Below, one piece after another: positions 1 through 41,630 of a DNA stretch of 41,630 bases. Position 1 is the stretch's first letter. Every line of letters begins with the position of its first letter. The notes under the pieces were generated by a model. The model was not told where the DNA came from, did no database searches, and worked only from the letters and a program-made list of their open reading frames with translations. Both the position numbers and the translations under genes were made by a program. The stretch lies in IMG/VR virus record IMGVR_UViG_3300046507_000895, positions 1 through 41,630 of that record. One strand, 5' to 3'. This DNA comes from a virus.

Positions 1-660
1 ATGTGTAACCGCGCACGCGCACCAGGCGATGCGGATTTCCTCTTCTCGCAGTTCCGCCTGAACTGGGCGACGCCGCGGCCGATGGACAACAGGTTCAATC
101 CCGCCGAGCTCGTCCCGAAGTCGCGCGCTCACGTCATCCGGGAGGATGAACGCGGCAGAGGCGTCGACATCATGGGCTGGGACGTGCTGAGTGGTGCCGC
201 GGCCTGGCCGATGACGAACGTCCGCAATCTTCGCCTACCGCAGTGGAAAGCGCTCGCGAGCGATCCCGAGAAACGCTGCCTGATCCCCGTCTCGGAATTC
301 GCGGAATGGACGCCGGGTCCGATCGATCTCGGCGACGGCAAGAAGCCGATCAAGGGTGAGATGTGGTTTGCTGTGTCGGACCAGCCCGTGTTCGCGATTG
401 CAGGCTTCTGGCAAGAGATCGTCGGTGAACGCTTCTTCGCCATGGTGACGTGTGACGCGAACGAAATGGTCGCGCCGATCCATCCGAAGGCAATGGTGAC
501 GATCGTCGATCCAGAGCATTACGACCGCTGGCTAACCTGCGGTTACGACGAGGCCCTGACCCTGCAGCGCCCGTACGCCGCCAAGCGGATGACGGTGCGC
601 GGGCCGGACTTCCCGACCCGCGGCGTCCGAGACGCTAGGCCGCCTCGAGGTCTAGCGTAA
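1..660 (+). CDS. SRAP-family protein (SOS response-associated peptidase, YedK/HMCES-like)
   Basis: 219 residues, within the usual SRAP size range. Members of this family bind abasic sites in single-stranded DNA and form a covalent thiazolidine link through Cys2, shielding the lesion. The expected residues are present: Met-Cys at the start (Cys2), Asn73 in a TNVRN segment, Glu102 in the FAEW segment after RCLIP, and His161 in IHPKAM. The second-position motif is MCNR rather than the common MCGR. The window begins at this ATG, so its promoter is not visible. Its 3' end overlaps by 26 nt the 3' end of the opposing gene at 635-1015, which has a LexA-boxed promoter. SRAP genes are often carried by phages. 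The family call is from recognisable motifs; a role in protecting phage DNA is inference. Confidence 0.87.
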   Translation: MCNRARAPGDADFLFSQFRLNWATPRPMDNRFNPAELVPKSRAHVIREDERGRGVDIMGWDVLSGAAAWPMTNVRNLRLPQWKALASDPEKRCLIPVSEFAEWTPGPIDLGDGKKPIKGEMWFAVSDQPVFAIAGFWQEIVGERFFAMVTCDANEMVAPIHPKAMVTIVDPEHYDRWLTCGYDEALTLQRPYAAKRMTVRGPDFPTRGVRDARPPRGLA

Positions 661-1015
661 GCTCCGTCCCGCGGACGCGACCGTCCTTCACGCGATCGAG
701 GACCATCTTGACGCGATGCGGATCTTCGCCGGCGAATTGATATTCCTGGGCGCCGACCAGCAGGTCATCGGAACCACGCCAGAGCAGGATCAGAGGCGCT
801 TCGTCCTGCCAGAGCTCGACATGGCGCTCGAACACGAGATAGCGGCCGACGATCGCGTTGTTCCGATAGACGGCACCATCGCGCAGTGTGATGACCCTGT
901 TGATGGCCATCGGCTCGCCCGCTTCCAGCAGCAGCCATTGCCCGGCCATTGCCTCGGCATCGTAGCCGCGCATACCTGCTACAGTCTTCATGATATCGTC
1001 GCGCAACGTCGCCAT
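635..1015 (-). CDS. Hypothetical protein, SOS-regulated
   Basis: 126 residues with no recognised domain. It is soluble, acidic toward the end (ELTLDLEAA) and rich in short alternating hydrophobic stretches (VITLRDGAVYR, YLVFERHVELW), which suggests a small beta-rich fold. The start at 1015 is chosen because an AGGAAGG ribosome site lies 9 nt upstream; an ATG at 1024 would sit on top of that site. Upstream is a promoter with a LexA box in its spacer (1050-1078), so expression should rise with DNA damage. It converges on the SRAP gene with a 26-nt overlap. The function is unknown; the regulation is the best clue, pointing to DNA-damage response or induction. Confidence 0.62.
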   Translation of the reverse strand: MATLRDDIMKTVAGMRGYDAEAMAGQWLLLEAGEPMAINRVITLRDGAVYRNNAIVGRYLVFERHVELWQDEAPLILLWRGSDDLLVGAQEYQFAGEDPHRVKMVLDRVKDGRVRGTELTLDLEAA

Positions 1016-1049
1016 CGCCTGCATCCTTCCTGCGAATCGGGGGAGCGCC

Positions 1050-1078
1050 GATATACGATGTTCTCTTTTCGTTCGCAA
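1050..1078 (-). promoter_or_regulatory. Sigma-70-like promoter for the 635-1015 gene
   Basis: Reading leftward, the -35 element is TTGCGA (1073-1078), followed by a 17-nt spacer and a -10 element TATATC (1050-1055). The transcript would start about 25-30 nt upstream of the AGGAAGG ribosome site. The LexA box at 1060-1074 fills the spacer and overlaps the -35 element. Confidence 0.65.
1060..1074. promoter_or_regulatory. LexA (SOS) box, GTTC-N7-GTTC
   Basis: GTTCTCTTTTCGTTC matches exactly the direct-repeat LexA site GTTC-N7-GTTC known from alphaproteobacteria. It lies between the divergent genes at 635-1015 and 1098-1553, inside the promoter spacer of the leftward gene. It is 24 nt upstream of the rightward start and could also influence that gene. 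Confidence 0.75.
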
Positions 1079-1097
1079 ACCGCGTATGATCCGGTGC

Positions 1098-1553
1098 ATG
1101 CGATTCGACCGCGATTTAATGATCTTCAAAGGCCTGTGTGCGCTCAGCGAATATGCGGACGCGGCATATCAGACGCCGCTCAAGCCCACGTTCGGCCTCC
1201 GGTTCGCGCTGGCGTTCCTCTACAGCCAGAGCAATGGCGAGGTCAGCGCCTTCACCGACTTCTGGAACGCGGTGCAGGACCCGCAAGAGGGGGCGTATCA
1301 TCCTGATCGCGGCCAGTATCAGCGGGCGACCGATGCCAGGACGGCGCTCAACGGCATCATGAACGCGATGCCACAGTGGAAGTGCCCGGGCGTGCCGCAT
1401 CGCATGATCAACGCCGCGCGATCGTTGGGCAATGCCGATCAGGTGTTTCGCGAGGCACGCGAGGAAGAGAAAAAGCGCCTTGCCGAATGGGAAGCGCAAG
1501 AACGGGCGCGACGTGAGGCGCAACGCAAGAGCCGGGATTGCGGCTATCTTTAG
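1098..1553 (+). CDS. Hypothetical protein
   Basis: 151 residues, not recognised. The first two thirds read as a compact helical domain (DLMIFKGLCALSEYAD, then FWNAVQDPQEGAYHPDRGQYQRATDARTALNGIM). The last 40 residues are a highly charged helix (EAREEEKKRLAEWEAQERARREAQRK). The start at 1098 is the second of two nearby in-frame ATGs (the other is at 1086) and no strong ribosome site decides between them. It is divergent from the SOS-controlled gene across an 82-nt gap holding the LexA box, so it may be damage-responsive too. Confidence 0.55.
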   Translation: MRFDRDLMIFKGLCALSEYADAAYQTPLKPTFGLRFALAFLYSQSNGEVSAFTDFWNAVQDPQEGAYHPDRGQYQRATDARTALNGIMNAMPQWKCPGVPHRMINAARSLGNADQVFREAREEEKKRLAEWEAQERARREAQRKSRDCGYL

Positions 1554-1565
1554 CGGCGACAAAAC

Positions 1566-1614
1566 GTAACCTCACGTTACTTTTCCTGTTGACTGGAATG
1601 TAACGTGAGGTTAC
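1566..1614. promoter_or_regulatory. Paired dyad operators, GTAAC-N5-GTTAC, around a promoter-like site
   Basis: Two 15-bp elements, GTAACCTCACGTTAC (1566-1580) and GTAACGTGAGGTTAC (1600-1614), are exact reverse complements. Each is itself a dyad with 5-bp arms GTAAC/GTTAC. Their centres are 34 bp apart. Between them is a -35-like TTGACT (1589-1594), and the second dyad covers the expected -10 area (TACACG at 1612-1617 after a 17-nt spacer). The arrangement fits repression of a rightward promoter that reads the 20-codon ORF and possibly the XRE gene. Which protein binds is inference; the XRE protein at 1807-2034 is the nearest candidate. Confidence 0.6.
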
Positions 1615-1681
1615 ACGTTTCTTGTCAGACGGCGACGGTGTCCACCCAAGCCCGCTGACACACCGAAAGGAGCGAGTAGCA

Positions 1682-1744
1682 ATGAGCTTCTCAATCCGCC
1701 TTCGGATTTGGAAAGTGACCATCGGGTTCACGATCCAAGCCTAG
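1682..1744 (+). CDS. 20-residue micropeptide ORF
   Basis: Begins MSFSIRLRIWKVTIGF and ends TIQA. Hydrophobic and polar or basic residues alternate almost strictly, like a single amphipathic beta strand with net charge about +4. A strong ribosome site, AAAGGAG (1666-1672), sits 9 nt upstream. The stop codon is 5 nt before a perfect 12-bp hairpin. Promoter-like site, good ribosome site, short ORF and hairpin together look like a designed expression unit rather than chance. The function is unknown; membrane activity, binding to the neighbouring regulator, or a leader-peptide role are all possible. Confidence 0.45.
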   Translation: MSFSIRLRIWKVTIGFTIQA

Positions 1745-1749
1745 AAGGC

Positions 1750-1779
1750 CCCCGCCCCGGTCTGGACACCGGGGCGGGG
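1750..1779 (+). terminator. Strong GC hairpin after the micropeptide ORF
   Basis: Perfect 12-bp stem, CCCCGCCCCGGT paired with ACCGGGGCGGGG, with the 6-nt loop CTGGAC. There is no clear T run after it, so it is either a non-canonical terminator or an attenuator that limits reading into the XRE gene 27 nt downstream. Confidence 0.55.
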
Positions 1780-1806
1780 TTCGGTTGCCAAAATACGGTG
1801 GTATTG

Positions 1807-2034
1807 ATGACGATGCAAGGTGAAGCGCTCCGCGCCCTCCGTCGCGACCTTGGACTATCCCAAGACGCCTTCGGAGGCGCAATCGGCATGAGCCGTAAGG
1901 CGATCAACGAAATGGAAACGGGCAAAGCCCCGATTGAGCGTCGGACCGAGTTGGCCGCGCTCTACCTCGCCGAGCATCCCGACGTCATCGATCTCGCTGC
2001 CGACCGCAATAGCCACTTGGAAGCGGCATCTTGA
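1807..2034 (+). CDS. Small XRE-family transcription regulator
   Basis: 75 residues from ATG 1807 (an alternative ATG is at 1813). Nearly the whole protein is one helix-turn-helix domain: ALRRDLGLSQDAFGGAIGMSRKAINEMETG matches the XRE pattern (LGLSQ..A...GMSR..I...E.G). No other domain is present, so it probably acts as a dimeric repressor. It lies downstream of the double GTAAC dyad and the micropeptide ORF and may control them. Its 3' end overlaps the opposing Rz1-like gene by 50 nt. XRE identity is firm; the target is inference. Confidence 0.78.
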   Translation: MTMQGEALRALRRDLGLSQDAFGGAIGMSRKAINEMETGKAPIERRTELAALYLAEHPDVIDLAADRNSHLEAAS

Positions 2035-2320
2035 GGTCCCCTGCCCAGCCGCAGACGCGCGCGACCTTGTCGCGGTGCGAGCGGCCCCAATCGAGCATTG
2101 CGTTCCACCACGCCCGCTCGGCCTGTTCGGCCGGGCAGGGGTCGGAGCGCAGATTGGTCGGGCAGGGATCGAGCGCCGCCACCGGATAGGCCGGCTCGTC
2201 GTCGACCTTGAGATCAGCGGCAGGCGGGAATTGCAGAGACGTCACGACCCTGCTGCCGCAGGATGGCGCAGCCAGTGCGACGGCGAGCATCATCGCCACC
2301 CGAAGCGTTCTTGAGCGCAT
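1985..2320 (-). CDS. Rz1-like outer-membrane spanin lipoprotein
   Basis: 111 residues. It starts with a basic residue cluster and a hydrophobic stretch ending at LAAPSC, a lipoprotein signal with the lipidated cysteine at residue 21. The mature part is proline-rich near the start (FPPAADLKVDDEPAYP) and carries several cysteines. The gene begins inside the end of the Rz gene in another frame (107-nt overlap), the classic Rz/Rz1 arrangement. It would pair with Rz to fuse inner and outer membranes in the last step of lysis. It is longer than typical Rz1 (about 60 residues), so the C-terminal half is an extension or the true stop is obscured. The tail end overlaps the XRE gene. Confidence 0.62.
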   Translation of the reverse strand: MRSRTLRVAMMLAVALAAPSCGSRVVTSLQFPPAADLKVDDEPAYPVAALDPCPTNLRSDPCPAEQAERAWWNAMLDWGRSHRDKVARVCGWAGDLKMPLPSGYCGRQRDR

Positions 2321-2582
2321 CGTTCAACTCCTGTTTCTGTTGGTCCTGGCGGCGGGTGTTCTCGACCCGCGCCGCCGAGGCGTTCGTGTTCGCGTCGCCG
2401 ACCTTCTGGATCGTGTCGATCGTGCGAGCCTGCTCCTTCACGACCTCGCCCGACTTTCCGTCGTGCCGGCCGAACGCGTAGATGGTGCCGACGATCGCCA
2501 GCACGATCAGTGCAAGGCTGCCGCAGAAGATCAGCCCGGCCAGCTTGGGGCCGAACCGCGCGATGAGAAATTGCGGGATCAC
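2214..2582 (-). CDS. Rz-like inner-membrane spanin
   Basis: 122 residues. One membrane helix lies near the N-terminus (about residues 13-37: KLAGLIFCGSLALIVLAIVGTIYAF), followed by a long charged helical region (VVKEQARTIDTIQKVGDANTNASAARVENTRRQDQQKQELNDAL) that should span the periplasm as a coiled coil. This is the i-spanin plan. It starts at GTG 2582 in a GTGA overlap with the upstream membrane-protein gene and contains the Rz1 start in another frame. It functions with Rz1 in outer-membrane disruption. Confidence 0.75.
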   Translation of the reverse strand: MIPQFLIARFGPKLAGLIFCGSLALIVLAIVGTIYAFGRHDGKSGEVVKEQARTIDTIQKVGDANTNASAARVENTRRQDQQKQELNDALKNASGGDDARRRTGCAILRQQGRDVSAIPACR

Positions 2583-2977
2583 GACGTCTGCGCTCCTGTC
2601 TGGACGATGACCGCCGGCGCCGGTGGGGCGGGCGGAACAGGCGGAGGCGGAGGGGTGGCAGCAACCACCGCCGCAGCGATGGCCTGCACCTCTTGGTCAG
2701 AGACGCGGAATTTCAAGCCCAAGGCGTTGATGTCGATGTCGCGTTTGACGAGCAGTCCGGCATAGCCAGTGATGACGATGCCGATCAGCAACATCGCCCC
2801 TGCCGCGAGGTAGAAGACATAAGTCGGGCGCTCGCGGACCAAATAGAGCCCGACGCTGGCGAACGCCGTCATCGCCACGCCGGCGCCGCAGAGCAGCATC
2901 AACGCCCAGGCGCGGCGCCCTTCGGGGTCTAGCAGTGCCCGGAACGGCGTGGCGAGGGCATGGAAGAACGCCCTCAC
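2579..2977 (-). CDS. Membrane protein in lysis cassette, holin candidate
   Basis: 132 residues from GTG 2977, which overlaps the endolysin stop (GTGA). It has two hydrophobic helices (ALMLLCGAGVAMTAFASVGLYLV and YVFYLAAGAMLLIGIVITGYAGLLV) and then a proline-rich tail (PPPPPVPPAPPAPA). A two-helix protein next to an endolysin and spanins is a reasonable holin or holin-like candidate. No family signature is recognisable, and the proline-rich tail is unusual for a holin. An in-frame GTG at 3010 would give a longer form. Confidence 0.6.
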   Translation of the reverse strand: MRAFFHALATPFRALLDPEGRRAWALMLLCGAGVAMTAFASVGLYLVRERPTYVFYLAAGAMLLIGIVITGYAGLLVKRDIDINALGLKFRVSDQEVQAIAAAVVAATPPPPPVPPAPPAPAVIVQTGAQTS

Positions 2978-3447
2978 CGCGCCCACTCGCCGGTTTTGCC
3001 GTGCAGCCACGACAGGAACTGCCCGACAGTCTTGCCCTTCAGGATCGACGGATTGGCGTTGGTGGCGGCCGGCCCGGCGAGCAGGTCCGCTCGCGCGGTG
3101 ACGTCAGCACCGATCACCAGCGCTGCCATGCCGGCGCCGAAGAAGTGCGCGGCGTAGAGCGAGGCCTTATTGATCGGGATGCCCTTCGCCCGAAGAATGG
3201 CCACGTTCTTGCCGGTAAAGGTCTTGGCGCGCCGCGTCTGCTCTTCTGGCGACGGCTTCAAGCCGCCGAACGCCTGCGACGGATCGGTGCCCCATTGGCC
3301 GCCCTCGCCGATCCAGGTCGACCTGATGAATTGATAGAGCCCGGAGCCGCTTGAAGTCGGGGCCTTGATGTACGGGCGGTTCCCGCTCTCGATCTTGGCG
3401 AGCAACGGCCAATAGTCGGCCGGGATCAAATCTGCGTCGGTGGTCAT
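2974..3447 (-). CDS. Endolysin, lytic transglycosylase-like
   Basis: 157 residues, a single enzymatic domain without a signal peptide. The lysozyme-fold transglycosylase motifs are visible: the catalytic Glu20 in KIESGN, then GLYQF (residues 36-40), then a helical body with SLYAAHFFGAGMA. It should cleave the glycan strand of peptidoglycan after being released through a holin. It starts with ATGA coupling to the upstream coiled-coil gene and ends in a GTGA overlap with the holin candidate. Confidence 0.82.
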   Translation of the reverse strand: MTTDADLIPADYWPLLAKIESGNRPYIKAPTSSGSGLYQFIRSTWIGEGGQWGTDPSQAFGGLKPSPEEQTRRAKTFTGKNVAILRAKGIPINKASLYAAHFFGAGMAALVIGADVTARADLLAGPAATNANPSILKGKTVGQFLSWLHGKTGEWAR

Positions 3448-3887
3448 ACATCACGTCCTTTCTTCGCATCGTCGATGACGCGAGCTGCTGAAATCTCGGT
3501 TTGGACGGCTTGGCGCTTGTCGCCCGGCTCGGGGCGCATGCGCTTCAGGAAGGCTTTGGCGCGGCGCTCGGCCGCCTTTCGCTCAAGATCACCGTCGGCG
3601 TGGAGTATGGCGTACAGATGGTCCAACGCCTCCTCGAGGTGAGCCGCGTGCACCATGAGCGGGCGAAGGCTTGCCGCCTCCGCGCGCAACGATGCCATCT
3701 CTTCCCGCGCCGCAGTGAGCAGATCGAAGGTGAGACTGTCGCGATGCTCTTCGAGCTTCACGTCGGCTTCGCGCTGCGCGCGCTGGTCATCTCGCCGACC
3801 GGACCACCAGCCGCCGACCGCCTGGGCGAATATTGTCGTGCCGCCGCCGCCAAGCGCGATAGCCGCCGCCTCGACTAGCGATGTCAT
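3444..3887 (-). CDS. Hypothetical coiled-coil protein with N-terminal membrane segment
   Basis: 147 residues. A weakly hydrophobic N-terminal stretch (VEAAAIALGGGGTTIFAQAVGGWW) is followed by a long charged helix (residues 30-120, rich in Glu, Arg and Ala) predicted to form a coiled coil. It is the first sizeable gene of the lysis run and couples to the endolysin by ATGA. No family is recognised. It may be a lysis accessory or a structural tail-associated protein. Confidence 0.65.
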   Translation of the reverse strand: MTSLVEAAAIALGGGGTTIFAQAVGGWWSGRRDDQRAQREADVKLEEHRDSLTFDLLTAAREEMASLRAEAASLRPLMVHAAHLEEALDHLYAILHADGDLERKAAERRAKAFLKRMRPEPGDKRQAVQTEISAARVIDDAKKGRDV

Positions 3888-3937
3888 AGCAGCGCTTCAG
3901 CCGCGACATGCGCGGCGCACATTGCGGGATCGGTCAT
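3884..3937 (-). CDS. 17-residue coupled leader ORF
   Basis: Starts MTDPAMCAAHVAAEALL; its stop overlaps the start of the 3444-3887 gene as ATGA. The same 4-nt coupling runs through the whole lysis operon, which is the main reason to list it. A GCGAG stretch lies upstream but is not a strong ribosome site. It may be translated only to couple ribosomes to the next gene. Confidence 0.3.
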   Translation of the reverse strand: MTDPAMCAAHVAAEALL

Positions 3938-4031
3938 GTCGGATACTCGCGTGGGAGGGGTGGTTTATAGGTCCATATCGGACGGTATATTCAGGGTTTT
4001 CGACGCCGCCGCCGTTGGGTAGAATTACCCA
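3938..4031. other. Divergent intergenic region, lysis operon versus small membrane protein
   Basis: AT-richer than its surroundings. It holds TATATT (3986-3991, plus strand) and TATAAA (reverse strand, 3964-3969), both possible -10 elements, but no convincing -35 for either. A short imperfect palindrome, GGGTAGAATTACCC (4018-4031), directly abuts the plus-strand start codon. Confidence 0.35.
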
Positions 4032-4193
4032 ATGTCTCGGTATGATCGTAGGCAGGAGCGCAAGCGCTTCCTGATCGTCGCAGCGGTAATCGTTGTCTTT
4101 GCTGGCCTGATGTACGTGTGGGGCCACAGCTTCAACGCTGGAATATCCAGTATGGGCCAGGCGACCAGCCAAAGCGGGCAGGACCTAGACTAA
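4032..4193 (+). CDS. 53-residue single-pass membrane protein (moron candidate)
   Basis: Begins MSRYDRRQERKRF, a cluster of six basic residues, then one membrane helix (residues 13-30, FLIVAAVIVVFAGLMYVW), then a polar tail rich in Ser and Gln. The topology would be N-in. It is on the plus strand inside a long minus-strand late region, which is typical of independently expressed 'moron' genes. No clear ribosome site precedes it; instead a GGGTA/TACCC dyad touches the ATG. The function is unknown; superinfection exclusion or host-envelope modification are family-free guesses. Confidence 0.5.
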   Translation: MSRYDRRQERKRFLIVAAVIVVFAGLMYVWGHSFNAGISSMGQATSQSGQDLD

Positions 4194-4257
4194 TAAGTCA
4201 GAGCAGGGCGATGCGCGCCGATGGTCCGACCTATGGATCTCAGCCGAGCCGGAAAGC

Positions 4258-4419
4258 TCAGGTTAAAGGGGCGATCTCGCACTCGACGCATTGGGTTCTG
4301 CTCGGGTGGATATATTCCCCGCAACGGCACACGCCGGGCACCGGCGCAGGGCGCTCCCAAAAAATGAAACGCCCGGGCGCATTGAAGATCGTTAGCAGGA
4401 CCGCTCCGAGTTTCGGCAT
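4258..4419 (-). CDS. 53-residue protein with CxC...CxxC zinc-ribbon-like motif
   Basis: After a hydrophobic start (LGAVLLTIF) come Cys31, Cys33, Cys44 and Cys47 (VCRCGEYIHPSRTQCVECE), a spacing that suits binding one zinc ion. It follows the large tail gene on the same strand after a 47-nt gap, and its 3' end faces that of the membrane protein at 4032-4193. No other frame here has such a motif. No family name is recognised. Confidence 0.5.
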   Translation of the reverse strand: MPKLGAVLLTIFNAPGRFIFWERPAPVPGVCRCGEYIHPSRTQCVECEIAPLT

Positions 4420-4466
4420 GGGCGCATAATACGCGCATTCCCGGCCGACCTCAAGCGCGCGAGGGC

Positions 4467-7400
4467 CTACGCCAGCGCCACGATCCGCTTGAACAGCGCC
4501 CGCATCTGGTTCGACTTAAATCGCTTGTTCGCCCGCCGCGACAGGTGCGTGGTGTCGTTATAGGCCCCGTTCGGGTTCAGAATGTCCCACTGGCACTTGA
4601 CCGGATCTGAGTTCTGATAGGCGTAGAAATCGTAGATCGGGACATTTGCAGCCCAGCCGACCGCGCGCCCTTGTTCCGTGATCCTGTCGGAAAGAGCACG
4701 GGCGAAGGTCGTCGTGGTGGACTCCGGATCGGTGAACAGCACCACACTTCCGCTCAACTGCGCGTTGGTGATAATCGCGGTCGCCTGCTGGTTGTACATC
4801 GCCCAGGCAGTGCCGCCGGCGTTCATGTCGTTGGTGTCGTCGCCGCAGCCGAACCACAGCGAACAGCCGAGCACGCGGACGGGATAGGCGTAGCTCGACT
4901 CAACGTCGTCATCTAGCGACAGGTTGCCAACGTTGTAGCCGTTGGCGCCGCCATTGAAGAACACGAAAGATTTCGCGGCCGGATTGTAGGCATAGCAAAG
5001 GCACAAGTGTACCGGGTTGCCAACCGCCTTGATGCTCCAAGCATTGCTAGCGATGGTGGTGTCGTAGGTGCGGACGATGAGCGCCTTCGTCGACATGCTG
5101 GCGCTCGTCGTGGTGGTCGTATTCGAGACGCTGTATGTCCCATCACCGCCGGGCGTGCCGCTCAATTGAGCAAGAATGGCCGTGCCGATGGCAACACCCG
5201 TGGTTCGAGTTAGCCTGTCGCCTACCCGGATCGTCCCGGTTGTGCCCGTCGTCGTCAGGACGCCGCCCGTGATCGACCCCGTGAATGTGGCCGATGTCGT
5301 GCTATTGCTGGTCGCGCCGGTTTCGTTCGCCGCGATCGGCGTCGTGCCGCCGTCCTTCGAAACCTCGGCGACGCCACGGCCGGTCTTGTCGGTATAGAAA
5401 TAGGCGATGAAACGGCTATTGGAGCGCCCTGGCGTAAATGTAAGGACAGTTCCTGCCGGGATGACGACATAAGTTTTGCCGAAATCAACGTCGACGGCGG
5501 TCGGCGCAGTCCCGGTATAGGTGATCCGGGCGTCATGCTTCATTGTGCCGCCAGAGAAGGTGGCCGACCCGGTGCCGCAGAAAGCCTCCGCTACGCTGTA
5601 CCCGTCAGTTTCGAGATCAGCCAGCATCTGTGATGCCCAGCTATTGGACCGGATATCGGTATCGCCCGTCAGTCCAACGCCGCCCTCGTGTGACGGCCCG
5701 ATGATACCAACTTTCACATGATCGATGATGCCCGCCCGAAGCTGATGAACCGAGGCAAGAAACTTGGAGAATTGCGTCGCACCGGCATAGTTCTTGAGCA
5801 GGGAATCGAGCGTTGGTGCCGGCTGCGAGGTATAGGCATTCCACAGCGCCTCGTCGGTTAGGCGCGCCGTCGTGTCATATTCCCACCAGCCGATGCAGCC
5901 ATTTAGTATATTCACGCCGTTGGTATTGCCGCTGCCCTTTGGCCCGCCGAGCGATGCTGCGGTCACCGCCACACCATTGTTGTAGGCAAAGGGATGGGAC
6001 GTCTCAAAGGCGCTGCCGCCGCCGAACGTACCCGTAGCGCTCGCATCCCATGTGCGACCGATTGTTGCCCCATTCGCGAAGGTATCGTTCCCAAGGCTGC
6101 TACCGGTGTTGTGGAAAGCGGGATCAGACATGCTCAGCAAAGAGTTGGTGTTCACGAACCATGCGCCGAGGTTATTCAGCCCGAGAATATCCGCAGGTGC
6201 CCCGTAATTTCTGATGCGAACGTCCGAGATGCCCATCAACAGGTAGCCCTGCGTCGACTGCATCGCGGCAAGAAGTGCTGACCCTGCCGGGACCTGATCG
6301 GCTTCGCGGATCGATTGCGTCGCGATGTAGGGCACCGCTTCGGTGGAATTTACCGATGACGGATTATACTGAACATTCGCCTTGGCGATGCCGCCAGCCG
6401 GGGTGAACGTGACTGTCCCCGCCGTGGTGATCGTCAGATATTGAACAACCTTTCCATCTCCTGCAATCGATCCGTAGCCGGTACCGACTGCTGTTCCGGC
6501 AGCGCTCGTATAGGTGCTGCCAGGAGGTCCCCACGCAATGACAGCATGGACACCAACCGGCAGTGTAATCGTTTCGGCAACAGGTGCACCCGGATTGGCA
6601 AGCAATTGCTGCGCGCGCGTGAATACGAGCAGACCTTTGCCTGGCCGAATGACCGGCACATTATTGCCATAGGTCGTCGGCGAATAGGTATACGGGTCGC
6701 TCGGCAGCATGTCGGTCGACCCGCTGTTGCGGGTTACGGTTGCTTGAGTGGCGGGAAGGGTGGCGCCGGCCGTGCGCAGATCAACCCGAATTCGGGTGGT
6801 CGATGGGACGGACCCGCGCACGCCGGGAATACCGGCGGGCCAGCCGGCGGAGGTTTTCGGGCCGTAACTGACGGAGTTGGTCAGGTCGTAATAGAACGCG
6901 CCGACGCCCCCGATATTGGACGTCGGGGGGCCATAGCCGTCGATCTCCTGGCCAACGCCCGGCGGGATGCTCGCGGCGCTCGCCGCGGCCGCGGCGGCAT
7001 AGTTGCCCGCATCGATGGCGGCTTGGGGCGCCCTCTTGATGAAGGATCCTGCGCCGAGCGCGAGGTCCGCCGCCACCGCAGCGATCTTGCTTGTCGCGCC
7101 CAGCAACAGATCTGTTGCCACTATCGCGATCTTGCTCGTGGCGCCGAGCAGCATGTCGGTAGCGACGGCACCGAATCCGGTATCGGCTAGCAGGAAGTTA
7201 ACCCAGCTTTTCGCCGACTTGGTGCCAGCGGCGCCCGGTGCGGTCGCGCCTTCCGCCCAGTTCTTCGCCACGCCGCTTTCAAGGTCAGCAATACGGACGA
7301 ACGCGCTCAAGCTCGTCGAATACCGGAACACGCCGGCGTTCGGCGTCTGACCGCCGGATGCGCCATAATCACCGGCTACCGAGGCGTGCGTCGCTGTGTC

Positions 7401-7670
7401 GCTGCTGACGACGGTCACAATTGCGCCATTGGCCTGGCCCGTTAGTGCCGCCGCTTCCGCCCACGTGGCCTTGATCGTGCCGCTGCCGTAGGCGAGCGCC
7501 TGGTCGCGCGCAGATTCGGCTGCCGCGACGGCATCCGCTACACCATTCTCTGTCGGCAGAATGCCGTTGAAGCGGATAGGCACGCCATCGCGAACGAGGA
7601 GGACCTCATCGCCGGTTTCGATCTCACCGGTCGTCGGCAGCGCAGAATATTCAAGATCAGTATCGGCCAT
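4467..7670 (-). CDS. Tail fibre/tailspike-like protein with SGNH-hydrolase-like C-terminus
   Basis: 1067 residues from ATG 7670, with a GAGGG ribosome site, 1 nt after the upstream stop. The N-terminal part is tail-fibre-like: low complexity, with a duplicated LLGATSKIA unit (about residues 170-200). From about residue 650 it shows SGNH/GDSL-esterase blocks: VGIIGPSHEGG in place of GDS, a GDDTND segment near 943, and a DTTHL block with the catalytic-type Asp and His near 1040. A Thr/Gly-rich beta module (about 835-900, TGSITGG...VGDRL...GTYSVSN) is inserted within the hydrolase part. It probably binds and trims host surface sugar O-acyl groups at adsorption. The esterase activity is inference. 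Confidence 0.8.
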   Translation of the reverse strand: MADTDLEYSALPTTGEIETGDEVLLVRDGVPIRFNGILPTENGVADAVAAAESARDQALAYGSGTIKATWAEAAALTGQANGAIVTVVSSDTATHASVAGDYGASGGQTPNAGVFRYSTSLSAFVRIADLESGVAKNWAEGATAPGAAGTKSAKSWVNFLLADTGFGAVATDMLLGATSKIAIVATDLLLGATSKIAAVAADLALGAGSFIKRAPQAAIDAGNYAAAAAASAASIPPGVGQEIDGYGPPTSNIGGVGAFYYDLTNSVSYGPKTSAGWPAGIPGVRGSVPSTTRIRVDLRTAGATLPATQATVTRNSGSTDMLPSDPYTYSPTTYGNNVPVIRPGKGLLVFTRAQQLLANPGAPVAETITLPVGVHAVIAWGPPGSTYTSAAGTAVGTGYGSIAGDGKVVQYLTITTAGTVTFTPAGGIAKANVQYNPSSVNSTEAVPYIATQSIREADQVPAGSALLAAMQSTQGYLLMGISDVRIRNYGAPADILGLNNLGAWFVNTNSLLSMSDPAFHNTGSSLGNDTFANGATIGRTWDASATGTFGGGSAFETSHPFAYNNGVAVTAASLGGPKGSGNTNGVNILNGCIGWWEYDTTARLTDEALWNAYTSQPAPTLDSLLKNYAGATQFSKFLASVHQLRAGIIDHVKVGIIGPSHEGGVGLTGDTDIRSNSWASQMLADLETDGYSVAEAFCGTGSATFSGGTMKHDARITYTGTAPTAVDVDFGKTYVVIPAGTVLTFTPGRSNSRFIAYFYTDKTGRGVAEVSKDGGTTPIAANETGATSNSTTSATFTGSITGGVLTTTGTTGTIRVGDRLTRTTGVAIGTAILAQLSGTPGGDGTYSVSNTTTTTSASMSTKALIVRTYDTTIASNAWSIKAVGNPVHLCLCYAYNPAAKSFVFFNGGANGYNVGNLSLDDDVESSYAYPVRVLGCSLWFGCGDDTNDMNAGGTAWAMYNQQATAIITNAQLSGSVVLFTDPESTTTTFARALSDRITEQGRAVGWAANVPIYDFYAYQNSDPVKCQWDILNPNGAYNDTTHLSRRANKRFKSNQMRALFKRIVALA

Positions 7671-7671
7671 A

Positions 7672-7938
7672 TCAGGCACCCTCGGTGGCAGGTTCAAAGG
7701 AATGCGGGATGCCTTCGGCGACGGTGAAGGCGATCGTGGCGCCGCCTTCGGGCGCGCACTCGATTTGCAGGCCGCGGAACTCGCCATCGATCTTGGCGAT
7801 CAGCGTCCCGGTAAAATTGTGGCTGCGCCAGGCGCGGTAGGGCATGCCCTTGGTATTGGTCGACGGTGGCGGCGTCCCGTCGCTCACCTTGATGCGGGTG
7901 CCGATAGCGAACGCATCCCATGCCGCTGCGAAGTCCAT
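7672..7938 (-). CDS. Hypothetical small tail-region protein
   Basis: 88 residues (MDFAAAWDAFAIGTRIKVSDG...). It has no recognised domain and is beta-rich by composition, ending in an acidic tail. It sits between two receptor-interaction genes, overlapping the upstream one by 1 nt and ending 1 nt before the next start, so it is translationally coupled. It may be a tail assembly factor or fibre chaperone. Confidence 0.65.
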   Translation of the reverse strand: MDFAAAWDAFAIGTRIKVSDGTPPPSTNTKGMPYRAWRSHNFTGTLIAKIDGEFRGLQIECAPEGGATIAFTVAEGIPHSFEPATEGA

Positions 7939-10900
7939 CAGGCCGCGCTCCCTGTCATGGTGCCGTTGTTGGTGACCGTCACAGCGTTGCCGTTCTTGCG
8001 GACGGCATAGCCGGCGAGCCCGCCCGTTCCGCCCGCGACAGTCGATCCGTTGCTCGTGCCGCTTCCGCCATTGGCCCCAGCAGCTCCGGCGCCACCGCCA
8101 CTGCCGCCTGCGCCGGCACCCGCTATCACCGACGCACCTCCCGTCCCGCCGCCGCTAGTTGTGCCAGCATTGCCGACATTGCCGTTGCCGTCGGAACCGG
8201 GCCCGGCGGCGCCGGCAGCGCCGATTGGGAAGCCGCCACCGCCGCCCGAGCCGCCATAGGTCTCGAAACCGCCGTCGCCGGAGAACTTCGAACGGCCGCC
8301 ACCGCCGCCACCACCCCCGCCGCCCCGGATCGTTCCACCCGCGTTGACCGTGATTCCGCCGGTCATACCCACGCGGCAATAGACTGCGTCCCCGCCGTTG
8401 CCGCCAGCACCGCCGTTGCCCGCGCCGCCGTCGCCGCCGCCACCATCCACGACGCCACCGTTCAACACCTGAAGCGTGAGCGCGATCGTATAGCTGGACG
8501 TCGGCCAGGTGCCCGTGTCGATGCCGATGCCGCTGCCCGAGAGCCCCCTGATCGTCACACCGGACGGCACCCGAAAGGTGATCGCGGCGTCGCTCAGTCC
8601 GGTATAACCAGCAGCGTCCGCAACCGTGCGCAGATTGATCGCGGCGCCACTAGATAGGTCGATTGTCGCCGAAAAGGCGCTAGGCGGAGTTGATGGTGCA
8701 CCACTCGCGCCAGGCGCCGCCAGCACATCCCAATACGCGGTAGCTTGACCGGTACCGCTCGGAGATTGTCCGCTGAAATTGTCACGAACGGCGAGATAGG
8801 AGCCGCCGTTGAACGTGACGCTGTTGTTCAAGAAATATGTCGTCGAAGGACTATAGCTGCCCCGCGGAACGATGCCGGGGCGGCCGCTGATACCAACAAC
8901 GAACGCCGAGACGGCAGCATAAGCGTTGGTCCACTTATCTTGCCACGTCGAGGGGGAAACACCCGTATCGACGGTCAGATCATACCAAGCCGGTACGAGG
9001 CTACCGAGATATGCCTGGAGATCGTTGAACGCAGTCACCGCGCTCGCATGGACCGGCCCAAGGTCTGCTGGCGCGCCGAGAGCCGCGTATTTGGCGTTGA
9101 CCGCCGCATAATCTTCGCTCAGCGCCGCGAAGTCGACGCGGGCCTGCCGCTTGTCGGATCCCGCCGAAAGGACCGCGTCGGAGCCGAGCGCCGCGATTTC
9201 CGCCAGCGCCCCCGCCAGGTCGGCGGAGACTTGCGGCAAGCGGGTGTCGGTTGTCTCCACCCACGGCGCAAGCCCTAGCGCATGCCCAGCGAACCTGATG
9301 CGGTGACCGGCGATCGACAGCAGGCCGGAGCCTGGAAGGCGGCGATATTCCTTGTTGCCGTCGTTCGTGTCGAACCAGGTGTCGTACGCCTTGCTTTCCT
9401 CCGCGCTCGGCGGTTCGGGCTGGGCGAAGGTGCGGCTGTTGGCTTTGGCGGCCGCGTCGATCGCCGCCAGCAACTCCGCCGTCGTGGGCGCGTCGGATGG
9501 CGGCGCTGCCTTGGCGAGCCCCTCGATCGTGACGCTGGCGGTCGAAGTATTGGCGCCCAGCGTGACCGTGAAGTCCCGAAAGAAGCCATAGACGGCCAAG
9601 CTGCTGAACGCGTCGTCCGCAATCCAGAGCGTCGGCACCGCCCGCAACTTCGCGACGCGGCGCATGACGTTATCGACCGCCGAGGAGCTGAGCAGTGAGC
9701 GCAACACCATGCGCTTCGACCAGGCGCGTTCTACCGGGACCGTGTTGCCGAAATCGTCGGTCGTCTTGAGGCTATAGTCGGTGATCCCGACGGTCGGCGA
9801 CGTCTCGGTGACGCCGAACGGGTCGATCGTGCCGAATAGCAGCGTCCCGACCGCCGCCGTGCCGTCCGTCGTCGGTGCGAAAGTGACCGTGATCGCCCCG
9901 CCGGCCGCGACGGCCAGATCGAGAAAGGTGGCATTTCCGGCGCCGCCGGGCGTGATCGCCTTGGTCTGATCGTAGCTCGTCGCCTGAACGCGCACGCTGG
10001 CGACGGTCGCGTCGAGGATCGCCAGCGCGGCCACGGCCGCCGGCGCGGTCAGTGTGACGGAGAAACCACCGTTTTTTGCGGTGACCGTGCCGAGCGCCTG
10101 ATCGAACATCGCCCAGCGGTTCGTTGGCCCGACGTCCAGCCAGCGCGTCGCGTCGGTGCGCGGGTCGTGGTTCGCGCTGAGGTCCGCGATGCTCTCATAG
10201 ATGCGATGGCCGAGGATGACCCTATCGTCGATGAAATACGTCGTGGCCGCTGACCATGCTGCGTGGTCGGTCTCCGGGACCGAACTCGCGGCAAGCACGC
10301 TGTCGACGACGGTGAAGGGGCGCAGCGCACGGAAATTGCTCGAGCCGGAAACCGCCGGGTCGGTCGCTGGCGTCGCAACGTCCGCCGACGGCAGGCCCTC
10401 GAAGGTCAGCGAACAGAAGCTGGTCGCGCCGATCGCCAGGTCGACCGAGAAGTCGCTATAGAAGCCGTACCCGGTGAGGCTGACAAACGCGGGGTCGCCG
10501 ATCCAAAGCAAGGGGACGGCGCGGACGGCCGCCAAGGTGTTCTGGACGGTGTCGATGGCCGACGAGTCCAGCCGCGTGCGGACGGTGACCTTCTTCGACC
10601 ACGACCGCTGAACGACCGTCGTCACCCCGAAATCGTCGGTATCGCGCTTGCTGAAGTCCTGCAGCGCGATCGTCGGTCCGTCCTCGGTCGGACCGAGATC
10701 GAAAGCGGTGCCGATCGAGATCTTGCCGACGATCGCGTTTGCGCCAGCCGCTGGCGTGACAGTGAGCGTAGCGACGCGGTTGACGCCGGCCGGAATGCCA
10801 AGGAAGAGCTCGGCGGCCTGGGCTGGATTGTGCGTCTGATCGAGCAGGGTCGTTGCCCCAGCGGTCACGACCAGGCGCACACTCGCGGCTTGGACGTCGA

Positions 10901-11225
10901 CCAATCCGATCGCATCGATCGACGCTGGCAGCGCCAAGGTGAGCACGATCGGCGCATTGAGCGACGTGGCCGGACCCGCCGCCTGGTCGAACATCGCCCA
11001 CCGATTGGTCGGGCCGACGTCCAACCATTGGGTTGCTCCGGCGGTCGGATCGTTACCGACGTTCCCGCCGACCGCGCTTTCGTAGATGCGGTGCGTCGCC
11101 GCGCTGATCACGCGATCGGCGAGTGCGTACGTCGTGCCCGCCGCCCAGGCAGCATAATCGGTTTCGGGAACCGAGCTGGAGGTCAGTATCGCCGCGGTGA
11201 CCGCGACGGGCAGGATCACCTTCAT
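7938..11225 (-). CDS. Large tail protein with internal duplication and glycine-rich adhesin C-terminus
   Basis: 1095 residues. Two related blocks of about 290 residues each begin with SSVPETDYAAWAAGTTY and SSVPETDHAAWSAATTY and share HRIYES, WLDVGPTNRWAMFDQ and later YGFYSDF/YGFFRDF. The AW..GTTY..DRV motif resembles carbohydrate-binding modules of family 5/12. A third copy-like segment (GSYSPSTTYFLNNSV) lies near residue 800. The last 170 residues are glycine-rich (runs of 5-9 Gly) and end with AVRKNGNAVTVTNNGTMTGSAA, like phage tip adhesins that fold as a polyglycine sandwich. It is probably a tail-tip/receptor-binding protein, coupled to the tape measure by ATGA. Confidence 0.72.
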   Translation of the reverse strand: MKVILPVAVTAAILTSSSVPETDYAAWAAGTTYALADRVISAATHRIYESAVGGNVGNDPTAGATQWLDVGPTNRWAMFDQAAGPATSLNAPIVLTLALPASIDAIGLVDVQAASVRLVVTAGATTLLDQTHNPAQAAELFLGIPAGVNRVATLTVTPAAGANAIVGKISIGTAFDLGPTEDGPTIALQDFSKRDTDDFGVTTVVQRSWSKKVTVRTRLDSSAIDTVQNTLAAVRAVPLLWIGDPAFVSLTGYGFYSDFSVDLAIGATSFCSLTFEGLPSADVATPATDPAVSGSSNFRALRPFTVVDSVLAASSVPETDHAAWSAATTYFIDDRVILGHRIYESIADLSANHDPRTDATRWLDVGPTNRWAMFDQALGTVTAKNGGFSVTLTAPAAVAALAILDATVASVRVQATSYDQTKAITPGGAGNATFLDLAVAAGGAITVTFAPTTDGTAAVGTLLFGTIDPFGVTETSPTVGITDYSLKTTDDFGNTVPVERAWSKRMVLRSLLSSSAVDNVMRRVAKLRAVPTLWIADDAFSSLAVYGFFRDFTVTLGANTSTASVTIEGLAKAAPPSDAPTTAELLAAIDAAAKANSRTFAQPEPPSAEESKAYDTWFDTNDGNKEYRRLPGSGLLSIAGHRIRFAGHALGLAPWVETTDTRLPQVSADLAGALAEIAALGSDAVLSAGSDKRQARVDFAALSEDYAAVNAKYAALGAPADLGPVHASAVTAFNDLQAYLGSLVPAWYDLTVDTGVSPSTWQDKWTNAYAAVSAFVVGISGRPGIVPRGSYSPSTTYFLNNSVTFNGGSYLAVRDNFSGQSPSGTGQATAYWDVLAAPGASGAPSTPPSAFSATIDLSSGAAINLRTVADAAGYTGLSDAAITFRVPSGVTIRGLSGSGIGIDTGTWPTSSYTIALTLQVLNGGVVDGGGGDGGAGNGGAGGNGGDAVYCRVGMTGGITVNAGGTIRGGGGGGGGGGRSKFSGDGGFETYGGSGGGGGFPIGAAGAAGPGSDGNGNVGNAGTTSGGGTGGASVIAGAGAGGSGGGAGAAGANGGSGTSNGSTVAGGTGGLAGYAVRKNGNAVTVTNNGTMTGSAA

Positions 11226-14200
11226 GCCGCGCGCGTCGCCACCGCATCGCCGCCGGTCGCCTGGGTGACATTGTCGAGCGTGCGGGCGACCCGGCCCGTA
11301 TTGCCGGCGGTCGCTGCATGGCCGGCGTTGTTTTCGGCGCGCATGCCCGCCACCTCCGCCCGCAACTGGCTGATCTCGTCGGCGAGGTCGTCATTGGCCG
11401 CGCTGGGCGTCGCGGCGGCCTGCGTGGCCGTCACAGCCGCAAGCAAGGCGCTGATCGGTGCCGTTGCCGGGCTCGCCGTGGTCGACGCGCCCGTCATGCC
11501 GGCAATGGCGTTATAGGTCGCCTCAAGGCTGGCGGCCGTCTGCGCCTGAATGCGGCGAAGCTCCTGCTGACTGGTCGCGACGTTCGCCGCCGCGGTGAGC
11601 AGCGATTGAGACAGGCCAGGCAGCGATTTGGCCGCGTCCTGATCGCCCGCCCGCGCTGCCGTCGTGGCGGCGTTGAACTGGCCGAGCAGCGAGGCGAAGC
11701 CGCCCGAACCGGTATCGGTAAGGCCGCGAATGCGCCTGACCTCATCCATGATGCTGTCACCGACCGACTTCCATGCGTCGGCGAGATCCTGCGCCGCCTT
11801 GGCCGCGTCCTGGGCATCCTGAAGGTCGTAGATCTGCTGCTGCAGCGCGCGGTTGCTCGGATCGAGCTTGGCCAGGTCGAGAGCGCGAAGGGCGGCCTTA
11901 TCGCCCTGCAATTCGAGCAACTGGCGTTGAAGGTCCGACCGCTCGCTCGCGATGTCCGCGGCGCTCTTGGCGCCGTTGAGGGCGTTTTGCAGATCGGCGA
12001 ATGCCGGTGCGAGCTGCAGCAGCGTCGCATAGGTCTGCTGGCCGGCAGCCGTCGTCAGATCCTGCGCCTCAACTAGTGCGCGGAAGCCCGCCAGCGTGTT
12101 CGGCATGGCGAGCCCCAGGCTCGCGAACACCTTGGAGAATTGCGCCGTCTTGGCGGCCGCCTGTTCCTCTTTCGAGTAGAAGGCCTCGAAATAACCGCTG
12201 ACCGCGCTGGTGAAGTCGCCGATGCTATCGAATTGATCGGCCAGGCCGAGCTTCGCACCGACGCCGAGGTTCTGCGCACTCGTGCCGAGTTGGTCTAGCG
12301 CAGTGGTGACCGCCTCGACCGTCGAGGATACTCGCACGAGGGTCTCGAACGCGCCTTCGCCGGCCTTCTGAAATTGCGTGATACCCGGAAAGGCGGCGTT
12401 CGCCATGTCGTCGGCCGCGGCGCCGAAGATGGCGTTCAGCTTCTCTTCGATCTGATCGCCGGTCAGGCCTTTCAGGTCGATCTTGCCGATGTTGACGACA
12501 AAGCTATTCAATCGGTTCTGAATGTCGGTCGTCGCGGCACCGAGCGGCCCGGCGGCCGCGATGATTGCGTCGTTGAACGACTTCAGGATTAGCGTGAATT
12601 GGTTTGTCAGCGCCGGGTCGGCGGCAGTGTAGTTGGTCGAATACGAGCGGCCGGTGACGATTCCGAGGAACTTGTGGGTCTTCTGGATGTCCGAATAGTA
12701 TTGCGCATTGAAGCCGCCGTTCAGCACACTGCCGACCGACTGCGGGCCAGCCGACAGACCATTGCCGACAATGTCAGTTCGCGTGCCGAACAGCGACTTG
12801 ATGATGCCGCCAATAATCGGAATTTTCGTGATCAGCGCGCCGATTGCGGCCCCCACCGGGCCTAGGAACGCTCCATATACGCCCGCCAGGATCGTGCCGG
12901 CATTGCTCTTGAACCCGGTCTTCACCGTGCTGTCCGCGTTTACATTCCCGGCGCGTAGTACCTGCGAGGTCACGCCGCTGATCTGGCTGTCGATCGAGCG
13001 AAGCGATTCCAGCATCTGGCGCGAATAGACGTTGGTCAGCGTGTCGACGTTCTTGAGCGCTTCGAGGCTGTTCTTGATCGAGTCCGATTTCGCGGACGCG
13101 TCGCCCAGCACCGTGCCGGTGCCCTCGTTCGGCTTTTCGAGGTTGTTCTTGCTACCGCCAAAGCCGCCGAAAATCTTGATGCCGATCGCGGCCAGCGCCG
13201 CCGCCGTCGCCGCGCCGGCCACGAGGTTGGCGGGGAACGGCAGCGAGGCAATCGCCTTCGCCACCGCCTCGACGGCATATTTGCCCGCGCGCAGCACGCT
13301 CTTGGCGATCGACGACGCGGTTTCAATGGCATCCTGCGCCATCGCCTTGACCGACAACGCGAACTGGATCGCGCGAAACACCTTTTCGGCGTCGGCCATC
13401 GCCTTATAGCCCTTCGTGCCTTCGCCGAAGAAGCCCTTTGCGGCCTGCGCCATGTCGCCGAACATATCGATTTGAGACGTGGCCGATTGCAGCGCGAACT
13501 TCGTATTTTCCCGAGCGAGCGCGGCGGTCTTCGCATCCCCCGCAAGGGTGGATTTCGTGATGCGATCGACGGCCTGTTGATGTGCGAGATCGGCGCGCGC
13601 CCGAAGCTCGGCATACGCAGTGAACCGCTGGGTGATATCGCCCAGCGCCTGACCGCCGGCGCCGAACGCGTCCGCCAGGCCAGACGCAGCCTCCTGCATC
13701 GTTTGGCCGATCAACGACCATTTGTCTGCGGTGAACGACAGCGCGTCGTTATAGTCCGTCGTCGCGTCCGAGATCTGTTGAGTGAGGTCGGCGATTTTCA
13801 CCTGATCGGCGATGAATGCCGCGCGCTTGGCCGGTTCGGTAAATTGCGCTTCCGCATCGGCAGTGGCCTTGATGACCGCTAGCGTATGGCTTCGAACCGC
13901 GTCGGTTTCGCCGACCAGCCGCAATTGCGCCTCAAGGAGTGCAACTTGGTTCGACGACGCCTGCTGCGACGCGTCAAATCGGGCCTGCTCTTCTGCGTGG
14001 AACAGATCGAGCCGGGCCTTGCGCTGATCGTCGAGAGCTTTGGTCGCCCGATCAGCTTCAACTGCCAGACCGCGCTGCTGCGCCGCCTGGATGGCGGCCA
14101 GCAGAGGCAGATCGGCGATCTGGTTCTTGACGTACTCTGCCGCTTTGGATGCCGGCAGGATGCCGCGCTCTACCAGCGCGTTCGCGCGCTCTTGCGCATC

Positions 14201-16336
14201 GGCCTGATCGCGTGTCGCCGCAGTGGATTTGGCGGCGTCGGCGACGCGCGTCGCGATGGAGAGACGAATTTGACGATCCACCGCAGCCTCGACATCGGCG
14301 CGCGCCTTGATCGCCTGGCTCTCGGCCTTTTCGCGTGCCTCCGCGATCAACGCGGCCGCGCCAGAGATCTTGTAGGCGTCCGCCAGCTTGTAGAGGTTCG
14401 TGATCTGAGACTCTACCGCCTCGGCATTGAGCGCGTTGTGGTCGACCTTCGGCGGATGGGGTGTGCGGTTCGCCTTCAGCGCGTCGGCTTCAGCCTTCAT
14501 CCGGTCCTTGGCGCTCTGCAACGCGTTGGCGCGCACCTGTGCCCAGAACTTGGCGTCTTCCTTCCGCGCGTTGGTGTACGCGTCGGAATAACCCTTGCTG
14601 ATATCCTTAGCCACCTTCGCGCCCGTGCCGGCGAACGGGTTGTCGATCGGCTTGATCTCCGGCGCGGAGATTGCGCCGATCTTCACGCCCGGAATAAGGT
14701 TGACCATGGCGATATAGCCGTTGAGCTGATCGACCCCGGCTTTCACCAGCTTATTGAGCGCGCTGATCGCGTTGTTCACGCCATTGATGAAGAGCTCGCC
14801 GAAGATTTCCGGGAACTTCCCCCAGATCACCTTTACCGCGGTGAACGTTCCGTCGATCCCGGCCGTGATCCCGGCCGCCGTTTTCATCCAGGCTTCAAGC
14901 ACCCAATCGAAGGCGGAGCTGGCGCCCTTCTTGATGCTATCCCAGGTGCTATTGGCGCCCGTACCGCCCGCCTTGTCGGTAATCGCCTTCCACAGGCCCG
15001 ACATCGTATCCCCGGCGGTCACGGTGACTTTCGTCAACTCGTCGATTTTGCCGCCAGCCTTATCGACGCCGTCGCTCAGTTCGAGCATTTCCTTATGCGT
15101 CAGGCCAAGGCTGTCGCGATATCGGGTAAGCTCTCCGCTATCCTTCACGCTTTCCTGGAATTTCCTGAAGGCGATGAACGCGCCGCCGGCAACGACACCG
15201 ACTGAGATCAGAATCGGCGCGGCCATAGCGGCCAAAATTGCCAGTTGCCGGACCATACCTTTGAGGCCGCCCTCAGCCATCATGGCGATCTGCACGAGTT
15301 GGCCGCCCTGCTGAATGAACACGGTCATGGGCTTTTGGCCAGAAAGCAGGCCCTGAACCACGTCGGGCAACTGGACGGCCATCATTTGCAGGGATTGGGC
15401 ATTCCTGCCCCCCGCTATGGCGCTGGCTTCATGTTGCTCGGTTGTCGCCTTGAGGCGCTGAGTAAGGACCTCTTGCTGCCGCGTGTACTCCGCCTTCGGC
15501 GTGAAGCCTGCATGATAGAGACGCGTCGATTCTGCTAGCTCGTCATTCAGTCGCTTGACCGCCGCGTAGAGCGGATCCGTCGACATGCGCAGCTTTTCGG
15601 CCGCCGCGGCATCTGACACCGACGCGTCGTGCGAGCCCCGGACCGCCGCGGCGAGCAGCGCATGTTCGGCCCCGGCGCGCGCGGCGGCGTCTGCCTCAGC
15701 CTTAAGAGCCGCGGCTGCCTTGGCCGCTTCCTCGGCGCGAAACGCCGTCATCGCCTCGCGGGCGCGCGCCTGGAACATCTGATAGGCCAGCGCGGCCGAG
15801 CGGAGAGCCTGCGCCTCGCTCTCAGCCGCAGCGCTTGCAACGGCAGCGGCGGCGGCTTTGTCCTGTGCCGCAGCTTCCGCCGCCTGAGCCGCCTTGCGAA
15901 TTGCGGCATATTCCTGATCGTAGATCGCCGCTTCGGCCGTGCGGATGCGCTGGGCGAGTTCGGTAAGACCCTGCTGCTCGGCCGCGAGCGCGGCCGTTTC
16001 CGCCTTCAACTGGCGGACTTCTGACGACGTCTTGCCGAAGGTGGACGCCTGGCGCTCCAGCGACTTCACCAGCGACTCGCCCGACCGCTCGACCTGGGCG
16101 AACGATCGGGCGGCCTGCTGCGAGGCGCGATCGGCAGCGGTGCCGAACGCGGCGACCGACGCGGTCGCACCGGCAAGGTTGATCATGCCCGAAGTGGCGC
16201 GCTCAATATTGGCCGCGTCCTTGACGATCTTACCTTCTGTGCTGTCCATGACCGATTGGAGCTGGACGAGTTGCTCCAACGAACCGCTGGCGTCGATCAG
16301 GAAGCCAACCTCTAGGGAAGGCGAACCGTCATCCAT
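11222..16336 (-). CDS. Tail tape measure protein
   Basis: 1704 residues, the longest gene. It has long alanine-rich coiled-coil stretches, and the segment QLPDVVQGLLSGQKPMTVFIQQGGQL that marks the lambda gpH-type tape measure family. Hydrophobic segments (ILAAMAAPILISVGVVAGGAFIAF and others) follow, as expected for a protein that sets tail length and enters the membrane during DNA injection. The start has a good GGAGG ribosome site 7 nt upstream. It lies directly after the tail chaperone pair, the standard order. The length suggests a tail around 250 nm by the usual 0.15 nm per residue rule (inference). Confidence 0.88.
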   Translation of the reverse strand: MDDGSPSLEVGFLIDASGSLEQLVQLQSVMDSTEGKIVKDAANIERATSGMINLAGATASVAAFGTAADRASQQAARSFAQVERSGESLVKSLERQASTFGKTSSEVRQLKAETAALAAEQQGLTELAQRIRTAEAAIYDQEYAAIRKAAQAAEAAAQDKAAAAAVASAAAESEAQALRSAALAYQMFQARAREAMTAFRAEEAAKAAAALKAEADAAARAGAEHALLAAAVRGSHDASVSDAAAAEKLRMSTDPLYAAVKRLNDELAESTRLYHAGFTPKAEYTRQQEVLTQRLKATTEQHEASAIAGGRNAQSLQMMAVQLPDVVQGLLSGQKPMTVFIQQGGQLVQIAMMAEGGLKGMVRQLAILAAMAAPILISVGVVAGGAFIAFRKFQESVKDSGELTRYRDSLGLTHKEMLELSDGVDKAGGKIDELTKVTVTAGDTMSGLWKAITDKAGGTGANSTWDSIKKGASSAFDWVLEAWMKTAAGITAGIDGTFTAVKVIWGKFPEIFGELFINGVNNAISALNKLVKAGVDQLNGYIAMVNLIPGVKIGAISAPEIKPIDNPFAGTGAKVAKDISKGYSDAYTNARKEDAKFWAQVRANALQSAKDRMKAEADALKANRTPHPPKVDHNALNAEAVESQITNLYKLADAYKISGAAALIAEAREKAESQAIKARADVEAAVDRQIRLSIATRVADAAKSTAATRDQADAQERANALVERGILPASKAAEYVKNQIADLPLLAAIQAAQQRGLAVEADRATKALDDQRKARLDLFHAEEQARFDASQQASSNQVALLEAQLRLVGETDAVRSHTLAVIKATADAEAQFTEPAKRAAFIADQVKIADLTQQISDATTDYNDALSFTADKWSLIGQTMQEAASGLADAFGAGGQALGDITQRFTAYAELRARADLAHQQAVDRITKSTLAGDAKTAALARENTKFALQSATSQIDMFGDMAQAAKGFFGEGTKGYKAMADAEKVFRAIQFALSVKAMAQDAIETASSIAKSVLRAGKYAVEAVAKAIASLPFPANLVAGAATAAALAAIGIKIFGGFGGSKNNLEKPNEGTGTVLGDASAKSDSIKNSLEALKNVDTLTNVYSRQMLESLRSIDSQISGVTSQVLRAGNVNADSTVKTGFKSNAGTILAGVYGAFLGPVGAAIGALITKIPIIGGIIKSLFGTRTDIVGNGLSAGPQSVGSVLNGGFNAQYYSDIQKTHKFLGIVTGRSYSTNYTAADPALTNQFTLILKSFNDAIIAAAGPLGAATTDIQNRLNSFVVNIGKIDLKGLTGDQIEEKLNAIFGAAADDMANAAFPGITQFQKAGEGAFETLVRVSSTVEAVTTALDQLGTSAQNLGVGAKLGLADQFDSIGDFTSAVSGYFEAFYSKEEQAAAKTAQFSKVFASLGLAMPNTLAGFRALVEAQDLTTAAGQQTYATLLQLAPAFADLQNALNGAKSAADIASERSDLQRQLLELQGDKAALRALDLAKLDPSNRALQQQIYDLQDAQDAAKAAQDLADAWKSVGDSIMDEVRRIRGLTDTGSGGFASLLGQFNAATTAARAGDQDAAKSLPGLSQSLLTAAANVATSQQELRRIQAQTAASLEATYNAIAGMTGASTTASPATAPISALLAAVTATQAAATPSAANDDLADEISQLRAEVAGMRAENNAGHAATAGNTGRVARTLDNVTQATGGDAVATRAA

Positions 16337-16338
16337 TT

Positions 16339-16419
16339 TCAGCCTCCCATTGGAAAAGACCCCACCGGAGCGAGGTCTATGGTTTCAAATTCTCTGTATC
16401 GCGGCTCAACCAGCCGCAC
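16339..16419 (-). CDS. 26-residue ORF between chaperone and tape measure (doubtful)
   Basis: GTG start 2 nt after the GT stop. It encodes VRLVEPRYREFETIDLAPVG followed by SFPMGG and ends 2 nt before the tape measure ATG, so it fills the 85-nt gap exactly. It could be a coupling peptide. It has no ribosome site of its own and the frame may be open by chance. Confidence 0.2.
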   Translation of the reverse strand: MRLVEPRYREFETIDLAPVGSFPMGG

Positions 16420-16421
16420 GG

Positions 16422-17269
16422 TCAGCCGAGAATAGCGATCAGTCTCGCTTCCTCTGTCTCCGCCTCTGATTTGGTCACCGGCGCCCGCCAAGGTGGCGGA
16501 CAGGTTTCCTCCTCCGCGCGATGATATTCGGCGAGGTACGCGGCCGAAAGCTTGCGCAGCAGCCGCGCCTCCCAGGGGGAGAGTGCAACCCCGGTCAGTT
16601 CCGACCATGCGGCGATCGTGCGCCAGCCTATAGGCGCCATCCCCATGCCGGCAGGCTCGGTCAGGCCGATCTCGATCAGCCGGTTGACGACATGCGGCAT
16701 GGGGTTCGGTGGCATTGGTGGCGAGGTTCCCGCCTTGGCCATCTGCTCGCCGCGGCTGAGGCGGACCGTGTTCTTTTCGTGCTCGGCGCGCTTCGAGCCC
16801 GCCGGCGGCTTCGGGACGGCCTGAAGCCACCCCAAAGCGCGGACGTAGAGGGTCAGTTCGCGGCTGACCCGATCTGAAAATTTCCCCAATCCTTGAGAAA
16901 CTTTGTGACCTGGGCGGCGATGAAGCCGACCTTGGGATTGCCGTAGATCGACTGGAACAGATCCGCGCCAGTCTTCTCACCATCCTCCAAGTTCTCGAAC
17001 CGAACCGTGATTGTCGCGAGATCCTCGGCCTGTTCGGCTAGGCGCTCTTCGGCCGTGGCCGCAGTCACCTTGCCCTCATTGTCGTTCATGCGCTTGAGGA
17101 CGCGCGCCGTCTGCCGCGACTCGACCGCAGCATAGGCCGGGCTGCCGGGACCGTGAACGATGATGCGCACCGGCTGAGTGCGCGCGTCATCGGCATAGAG
17201 CGGCTCGCCGGCTGCGCTCTTGACGTGGATCGTGCCGGTATCGGCGACGATGAGCTTGGAAACGTCCAT
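16422..17269 (-). CDS. Tail assembly chaperone GT fusion (predicted -1 frameshift product)
   Basis: Predicted 282-residue product: the first 130 residues of the chaperone at 16853-17269, then after a -1 slip at GGGAAAT (16880-16886) 152 residues of the second frame (FSDRVSRELTLYVRALGWLQ...LIAILG). The second frame has no good start of its own, only TTG at 16889 without a convincing ribosome site. Lambda G and GT are made the same way at GGGAAAG. The T part of such proteins recruits the tail tube to the tape measure, which fits the next gene being the tape measure. The frameshift is inferred from the slippery site and gene layout. Confidence 0.75.
16853..17269 (-). CDS. Tail assembly chaperone G-like
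   Basis: 138 residues. The N-terminal part is beta-rich (MDVSKLIVADTGTIHVKSAAGEPLY), followed by a helical part that ends in a typical chaperone segment (GADLFQSIYGNPKVGFIAAQVTKFLKDWGNF). Its position between tail tube and tape measure, plus the overlapping second frame with a slippery heptamer 21 nt before the stop codon, match the G/GT arrangement. It should coat the tape measure before tube assembly. Confidence 0.75.
   Translation of the reverse strand: MDVSKLIVADTGTIHVKSAAGEPLYADDARTQPVRIIVHGPGSPAYAAVESRQTARVLKRMNDNEGKVTAATAEERLAEQAEDLATITVRFENLEDGEKTGADLFQSIYGNPKVGFIAAQVTKFLKDWGNFQIGSAAN
16880..16886 (-). other. Programmed -1 frameshift heptamer GGGAAAT
   Basis: In the zero frame the codons read TGG GGA AAT TTT, giving an X XXY YYZ heptamer G GGA AAT. 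Slipping back 1 nt re-pairs GGG and AAA and continues TTT TCA GAT CGG, exactly the T frame. Directly after it is a second possible heptamer, A AAT TTT (16877-16883). Confidence 0.72.
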
Positions 17270-17309
17270 TGTTCAATCCTTTCGCGGGTTTCGCGGGTTG
17301 GTGCACCGA

Positions 17310-17370
17310 CCCGTCCCGCGACCCGCGCGACGCGGGACGGGCCGATGCGAGGGATCCGGCCATGGCCGGA
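17310..17370 (-). terminator. Hairpin and palindrome between tail tube and chaperone genes
   Basis: Two structures lie in the 107-nt gap: an 11-bp perfect stem CCCGTCCCGCG/CGCGGGACGGG with a 10-nt loop (17310-17341), and a 16-bp perfect palindrome TCCGGCCATGGCCGGA (17355-17370). On the transcribed (minus) strand they follow the tail-tube stop. There is no T run. They may act as a partial terminator or RNA-end stabiliser, making tube mRNA more abundant than chaperone and tape-measure mRNA. Confidence 0.5.
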
Positions 17371-17376
17371 AGCTGG

Positions 17377-17826
17377 TTAGGGAGCGGGGACCTTGACGAC
17401 CTTCTTGCTCAGCTCGATCGTGGGGTTGGCCATGATGACGCTGTCGGCGCCGTCGACGTTCTCCGGAAACCCGAAGACACGCCCCTGCGAATAACGGATC
17501 GCGCCGCTCGGGAACGTGATCTTGAAGGAGTAGAGCGTCGACGTGGCATCGTCGGACGCGGTCCGCAGCATGGTCTGACCGGCGTCGGCATCGTCGAACG
17601 CCATGGACGGCGCCAGCGAGCCGTAATCGGCCGAACCCTTGTGCTTTTCCTTCGGGCCGTTGAGCGGCTGGAACTCGACCTTGGCGAAGACGGCGCCGAA
17701 GCCCCCGATCTTCTCCACGCCGCCGATCGTGGTAAAGGTCAACGCGACGTAGCCGGCCGCGTCTTCGGTTGCCGGATGAGCAACCGACATGGCAAGCGTC
17801 GAGCCCGCCGCAGTCGTAGAACCCAT
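17377..17826 (-). CDS. Major tail (tube) protein
   Basis: 149 residues, beta-rich (GYVALTFTTIGGVEKIGGFG...STLYSFKITFPSGAIRYSQGRVFGF), similar in size and pattern to lambda gpV-type tube proteins. VALTFTTIGGVEKIG and FPSGAIRY are typical of the family in alphaproteobacterial prophages. Its position between tail-terminator-type genes and the chaperone pair agrees. It polymerises around the tape measure to make the tube. A hairpin follows it. Confidence 0.8.
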   Translation of the reverse strand: MGSTTAAGSTLAMSVAHPATEDAAGYVALTFTTIGGVEKIGGFGAVFAKVEFQPLNGPKEKHKGSADYGSLAPSMAFDDADAGQTMLRTASDDATSTLYSFKITFPSGAIRYSQGRVFGFPENVDGADSVIMANPTIELSKKVVKVPAP

Positions 17827-17892
17827 GTCATTTCTCCATATGGGCGAGCCGGACTAGGCCGGCGGGACATCCTGGCGCGGGCAGGAATTCGG

Positions 17893-18075
17893 TTAGGCGG
17901 CCTTCGGCGCGTCGGCCTTGGTCTCGGCCGAGGTCGGCTCGCGAACCAGGCCTGCGGCCTCGAAATTGGCGTATTCGCCGGCCGTAAAGTCGTGGACCTT
18001 CCCGCCGGCATATTCCTTTTCGGTGCCGGCATCGTTGAAGGTCTTGAGGGCGAAGCCCTTCTTCATGTCACTCAT
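17893..18075 (-). CDS. Small hypothetical protein in tail module
   Basis: 60 residues, basic N-terminus and acidic middle (FALKTFNDAGTEKEYAGGKVHDFTAGEYANFEAAGLV). The pattern resembles small head- or tail-region proteins that begin with a hydrophobic strand and contain a D/E-F-T-x-G-E turn. There is no firm family. It lies between the terminator protein and the tube gene, with 16-nt and 66-nt gaps, on the same strand. Confidence 0.6.
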   Translation of the reverse strand: MSDMKKGFALKTFNDAGTEKEYAGGKVHDFTAGEYANFEAAGLVREPTSAETKADAPKAA

Positions 18076-18091
18076 CGTCGCTTCCTTCTTG

Positions 18092-18487
18092 TTAGGCGTC
18101 GAAACTGACGCGGAAATCGGTAGCCTGCTCGAACGTGTCGCCAGGGCCGATCAGGTCGGGACCGGAACCCGCATTCAGGATCGAGACGCTTTCGGCGCCG
18201 CCAACATTGCCGGTCTGACCCGCGCAGGCATCCTTCACGGCTTTGATCACCGCGAGCTGCTCGGCGTAGCTCGCAGCCCGCACGGTGACCGACACTCGAT
18301 CGACTGTGCGGATCTTGCCCGTCCGTTTGAGTTTCTGGCGCTCGATCGAGCTGATCGTGCGCACCAACAGCGCAGGCAGCGCGACGTCGTCGGGCAGCTT
18401 GCCGCCCTTGATCCGCGCTACCGCGACGGTGGCAATGACGGCATCAGCAGCGCGAAGCACCGCGCCGACGATCTCCGCACCGGTCAT
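18092..18487 (-). CDS. Tail completion/terminator protein (DUF3168-like)
   Basis: 131 residues. The helical start (AEIVGAVLRAADAVIATVAVARIKGGKLPDDVALPALLVRTIS) followed by beta strands (RVSVTVRAASYAEQLAVIKAVKDAC) is the layout of DUF3168/gpU-like tail terminators, which cap the tube and join it to the head. It overlaps the gp10-like gene by ATGA and precedes the tube protein, as expected. Confidence 0.65.
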   Translation of the reverse strand: MTGAEIVGAVLRAADAVIATVAVARIKGGKLPDDVALPALLVRTISSIERQKLKRTGKIRTVDRVSVTVRAASYAEQLAVIKAVKDACAGQTGNVGGAESVSILNAGSGPDLIGPGDTFEQATDFRVSFDA

Positions 18488-19029
18488 CCTTCGTCCCCGC
18501 CCTGATCGGTATCGCCGATAATCCCGTGCCGGCTGATCCGGCTGTTGATGTAAGCCTGTGCCGCGGCGATCGCGTCGCGCTCTTTCATATCCAGCGCCGG
18601 CCGCAGGAACGGGTGCGGACGCGCGCCCGGGTGCAGAACCGTATCGCCGACGAACTGGCCGTTGATGACCAGCGAATGATTGCTCCCCGGTGCCCCGGCC
18701 AGCTCATTGATCCGCCGCACGCTGCGGCCGTCGCGCTGGCTGGCGTCGACGGTGATGAAGTGCTGCGAGGTGCCCCATTCCAGCCAGTTGCCGAGCGAAT
18801 ATGGCCAGCCCGGCTTGACGGTCACTTTGACCGCAACACGATGATCGGCGCGCTTGGTGCGCACGATGATGGCATCGGCCACCACCGACGAGATCGCGCG
18901 TGCCTTCGCTTCCTCGGCGATCACTTTGCCGCCAGCTCGCGCCGCGCCCGGCAGCAACTTGCGCTCGATCTGGTCGGGCAGCGAGGCGATGAACTGCCGA
19001 ACCTCGGCCCGCCCGCTAACCTGTGGCAT
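18484..19029 (-). CDS. HK97 gp10-like neck/minor tail protein
   Basis: 181 residues. The first part (RQFIASLPDQIERKLLPGAARAGGKVIAEEAKARA) is the helical start of the HK97-gp10 family. GWPYSLGNWLEWGTSQHFI and PGARPHPFLRPALD are its conserved later segments (the ...EYGT.....PFLRPA pattern). It takes part in joining head and tail. It starts with a 1-nt overlap of the adaptor stop (TGATG) and ends in ATGA with the terminator gene. Confidence 0.78.
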   Translation of the reverse strand: MPQVSGRAEVRQFIASLPDQIERKLLPGAARAGGKVIAEEAKARAISSVVADAIIVRTKRADHRVAVKVTVKPGWPYSLGNWLEWGTSQHFITVDASQRDGRSVRRINELAGAPGSNHSLVINGQFVGDTVLHPGARPHPFLRPALDMKERDAIAAAQAYINSRISRHGIIGDTDQGGDEG

Positions 19030-19379
19030 CAGGCGGGGTTCCCTGCCGGCTGATAATCCTCGACCATGAATTCGAGGCCCTCGCGGTTGCCCAGCTCAGC
19101 CGGCCCGGAAACAATCTGCATGACACGATCGCCCAGGACGAAGCGCATGTTCGACGTGATGTCGGTGCGATACCGGATGCGCACGCGCGCAGGGTGCGCC
19201 GCGCTGTTCATGCCGTCAGCCAGCCGCTCCGATCGGCTGGGCAGAACGTCCTGAATGCTAGCCCACACGTCGGCAACCTTCGCCCAGGTGCCAGATCCGG
19301 CACCGGTGAAGCTGTCGTCGGAAACCGGGCGATCGATGCGGACACGCCGGTTGAGCGAGCCCGCTGGGAGTTTGGTCAC
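19029..19379 (-). CDS. Head-tail adaptor (head closure) protein
   Basis: 116 residues from GTG 19379, which overlaps the gp6-like stop as GTGA. Features: AGSLNRRVRIDRPV at the start, WAKVADVWASIQDVLPSRSERLADG in the middle, and RIRYRTDITSNMRFVLGDRVMQIVSG later. These match the phage head-tail joining family (SPP1 gp16 / HK97 adaptor type). It seals the capsid after packaging and docks the tail. Confidence 0.8.
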   Translation of the reverse strand: MTKLPAGSLNRRVRIDRPVSDDSFTGAGSGTWAKVADVWASIQDVLPSRSERLADGMNSAAHPARVRIRYRTDITSNMRFVLGDRVMQIVSGPAELGNREGLEFMVEDYQPAGNPA

Positions 19380-19945
19380 AGTACCGGCGTCCGATAGGGA
19401 TCGCAAAGCATCCGAAAGCCGAGCGGCAGCTCGCCCGTGGTCGAGCTGAACACGACGGCCTCCCGGTTGGCATACAGATGCGCCGCGAACATTTTCGCGG
19501 CCGTGATCAGCGAAGGCGGGCACAATCCTGCAGGGAAGCCGACGTCGAAGGTAACGCGCACGACCGAGCCCGCCGGCCATTGGGTGCCGATCGCGGGGAG
19601 CAGCCCGCCATTTGTCCCGATACGCCAGTCGGCCGCGGTCAGATCGACGGCGGCGCCGTAGCGATCGAGATAGGAGATGGCGGTGACGACCAAGGTCGCG
19701 ACCGGGTCGATCCCCATCCGCATCGAGCCGCCGAAGCCCTGAAAGGTGGCCTGCAATCCCCGGCACGGCGCCATGCGCAGGTTCGCATATTGCTCGACGG
19801 CGTTGATCGCGACATCCCGCAGGGCCGTAATCAGGTCGTCCTCGTCGTCGCCGTCGACGCGCAACCACGCTTTCAACGCCGGCAGCGGCAGCAAGGCGTC
19901 GCCATACCCCGCACCGGGCGCAGACGGCGTCAGGGTGAAGAGCAT
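19376..19945 (-). CDS. Head-tail connector gp6-like
   Basis: 189 residues. The N-terminal half (LPALKAWLRVDGDDEDDLITALRDVAINAVEQYANLRM) is the signature of HK97 gp6 / phiE125 gp8 connectors. The C-terminal half has VTFDVGFPAGLCPPSLITAAKMFAAHLYANREAVV, also typical. It binds beneath the portal as a ring. It is coupled to the adaptor by GTGA. Confidence 0.82.
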   Translation of the reverse strand: MLFTLTPSAPGAGYGDALLPLPALKAWLRVDGDDEDDLITALRDVAINAVEQYANLRMAPCRGLQATFQGFGGSMRMGIDPVATLVVTAISYLDRYGAAVDLTAADWRIGTNGGLLPAIGTQWPAGSVVRVTFDVGFPAGLCPPSLITAAKMFAAHLYANREAVVFSSTTGELPLGFRMLCDPYRTPVL

Positions 19946-19957
19946 GGCGATCGTCGC

Positions 19958-20230
19958 TTACTTGCTGGCCTGGGCGGCCAGATTGGCCTCGACGGCTTCC
20001 TGACCGGTCAAGGTCGGATCGTTGAAGTCGATCCTGTTCTGGTCGACCGTCGTGTTCTCGCGCGGGTTGCTGTCGACCGCGGGATGGGCGGGATCGACGT
20101 CGGAGACCGACTGGTTAGGCGCGCCGCTGGGCGAGAACGTATCGGCCGCCGGGATGCTGGCCGGCTTATCGCCGGGCGCAGCCGCAGGTTTGGCGACGGT
20201 CGAGGCCGCGCCGCTCTTCTTCATGACCAT
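19958..20230 (-). CDS. Small hypothetical protein between connector and capsid genes
   Basis: 90 residues, low complexity, rich in Pro, Ala and Asp (AAAPGDKPASIPAADTFSPSGAPNQSVSDVDPAHPAVD). The start at 20230 has AGGAG 7 nt upstream (alternative ATG at 20224). It looks intrinsically disordered. It follows the capsid terminator hairpins and precedes the connector by 12 nt. It may be a head decoration or assembly factor. Confidence 0.6.
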   Translation of the reverse strand: MVMKKSGAASTVAKPAAAPGDKPASIPAADTFSPSGAPNQSVSDVDPAHPAVDSNPRENTTVDQNRIDFNDPTLTGQEAVEANLAAQASK

Positions 20231-20247
20231 GGGGTTTCTCCTGTAGC

Positions 20248-20310
20248 TGACCGAAGCGGCGCACTCGGCGCGGCTTCGGTCAACCGGGCCGGGGAGTAAG
20301 CCCCGGCCCG
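20248..20310 (-). terminator. Two tandem perfect hairpins after the major capsid gene
   Basis: Stem 1 is TGACCGAAGC/GCTTCGGTCA (20248-20282, 10 bp, 15-nt loop). Stem 2 is CGGGCCGGGG/CCCCGGCCCG (20285-20310, 10 bp, 6-nt loop). Both lie between the capsid stop (20332) and the next start (20230). Only 2 nt separate them. They probably act as a partial terminator or mRNA stabiliser that lifts capsid expression over the genes downstream. Confidence 0.6.
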
Positions 20311-20331
20311 ACCGACGTGACGAACTGTGGA

Positions 20332-21696
20332 TCAGGCGGAGACGAGCACCGCCTTCATGGCATCCGGGTTCTTGACGCCGCCGCCCGTGCGCTTCGTGCA
20401 ATAAAAGCAGATGAACGGCTTGTTGGTGTACGGATCGCGCAGCACCCGGAAGCTGATGCGATCGACGATAAGGTACGTCTCGCGCATGTCGCCAAACAGC
20501 GCGGCGATATTCCCCGCCGCGACGTTGGGCATGTCGGGTGTGTCAATGAGCGAATAGCCCATCAGCGTCGACGGCTGGCCGGCGACATAGGTAGGCTGCC
20601 AGAGATAGTTGCCCTGGCCGTCTTTCAGCTTGCGGACCGCGCCGAGCGACGTACGGTTCATGAACCACTTCGCATTCGGTGTGTAGGCGGCCGGCAGGGC
20701 ATAGACGGTGCTAACCAAGCCATCCGACGTCAGCGCAGCGGCCGCGCCGCTGTTCTGCACCTTGATGTCGCCCCAGGGGTGCCGAGCAGCTTGAGCCGCT
20801 CCCGTGACATAGGTCAGGATGCCGAAAGGCTTGTTGGTGCCGTCACCCGACAGGTGCGCGATGCCTTCCTGCCGCGCGAACTCGGTCTCGATCTCGCCCA
20901 GCAGCCACTGCTCGATATCGATCTCGCTATCGTCGAGCAGATCCTGCGACGCCGCGGCGTTCGCATAGAGCTGACCCAGGCCGAACCCGAGACTGGTGAA
21001 CTGCGGGGTCGCCGTGGCCGGACGGGCAGCCGTCTCACCGACCCAGCCGGACCCGACCGCGCGATCGGTGAACAGCTTGGTGAAGCCCGCCTTGCTGATC
21101 GTCTGCACCGTCGAGTTCTGGCGGATCGGCGAGATCAGCTTGAGCCGCTCGCCGATGGTGCGATCCCATTCGATCGGCGTGGTGTAACCGCCATCGGCGG
21201 GAACACCCTCGCTCATAGCCGCCCGGACACCGGTCCTCTGCGCCGCCTTGATCTTGTCCTCGTCGATCCCGGCCGCGTTACGCATCCAGCCATCGAACAG
21301 TTTGGAGTATTCGGGATCAGCGATCTTGCGGCCGTCGCCGTGAAGAGATGCAGCCGCCGCCGTCCGCGCCTGATCGTCAATCGACTTCTCGAGCTGGTCG
21401 AGCGTCGCGTTGATCGCATCCAGTTTTGCAGTAACGACAGCGTCGTCAGTCTTCGCCTTCAGCCGCTCATCGTTCGTCGACTTGAACTCGTTGAACGCAC
21501 CGTTGAGCTGGTCGAACAGCGCCTTCACGTCCGTCGACACTTCCCCGCGCACCGTGCCAGCCACGGCGCGGGGCGTGGCAAGACTGGGCGCCTTCAGGGG
21601 ATTAGCGGGGGCGGCGACCGGCGCCGACGAACCGCGAAACGGATGGGCGAGCACCGTCGCCAGCGCCGAGACGGCGCTCCTATTGATAAACTTCAT
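20332..21696 (-). CDS. HK97-fold major capsid protein
   Basis: 454 residues. An N-terminal coiled-coil delta domain (about 50-115, VKALFDQLNGAFNEFKSTNDERLKAK...LDQLEKSID) should be cut off by the prohead protease. The HK97-fold body follows: GGYTTPIEWDRTIGERLKLISPIRQNSTVQTI, GWVGETAARPATATPQFTSLGF, ANAAASQDLLDDSEIDIEQWLLGEI and GDGTNKPFGIL are standard. It forms the icosahedral shell. The upstream protease and downstream connector complete the canonical order. Confidence 0.93.
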   Translation of the reverse strand: MKFINRSAVSALATVLAHPFRGSSAPVAAPANPLKAPSLATPRAVAGTVRGEVSTDVKALFDQLNGAFNEFKSTNDERLKAKTDDAVVTAKLDAINATLDQLEKSIDDQARTAAAASLHGDGRKIADPEYSKLFDGWMRNAAGIDEDKIKAAQRTGVRAAMSEGVPADGGYTTPIEWDRTIGERLKLISPIRQNSTVQTISKAGFTKLFTDRAVGSGWVGETAARPATATPQFTSLGFGLGQLYANAAASQDLLDDSEIDIEQWLLGEIETEFARQEGIAHLSGDGTNKPFGILTYVTGAAQAARHPWGDIKVQNSGAAAALTSDGLVSTVYALPAAYTPNAKWFMNRTSLGAVRKLKDGQGNYLWQPTYVAGQPSTLMGYSLIDTPDMPNVAAGNIAALFGDMRETYLIVDRISFRVLRDPYTNKPFICFYCTKRTGGGVKNPDAMKAVLVSA

Positions 21697-21707
21697 GGGA
21701 TAGCTCC

Positions 21708-22592
21708 TTAGCTTTTCATCGTGGCGAGCAGCCTCTGCATTGAGGCTACCGTGGGGCCGTCCGCATCACGCTTGGCGGCATCATCGGGGGCCGCATCGCG
21801 CTTGCCCCTGAAACTCTCGATCCGGGCGCGCGCGGCAGTGCGCGTCATCCCCGCGGCGATGAGCGCGCGTTCCATACCGCGCAGCTCGTTGACCGCCTTG
21901 TCATTGGCCTTGGCCTTTTCATCGACCGTGATCTGATCGGCCGGCAAGAGCGCGTCGGCGAACCCGAGGTCGATCGCGCGGCTACCGGACATCCAGAATT
22001 CTTCGTCGAGCCACTTGCCGACGTCGTCGGCTTTCTGGCCGGACCGCGCTGCGTAGACGTCGCGAGCTGCGTAATCGAACTGCTCAAGCCAGTCGGCGAT
22101 CTCGCGCATATCGTTGCGGTTGCCCATCGCGAAGACCCAGCAATTGTGGATCATCATGAAGCTGGCCGCGCCAATCTCGACCTTGTCGCCTGCCATGGCG
22201 ATGATCGACGCGGCCGACGCGGCCATGCCCATGATCTTGACCGTGATATCCTGCGGATGCTCGCGCAGGATATTGTAGATCGCGATGCCCTCGAACATAT
22301 CGCCGCCGGCGGAATTGATATGCACTTCGACCGGGCGTTCGCCGATCGCGCGAAGCTGGGCGCTGACGCCCTTTGCGGTCACGCCGCTCCCGGTCCACCA
22401 ATCCTCGCCGATGTCCTCGAACATCGTGATCACATTATCGCCTGGCGCAAGCGCGCGGACGCCCGCGGCGATCTCGTCGTAACGCTCGAACACGCTCGCC
22501 GGCGCGAGCGCCGACACGCGCCGCTCGGCCGGCAGCGGCAAGGCGGCCGGGCGATCCCGGCCAAACACGCGAAGCGCGGCAAGATTGGTCAT
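21708..22592 (-). CDS. ClpP-like prohead protease (S14 family)
   Basis: 294 residues from ATG 22592, with a GGAGG ribosome site 9 nt upstream. The ClpP core is clear: VEVHINSAGGDMFEGIAIYNILR, then MGMAASAASIIAMAGD with the nucleophile Ser near residue 126, and MMIHNCWVFAMGNRNDM with the catalytic His149. The C-terminal 100 residues are helical. It cleaves the capsid delta domain during maturation. It begins 1 nt after the portal stop. Confidence 0.88.
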   Translation of the reverse strand: MTNLAALRVFGRDRPAALPLPAERRVSALAPASVFERYDEIAAGVRALAPGDNVITMFEDIGEDWWTGSGVTAKGVSAQLRAIGERPVEVHINSAGGDMFEGIAIYNILREHPQDITVKIMGMAASAASIIAMAGDKVEIGAASFMMIHNCWVFAMGNRNDMREIADWLEQFDYAARDVYAARSGQKADDVGKWLDEEFWMSGSRAIDLGFADALLPADQITVDEKAKANDKAVNELRGMERALIAAGMTRTAARARIESFRGKRDAAPDDAAKRDADGPTVASMQRLLATMKS

Positions 22593-22593
22593 A

Positions 22594-23871
22594 TCAGTTA
22601 CCTCCCGGCGCACTGGCCGCCATTCCCATGTTGAGCAGATCCGCATCGCCGCCACGACGACCGAGGTCGGCGACGTCGCGAACTTCGTCTTGCGTCATCC
22701 AGGCCGGCGCACCGCCCGAACCGAGCGCCTTCGAGAAATACTCGGCCTGATCCTTCATCGAGCCGCGCAGCAGCGCGCGTTCGTTGAACTTCGTGTAATG
22801 GCCCTGGCGCACATCGGCGTCGGAAAGCAGAATCCGCTCGACTTCCTGTTCCCAGGCCACGAACCACGGCATCAGGCCATATTGGATGAAGAAGATCCCG
22901 AGCTGCTCGATACCAGATCCCCAGCTCGTATCGTCGAGCATCAGGAAGGGGCGAGGAACACCGAAGATCCGGGCGACTTCCTCAATCTGCAACTTGCGCT
23001 GTTCGACGTTCTGCGTGTCTTTGTTGGTCCCGAACGGCTTGGCCGTCAGGCCCTGTTCGAGCACCATCCACTTGCCGGCCTGATCGTCGCCCGCCCATTC
23101 CTCGCTCAGGCTGTTCTTCAACCGCTCGATAGCTTCGGGGCTCAGCTTTTGCTCAGTCGACAGCGCGCCACCGGCCAGAACGCCCTGGCGGAAAACTTTC
23201 GCCGCGGCGCGTTGGGCGGCCGCGGCGAGCCCGAGGACTTCGCCGGCATATTCCACTAGCGACATGCCTTTGAGGCCGCATTCGCTCGGCCCCATGATAT
23301 GCATCATGTCGGCCCGCTCGACCGTGGTAATGCCACCGGTCTGCCGCTGAACCTCGTAATAGACTGACCAGTCGTCGCGCTGTTTCGGCTGAACCCGGCG
23401 AGGATCGAGCGGGATCAGCTCCCGCACGGCGCCGCGTGAGCGGATCGGCAGCGCGTAGGCGTTGCCTTGCACGAGGGCCCGGTGCTGCATTAGTCGACGG
23501 AAGGTGAAGGCAGTCTGCCAACCGTTCGGGCGCCGCGCGAGGACGTTATAGAGCGGGTTGTCGACCGCCTTCCGAAGATCGCCGCTATTGTGCCCCTCCT
23601 GCATCAGATGGAAGGGGAGCGCGCCGATCGTGTTCGAGATCACGAATACCGATCGGGCCACGGCCGGGTTGCGCAACACCGTCTTGGCGTTGATCCTCGC
23701 AGATCCTTCGCCGAACTCGCCACGCATGAAGGCCGCGAGATCCGCGCTCGTCATGTCGCCCAACGCAGCCGACTGGACCGGGCCGCCACTAGGCCGAGAC
23801 ACGACGGGTCCGGCGCTGCCGGCCTGCGAACGGCGATAGCCGGACGCTGCGCGATAATCGTCGGGTGACAT
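22594..23871 (-). CDS. Portal protein (HK97 family)
   Basis: 425 residues. Conserved segments are INAKTVLRNPAVARSVFVISNTIGALPFHLMQ, YNVLARRPNGWQTAFTFRRLMQHRALVQGNAYA, VERADMMHIMG, and AARIF-type VARIFGVPRPFLMLDDTSWGSGIEQLGIFFIQYGL. Twelve copies form the ring through which DNA is packaged. It starts 2 nt after the large terminase stop. Confidence 0.93.
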   Translation of the reverse strand: MSPDDYRAASGYRRSQAGSAGPVVSRPSGGPVQSAALGDMTSADLAAFMRGEFGEGSARINAKTVLRNPAVARSVFVISNTIGALPFHLMQEGHNSGDLRKAVDNPLYNVLARRPNGWQTAFTFRRLMQHRALVQGNAYALPIRSRGAVRELIPLDPRRVQPKQRDDWSVYYEVQRQTGGITTVERADMMHIMGPSECGLKGMSLVEYAGEVLGLAAAAQRAAAKVFRQGVLAGGALSTEQKLSPEAIERLKNSLSEEWAGDDQAGKWMVLEQGLTAKPFGTNKDTQNVEQRKLQIEEVARIFGVPRPFLMLDDTSWGSGIEQLGIFFIQYGLMPWFVAWEQEVERILLSDADVRQGHYTKFNERALLRGSMKDQAEYFSKALGSGGAPAWMTQDEVRDVADLGRRGGDADLLNMGMAASAPGGN

Positions 23872-23873
23872 TA

Positions 23874-25631
23874 TCAGCCGAGGATCAACAGCCCGCGGTC
23901 TTCATAGACCGACTTGCCTGCCGCTTCCGGGTTCAGCTCCATCAATTTCGCCGCGTCGAACAACGCGACGAGCGGATCGATCTTCGCCTTACCCGCGGTT
24001 TCCTTCGTGATGTACACCGCGTTACCCCTTTGCTCGGCGAGCGCGTTCCCGACGCACCACGCCATCAATCCCGAGCCCGAATGCACGAGCTTCCGATCCT
24101 TCAAATGTCGCTCGCAGCTCCACACCGCCGACGAGAGGCGATAGCCTTGGCCTACCGGCACAACCTGATAAGTCGGCGCGCCCGAATGCAGGCCGATGCG
24201 CGCCAGCTCGTCGACGAGGACGCCGACGCCTTGCGGGTCGAGCCCGACCGCCGACCTCTCCGGAAGGAGACCGGCATCGTTCAACCTTTCCACTATTCCG
24301 ACGATGCCAGCGATATCGCCGTCAATCCCGGTGTCCTCGCACCACGTGAGGTCGCCCTCGTCCGAGAAATCATGCAGCCGCGCCGCGATTTCCTCGCGCT
24401 GCTCAATCACCGACCGGTGCGCCCAGGCATGTGCCCAGGCCAGCCAGCGCTTGGTTTCACGCTCCCGGCCGATCACAGCCACCGCGAACAAATCGTCCAG
24501 GCCGCCCCCGTCGATCCCCACCACCGCGACTTCGCTGCGCTCGATGAGCGCGTCGAGCGTAAGTCCGGGCTCGCTAGCCCGCTCCCAATATTCGGCGCCG
24601 CGCCAACGGCCAGCATGCAGACCTAGGCCGATCTCAATGTTCAGATGCTGGGATGCCCAGCGCTGAACTTCCTCGCGGCCCTTGGCGACCGCTGTCTTGA
24701 ATTCGCCAATCAGCCGCTCAAGCGTGATCGAGCGGCCGAGGTTCGGCAACACCATGTGCCAGTTAGCCGGATCGCGCCACGGCTCCGTCTGCCGTTCGCG
24801 CTGATCGTCGGTTCCGACCTGCATCGCGACCGGGAACTCATAGAGCAACGGCAGCGTCGCGACATTGTCGGTGATCCGCCCGTCGCGGATGCCGCGGGCA
24901 TATTCCAGCTCGGACTTGAACGCGCCGGCCGGTGGCTTGTCCGACTGCGTCGTAATGATGATCATGAACGCTTCCGGGTTCGAGATCATCCCGCCCCGAA
25001 GCTGTCCGATCACGCGAGCCGCATCCGACATGGCGGACATGAGGTGCAGCTCGTCGAGCAGGATGCCCGCCGGCTTCGCCCCGGTCGCGACCTTCATATC
25101 GAAAGTCTTGATCTTTAGTTTCGCGCCGGTGACCCGGTCGCGGATCGTCTTGATGTGCTCCTGCACCTGATACCGGGTGCGGAGGAACTCATCGGCGTCG
25201 ATCATGCCCGACGCCTGCTGAAAGGCGACGTCGGCAACTTCCTGCGTCGGCCCGACGAGCACGAACTCGGCACGTGGCCGCTTATTCATCAGCAGTGCCG
25301 TGACCATGATCCCGGCACCGCCGGTGGTCTTGGCGTTCTTCTTCGGCACAAGCGCGAAGATCTCACGGATCAGCGCCGCCTTGGTTTCGGGGTCGCGAGA
25401 TCCGAAGATCGCGCGGACAATGTCCCGCTGCCACTCTCCCGCGGCTATCGCGAGCGCCGGCTGGCCCTCGACATCGGGCAGCCGCAGCTTGTTGAAGATC
25501 GCTACCGCTCGATCCGCCTCGGCCCAATCCAGGGCGAGATCGTCGGGCAGTAGCGACCGCCCCTCGCGCAGCCGCTCAACCCAATCCGGGCAAGCGAACC
25601 GCGCATCGATCAGTTCAGCAGCGAGCCCCAT
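23874..25631 (-). CDS. terL: Terminase large subunit
   Basis: 585 residues. The ATPase domain has a Walker A-like FALVPKKNAKTT (residues 92-103) and a Walker B LLDELH (191-196), followed by the coupling motif ITTQSDKPP. The nuclease domain has acidic motifs VVGIDGGGLDDLFAVAVIG and VGLDPQGVGVLVDEL. The length is typical of HK97-type TerL. It packages DNA through the portal and makes the genome-end cuts. The first 22 nt overlap the end of the small-subunit gene. Confidence 0.93.
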   Translation of the reverse strand: MGLAAELIDARFACPDWVERLREGRSLLPDDLALDWAEADRAVAIFNKLRLPDVEGQPALAIAAGEWQRDIVRAIFGSRDPETKAALIREIFALVPKKNAKTTGGAGIMVTALLMNKRPRAEFVLVGPTQEVADVAFQQASGMIDADEFLRTRYQVQEHIKTIRDRVTGAKLKIKTFDMKVATGAKPAGILLDELHLMSAMSDAARVIGQLRGGMISNPEAFMIIITTQSDKPPAGAFKSELEYARGIRDGRITDNVATLPLLYEFPVAMQVGTDDQRERQTEPWRDPANWHMVLPNLGRSITLERLIGEFKTAVAKGREEVQRWASQHLNIEIGLGLHAGRWRGAEYWERASEPGLTLDALIERSEVAVVGIDGGGLDDLFAVAVIGRERETKRWLAWAHAWAHRSVIEQREEIAARLHDFSDEGDLTWCEDTGIDGDIAGIVGIVERLNDAGLLPERSAVGLDPQGVGVLVDELARIGLHSGAPTYQVVPVGQGYRLSSAVWSCERHLKDRKLVHSGSGLMAWCVGNALAEQRGNAVYITKETAGKAKIDPLVALFDAAKLMELNPEAAGKSVYEDRGLLILG

Positions 25632-26074
25632 TCGCCGCTCGTGCTGCCTGCCCGCGCATCATCGGCGAGCTGCTCCTTCTTGCCCTTGCGCGCCGGCTGG
25701 GCGGGCCTGGCCGATTTCGTCGGCGGCGCCATCACGCGGCCGGTGATCAGGTCGTGTCGATCGAGGCGTTTGAAGAACTTGTCGATCGCCCCGGTGTCGC
25801 CCTTCTCGACCTTGGCGAGCAGCGCCATGATCAGCTTGGCGTCGAGCCGCGCCCGCGCCTCGCGGCGAGCAGCCAGCTCACGAAAATAATGCTTCCGCAA
25901 AGTCGGTTCGCTGATCCCGACCGCCGCCGCGATATCCGCCTCGCACCGATCGAACGCCGCTAAGACCATGACTTTCCGACGATTTTCAACGGTCGGAATA
26001 TGGCCGGTGCGACCGCGCTTGCCGCGACCCGGCGGAACCGGGTCACCAAGGAGGTCGATATCCCACTCAACCAC
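25610..26074 (-). CDS. terS: Terminase small subunit
   Basis: 154 residues from GTG 26074, with GGAG 9 nt upstream. A helix-turn-helix (about 43-66, CEADIAAAVGISEPTLRKHYFREL) would recognise the packaging site, followed by a helical oligomerisation region (ARLDAKLIMALLAKVEKGDTGAIDKFFKRLDRHD) and a basic Lys/Pro tail. Its position directly before TerL agrees. The open frame extends further upstream, but that part is arginine-rich noise. Confidence 0.82.
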   Translation of the reverse strand: MVEWDIDLLGDPVPPGRGKRGRTGHIPTVENRRKVMVLAAFDRCEADIAAAVGISEPTLRKHYFRELAARREARARLDAKLIMALLAKVEKGDTGAIDKFFKRLDRHDLITGRVMAPPTKSARPAQPARKGKKEQLADDARAGSTSGEWGSLLN

Positions 26075-26150
26075 AAAAAAATTCTCCAAATGGGGGACGA
26101 TGCGGTGCAGGTGGCCGGCGGCTGCCGGACTTTTCACCCCCCCCCTCCCG
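26075..26150. other. Short gap between HNH and terS genes with a C9 run
   Basis: Holds a run of nine C (26137-26145) and the terS ribosome site. No gene seen. Confidence 0.5.
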
Positions 26151-26471
26151 TCAGCCGCGTGCGCGTGCCGCCTTCGCCTTCGCCGTCTTCTCATTGTGGT
26201 GTGCACCGCAGAGCCAGTCAGCCTCGGCGAAGGGCGGGAAGTCCTCGCCCCCGTCGCGCCGCTCGATGCGGTGATCGAGGATAAGGCGATGCGTCGATCC
26301 GCACACCGCGCACCACACGCCACCCTGTTGCTCGACCGTCCAGGCGCGATGGCGCTTGCGATAGGCGAGCCACTCCGGCGAGCGATAGAACGTCTCGGCC
26401 ACCTTAGGCGCCGATCCGACCTTGGCCGGTACGGCGACCAGCCGCCCAGGCGCCGACGTCAGCCGTCCCAT
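26151..26471 (-). CDS. HNH endonuclease beside terminase
   Basis: 106 residues from ATG 26471 (MGRLTSAPGRLVAVP, the usual start style of phage HNH proteins; a GTG at 26558 would add 29 residues). Motifs: FYRSPEWLAYRKRHRA, a CAVC zinc knuckle (54-57), LILDHRIERRDGGEDF with the catalytic His67, and LCGAHHNEKTAKAKA with the metal-binding His. In cos phages an HNH protein next to terS/terL is needed with terminase for cutting at cos. Confidence 0.85.
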   Translation of the reverse strand: MGRLTSAPGRLVAVPAKVGSAPKVAETFYRSPEWLAYRKRHRAWTVEQQGGVWCAVCGSTHRLILDHRIERRDGGEDFPPFAEADWLCGAHHNEKTAKAKAARARG

Positions 26472-26682
26472 GGCGGTATCCCAAAACACCAAGGGCGGCG
26501 AAGCCGAAGCCGCGCCGCCCTTGGAAGGTTGATCGGAGAGGATCACATGACGTGACACACGGTCACCCCAAGCGTATCGACGGATAAGCCCAAATACCCC
26601 TAGAAACGGACAACTTTATTTCGACCCCCTAGAACACATTCCGCTTGACACCTCTATGCGGCGGAAAACTGTCATTTCTTGC
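26472..26682. other. Non-coding gap, candidate cos/packaging region
   Basis: 211 nt between the HNH gene and the 26683 gene, AT-richer than average. It contains a 9-bp direct repeat, CCCCTAGAA, at 26597-26605 and 26626-26634 (29 bp apart). Being next to HNH-terS-terL, this is where a cos site would be expected; no cohesive-end symmetry could be proved by eye. Confidence 0.35.
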
Positions 26683-27129
26683 TTAGCGGGTCGCATTTAC
26701 CCGTTTCACGACGACCGCCATGGCCCGGCCATATCGCTTGCGCAGCCCATCCGCGCCGTGCGTCGCGCCCATCGGCGCGAGCAGCTCGATCCAGCGCACC
26801 GGCCGATCGGCCGCCTTGCGCCGCAGCACGAGCCCGATCAGCTTGCGATCAGCGGGATCGACGACATCCAGCCAGCCGAGCGCCTGCTCGGTCGCGGCAT
26901 CCTGCGCTCGGGTCTCGGGCACCCGAGGCGCGGGCGCGTCGCTATCGGTGTCGCCATAGTCACCGAACCACGTGTGCCGCAGCACGTCCGGCCAATGGGC
27001 GCGGAGGCGCAGCCAGGCGCGTTCCCGATCGGGCATCCGCCACAGGTAGCAGATGGCGTCGACCAGCCGAGCCTCGACATCATCGAACGTCAGCAAGCCC
27101 TCATCCCTAACCCGATCCTCGATCCTCAC
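26683..27129 (-). CDS. Hypothetical phage protein (possibly DUF6362)
   Basis: 148 residues from GTG 27129, with GGGGAGG 7 nt upstream. Segments such as ARLVDAICYLWRMPDRERAWLRLRAHWPDVLR, QALGWLDVVDPADRKLIGLVL and LLAPMGATHGADGLRKRYGRAMA match what I remember of DUF6362, a phage protein common in alphaproteobacteria. The role is unknown; the C-terminal helices look like a DNA-binding domain and the gene sits just before the HNH-terminase block, so a late regulator is possible. The family name is from memory. Confidence 0.68.
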   Translation of the reverse strand: MRIEDRVRDEGLLTFDDVEARLVDAICYLWRMPDRERAWLRLRAHWPDVLRHTWFGDYGDTDSDAPAPRVPETRAQDAATEQALGWLDVVDPADRKLIGLVLRRKAADRPVRWIELLAPMGATHGADGLRKRYGRAMAVVVKRVNATR

Positions 27130-27152
27130 GACCCGACCTCCCCACAATTGGC

Positions 27153-27415
27153 GATCCTTCCGGCCGAGGAACCTTGGCCGTCGATCCTTCCGCTGCCCCA
27201 AACTTCGTAACCCATTGAACTAACCACGCTAAATCTAGACGTTGGAAATATCGGAAGGGTTGGAAGGATTTGCGTATATGTTTCTTTCGCGCATACCTGC
27301 GCATGCACATGATGCGGACAACATCGCGATTATCCTTCCGATCCTTCCAAAGGCGCAGAAATCCGCCCTTTCTCCCTTCCGTCATCTTTCCGGCAACCTT
27401 CCACGGCGGAAGGTT
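27153..27415. repeat. Field of GGAAGG/CCTTCC repeats downstream of the primase-helicase
   Basis: Copies of GGAAGG[AG]T or its complement: GATCCTTCC at 27153-27161 and 27183-27191; tandem 9-mers GGAAGGGTT+GGAAGGATT (27253-27270); the inverted tandem ATCCTTCCG+ATCCTTCCA (27332-27349); CCTTCC at 27375-27380; and a perfect inverted repeat AACCTTCC/GGAAGGTT (27395-27415, 5-nt spacer). The 9-bp period and the inverted pair of tandems look like protein binding sites, e.g. replication-origin iterons or an operator for the late genes. It lies in the non-coding stretch 27130-27435. Confidence 0.6.
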
Positions 27416-27435
27416 CGAACCCGAACGCTCGCGCG

Positions 27436-30400
27436 TCAGGGCGGCAGGTCGTCGTCGAATGCGGGCGGATCGGGCGAGCGCGCGTCGTCAGGCGGCGTGG
27501 CAAGGTCGTCCTGCTCATCGAGCTTGCGCACCTTCCCGTCGCTATCGACGAAGTCATAGGCATCCTTGATCAGCCTGAAGCCGAGCCACTGCATCCCGTT
27601 CGATCGGTGCTTCTCGAAGCCCTTTTCGGCGAGCGCGTTGGAGAAGCCCTTGTTCGACCACTCCCGCTCGCCGGCCGCTCTCGCCCAGGCAACGAACACC
27701 TCGTGGAGCTTCGACGACTGGACCGAGCTATCGGCATCCAGCTCGGTACACATGCGCATGAACCGTTCGATCGGGTCGCTGGCGTCTCGATACTGGGCAG
27801 TCGCCTCGGTGACGCTGGAGGGCTCGACAAGGCCGTTCGTCAGATAGTCGAGCAACCCCTCGACAAGCCGATTGAGAACCCCTGACGCTTCCTCTGCGAT
27901 GATCTTGGCGGGTAGCGCCGGATCTTTCTCCGGCCAATCGGCGACACCCGGCTCCGGCTTCTCGATATTGCGCAGCCAGGGAACCAACTTCATCCGGCTC
28001 CAAATACCGTCGTCGGTATCCGGGATATCGAACCGGCTGTTGCCCATGATGATCAGCTTGAACAGCGGTTTGAGATTGAAGAACCCGCGATGCAGCATGC
28101 GCACCGGTATCAGATCGCCGCCCGTCACCAGCTTGATCAGGCCGCTATCCAGTTTCTCATTTCGCCCGGGCTCGGACGATCGCAACAGCCGGACGCCGGC
28201 AAGCTTCGCAAGGTCCGGCGAGGCCTGATCACCGCGCTTCTTGATGCCCTGATCCAGGAACGAACCGATCGGGATATTGTCGGCATAGTCGCCAATGACG
28301 TGCTGCCAGACGTCGAGCGTCGTGCCCTTGCCGTTGCGGCCGCGCCCGTACCAGAACCACAGCTTCTGTTCGCCGGCATCGCCGGTAAGCGTGTACCCGC
28401 CGAGCATATGAAGATAGCGCCGCAACGCGCGATCCGGCTGCGCCCAGGCGAACATCTTGTCGTATCGCGGGCAGACCTTGGCCGGATCGAACTCGACCGG
28501 AGAGAGCTTTGTCAGCATCGCCGAACGATCGTGCGGCTCAAGCTCCACCCTGGCGAAGATCGTGCCGTCAGGCGCTTCCTCGCGGCGGAAACGCAGCGTC
28601 CCGTTCATCACATTGAAGGCGAACGGGTCATGGTCGAATTGCTCGATCGGCGCCGTCAACCAGCGCCGCGCAAGGTTGGCGATGGCGACCGGCTTACCTG
28701 CCGTCTCGGACTGACGGCCGAACCGCGCCAAGACGGTCGAGAGCAGCTCATACGTCTTGCCCTTCGGAATGATCTTGTCGAGGCCGTGCGGGTTGAGCTT
28801 GTCCAGATACAACTCGCCATCCGGCAAGTCGTCCTCGGTCACCTTGACGCCGGTATCGCCCATGTAGCGGGCTTCATCCTGGACCGCGCGCACCGTCTCG
28901 AACACGGCCGAAACGACCTCGGCCGGCGGCGTTTTTTCGTCCTGATCGAGCACCTTCCACCGCCGCCCGTCCCAGCCCAGCCAGCCCTTGCCCGTCGTGA
29001 ACCGATAGCTATCGCCGAACCGATCGCGGAAGCGCTCGGCAATGCCGAAATCCGTCATGGGATAGCGCACGCACCGTTCGAGCAGCAGGAACCGACCAAG
29101 GTCGTATCCGCGCAACGCGCCGTCATCGAGCGCCTGATCGATATCGGCGTGCTGGACATCGGCGACCGTCTCATAGACTGCCCACAGCGCCTCTTTCGCC
29201 GTGCTGCCGTCGATCCACCCGCCACCGACGCGCATGCCGATGCTATAGGCGAGCCGCAGGATGGCATCGCGCTCGGCCGGCACGTATTCGAGCCGCCGCG
29301 CCATCCACGCCGCCGACCATTTCTTGAGCCGCACCGCCTGCCCCTCGTCCAGCTCGATCTCGGGTTCCTCCCTTCCATCGCGGAAGGATCGATCAGGAGC
29401 CCGCGAGACAGGGGCGCGGGGGGCGGCTGCGGCGCGCGCGGCATGGCGGCTGGCCTCGACACCGATATCGCCCATGTCGCGCGGATCTGCGATGCCCTTG
29501 GCCAAGGCCGTATCGATCGACCGCCGCGTCTTGTCGACGTCGGGCCACAGCTCTGCCACCGCGTAGAGCGCGCCCTTGACCATGCTTTCGGAAAGATAGC
29601 CGGCGCCGACGATCGCGCCGAGGCGGATGGCGGTGGCGGAAATGCCGACGTTGCGCTGGCCCTGGCCGAGCTTCTCCGCATCACCGATCTCGCGATCGAA
29701 CGCGGCGCGCGCCCAGCTCGACCGCGCCCGCTCGACCGGGTCATCGCTGGGCGGCCGCCTGGGCGCGACGGCCGCCGGCGCCGCGGCCGAGCTGGGCGAA
29801 GATCCGACCATGGTCGCACGCTCTTTCGGCGCACGCAGGATCGCGATCAGCTCGGCCGGCGCTTCCATGATCGCCGCGTCATCGCGCCAATCGCCGCGAT
29901 CGAGCCAGCGATATTGACCGAGCGACGCATGCTCGGCCGGCGCGAGGATCTCGCTCGGCGGCGCGATGACATATCCACCACGTCCCCGCACGTCGACGTG
30001 CATCGGCAAGTTTCCCCGGTTCCGGATCTCGTCGCCATCGGAAGGTTGCTTGAAATAGACGTGGACCCCGCCGGAAGGGGTGTAGGCGGTCAACGACCTG
30101 GGCAACTCGCAGCCCATCTGCGCTTCGAGATCGGCCTTGAGCCGTTCGAGCGTGAAGATCTCGCCCGTTGCCTCGTCATGCCGCGGATCGAAGTCGAGGA
30201 CGAAGCACCCGTTGGAGCCCGCCGGTAGTCCGATCAGCGCGTTAGGGTAGGACCGCCACCAAGCGAGGATCCGCTGCTCGTCGGTCGTGGCGTCTTTCAG
30301 CCCCGTGCCGGTGTAGGGGGCCTTTGCCCTGGGCGTCGCCGTTTCGCCGGTCGCTCGGCGCTTATAGGGCGCGCCGTCACACTCGCGGCACGGAAACACC

Positions 30401-30471
30401 GGCCACCCACGGCGGGCATATTGGAGCGCCACCTGCCCCATTGGGCTAGGCTGCGACGACGAACCGGACAC
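27436..30471 (-). CDS. Bifunctional primase/polymerase - SF3 helicase (P4-type)
   Basis: About 1011 residues. The N-terminal prim-pol domain shows VALQYARRGWPVFPC, CFVLDFDPRHD (acidic metal site near 95) and GGVHVYFKQP. A D5-type region and a superfamily 3 helicase follow, with Walker A WYGRGRNGKGT near residue 708 and the conserved RLLRSSEPGRNEKLDSGLIKLVTGGD and FKLIIMGNSRFDIPDTDDGIWSRMKLVPW. It both primes and unwinds, enough to start phage DNA replication with host polymerase. The start is uncertain: GTG 30471 suits the GGGGG ribosome site; 30477 and 30441 are alternatives. A field of 9-bp repeats lies just past its 3' end. Confidence 0.9.
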   Translation of the reverse strand: MSGSSSQPSPMGQVALQYARRGWPVFPCRECDGAPYKRRATGETATPRAKAPYTGTGLKDATTDEQRILAWWRSYPNALIGLPAGSNGCFVLDFDPRHDEATGEIFTLERLKADLEAQMGCELPRSLTAYTPSGGVHVYFKQPSDGDEIRNRGNLPMHVDVRGRGGYVIAPPSEILAPAEHASLGQYRWLDRGDWRDDAAIMEAPAELIAILRAPKERATMVGSSPSSAAAPAAVAPRRPPSDDPVERARSSWARAAFDREIGDAEKLGQGQRNVGISATAIRLGAIVGAGYLSESMVKGALYAVAELWPDVDKTRRSIDTALAKGIADPRDMGDIGVEASRHAARAAAAPRAPVSRAPDRSFRDGREEPEIELDEGQAVRLKKWSAAWMARRLEYVPAERDAILRLAYSIGMRVGGGWIDGSTAKEALWAVYETVADVQHADIDQALDDGALRGYDLGRFLLLERCVRYPMTDFGIAERFRDRFGDSYRFTTGKGWLGWDGRRWKVLDQDEKTPPAEVVSAVFETVRAVQDEARYMGDTGVKVTEDDLPDGELYLDKLNPHGLDKIIPKGKTYELLSTVLARFGRQSETAGKPVAIANLARRWLTAPIEQFDHDPFAFNVMNGTLRFRREEAPDGTIFARVELEPHDRSAMLTKLSPVEFDPAKVCPRYDKMFAWAQPDRALRRYLHMLGGYTLTGDAGEQKLWFWYGRGRNGKGTTLDVWQHVIGDYADNIPIGSFLDQGIKKRGDQASPDLAKLAGVRLLRSSEPGRNEKLDSGLIKLVTGGDLIPVRMLHRGFFNLKPLFKLIIMGNSRFDIPDTDDGIWSRMKLVPWLRNIEKPEPGVADWPEKDPALPAKIIAEEASGVLNRLVEGLLDYLTNGLVEPSSVTEATAQYRDASDPIERFMRMCTELDADSSVQSSKLHEVFVAWARAAGEREWSNKGFSNALAEKGFEKHRSNGMQWLGFRLIKDAYDFVDSDGKVRKLDEQDDLATPPDDARSPDPPAFDDDLPP

Positions 30472-30526
30472 TAACACTTCCCCCGAAAACGCAGGTTACG
30501 ACACAGGATCAACGGACGGCCGCGGG

Positions 30527-30835
30527 TCAGGTCGGGCCTTGGCGGATGGCTTGAAATTGCCGCCAGCGATCATCGCCAATCTTACCGCGCGAGATCTCGG
30601 CCCTCGCGAAATCGGGCATGGCGCGGCCGAGCTTCATCAGCTCGATCTTGATCCGGTTCTTGCTCTCGGGCGTGAGATAGTCGACCGGGTCGATTTCGTC
30701 GCAATGGTCCCGGCACAGTTCGAGCCCGACGACCAACTGGAGCGCTTGCGCGATAGGTCCGCCCATCGGCGGAACACGCAGCACCACATACCATTCGCCC
30801 TTATGGTCGCACCCTTCGCGATGGCATGCGGTCAT
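30527..30835 (-). CDS. Small hypothetical protein with Cys/His zinc-binding motif
   Basis: 102 residues from ATG 30835, an ATGA overlap with the upstream gene. Cys4, Cys9, Cys41 and Cys45 (with His nearby: ELCRDHCDEID) look like a zinc site. The second half is helical and basic (PESKNRIKIELMKLGRAMPDFARAEISRGK). It sits immediately before the primase-helicase gene and may assist replication. No family recognised. Confidence 0.65.
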   Translation of the reverse strand: MTACHREGCDHKGEWYVVLRVPPMGGPIAQALQLVVGLELCRDHCDEIDPVDYLTPESKNRIKIELMKLGRAMPDFARAEISRGKIGDDRWRQFQAIRQGPT

Positions 30836-31065
30836 GGCCGTTCCCCCGATCGCGGATCTGCGGCGACGGGATGCGCGTCGAGCCAAACCCGCGCGTCGAT
30901 CGAGGCCTGCGAATATTCGTGCCACGCCTGCCGGCGCTTCGCGTCGGTCAGCCGATCCTTGATTTCCGAAGGCAGGCGGACGAAGCACGATGGGCACACG
31001 GCCGCTTTCGGCCAGGGCAGCGGATTGGCGCAGATCGCCACGGGACAGACCGCCGGCCCCTTCAT
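30832..31065 (-). CDS. Small hypothetical protein with two CxxC-type pairs
   Basis: 77 residues. Cys7, Cys12, Cys24 and Cys27 (AVCPVAICANP...AVCPSCFVRLP) form a probable zinc ribbon. The rest is a helix with RLTDAKRRQAWHEYSQASIDARVWLDAH. It is ATGA-coupled on both sides within the early leftward operon. Such small zinc proteins accompany phage replication genes, but no function can be assigned. Confidence 0.65.
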   Translation of the reverse strand: MKGPAVCPVAICANPLPWPKAAVCPSCFVRLPSEIKDRLTDAKRRQAWHEYSQASIDARVWLDAHPVAADPRSGERP

Positions 31066-31508
31066 TTCGCCGCTCCGTCGTCACGAACGAAGCGCTCTAT
31101 CTCGTCGACCGCCGTTTTGATCGCCATGCCCAGGCCGTCCTCGCCGACGATGGCCTGGCAGTAGATCCGCCGCTTGTCCGGTGAGAGCATGCTGACCAGC
31201 ACCGCCGGCACCTGACCGCTCAGCACGCGCTCGACGATCAGCGGTGACACCAGATCGTCGGGCAATGGGCCAACACCGACGTTGACCACCGGATGGCTCT
31301 GTCCGCTGATGCCGAGCCGCATCTTCGCGCCAGCGAGCAGGCACAAAGCCTCGTCGGGCGCGGCCTCCCAGGCGCTGAACATGAAAGGCACGCCGTCCTC
31401 GACGGCTGCACGCACCCACAATGTCGAACAACGCCCTGCTGTCTGGTCGTCCCAATTAGCTGGCTTGCCGAGCGCGTGGGTCGCGTCCTCGATCCGAACC
31501 GGGTTCAT
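31062..31508 (-). CDS. Hypothetical early protein
   Basis: 148 residues from ATG 31508 (ATGA overlap with the upstream stop). It begins MNPVRIEDATHALGKPANWDDQTAGRCSTLWVR and has FMFSAWEAAPDEALCLLAGAKMRLGISGQSHPVVNVGVG. Fold unknown; it looks like a soluble alpha/beta protein. It belongs to the coupled early operon between the Cro-like gene and primase. Confidence 0.65.
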   Translation of the reverse strand: MNPVRIEDATHALGKPANWDDQTAGRCSTLWVRAAVEDGVPFMFSAWEAAPDEALCLLAGAKMRLGISGQSHPVVNVGVGPLPDDLVSPLIVERVLSGQVPAVLVSMLSPDKRRIYCQAIVGEDGLGMAIKTAVDEIERFVRDDGAAK

Positions 31509-31894
31509 GCCGCTCGCCCCCATTGCTCGACGCGATGTTCGCAGCCCACATCAGCACGAACACCGCAGCGCCAGCACGGATCGCGATCGACACGCGGCAT
31601 GTCCGGCATCGGTGGATCACGAGGCGAAACGACAGCATGCAGGATCTGCATTCGGCTCCCGGCGCAGCGGGAGTTAACCGGCCCGGCGGGAACCGGCCGG
31701 CCGGCCAGCAATGCGTTGATGCGCTCAATCGTGGCCGGCTGTGGTTTTTCGGCTGCTCGGACTTGCGAGAGCCATCGTAGGGGCCGAGTCGATAGCGGAT
31801 AGGCGAACTCGGCCAACGGGACGCCCAGGAACTTGGCGCGCGCCTCTATTGCCTCGAACAGCTCCGCGCCCGACGCTCCAGGATGAAATTGCAT
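31505..31894 (-). CDS. Hypothetical early protein, possible DNA-binding plus zinc tail
   Basis: 129 residues from ATG 31894; GTG 31900 would give a GTGA overlap with the ASCH gene, as elsewhere in this operon. The helical N-terminal part (GAELFEAIEARAKFLGVPLAEFAYPLSTRPLRWLSQVRAAEKPQPATIERINALLAG) resembles the HTH-like fold of phage regulators. The C-terminal part has DPCWRCG and VGCEH, a possible zinc site. It may regulate early transcription; this is inference. Confidence 0.62.
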   Translation of the reverse strand: MQFHPGASGAELFEAIEARAKFLGVPLAEFAYPLSTRPLRWLSQVRAAEKPQPATIERINALLAGRPVPAGPVNSRCAGSRMQILHAVVSPRDPPMPDMPRVDRDPCWRCGVRADVGCEHRVEQWGRAA

Positions 31895-31896
31895 CG

Positions 31897-32379
31897 TCAC
31901 AGCAGCGGCCTCACGACGGCGGCCGGATCCAGGTTGCACGATACCGTGTCGAGCGCGTCACCTGACACATTCCCGGCGAACACAAGATCTGCGTCGACCT
32001 CGAAGAACCCCTGCGCGCCTCGGTACGGCACCGGCTTCGGCAGCGGCCGGACATCGTCCAGCACGAACCCAAAACGCCCGGGCGCATAGTTGCCGAAAGC
32101 CCGTTCGGTGTCAGAGATCGAGCGCCGAAGATCGTCTGATCCACGACAATCGATCAGCATCGCCGTCGCGACGATCGCGCCCAACGGCGGATTGCGCAGC
32201 CGCTCATCGAACTCGTCGGCGAACTCGGCCGCAGCTTCTTGCTCTTCTCGCGTCCAGCGCTTTGCCGCGTGGATCGCGATCAAGCCACGGACGCTCGTCG
32301 GCCAATGCCGGGTCTCGACACGCTTCAGGCCGATCGCGATGGCGGACGCCCATGGCTGCCAGAGGGACAGCGCCCGCAT
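31897..32379 (-). CDS. ASCH-domain protein
   Basis: 160 residues. The ASCH signature GLKRVETR is at residues 17-24, after the usual start MRALSLWQPWASAIA, and is followed by LIAIHAAK. ASCH domains bind RNA or modified nucleosides and occur in phages and in some nucleoside-modification or toxin-like enzymes. It starts in TGATG coupling to a 13-codon ORF. The domain is clear; its substrate is not known. Confidence 0.82.
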   Translation of the reverse strand: MRALSLWQPWASAIAIGLKRVETRHWPTSVRGLIAIHAAKRWTREEQEAAAEFADEFDERLRNPPLGAIVATAMLIDCRGSDDLRRSISDTERAFGNYAPGRFGFVLDDVRPLPKPVPYRGAQGFFEVDADLVFAGNVSGDALDTVSCNLDPAAVVRPLL

Positions 32380-32420
32380 CAGACTTGCGCCTGCCGATCA
32401 TAGATGACGGTGATCGTCAC
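32379..32420 (-). CDS. 13-codon bridging ORF
   Basis: GTG 32420 overlaps the stop of the upstream gene (GTGA) and its own stop overlaps the ATG of the ASCH gene (TGATG). It encodes VTITVIYDRQAQV. It exactly bridges the only gap here, so it may serve to carry ribosomes to the ASCH gene. Confidence 0.3.
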   Translation of the reverse strand: MTITVIYDRQAQV

Positions 32421-32710
32421 GCCGCCTCTCCCTCGACTTGCTGTTTCACGAGATCTCGAATGACGACGCGCATCGCCAACCGCACGCCGGGCGGATCGCT
32501 GTCGTCGGCAATGTGCAGCCCGATCGCCACGTCGTCGGCGAACGCCGACACGCAACGCTTGCACAGCGCGCCTTCGTCGGCCGTCATCCGGCCAAGGCGC
32601 ACCTGTTCGTCGATCCCGCGAGCGTGCTGCCGGCGATGCGTCAGCACCGCCGTTCGCTCATGCACGATCGTTTCGCACCGGATGGCGGCGGGATCGGATA
32701 CGTCAGTCAC
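32417..32710 (-). CDS. Small hypothetical protein with cysteine pair
   Basis: 97 residues from GTG 32710. Cys12, His17 and the pair Cys50-x-x-Cys53 (ALCKRCVSAF) could bind a metal. The C-terminal part is a strand-helix with MRVVIRDLVKQQVEG. It overlaps the upstream small gene by 8 nt. Unknown function, early operon. Confidence 0.6.
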   Translation of the reverse strand: MTDVSDPAAIRCETIVHERTAVLTHRRQHARGIDEQVRLGRMTADEGALCKRCVSAFADDVAIGLHIADDSDPPGVRLAMRVVIRDLVKQQVEGEAA

Positions 32711-32891
32711 CGACGCCCTCCGCACCGGGGAGCGGCTGACCGCAGCGGCCGCAAAAGCGCTTGTCCGGATCAGGACCATAGAGGGCATCGAAAACCGGCT
32801 TGTTGCGAACGCGCCAATCGCGCGCCCAGCGCAGCCCCGCCTCGCGCTCCGCCCCGACTAGCGGGCGCCCCCCCCCAGCCAACATCGCCAT
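32703..32891 (-). CDS. Small zinc-ribbon-like protein with a G9 tract in its coding strand
   Basis: 62 residues from ATG 32891 (MAMLAGGGRPLVGAEREAGLRW...). Near the end, RFCGRCGQPLPG is half a zinc ribbon. The three glycines near the start are coded by nine G in a row (32868-32876), a tract prone to slippage. It overlaps the upstream stop by 1 nt (TGATG). Confidence 0.6.
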   Translation of the reverse strand: MAMLAGGGRPLVGAEREAGLRWARDWRVRNKPVFDALYGPDPDKRFCGRCGQPLPGAEGVGD

Positions 32892-33412
32892 CACAATGCC
32901 CCCTCGATAGTGCGTTCGTTCGTCGCCACGATCGTCACCACGCGGCGTAGTCCCGGCCCAGGCTCGACCACACGGATCAACTGGCGATTGGCGAGGCGGC
33001 GCAGCACGTAGCTGGCGCGGGACGCGTCCCGCAGGCCGCATTCCTTCGCCAGCTCGGCGTTCGTCGCCATCGGGCGCTTGAAATTGATGCGCCGGCGGAT
33101 TGCCCGCAGCACAGCGTCGTCATCCTCGTCGCCGGCGACGATGACGGCCGGCTGCTCGATTGGGCGCGGCAGCCGCTCGACGATCCATTCGGTCTGTCCG
33201 TCCGTCTCGCGGCGCTGCGTCAGCGGCCGCAAGTGCCGGCTTTGGCCGAGCGTGCCCGCCAGCTTGAAGGTTGGGTGACCGCGAGGCGTAACGCGGCCGA
33301 CCGCATAGACGAAACGGGCGCCGGTTTCGGCGCTCCGCATCCAGTCCAGCAATTCCTGCTCCGCCCGCACGACGGTAAGCGCGCCAAGCTCGAACATGGC
33401 GGGCTCACCCAT
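32891..33412 (-). CDS. Hypothetical protein with C-terminal winged-helix-like domain
   Basis: 173 residues from ATG 33412 (MFEL at 33397 is an alternative). The C-terminal 60 residues (MATNAELAKECGLRDASRASYVLRRLANRQLIRVVEPGPGLRRVVTIV) look like a winged helix: two helices, a recognition helix and a beta wing. The middle holds an acidic loop (AGDEDDDAVL). It is likely a DNA-binding protein of the early operon; the target is unknown. Confidence 0.65.
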   Translation of the reverse strand: MGEPAMFELGALTVVRAEQELLDWMRSAETGARFVYAVGRVTPRGHPTFKLAGTLGQSRHLRPLTQRRETDGQTEWIVERLPRPIEQPAVIVAGDEDDDAVLRAIRRRINFKRPMATNAELAKECGLRDASRASYVLRRLANRQLIRVVEPGPGLRRVVTIVATNERTIEGAL

Positions 33413-33632
33413 GGCAGCCGCTCCCGTTGGGTTGGCGGGACGGAGGGCGTTTTGGGCCGGCCTCCGTCCCGCCGGCGAGCACGGGCCGGGTCGCAATCGA
33501 CCCGTGCTCGCCATTCCGGGCGACTTGCGCCGCCAAATGCGGGGTGTGTGCGATCGCCGTCGCCCAGGCGCCGCGTTCGCTGCCGCCTGCGTCCGCATCG
33601 TCGATCGTCAAGGTACCCCCCGCGAAGATCAT
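33405..33632 (-). CDS. Hypothetical small protein spanning two hairpins
   Basis: 75 residues from ATG 33632 (ATGA overlap with upstream). The first 30 residues (MIFAGGTLTIDDADAGGSERGAWATAIAHT) look like ordinary protein. The rest is Gly/Pro/Arg-rich and coded by two large inverted repeats, so coding in the second half is doubtful even though the frame stays open. Confidence 0.45.
   Translation of the reverse strand: MIFAGGTLTIDDADAGGSERGAWATAIAHTPHLAAQVARNGEHGSIATRPVLAGGTEAGPKRPPSRQPNGSGCHG
33434..33512 (-). terminator. Two adjacent perfect hairpins within the early operon
   Basis: Arm pair 1 is 13 bp, GGCGGGACGGAGG (33434-33446) with CCTCCGTCCCGCC (33461-33473). Arm pair 2 is 12 bp, GGCGAGCACGGG (33474-33485) with CCCGTGCTCGCC (33501-33512). 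They touch end to end with loops of 14 and 15 nt. Together they would fold strongly in RNA. They may be an early-operon attenuator; no T run follows. Confidence 0.5.
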
Positions 33633-34195
33633 GCCTGGGCGCCCCCGCGGATTGCGTCGATCGCCGCCGTTGCGGTGTCGCGCAGCGCACACAGCTCGGC
33701 ATCACCGCCGGCGAAGGCGAAGCCGAAACCGGTGATCACGCGCGCGCCGGGCTGGTCAGGAACCGCGAAGTGGCGGAACAGCGGACCGGGCGGGATCGCG
33801 CCAAGCTGGCCGACCACGGGAAACGGTTCCGGTTCAGCCGGAGCAGCCACCACGGCCGGATCGGCCGACGATAGATGCGCCGCGCGCACCAGCTCGCCGG
33901 CATAGGGTTGCAGCCACATTTTGGACTGCACCGCACCGCCGGTGAACGCGCCCAGCAACTCACTGAATTCAAGCCCGGGCGTAATCGCGTCCGCGATCAT
34001 CCGCTGCACAGGCCCCCAGCCTCCAAGCGACGTAACGAGCGCGAAATCGCCCTCTTTGCGCGAGACGTCGTAAAGCCAAGCCGCAAAGGCCACGGCGCCG
34101 ACGCTGACGGGGTTGGTGCTGCCGAATTCGTCGCGCGCGTTCAGGATCTCGATCTGCACGTGCGCCGCCGGCACGATCGTCGTTACAGCGTTCAC
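33629..34195 (-). CDS. Hypothetical early protein
   Basis: 188 residues. The N-terminal part has FAAWLYDVSRKEGDFALVTSLGGWGPVQRMIADAITPGLEF. The C-terminal part is Pro/Gly-rich with a phenylalanine-rich strand (ITGFGFAFAGGDAELCAL). No family recognised. It lies directly after the CII-like regulator gene with ATGA coupling on both sides, so it belongs to the first genes transcribed from the cro promoter. Confidence 0.62.
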   Translation of the reverse strand: MNAVTTIVPAAHVQIEILNARDEFGSTNPVSVGAVAFAAWLYDVSRKEGDFALVTSLGGWGPVQRMIADAITPGLEFSELLGAFTGGAVQSKMWLQPYAGELVRAAHLSSADPAVVAAPAEPEPFPVVGQLGAIPPGPLFRHFAVPDQPGARVITGFGFAFAGGDAELCALRDTATAAIDAIRGGAQA

Positions 34196-34680
34196 TTTGC
34201 CTCCTTCGCCACGATGGCGTTCAATTGGGCGCGCAGCCGCGCGCTGACTGTGTCGTGATCGTCGAGCTGCACGAGGATCTTGCGCGCTTCGGTCCCGTCG
34301 CAGATGCCGTCATCGCGAAGCGCGGCCGCGACTTCCGTCGCGACGTCGCCCAGCTCGGCCATCATTTCGGCAACCGTCTTGAGCAGCGCCTGATCGTCGC
34401 CGGCGACCTCGGGCAGCGGCACGCAAACGAACCCGAGCAGGCGGGCCTGGGCGCGCAGGACATGCGGATGCCCCGGCGCGCCATGACCGATTGCCTGAAT
34501 GATCGTCGCGTCGCGCACCGAAATGCTGTCCGGCTGATGGGGCGAGCAGCACCGCGAGATCTGCGTGTCGGACTTGCCCGTCTCGCGCTGGCAGACGTCG
34601 AGCCCGCCCGCGGCCTTGACCGCGTCTTTCGTAGCCTGGGCGAGCACTTGCTCGTCGCTGGTTAGCGCCCGCTCACGCAT
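34192..34680 (-). CDS. Phage regulatory CII-like protein (CP76 family)
   Basis: 162 residues. LTSDEQVLAQATKDAVKAAGGLDVCQRETGKSDTQISRCCSPHQPDSISVRDATIIQAIG matches the CP76/CII-like regulator pattern: a helical start, a GKS-T-IS recognition helix, then a PH-V-RA-ARLLG segment, with a long helical C-terminal part (TVAEMMAELGDVATEVAAALRDDG...). It is the second gene of the early leftward operon, the position of CII. It probably influences the lysis-lysogeny choice. Confidence 0.75.
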   Translation of the reverse strand: MRERALTSDEQVLAQATKDAVKAAGGLDVCQRETGKSDTQISRCCSPHQPDSISVRDATIIQAIGHGAPGHPHVLRAQARLLGFVCVPLPEVAGDDQALLKTVAEMMAELGDVATEVAAALRDDGICDGTEARKILVQLDDHDTVSARLRAQLNAIVAKEAK

Positions 34681-34975
34681 TGGCCGACACCCGGGGGGAA
34701 TTTTCCGTGCCGTTTCCCGCTGACAGGGCCTTCGCCCCTATCGTATCGGCTGCGTCATGATCAGCGGAGCAGCCATCGCCAGTTTCCAAAAGTCCAGTCG
34801 ACCAGTCGATTGCGATGCCCTCTTGCTGGGCAATGCGTTGAAGATGGTCGAGGCGTGCAGCGCTCAATCCGATCGACTTCCAGCTTTCCACGGTTGTCCG
34901 CGGGGATTTGGAGAGCTCCGACACCCTGGCGGCGCCGCCGAGCGAGCTGATCACGTTGGTTGCGAATACGTCCAT
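34673..34975 (-). CDS. Cro-like repressor
   Basis: 100 residues. The N-terminal half is a helix-turn-helix (about 8-50, VISSLGGAARVSELSKSPRTTVESWKSIGLSAARLDHLQRIA) of the Cro type. The C-terminal half is Asp/Ser-rich and probably flexible. It is divergent from the S24 repressor gene across three operator sites, the classic Cro position. It overlaps the CII-like gene by 8 nt. No good ribosome site precedes the start; the leader is very short. Confidence 0.72.
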   Translation of the reverse strand: MDVFATNVISSLGGAARVSELSKSPRTTVESWKSIGLSAARLDHLQRIAQQEGIAIDWSTGLLETGDGCSADHDAADTIGAKALSAGNGTENSPRVSANA

Positions 34976-34985
34976 GAGCGGCGTG

Positions 34986-35049
34986 TTACGATAATCGAAA
35001 CTCCCAATCCAGCAAAAAGTTACGATGATCGTAATTGCGATAATCGTAT
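34986..35049. promoter_or_regulatory. Three repressor operators between cro and cI
   Basis: Site 1 TTACGATAATCGAAA (34986-35000), site 2 TTACGATGATCGTAA (35020-35034, perfect dyad around a central G), site 3 TTGCGATAATCGTAT (35035-35049). Consensus TTACGATNATCGTAA. Sites 2 and 3 are adjacent; centres of 1 and 2 are 34 bp apart. Site 1 is 10 nt upstream of the Cro-like start. Site 3 ends 20 nt before the cI start used here and overlaps the alternative ATG at 35048. Confidence 0.8.
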
Positions 35050-35068
35050 GGCGGTTGTTGAAGGAGTT

Positions 35069-35638
35069 ATGGACCTCGACGACATCCGCGAACGCATGAA
35101 AGCCTTGGGTTACAAGCAGGTCGATCTGGTCGCGCTGCTCGACTCCACGCCGGGCAAGGTGTCGTTGTCGCTCAGTGGCCAGCGTCGCTTCACGGTCGCC
35201 GAGATGGATCTGATACGGTCATGGCTTGGCGATAATTCGTCGCTCAATGGCGGGCCGGTGCGGTCTATTCCGATTATCGGTCAGGTTGCCGCTGGCGCTT
35301 GGCAAGAGGCTGTTCAAAACGCCTCGCATACCATCCCGGCTCCCGCCGACACGGTCCCGAAACGAGCGTTTGGACTGCGCGTTCAGGGCGACTCGATGGA
35401 CCTCGTTGTGCCGGACGGAGGCACGGTGATTGTTGATCCTGACGACAAGGCCCTGTTTCCGAAGAGCTATTACGTCATCCTCAACGCAGGAGGCGAAGCG
35501 ACGTTCAAACAGTTCCTCGCTGACCCTGCGCGCCTTGCTCCTTGCTCAAGCAATCCCGCGTACAAGGATATCATGATGGGGAGCGGAGAGGCATTCACTG
35601 TCGTCGGACGCGTGATCTGGCAAGCGTCGCCGCTTTAA
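35069..35638 (+). CDS. S24/LexA-type prophage repressor (CI-like)
   Basis: 189 residues. The N-terminal helix-turn-helix is IRERMKALGYKQVDLVALLDSTPGKVSLSLSG. The C-terminal S24 peptidase domain has the cleavage Ala75-Gly76 in QVAAGAW, the nucleophile Ser109 in VQGDSMD and the general base Lys147 in ATFKQFL. All parts for RecA-stimulated self-cleavage are present, so DNA damage should relieve repression. The start at 35069 has AAGGAG only 2 nt away; ATG 35048 would add 7 residues. Operators lie on both sides of the gene. Confidence 0.88.
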   Translation: MDLDDIRERMKALGYKQVDLVALLDSTPGKVSLSLSGQRRFTVAEMDLIRSWLGDNSSLNGGPVRSIPIIGQVAAGAWQEAVQNASHTIPAPADTVPKRAFGLRVQGDSMDLVVPDGGTVIVDPDDKALFPKSYYVILNAGGEATFKQFLADPARLAPCSSNPAYKDIMMGSGEAFTVVGRVIWQASPL

Positions 35639-35947
35639 TCACGGCATCATTTCCTGGGTGACCGGCTCGTCATACTGCTCGATCCCGCCCGGGACAGTAA
35701 CGAAGAACCGGCGATAAAGCGGGTCGATCGAGCCAAGGTCGCGCGCGATCAGGTCGCGGATCACGTCATCACCTTTGTCTCGCCATGGCCCGACGGGCCG
35801 CCCGAAGCATGTCGCCCTATACCACTTCCGATATCGATCCACCTTGCGACTCGCCTCCCGCTTCCTACTGAAATCGTGGAACATAACTAGAACGGCCTGC
35901 AAGCCAGTTTCTTGGTAAATTACGATCTTCGTAAATTCCTGTTGCAC
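35639..35947 (-). CDS. Hypothetical protein convergent with cI
   Basis: 102 residues from GTG 35947 (an ATG at 35884 would shorten it by 21). It is rich in Arg/Lys and Asp (FSRKREASRKVDRYRKWYRATCFGRPVGPWRDKGDDVIRDLIARDLG) and ends with EMMP. Its stop touches that of cI (adjacent, tail to tail). One operator lies inside its first codons and one just upstream, so it should be off in the lysogen. Unknown function. Confidence 0.6.
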   Translation of the reverse strand: MQQEFTKIVIYQETGLQAVLVMFHDFSRKREASRKVDRYRKWYRATCFGRPVGPWRDKGDDVIRDLIARDLGSIDPLYRRFFVTVPGGIEQYDEPVTQEMMP

Positions 35948-35966
35948 AATCTTTCGATTATCGTAA
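35920..35966. promoter_or_regulatory. Two further repressor operators before the rightward operon
   Basis: TTACGATCTTCGTAA (35920-35934) and TTTCGATTATCGTAA (35952-35966), each one mismatch from TTACGATNATCGTAA, with centres 32 bp apart. A -35-like TTGCAC (35942-35947) lies between them; no clear -10 is seen. They are placed to repress the rightward operon that begins at 35998 and the leftward gene at 35639-35947. Confidence 0.75.
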
Positions 35967-35997
35967 TTACGGCCGCCTTCGCATTAGGAGGCCGTCG

Positions 35998-36231
35998 ATG
36001 CCAGACAACGAGTTTCTCAACGTCCCGCCGGGGGTGATGCGCCAGCTTCACCAGCTCTCGGGCCACGTCTCACCCGTCCCGCGCTCGATCCCCCGGCGCC
36101 GCGCGCCTTGGGCGGTCGAACCTGAACCGCAATCGCGCCTGCTCAATTGGACGATCATCGGCACGAGCATTGCGCTCGTCGCCATCGCGATCTGGCAGAT
36201 CAGCGCCGCTGCGTGGGGAGGCCGGCTGTGA
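35998..36231 (+). CDS. Small single-pass membrane protein
   Basis: 77 residues, AGGAGG ribosome site 7 nt upstream. A polar, proline-rich N-terminal half is followed by one membrane helix near the end (LLNWTIIGTSIALVAIAIWQISAAAW). It is the first gene of the rightward operon. It is under the two operators just upstream. Function unknown; early membrane proteins of phages often act on the host envelope or on rival phages. Confidence 0.65.
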   Translation: MPDNEFLNVPPGVMRQLHQLSGHVSPVPRSIPRRRAPWAVEPEPQSRLLNWTIIGTSIALVAIAIWQISAAAWGGRL

Positions 36232-36626
36232 GGCTCTATGTCACCCCCGGTGGCCAGTGGGCGGGCACGCAGGCCGAGGCTCGCAACGCTTGCCAGGACG
36301 AAGGCCAGCCCGGCGCAGCTTGGAAAGAGATCGACGTGCCGACCGATAAGGCCGGCTTGCTCGAATGGCTGAACCAGAACGCGGGGCCGGCGGCAGTCGA
36401 GGCCCGGCGCGCGGAAAGCGAACTGGACAAGATCCGGGAGCGCGGCGCGGTAGCCGCCTCGCATCCGCCGGCGAAAGATTGGATCGGCGAGCGGCACAAA
36501 CACGACGTCGACGTCGAGCAGGCGATCCACGCCGCCGATCTGCCGCGCGCGATCCGGCTTTGCGAGGCCGCGATGAACCGCGTGCGCGAGCATGCCGCCG
36601 CCCTCGATACCGAGGGGAAGCGCTGA
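36228..36626 (+). CDS. Hypothetical protein, rightward operon
   Basis: 132 residues from GTG 36228 (GTGA overlap). It begins VRLYVTPGGQWAGTQAEARNACQDEGQ, then a short alpha/beta region (WKEIDVPTDKAGLLEWLNQN), then long charged helices. The opening fits a small domain seen in phage early proteins that starts with a strand-turn-'GTQAEA' helix. No function assigned. Confidence 0.65.
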   Translation: MRLYVTPGGQWAGTQAEARNACQDEGQPGAAWKEIDVPTDKAGLLEWLNQNAGPAAVEARRAESELDKIRERGAVAASHPPAKDWIGERHKHDVDVEQAIHAADLPRAIRLCEAAMNRVREHAAALDTEGKR

Positions 36627-37057
36627 TGGCCGCGTTCGTTAAATTCTCGGGGCCGGACGGTCAGGAGATATGGATCAGGCCGCGCGAGATCGTGGCGATC
36701 GAAGCGCTGGGCGATGACAATACGCCCAGTTGCGCCATCCGAACGCGTGGAGGGGGCGTATACGCCGTCGCGGGCTCGACCAGTGACGCTGGCAACCTGA
36801 TCTTTCAGGCAGCGCCGACTTTGATGCCCCGGCCCGACTATTCCAGTTTGCCGAGCGGCGCGTTCACGACCAGCGAAGCCGTGGCGATGTTCAAGGCGCA
36901 GGGCGTGGATTGGTCTGAGCGCAGGGTCGCAAATAGCCTTCGCGATAACGGTTATACCCAAATCATCCGGCGACATTTGTGGTCGCACTCCAGCGAGAGG
37001 GTGTGGGTCAAGGCCGCAAGTGGCATGGTCGTCGAGAAACGGGAGCGTAAGGCATGA
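36626..37057 (+). CDS. Hypothetical protein, rightward operon
   Basis: 143 residues from ATG 36626 (TGATG). The first half is beta-rich (FVKFSGPDGQEIWIRPREIVAIEALGDD...CAIRTRGGGVYAVAG). The second half has FTTSEAVAMFKAQGVDWSERRVANSLRDNGYTQIIRRHLWS, which resembles a DNA-binding winged helix. It could be a small two-domain regulator. Not recognised. Confidence 0.62.
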   Translation: MAAFVKFSGPDGQEIWIRPREIVAIEALGDDNTPSCAIRTRGGGVYAVAGSTSDAGNLIFQAAPTLMPRPDYSSLPSGAFTTSEAVAMFKAQGVDWSERRVANSLRDNGYTQIIRRHLWSHSSERVWVKAASGMVVEKRERKA

Positions 37058-37482
37058 TCGCCGCCACGCTTCTTCCGGCGACCGGCGCCGTGCGAGTGAC
37101 GATGGGTCGGCAGTCGATCGAGATCGCCGCCGGCGGTAGCCGCTCGCTGATCTCGACCCTCCGCACTTGGCCCGCCGGGCTCAAGACGCTGCGCTTAGCC
37201 GGAGTCACCGGGTCGATCTTGATCAGGGAATGGCAGGCCGAAGCGGTCGCCAACGCGATTGCGACTGCGATCGAAGATCCGCAGCCGGCCCCGCCCGGCC
37301 GTTTGCTTGCCGAGCCGGCCCGCCTGGGCGAGCGCATGAGCGTCCGCGATCAGAACGCGCGGCTTGCCCAGCTTGAGGCCGTACCGCGCACGCATCTGAC
37401 GCTTGCGGAGCGCCGGGAGCTCGATTTGCTTGACCGCCGCCGCGATCAGCGCCGCCGCTATCTCCAGGACATTGCGGCATGA
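37054..37482 (+). CDS. Hypothetical protein, rightward operon
   Basis: 142 residues. Beta-rich start (MIAATLLPATGAVRVTMGRQSIEIAAGGSRSLISTLRTWPAGLKTLRLAG), then a strongly basic, helical C-terminal half (LTLAERRELDLLDRRRDQRRRYLQ) that could bind nucleic acid. ATGA coupling on both sides. Not recognised. Confidence 0.6.
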   Translation: MIAATLLPATGAVRVTMGRQSIEIAAGGSRSLISTLRTWPAGLKTLRLAGVTGSILIREWQAEAVANAIATAIEDPQPAPPGRLLAEPARLGERMSVRDQNARLAQLEAVPRTHLTLAERRELDLLDRRRDQRRRYLQDIAA

Positions 37483-37811
37483 GCGGCGAAGGATTGATCG
37501 CCGCCGATCGCGGCCAAGGGCTCGACGCAGCCAACGACACAGACGCTTGGTTTCGCGATATCGCGATCGCGGCCGCGCAGGGCGCGTCGGCCGGATCGGC
37601 CGAGCTGCTACGCTACGCCCGCGAGGGCGCATACAGTGGCAACTTCGCGCTCGAACCCGACACGATCGAGGGACTGGCCGACAGCCTGAAACTCGCGCTC
37701 GAAATTGAGATCGATACCGCGCGCCGCGAGCGACCGCGCGATACCGAAGGGCTGGACCTGCTCAACCAGCTTTTGGGCGCGTGCACACGCTTCGTGGAGA
37801 GCTGGGCATGA
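37479..37811 (+). CDS. Hypothetical protein, rightward operon
   Basis: 110 residues, helical (LLRYAREGAYSGNFALEPDTIEGLADSLKLALEIEIDTARRER), acidic, no motif recognised. ATGA coupling with both neighbours. Confidence 0.6.
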   Translation: MSGEGLIAADRGQGLDAANDTDAWFRDIAIAAAQGASAGSAELLRYAREGAYSGNFALEPDTIEGLADSLKLALEIEIDTARRERPRDTEGLDLLNQLLGACTRFVESWA

Positions 37812-38050
37812 GCCGCCGCTCTAGCCCGTCGTTCGCCGTTGGTGGCGTGTCCTGGCTCGGTCCAAACGGGCGGTCGACCTACGTGGTTCTGCCGCCCGAG
37901 GGCCGCTGGCGCTGCTTCATCTGCAACGAAGTGTTCACGGACATTCCGAGTGCCTTTCGACACTTCGGCGTCGACCCCAAGAAGCCGCCGCGCTGCCAGG
38001 AGCCGGACGGCGAACTGAGCAAGCCTCAAATCCCAGGAGCAGAGCTGTGA
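37808..38050 (+). CDS. Small protein with zinc-finger-like CFICNEVF...H...C motif
   Basis: 80 residues from ATG 37808. WRCFICNEVFTDIPSAFRHFGVDPKKPPRCQ has two Cys, a His and a further Cys with C2H2-like spacing, preceded by a short strand region (VSWLGPNGRSTYVVLPPEG). It probably binds zinc and perhaps nucleic acid. Coupled to both neighbours. Confidence 0.62.
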   Translation: MSRRSSPSFAVGGVSWLGPNGRSTYVVLPPEGRWRCFICNEVFTDIPSAFRHFGVDPKKPPRCQEPDGELSKPQIPGAEL

Positions 38051-38301
38051 AGAACAAGATCACCGATCTGAACAATCACCTTTTCGCCCAGCTCGAACGC
38101 CTTTCCGACGAAGATCTGACGCCCGAGCAGATCGAGATCGAGGCCAAGCGCGCCGACGCGATCGTCGCCGTGTCAGATCAGATTTGCCGGGGCGCCGAAA
38201 TGCAGCTCAAGGCAGTGAAGATCCTCGCCGACCACGGCGACCGCTTCAAGCCGCAGCTCGCGATGCTCGGGTCGAGTGCGCCCAGCGAGCCCGGCAAGTG
38301 A
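38047..38301 (+). CDS. Small conserved-type phage protein
   Basis: 84 residues from GTG 38047. It begins MKNKITDLNNHLFAQLERLSDEDLTPEQIEIEAKRADAIVAVSDQI, a pattern I have seen in many proteobacterial phage early regions directly before an HNH nuclease. It is helical. Function unknown. GTGA overlaps at both ends. Confidence 0.68.
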   Translation: MKNKITDLNNHLFAQLERLSDEDLTPEQIEIEAKRADAIVAVSDQICRGAEMQLKAVKILADHGDRFKPQLAMLGSSAPSEPGK

Positions 38302-38945
38302 AGGGGCGCTCCATTCCGTATTCCGATGCCGAAAAGGCATGGGTCGAGGCGAACTGCACCTTGCCTATTGGCGACCTGCATCGCGAGTATTGCGCGCGCT
38401 TTGCCCGTGCCGATGTCTCGGCGAGCAACCTGAATGCGCTGCGGAAGCGCAACGGGTGGTCGACCGGCCGCACCGGTCAATTCACGGCGGGCCAGCCCGC
38501 GCACAACAAGGGCAAAAAGATGCCCTTCAACGCGAACAGCGCCGCCACCCGGTTCAAGAAGGGTGAGCGCCGCGGCGTTGCGGTCAAGCTCTACAAGCCG
38601 ATCGGAACCGAACGCCTCAGCAAAGAAGGTTATGTCGAGCGCAAGATCCACGATGGTCTCCCGCTCCAATCGCGCTGGCGCGCGGTTCACCTGATCAGAT
38701 GGGAAGAAATCCACGGGCCGGTGCCGGCTGGCCACGTGCTCAAGAACCTCGACGGTGACCGCACCAATACTGATCCGGCCAATTGGGCAGTCATCCCGCG
38801 GAGCTTGCTGCCGCGCCTCGCCGGCGGGCCCCATCGGGACAAAGTCGCTTACGACGCCGCGCCCTCCGAATTGAAGCCGACGCTGATGGCGCTCGCCAAG
38901 CTCGAACATCGGGCCCGCACATCGCGAAAGGGAAAATCCTCATGA
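38298..38945 (+). CDS. HNH endonuclease (free-standing, phage type)
   Basis: 215 residues from GTG 38298. The N-terminal helical DNA-binding segment (YSDAEKAWVEANCTLPIGDLHREYCARFARADVSASNLNALRKRNGW) is followed by HNKGKKMPFN, then the HNH_3-type core YVERKIHDGLPLQSRWRAVHLIRWEEIHGPVPAGHVLKNLDGDRTNTDPANW. The usual first histidine of the core is at VHLIRW, with GHVLKNLDGDR and NTDPANW after it. Such genes are often mobile homing-type elements. It is coupled on both sides, so it is integrated into the operon. Confidence 0.78.
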   Translation: MKGRSIPYSDAEKAWVEANCTLPIGDLHREYCARFARADVSASNLNALRKRNGWSTGRTGQFTAGQPAHNKGKKMPFNANSAATRFKKGERRGVAVKLYKPIGTERLSKEGYVERKIHDGLPLQSRWRAVHLIRWEEIHGPVPAGHVLKNLDGDRTNTDPANWAVIPRSLLPRLAGGPHRDKVAYDAAPSELKPTLMALAKLEHRARTSRKGKSS

Positions 38946-39292
38946 CGGACTATGCCACGATCGCCAGCACTCAACAGCGCGCCGGCGAAAGCGAGATCGC
39001 CTGGGCAAACCGGACTTACCGGCCGACTATGCCCGGGCTCCACGTTTGCGGCGGCGATCACGACGCGAACCGCGTTTTCACTGTTCTCGATATCCCAGCA
39101 CGTGACGATGCCGAGGCGCGCGCCATGTGGGAAGCAGCTCGCGCCGAATGTGCGGTGGAGAAGGACGCAAGCGATCTCGTCGTCGATTTGAACATCGACG
39201 AAGGCCACGTCGACGACTTCTATACGTCGAGGCAGATGCTGCCCCGTATCGAGGCGGCCGCTCTAACAGTTCGTCAATCGAGGCGCGGATAG
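38942..39292 (+). CDS. Hypothetical protein, rightward operon
   Basis: 116 residues from ATG 38942. MTDYATIASTQQRAGESEIAWANRTYRPTMPGLHVCGGDHDANRVFTVLDIPARDDAEARAMWEAAR is mixed alpha/beta; the end is acidic (VVDLNIDEGHVDDFYTSRQM). No motif recognised. ATGA overlap with the HNH gene. Confidence 0.6.
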   Translation: MTDYATIASTQQRAGESEIAWANRTYRPTMPGLHVCGGDHDANRVFTVLDIPARDDAEARAMWEAARAECAVEKDASDLVVDLNIDEGHVDDFYTSRQMLPRIEAAALTVRQSRRG

Positions 39293-39296
39293 GCCG

Positions 39297-39776
39297 ATGC
39301 GCACGTTCGTCAGCGACGAGCGCCCCTATCCGCGTCGCCGCGACGATTGGGAGGGATGCGAACGGAAAGCCGGCGAGCTGCTCGCCGAGCGCGCCCGCCG
39401 CTATCCGGATCTCGTCGCCCAGCAAAAGCTCGAAGCCGACGCGGCCGAGCGCGGCCTGCGCGTCATGGGCGCGATCGTGAAGCTGTGGGGTCGCATCGTC
39501 GATCGCCAGGATCTGCCGGCGATCGTCGATTGCGAAACCGAGCTGGGCGCGAGCTTTGCGGAAATGCAGGCCGAGATTGCCGGCACTCGTGCGCGCTTGG
39601 GCAACATCGCCCGCCAGTATCCCGGTGACAGCGAAAAGCGCGCCGACGCCGAATATGGCCATGCGCTGTGGTGGCACCTTCAACCGGTCGCTCCCGGCGC
39701 ACTGCCGCATATCTGGATCGCCTACGGCTACGCCCAGCATGAGCGCGCCAAGGTCCGGCAGGGGCGCGCGGCATGA
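39297..39776 (+). CDS. Hypothetical helical protein, rightward operon
   Basis: 159 residues, almost wholly helical and charged (ERKAGELLAERARRYPDLVAQQKLEADAAERGLRVMGAIVKLWGRIVD). A conserved-looking tail, EYGHALWWHLQPVAPGALPHIWIAYGYAQHERAKVRQ, follows. There is a 4-nt gap to the previous gene and an ATGA overlap with the next. Not recognised. Confidence 0.6.
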   Translation: MRTFVSDERPYPRRRDDWEGCERKAGELLAERARRYPDLVAQQKLEADAAERGLRVMGAIVKLWGRIVDRQDLPAIVDCETELGASFAEMQAEIAGTRARLGNIARQYPGDSEKRADAEYGHALWWHLQPVAPGALPHIWIAYGYAQHERAKVRQGRAA

Positions 39777-40174
39777 AGAAAGCACCCGCGTTACGCACGT
39801 GCTCTCAGATGGGCCACAATCGCACACCGGGTCAGCAGGAAGGCGGCTGGGCTCCGCGCACGTGTCCGGAGTGTGGCAAGCTCTTTGAGCCAAATAGGCG
39901 TAATCAACTATTCTGCTCTGCCCAGCAAAAGGCGGCATGGGAGAACCGCGCTACCGTGCGCGGAAAGGTTCTGGCGCCGCTCGCGTTCGCCGCCCGCGCT
40001 ACTCGCAATGGAACGCAGGGGCCGCAGGATCTGCGCGAGATCGGCCGCCGCGCCAGCAACGCACAGAACCGCCTCATACGGGAATGGCGCGACGAGGATC
40101 ACGCTGCCGGCCGCATGGACGCGACCACTTTCCTGCGTCAGCGCGTGAAGCACGGGCTGTTCGACCTCGTATGA
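39773..40174 (+). CDS. Small zinc-ribbon protein, rightward operon
   Basis: 133 residues. RTCPECGKLFEPNRRNQLFCSAQQKAAWENR is a CPxCG...C zinc ribbon with a following basic helix, of the type found in phage and plasmid DNA-binding proteins. The C-terminal half is helical (LREIGRRASNAQNRLIREWRDEDHAAGRMDATTFLRQR). Function unknown. ATGA overlaps on both sides. Confidence 0.65.
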   Translation: MKKAPALRTCSQMGHNRTPGQQEGGWAPRTCPECGKLFEPNRRNQLFCSAQQKAAWENRATVRGKVLAPLAFAARATRNGTQGPQDLREIGRRASNAQNRLIREWRDEDHAAGRMDATTFLRQRVKHGLFDLV

Positions 40175-40518
40175 GCGACCTCGATCCCGCCCTCGCCCGT
40201 AAGTGGTCGCGCGCTTTGGAGCGCGGCAAAGGCATTCGCTTGGAAGCCGCCGACCTTGACCAGTTGACCGCAATCGGTGTCACTCAACTTATTCTGACGG
40301 CCGAAGCCGACTCACTGAAGGAAAAGGCGGCATGCCGCGACGTTCAAAGGCGAAGGGGCTCCATCACCGCGGTCGATACTGGCTCGATTGGGATGAAACC
40401 GCCAATGGCACCCGTCGCAGCCCCTACCTCACCATCTTCTGGTATGACGATGGAAGAGGCCGCATCCGAAGCGCTTCAACAGGCACAAGCGATGAGGGGC
40501 AAGCGCTCCGGGCGCTGA
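40171..40518 (+). CDS. Hypothetical protein overlapping the integrase out of frame
   Basis: 115 residues. The first 55 residues (DPALARKWSRALERGKGIRLEAADLDQLTAIGVTQLILTAEADSLKEKA) are helical and ordinary for this genome. The last 60 are Pro/Ser/Ala-rich and coded by the same DNA as the integrase N-terminus in another frame, a 187-nt overlap. The stretch might act near integration, as an excisionase-like partner, but no signature supports that. Both frames look protein-like, so I keep both. Confidence 0.55.
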   Translation: MSDLDPALARKWSRALERGKGIRLEAADLDQLTAIGVTQLILTAEADSLKEKAACRDVQRRRGSITAVDTGSIGMKPPMAPVAAPTSPSSGMTMEEAASEALQQAQAMRGKRSGR

Positions 40519-41630
40519 TCCTAAAGGATCTCGCTGATCACGGCGGCGGCGACATTTGCCCGACTTGTGGCCAGCGCAAGCCCCGCCAGGAAGGCCCCTA
40601 CTTCATCACCAACGCCCTCAACGAATATCGCGCAGTCAAGAACGACACGATTATCGATGCGCGGATCGACCACGTGATCGACTATATCGCCACGCTTCCG
40701 AGCGCGGCGATCAAGTGTGATGCCATCGACGCGGATTGGGTGGAGGCCTTCCGGTCATGGTCGGCTCGGCAACCTGTAGTCTTTACGTCCGGCCGCATAC
40801 GCGCAGAGCCCCGCGCGCCGTCGACGACAGAGAATAGCGTGATCGCGCTGCAATCGGCGATTAATCAGGCCGCAGATCGGAAGCGGATCGACGAGGGCGC
40901 TCGGTTCAAGCCAATCCAGACCAAGGAGATCAACCGGACGCCGATGAAGCGCCTGACGATCGACGAACTGGCTATGGCCTTCCGTTACGCAGTCGACCCG
41001 CGGTTCCCGGTCAAGCGGCTATGGCTGCACCGCTACCTGATGCTGGCCGTTGGCACGCTCGCGCGCCCCGACGCCGCGCACGAATTTTCGACCGTGCGCG
41101 ACAAGCGGCAATGGAACAGCGAGCGCCGCGTCCTTGCACTAAACCCGTCCGGCCGTCGTCAGACAAAGAAGTATCGCGCTACGGTGGTCGCGCCTTGGCA
41201 GCTTGCGCAGCGCATCGACGAGGTCGACGGCCTCTTCATCAAGCCGGTGTCCGTCCGCAGCGCCTGGGACACGATGTGCGACAAACTGGATTGGCCGGCC
41301 GACGGCGAAGCGGGCATGAAGCTGGTGCGCCGCTCGGTCGCCCAGCTCTTGCGAGACGCCGGCACACCGCGCGCCTGGTCGGAAGAATGGCGCGATCCTA
41401 GCCGCAAGGTGCCGAGCGAAGAGATCGAGTTGCAGCTTGGTCACCGCAAGCTCGACAGCGTGACTGACCTCTATGCGTATTTCGATCCAGCCTATCTCGC
41501 CTCGGCGACGCGGGCGATCGAGGCGATCATCGATGAGATCGAAGCCCGTGTTCCGGGGGCATTTCACCGGACCGACACCGGAGATGCACCGACCGTCGTA
41601 CCCATCAGGGCAGCAAAAAAGGCCCGCTAA
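40332..41630 (+). CDS. int: Tyrosine-type site-specific integrase
   Basis: 432 residues, starting with AAAAGGCGG upstream. The N-terminal SAM-like, arm-binding part includes HHRGRYWLDWDETANGTRRSPYLTIFWYDDGRGRIRSASTGT and a CPTC pair. The catalytic domain has the first Arg in TLARPDAA (near 245), KLVRRSVAQLLR where HxxR normally is (near 334), LGHRKLDSVTDLYAYFDP with the His and Arg near 370 and the Tyr near 381. The first residue of the usual H-x-x-R is replaced. It integrates and excises the prophage. The window ends at its stop, so the attachment site should lie just to the right. Confidence 0.88.
   Translation: MPRRSKAKGLHHRGRYWLDWDETANGTRRSPYLTIFWYDDGRGRIRSASTGTSDEGQALRALILKDLADHGGGDICPTCGQRKPRQEGPYFITNALNEYRAVKNDTIIDARIDHVIDYIATLPSAAIKCDAIDADWVEAFRSWSARQPVVFTSGRIRAEPRAPSTTENSVIALQSAINQAADRKRIDEGARFKPIQTKEINRTPMKRLTIDELAMAFRYAVDPRFPVKRLWLHRYLMLAVGTLARPDAAHEFSTVRDKRQWNSERRVLALNPSGRRQTKKYRATVVAPWQLAQRIDEVDGLFIKPVSVRSAWDTMCDKLDWPADGEAGMKLVRRSVAQLLRDAGTPRAWSEEWRDPSRKVPSEEIELQLGHRKLDSVTDLYAYFDPAYLASATRAIEAIIDEIEARVPGAFHRTDTGDAPTVVPIRAAKKAR

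Follow-up and report, generated by a model that had tools for sequence, protein, structure and literature searches.

What does a predicted host LexA operator control when it lies inside a prophage, between two divergent genes, far from the phage's own repressor? The window analysed here, 41,630 nt of IMG/VR virus record IMGVR_UViG_3300046507_000895 (positions 1 to 41,630 of that record), raises this question through an exact GTTC-N7-GTTC site at 1060–1074. A sequence-only reading had placed this site in the promoter TTGCGA-17-TATATC of the 635–1015 gene, here called P0001, and had proposed that host LexA controls that gene directly. Site and promoter both lie where they had been put, the site on the + strand (Table 1), but P0002, which diverges from P0001 and starts at 1098 or 1086 on the + strand, had been overlooked, and the single-gene view of the locus is not supported as stated. 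We consider it very probable that 1060–1074 is a functional host LexA operator shared by two accessory genes that diverge from it in a sphingomonad prophage, and that DNA damage would release P0002 and probably P0001 from its control.

Table 1. Positions of the genes, predicted LexA boxes and putative promoter elements in the window
Feature	Position	Strand	Basis or remark
SRAP (YedK/HMCES-type) gene	1–660	+	PF02586, E=1.2e-17, residues 1–199; phrog_1599; convergent with P0001
P0001, 126 aa	635–1015	-	One relative (L003); divergent from P0002; probable co-target
Putative -10 (TATATC) of P0001 promoter	1050–1055	-	Sequence; identical in L003
Predicted LexA operator GTTC-N7-GTTC, GTTCTCTTTTCGTTC	1060–1074	+	Exact match; half-sites invariant in L003
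Putative -35 (TTGCGA) of P0001 promoter	1073–1078	-	Sequence; identical in L003; overlaps 2 bp of the box
Putative -10 (TATGAT) of P0002 promoter, or ATG start at 1086 of a leaderless transcript	1084–1089	+	Sequence; TATGGT in L003; ambiguous
P0002, 151 aa	1098–1553	+	Main conserved target of the box; alternative in-frame start at 1086
Phage S24 repressor	35069–35638	+	Likely operators at 34986–35966
Small undescribed gene, stop at 35639	35639 to about 35830	-	Tail to tail with the S24 repressor gene
Second predicted LexA box, perfect	35879–35893	-	Upstream of the small gene

The 82-bp gap between P0001 and P0002 (1016–1097) forms a divergent promoter region. Within it, the two hexamers directed at P0001 are separated by 17 nt. 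The box, whose own spacer reads TCTTTTC, overlaps this promoter, as had been noted, without filling its spacer exactly: it occupies 13 of the 17 spacer bases and two bases of the -35 element. The P0001 promoter matches the sigma-70 consensus at 8 of 12 positions, so that a promoter scan with a threshold of 9 of 12, under which it falls, reported none here. In the rightward direction, the hexamers of the putative P0002 promoter are poor. Two GTTC-N7-GTTC sites occur in the window against 1.2 expected by chance, and 32 of 100 shuffles contain two or more. The count alone is not significant; the box at 1060–1074 owes its significance to conservation.

GTTC-N7-GTTC is the LexA motif of Alphaproteobacteria (PMC8565304). 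In three Sphingomonas genomes, the window's host not being among them, it occurs as tandem copies upstream of lexA and as a single copy upstream of recA and of a RadA-like gene, which identifies the motif as the host LexA box. Genome-wide it outnumbers its reversed control two- to threefold (119 versus 43, and 92 versus 41). In S. gellani, a box that differs from that of the window by one spacer base precedes a gene that we call PdeM-like by resemblance. Together, these sequence comparisons support the assignment of 1060–1074 as a host-type (alphaproteobacterial) LexA box in the accessory region of a prophage. Separately, a box of sequence GTTCCTACTCTGTTC (locus L057) occurs in two Sphingomonas genomes; its S. 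gellani copy precedes the gene of a 464-aa protein that by eye is HD-domain-like.

The same gene cassette is present in a second phage. A scan of viral contigs with P0002 found IMGVR_UViG_3300046660_000285 (L003), which keeps SRAP, P0001 and P0002 in the same order with protein identities of 93, 64 and 83%, respectively. DNA similarity (79% identity) extends from window position 1 to 1553, ending exactly after P0002; outside the cassette, in the stretch read, the two contigs share almost nothing. In L003 the cassette is bounded by an endolysin gene and a Lar-like gene, and it thus appears to behave as an inserted accessory cassette, or moron. Purifying selection acts on each gene of the cassette, with dN/dS values of 0.05 for SRAP, 0.20 for P0001 and 0.13 for P0002; identity and dN/dS together mark P0001 as a real gene. 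Between the two phages, both GTTC halves and the -35 and -10 elements of the P0001 promoter are unchanged, whereas four of the seven bases of the box spacer differ.

The first gene of the cassette lies tail to tail with P0001, as had been described, the two 3′ ends overlapping. SRAP domains are distinguished by Cys2 together with conserved Asn, Arg, Glu and His residues; the corresponding C2, N73, R75, E102 and H161 are present here and unchanged in L003. We considered SRAP as a direct target of the box and rejected it, as none of 44 SRAP loci has a box in the 300 bp upstream. The condition that raises lexA and recA in Sphingopyxis granuli also raises SRAP genes, by 8–10 fold (PMC6472365).

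Judged from its sequences, the family of P0002 is mobile and restricted in lineage. It comprises small helical proteins whose genes mostly follow a predicted LexA box and often lie beside SRAP. Profile searches detected the family in 34 of 295 Sphingomonas genomes and, when the profile was broadened, in 41 of 398 Sphingomonadaceae genomes. A first scan of genome contigs with P0002 gave no match, and the family appeared in none of 385 genomes of a class-level sample, a weak result as this sample held no known positive. Each of two Sphingomonas plasmids encodes a relative, one 48% and the other 37% identical; in both, a perfect box lies 27 bp ahead of the start, and neither P0001 nor SRAP was found nearby.

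Three observations tie the box to this family. First, a perfect GTTC-N7-GTTC lies at −60 to +5 in 30 of 61 P0002-family loci from Sphingomonadaceae, in every case in the same (+) orientation, and one further locus (L100) would join them if its start were corrected. Other spacings from N0 to N15 gave 0–1 such loci, as did permuted tetramers, and random 80-mers gave 0.32%. Second, within 900 bp upstream a box is found in 48 of the 61 loci, compared with 0–5 in controls; 12 lack a box over this distance, and the weakest family matches may be false. Third, clustering at 50% identity yields 36 clusters; a near box is present in 17, and counting boxes at operon distance as well raises this to 28, so the result does not come from a few close copies counted repeatedly. 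Because the box tracks P0002 across its family, and P0001 has no such family, P0002 is the best-supported target of the predicted operator. Since most P0002 relatives share it, the box marks an undescribed family of genes that are probably damage-induced.

Other small genes occupy the same neighbourhoods. A YozE-like gene that has a LexA box of its own, frequently GTTCTTGCAATGTTC, is found in many Sphingomonas loci near SRAP (for example L125:5550-5786, L012:5712-5912 and L026:8834-9052) and is apparently another SOS-box gene. YozE-like and HTH genes can separate a more distant box from the P0002 relative; HTH-like small genes stand in this position at L125:5798-6010, L105:1278-1472 and L087:1065-1265.

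P0002 gave no credible match in Pfam, NCBIfam, PHROGs or PADLOC. Its AlphaFold2 model is all helical with a mean pLDDT of 90.5, and fold searches with this model returned generic helical bundles only: the best Foldseek E value was 1.6, and the best VIA-align match, an alpha-catenin domain, had Z 8.8 and an rmsd of 3.1 over 93 residues, which the tool rates as common for helical bundles. We assign no family from these matches. An SRAP gene is present within about 1.5 kb in at least 13 of the other 59 P0002-family loci; by a rough estimate from the few SRAP copies per 4-Mb genome, well below 1 would be expected by chance. This excess makes a damage-response role beside SRAP our leading guess, and P0002 is likeliest to be an accessory damage-response protein carried as a phage moron, acting in repair or as a brake on replication or division.

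P0001 offers less to compare. Its sole known relative is the L003 copy, first reached through P0002; no relatives were found in viral contigs (by a single-protein scan), phages, plasmids or the 295 Sphingomonas genomes. The protein has no match by sequence in the PDB, and its predicted structure, with a mean pLDDT of 45, is unusable. Upstream of this only homologue of the 126-residue protein the same box is present (n = 1), as the initial proposal would have it. Co-repression of P0001 through the shared divergent operator is probable because its -35 and -10 elements are conserved in that single relative, that is, in one sequence pair.

In the model that we favour, LexA bound at 1060–1074 in an undamaged lysogen would lie over the spacer of the P0001 promoter and over the DNA immediately before the P0002 start, so that RNA polymerase would be blocked whether it read left or right. 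Once DNA is damaged, cleavage of LexA stimulated by RecA would free P0002 rightward and probably also P0001 leftward. Release would come early and would be independent of the phage's own repressor. Within this model we infer LexA binding, repression, co-control of P0001 and activity of the encoded proteins.

The phage's own control region lies elsewhere in the window. Five close copies of TTACGATNATCGTAA (0–2 mismatches) surround the S24 repressor gene and are likely its operators, and none was found near 1050. Because repressor and operators are far from 1060–1074, LexA control there would be separate from phage immunity, in agreement with what had been proposed. The S24 repressor may itself self-cleave, as by eye it has apparent Ala-Gly, Ser and Lys cleavage residues.

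The same region holds the second LexA box, upstream of a small gene with relatives in 25 of 295 Sphingomonas genomes. For this box, a chance origin was entertained first and then dropped, as a perfect box is conserved upstream of the gene in 12 of the 16 loci read (window included), 11 of them in the orientation of the gene, with 0–1 in controls that used other spacings or permuted motifs. In 12 of 15 relatives the gene is likewise tail to tail with a repressor gene, and the repressors are 49–56% identical. Several loci also have operator-like palindromes roughly 35–40 bp further upstream; the sequence of the palindrome varies among relatives, as expected of different immunities, while the LexA box remains constant. 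From this arrangement, the promoter looks as if it is under both the phage repressor and host LexA. The small gene may encode an antirepressor; alternatively, its transcript may act against the repressor gene from the 3′ side, for which the LexA-controlled oop RNA of lambda provides a parallel.

How do other accounts of the box at 1060–1074 compare with a shared operator? The strongest holds that it controls P0002 only, with P0001 merely back to back and driven by a constitutive or other promoter. That the box follows P0002 through the family without P0001, and that the P0001 promoter falls below the scan threshold, both speak for this account, which we nevertheless regard as rather doubtful given that the P0001 hexamers flank the box at ideal spacing and survive in L003 despite the changes in the box spacer. 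P0002 could instead be a LexA-controlled antirepressor that triggers prophage induction, comparable to Tum of phage 186 or GfoA of Gifsy-1. A small gene with a LexA box outside the immunity region does recall the Gifsy antirepressors (PMC3121763), but the possible self-cleavage of the S24 repressor, the location of P0002 relatives on plasmids and at loci where no repressor was noted close by, and the presence of a better candidate in the small gene under the second box, tail to tail with the repressor gene, make this role improbable. The original proposal, in which P0001 is the main or sole target, draws on the plausible leftward promoter that the box overlaps. Control of P0001 stands as a plausible consequence of a shared operator, on one conserved -35/-10 pair, but as the principal target P0001 is very unlikely: this account takes no notice of P0002, in whose family the box stands at the start, and P0001 has no supporting family. 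Finally, a chance match to a short motif expected about once per window is scarcely credible when position, orientation and spacing recur in 30 of 61 family promoters while controls give 0–1.

Control of this kind is already known. None of the libraries searched contains the P0002 family. As in the alphaproteobacterial LexA regulon, the motif is placed over putative promoters and kept upstream of homologues (near the start in 30 of 61 cases for P0002, and in 1 of 1 for P0001); what differs is that neither protein matches a family in those libraries and that the site lies inside a prophage, between a divergent pair. Among enterobacterial prophages, LexA controls Tum of 186, AntC of N15 and GfoA/GftA of Gifsy (PMC3121763). 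P0002 resembles these in lying outside the immunity region of its phage and having an operator for host LexA, here a predicted one. By contrast, the LexA motif there is a different one, no sequence relation is shown, the P0002 family also resides on plasmids and chromosomes, and antirepressor activity is not favoured for P0002. SRAP genes have been described beside SOS-regulated genes and in temperate phages (PMC3765255), and here too SRAP adjoins predicted SOS-box genes in a temperate phage; in those neighbourhoods it accompanies translesion polymerases, Ku or ligase, whereas here it accompanies an unrelated small helical family.

These results extend the predicted SOS response of a large family of environmental bacteria by one gene family, show phages and plasmids carrying it, and point to SRAP as its likely functional partner. 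The second, apparently dual-control promoter suggests a route by which prophages of this group may couple the lysis–lysogeny switch to host LexA as well as to self-cleavage of the repressor. More broadly, and with slightly more doubt than belief, we suggest that sphingomonad mobile elements may share a private, undescribed SOS extension, in which P0002-type, YozE-like and HTH genes repeatedly lie under LexA boxes beside SRAP, and that in this prophage the small gene convergent with the repressor may also be under dual control, giving the prophage two LexA-gated outputs.

Downstream of P0002, two facing copies of GTAACCTCACGTTAC (1566–1580 and 1600–1614) lie between it and a small HTH gene (about 1807–2034), and are probably operators of this adjacent regulator.
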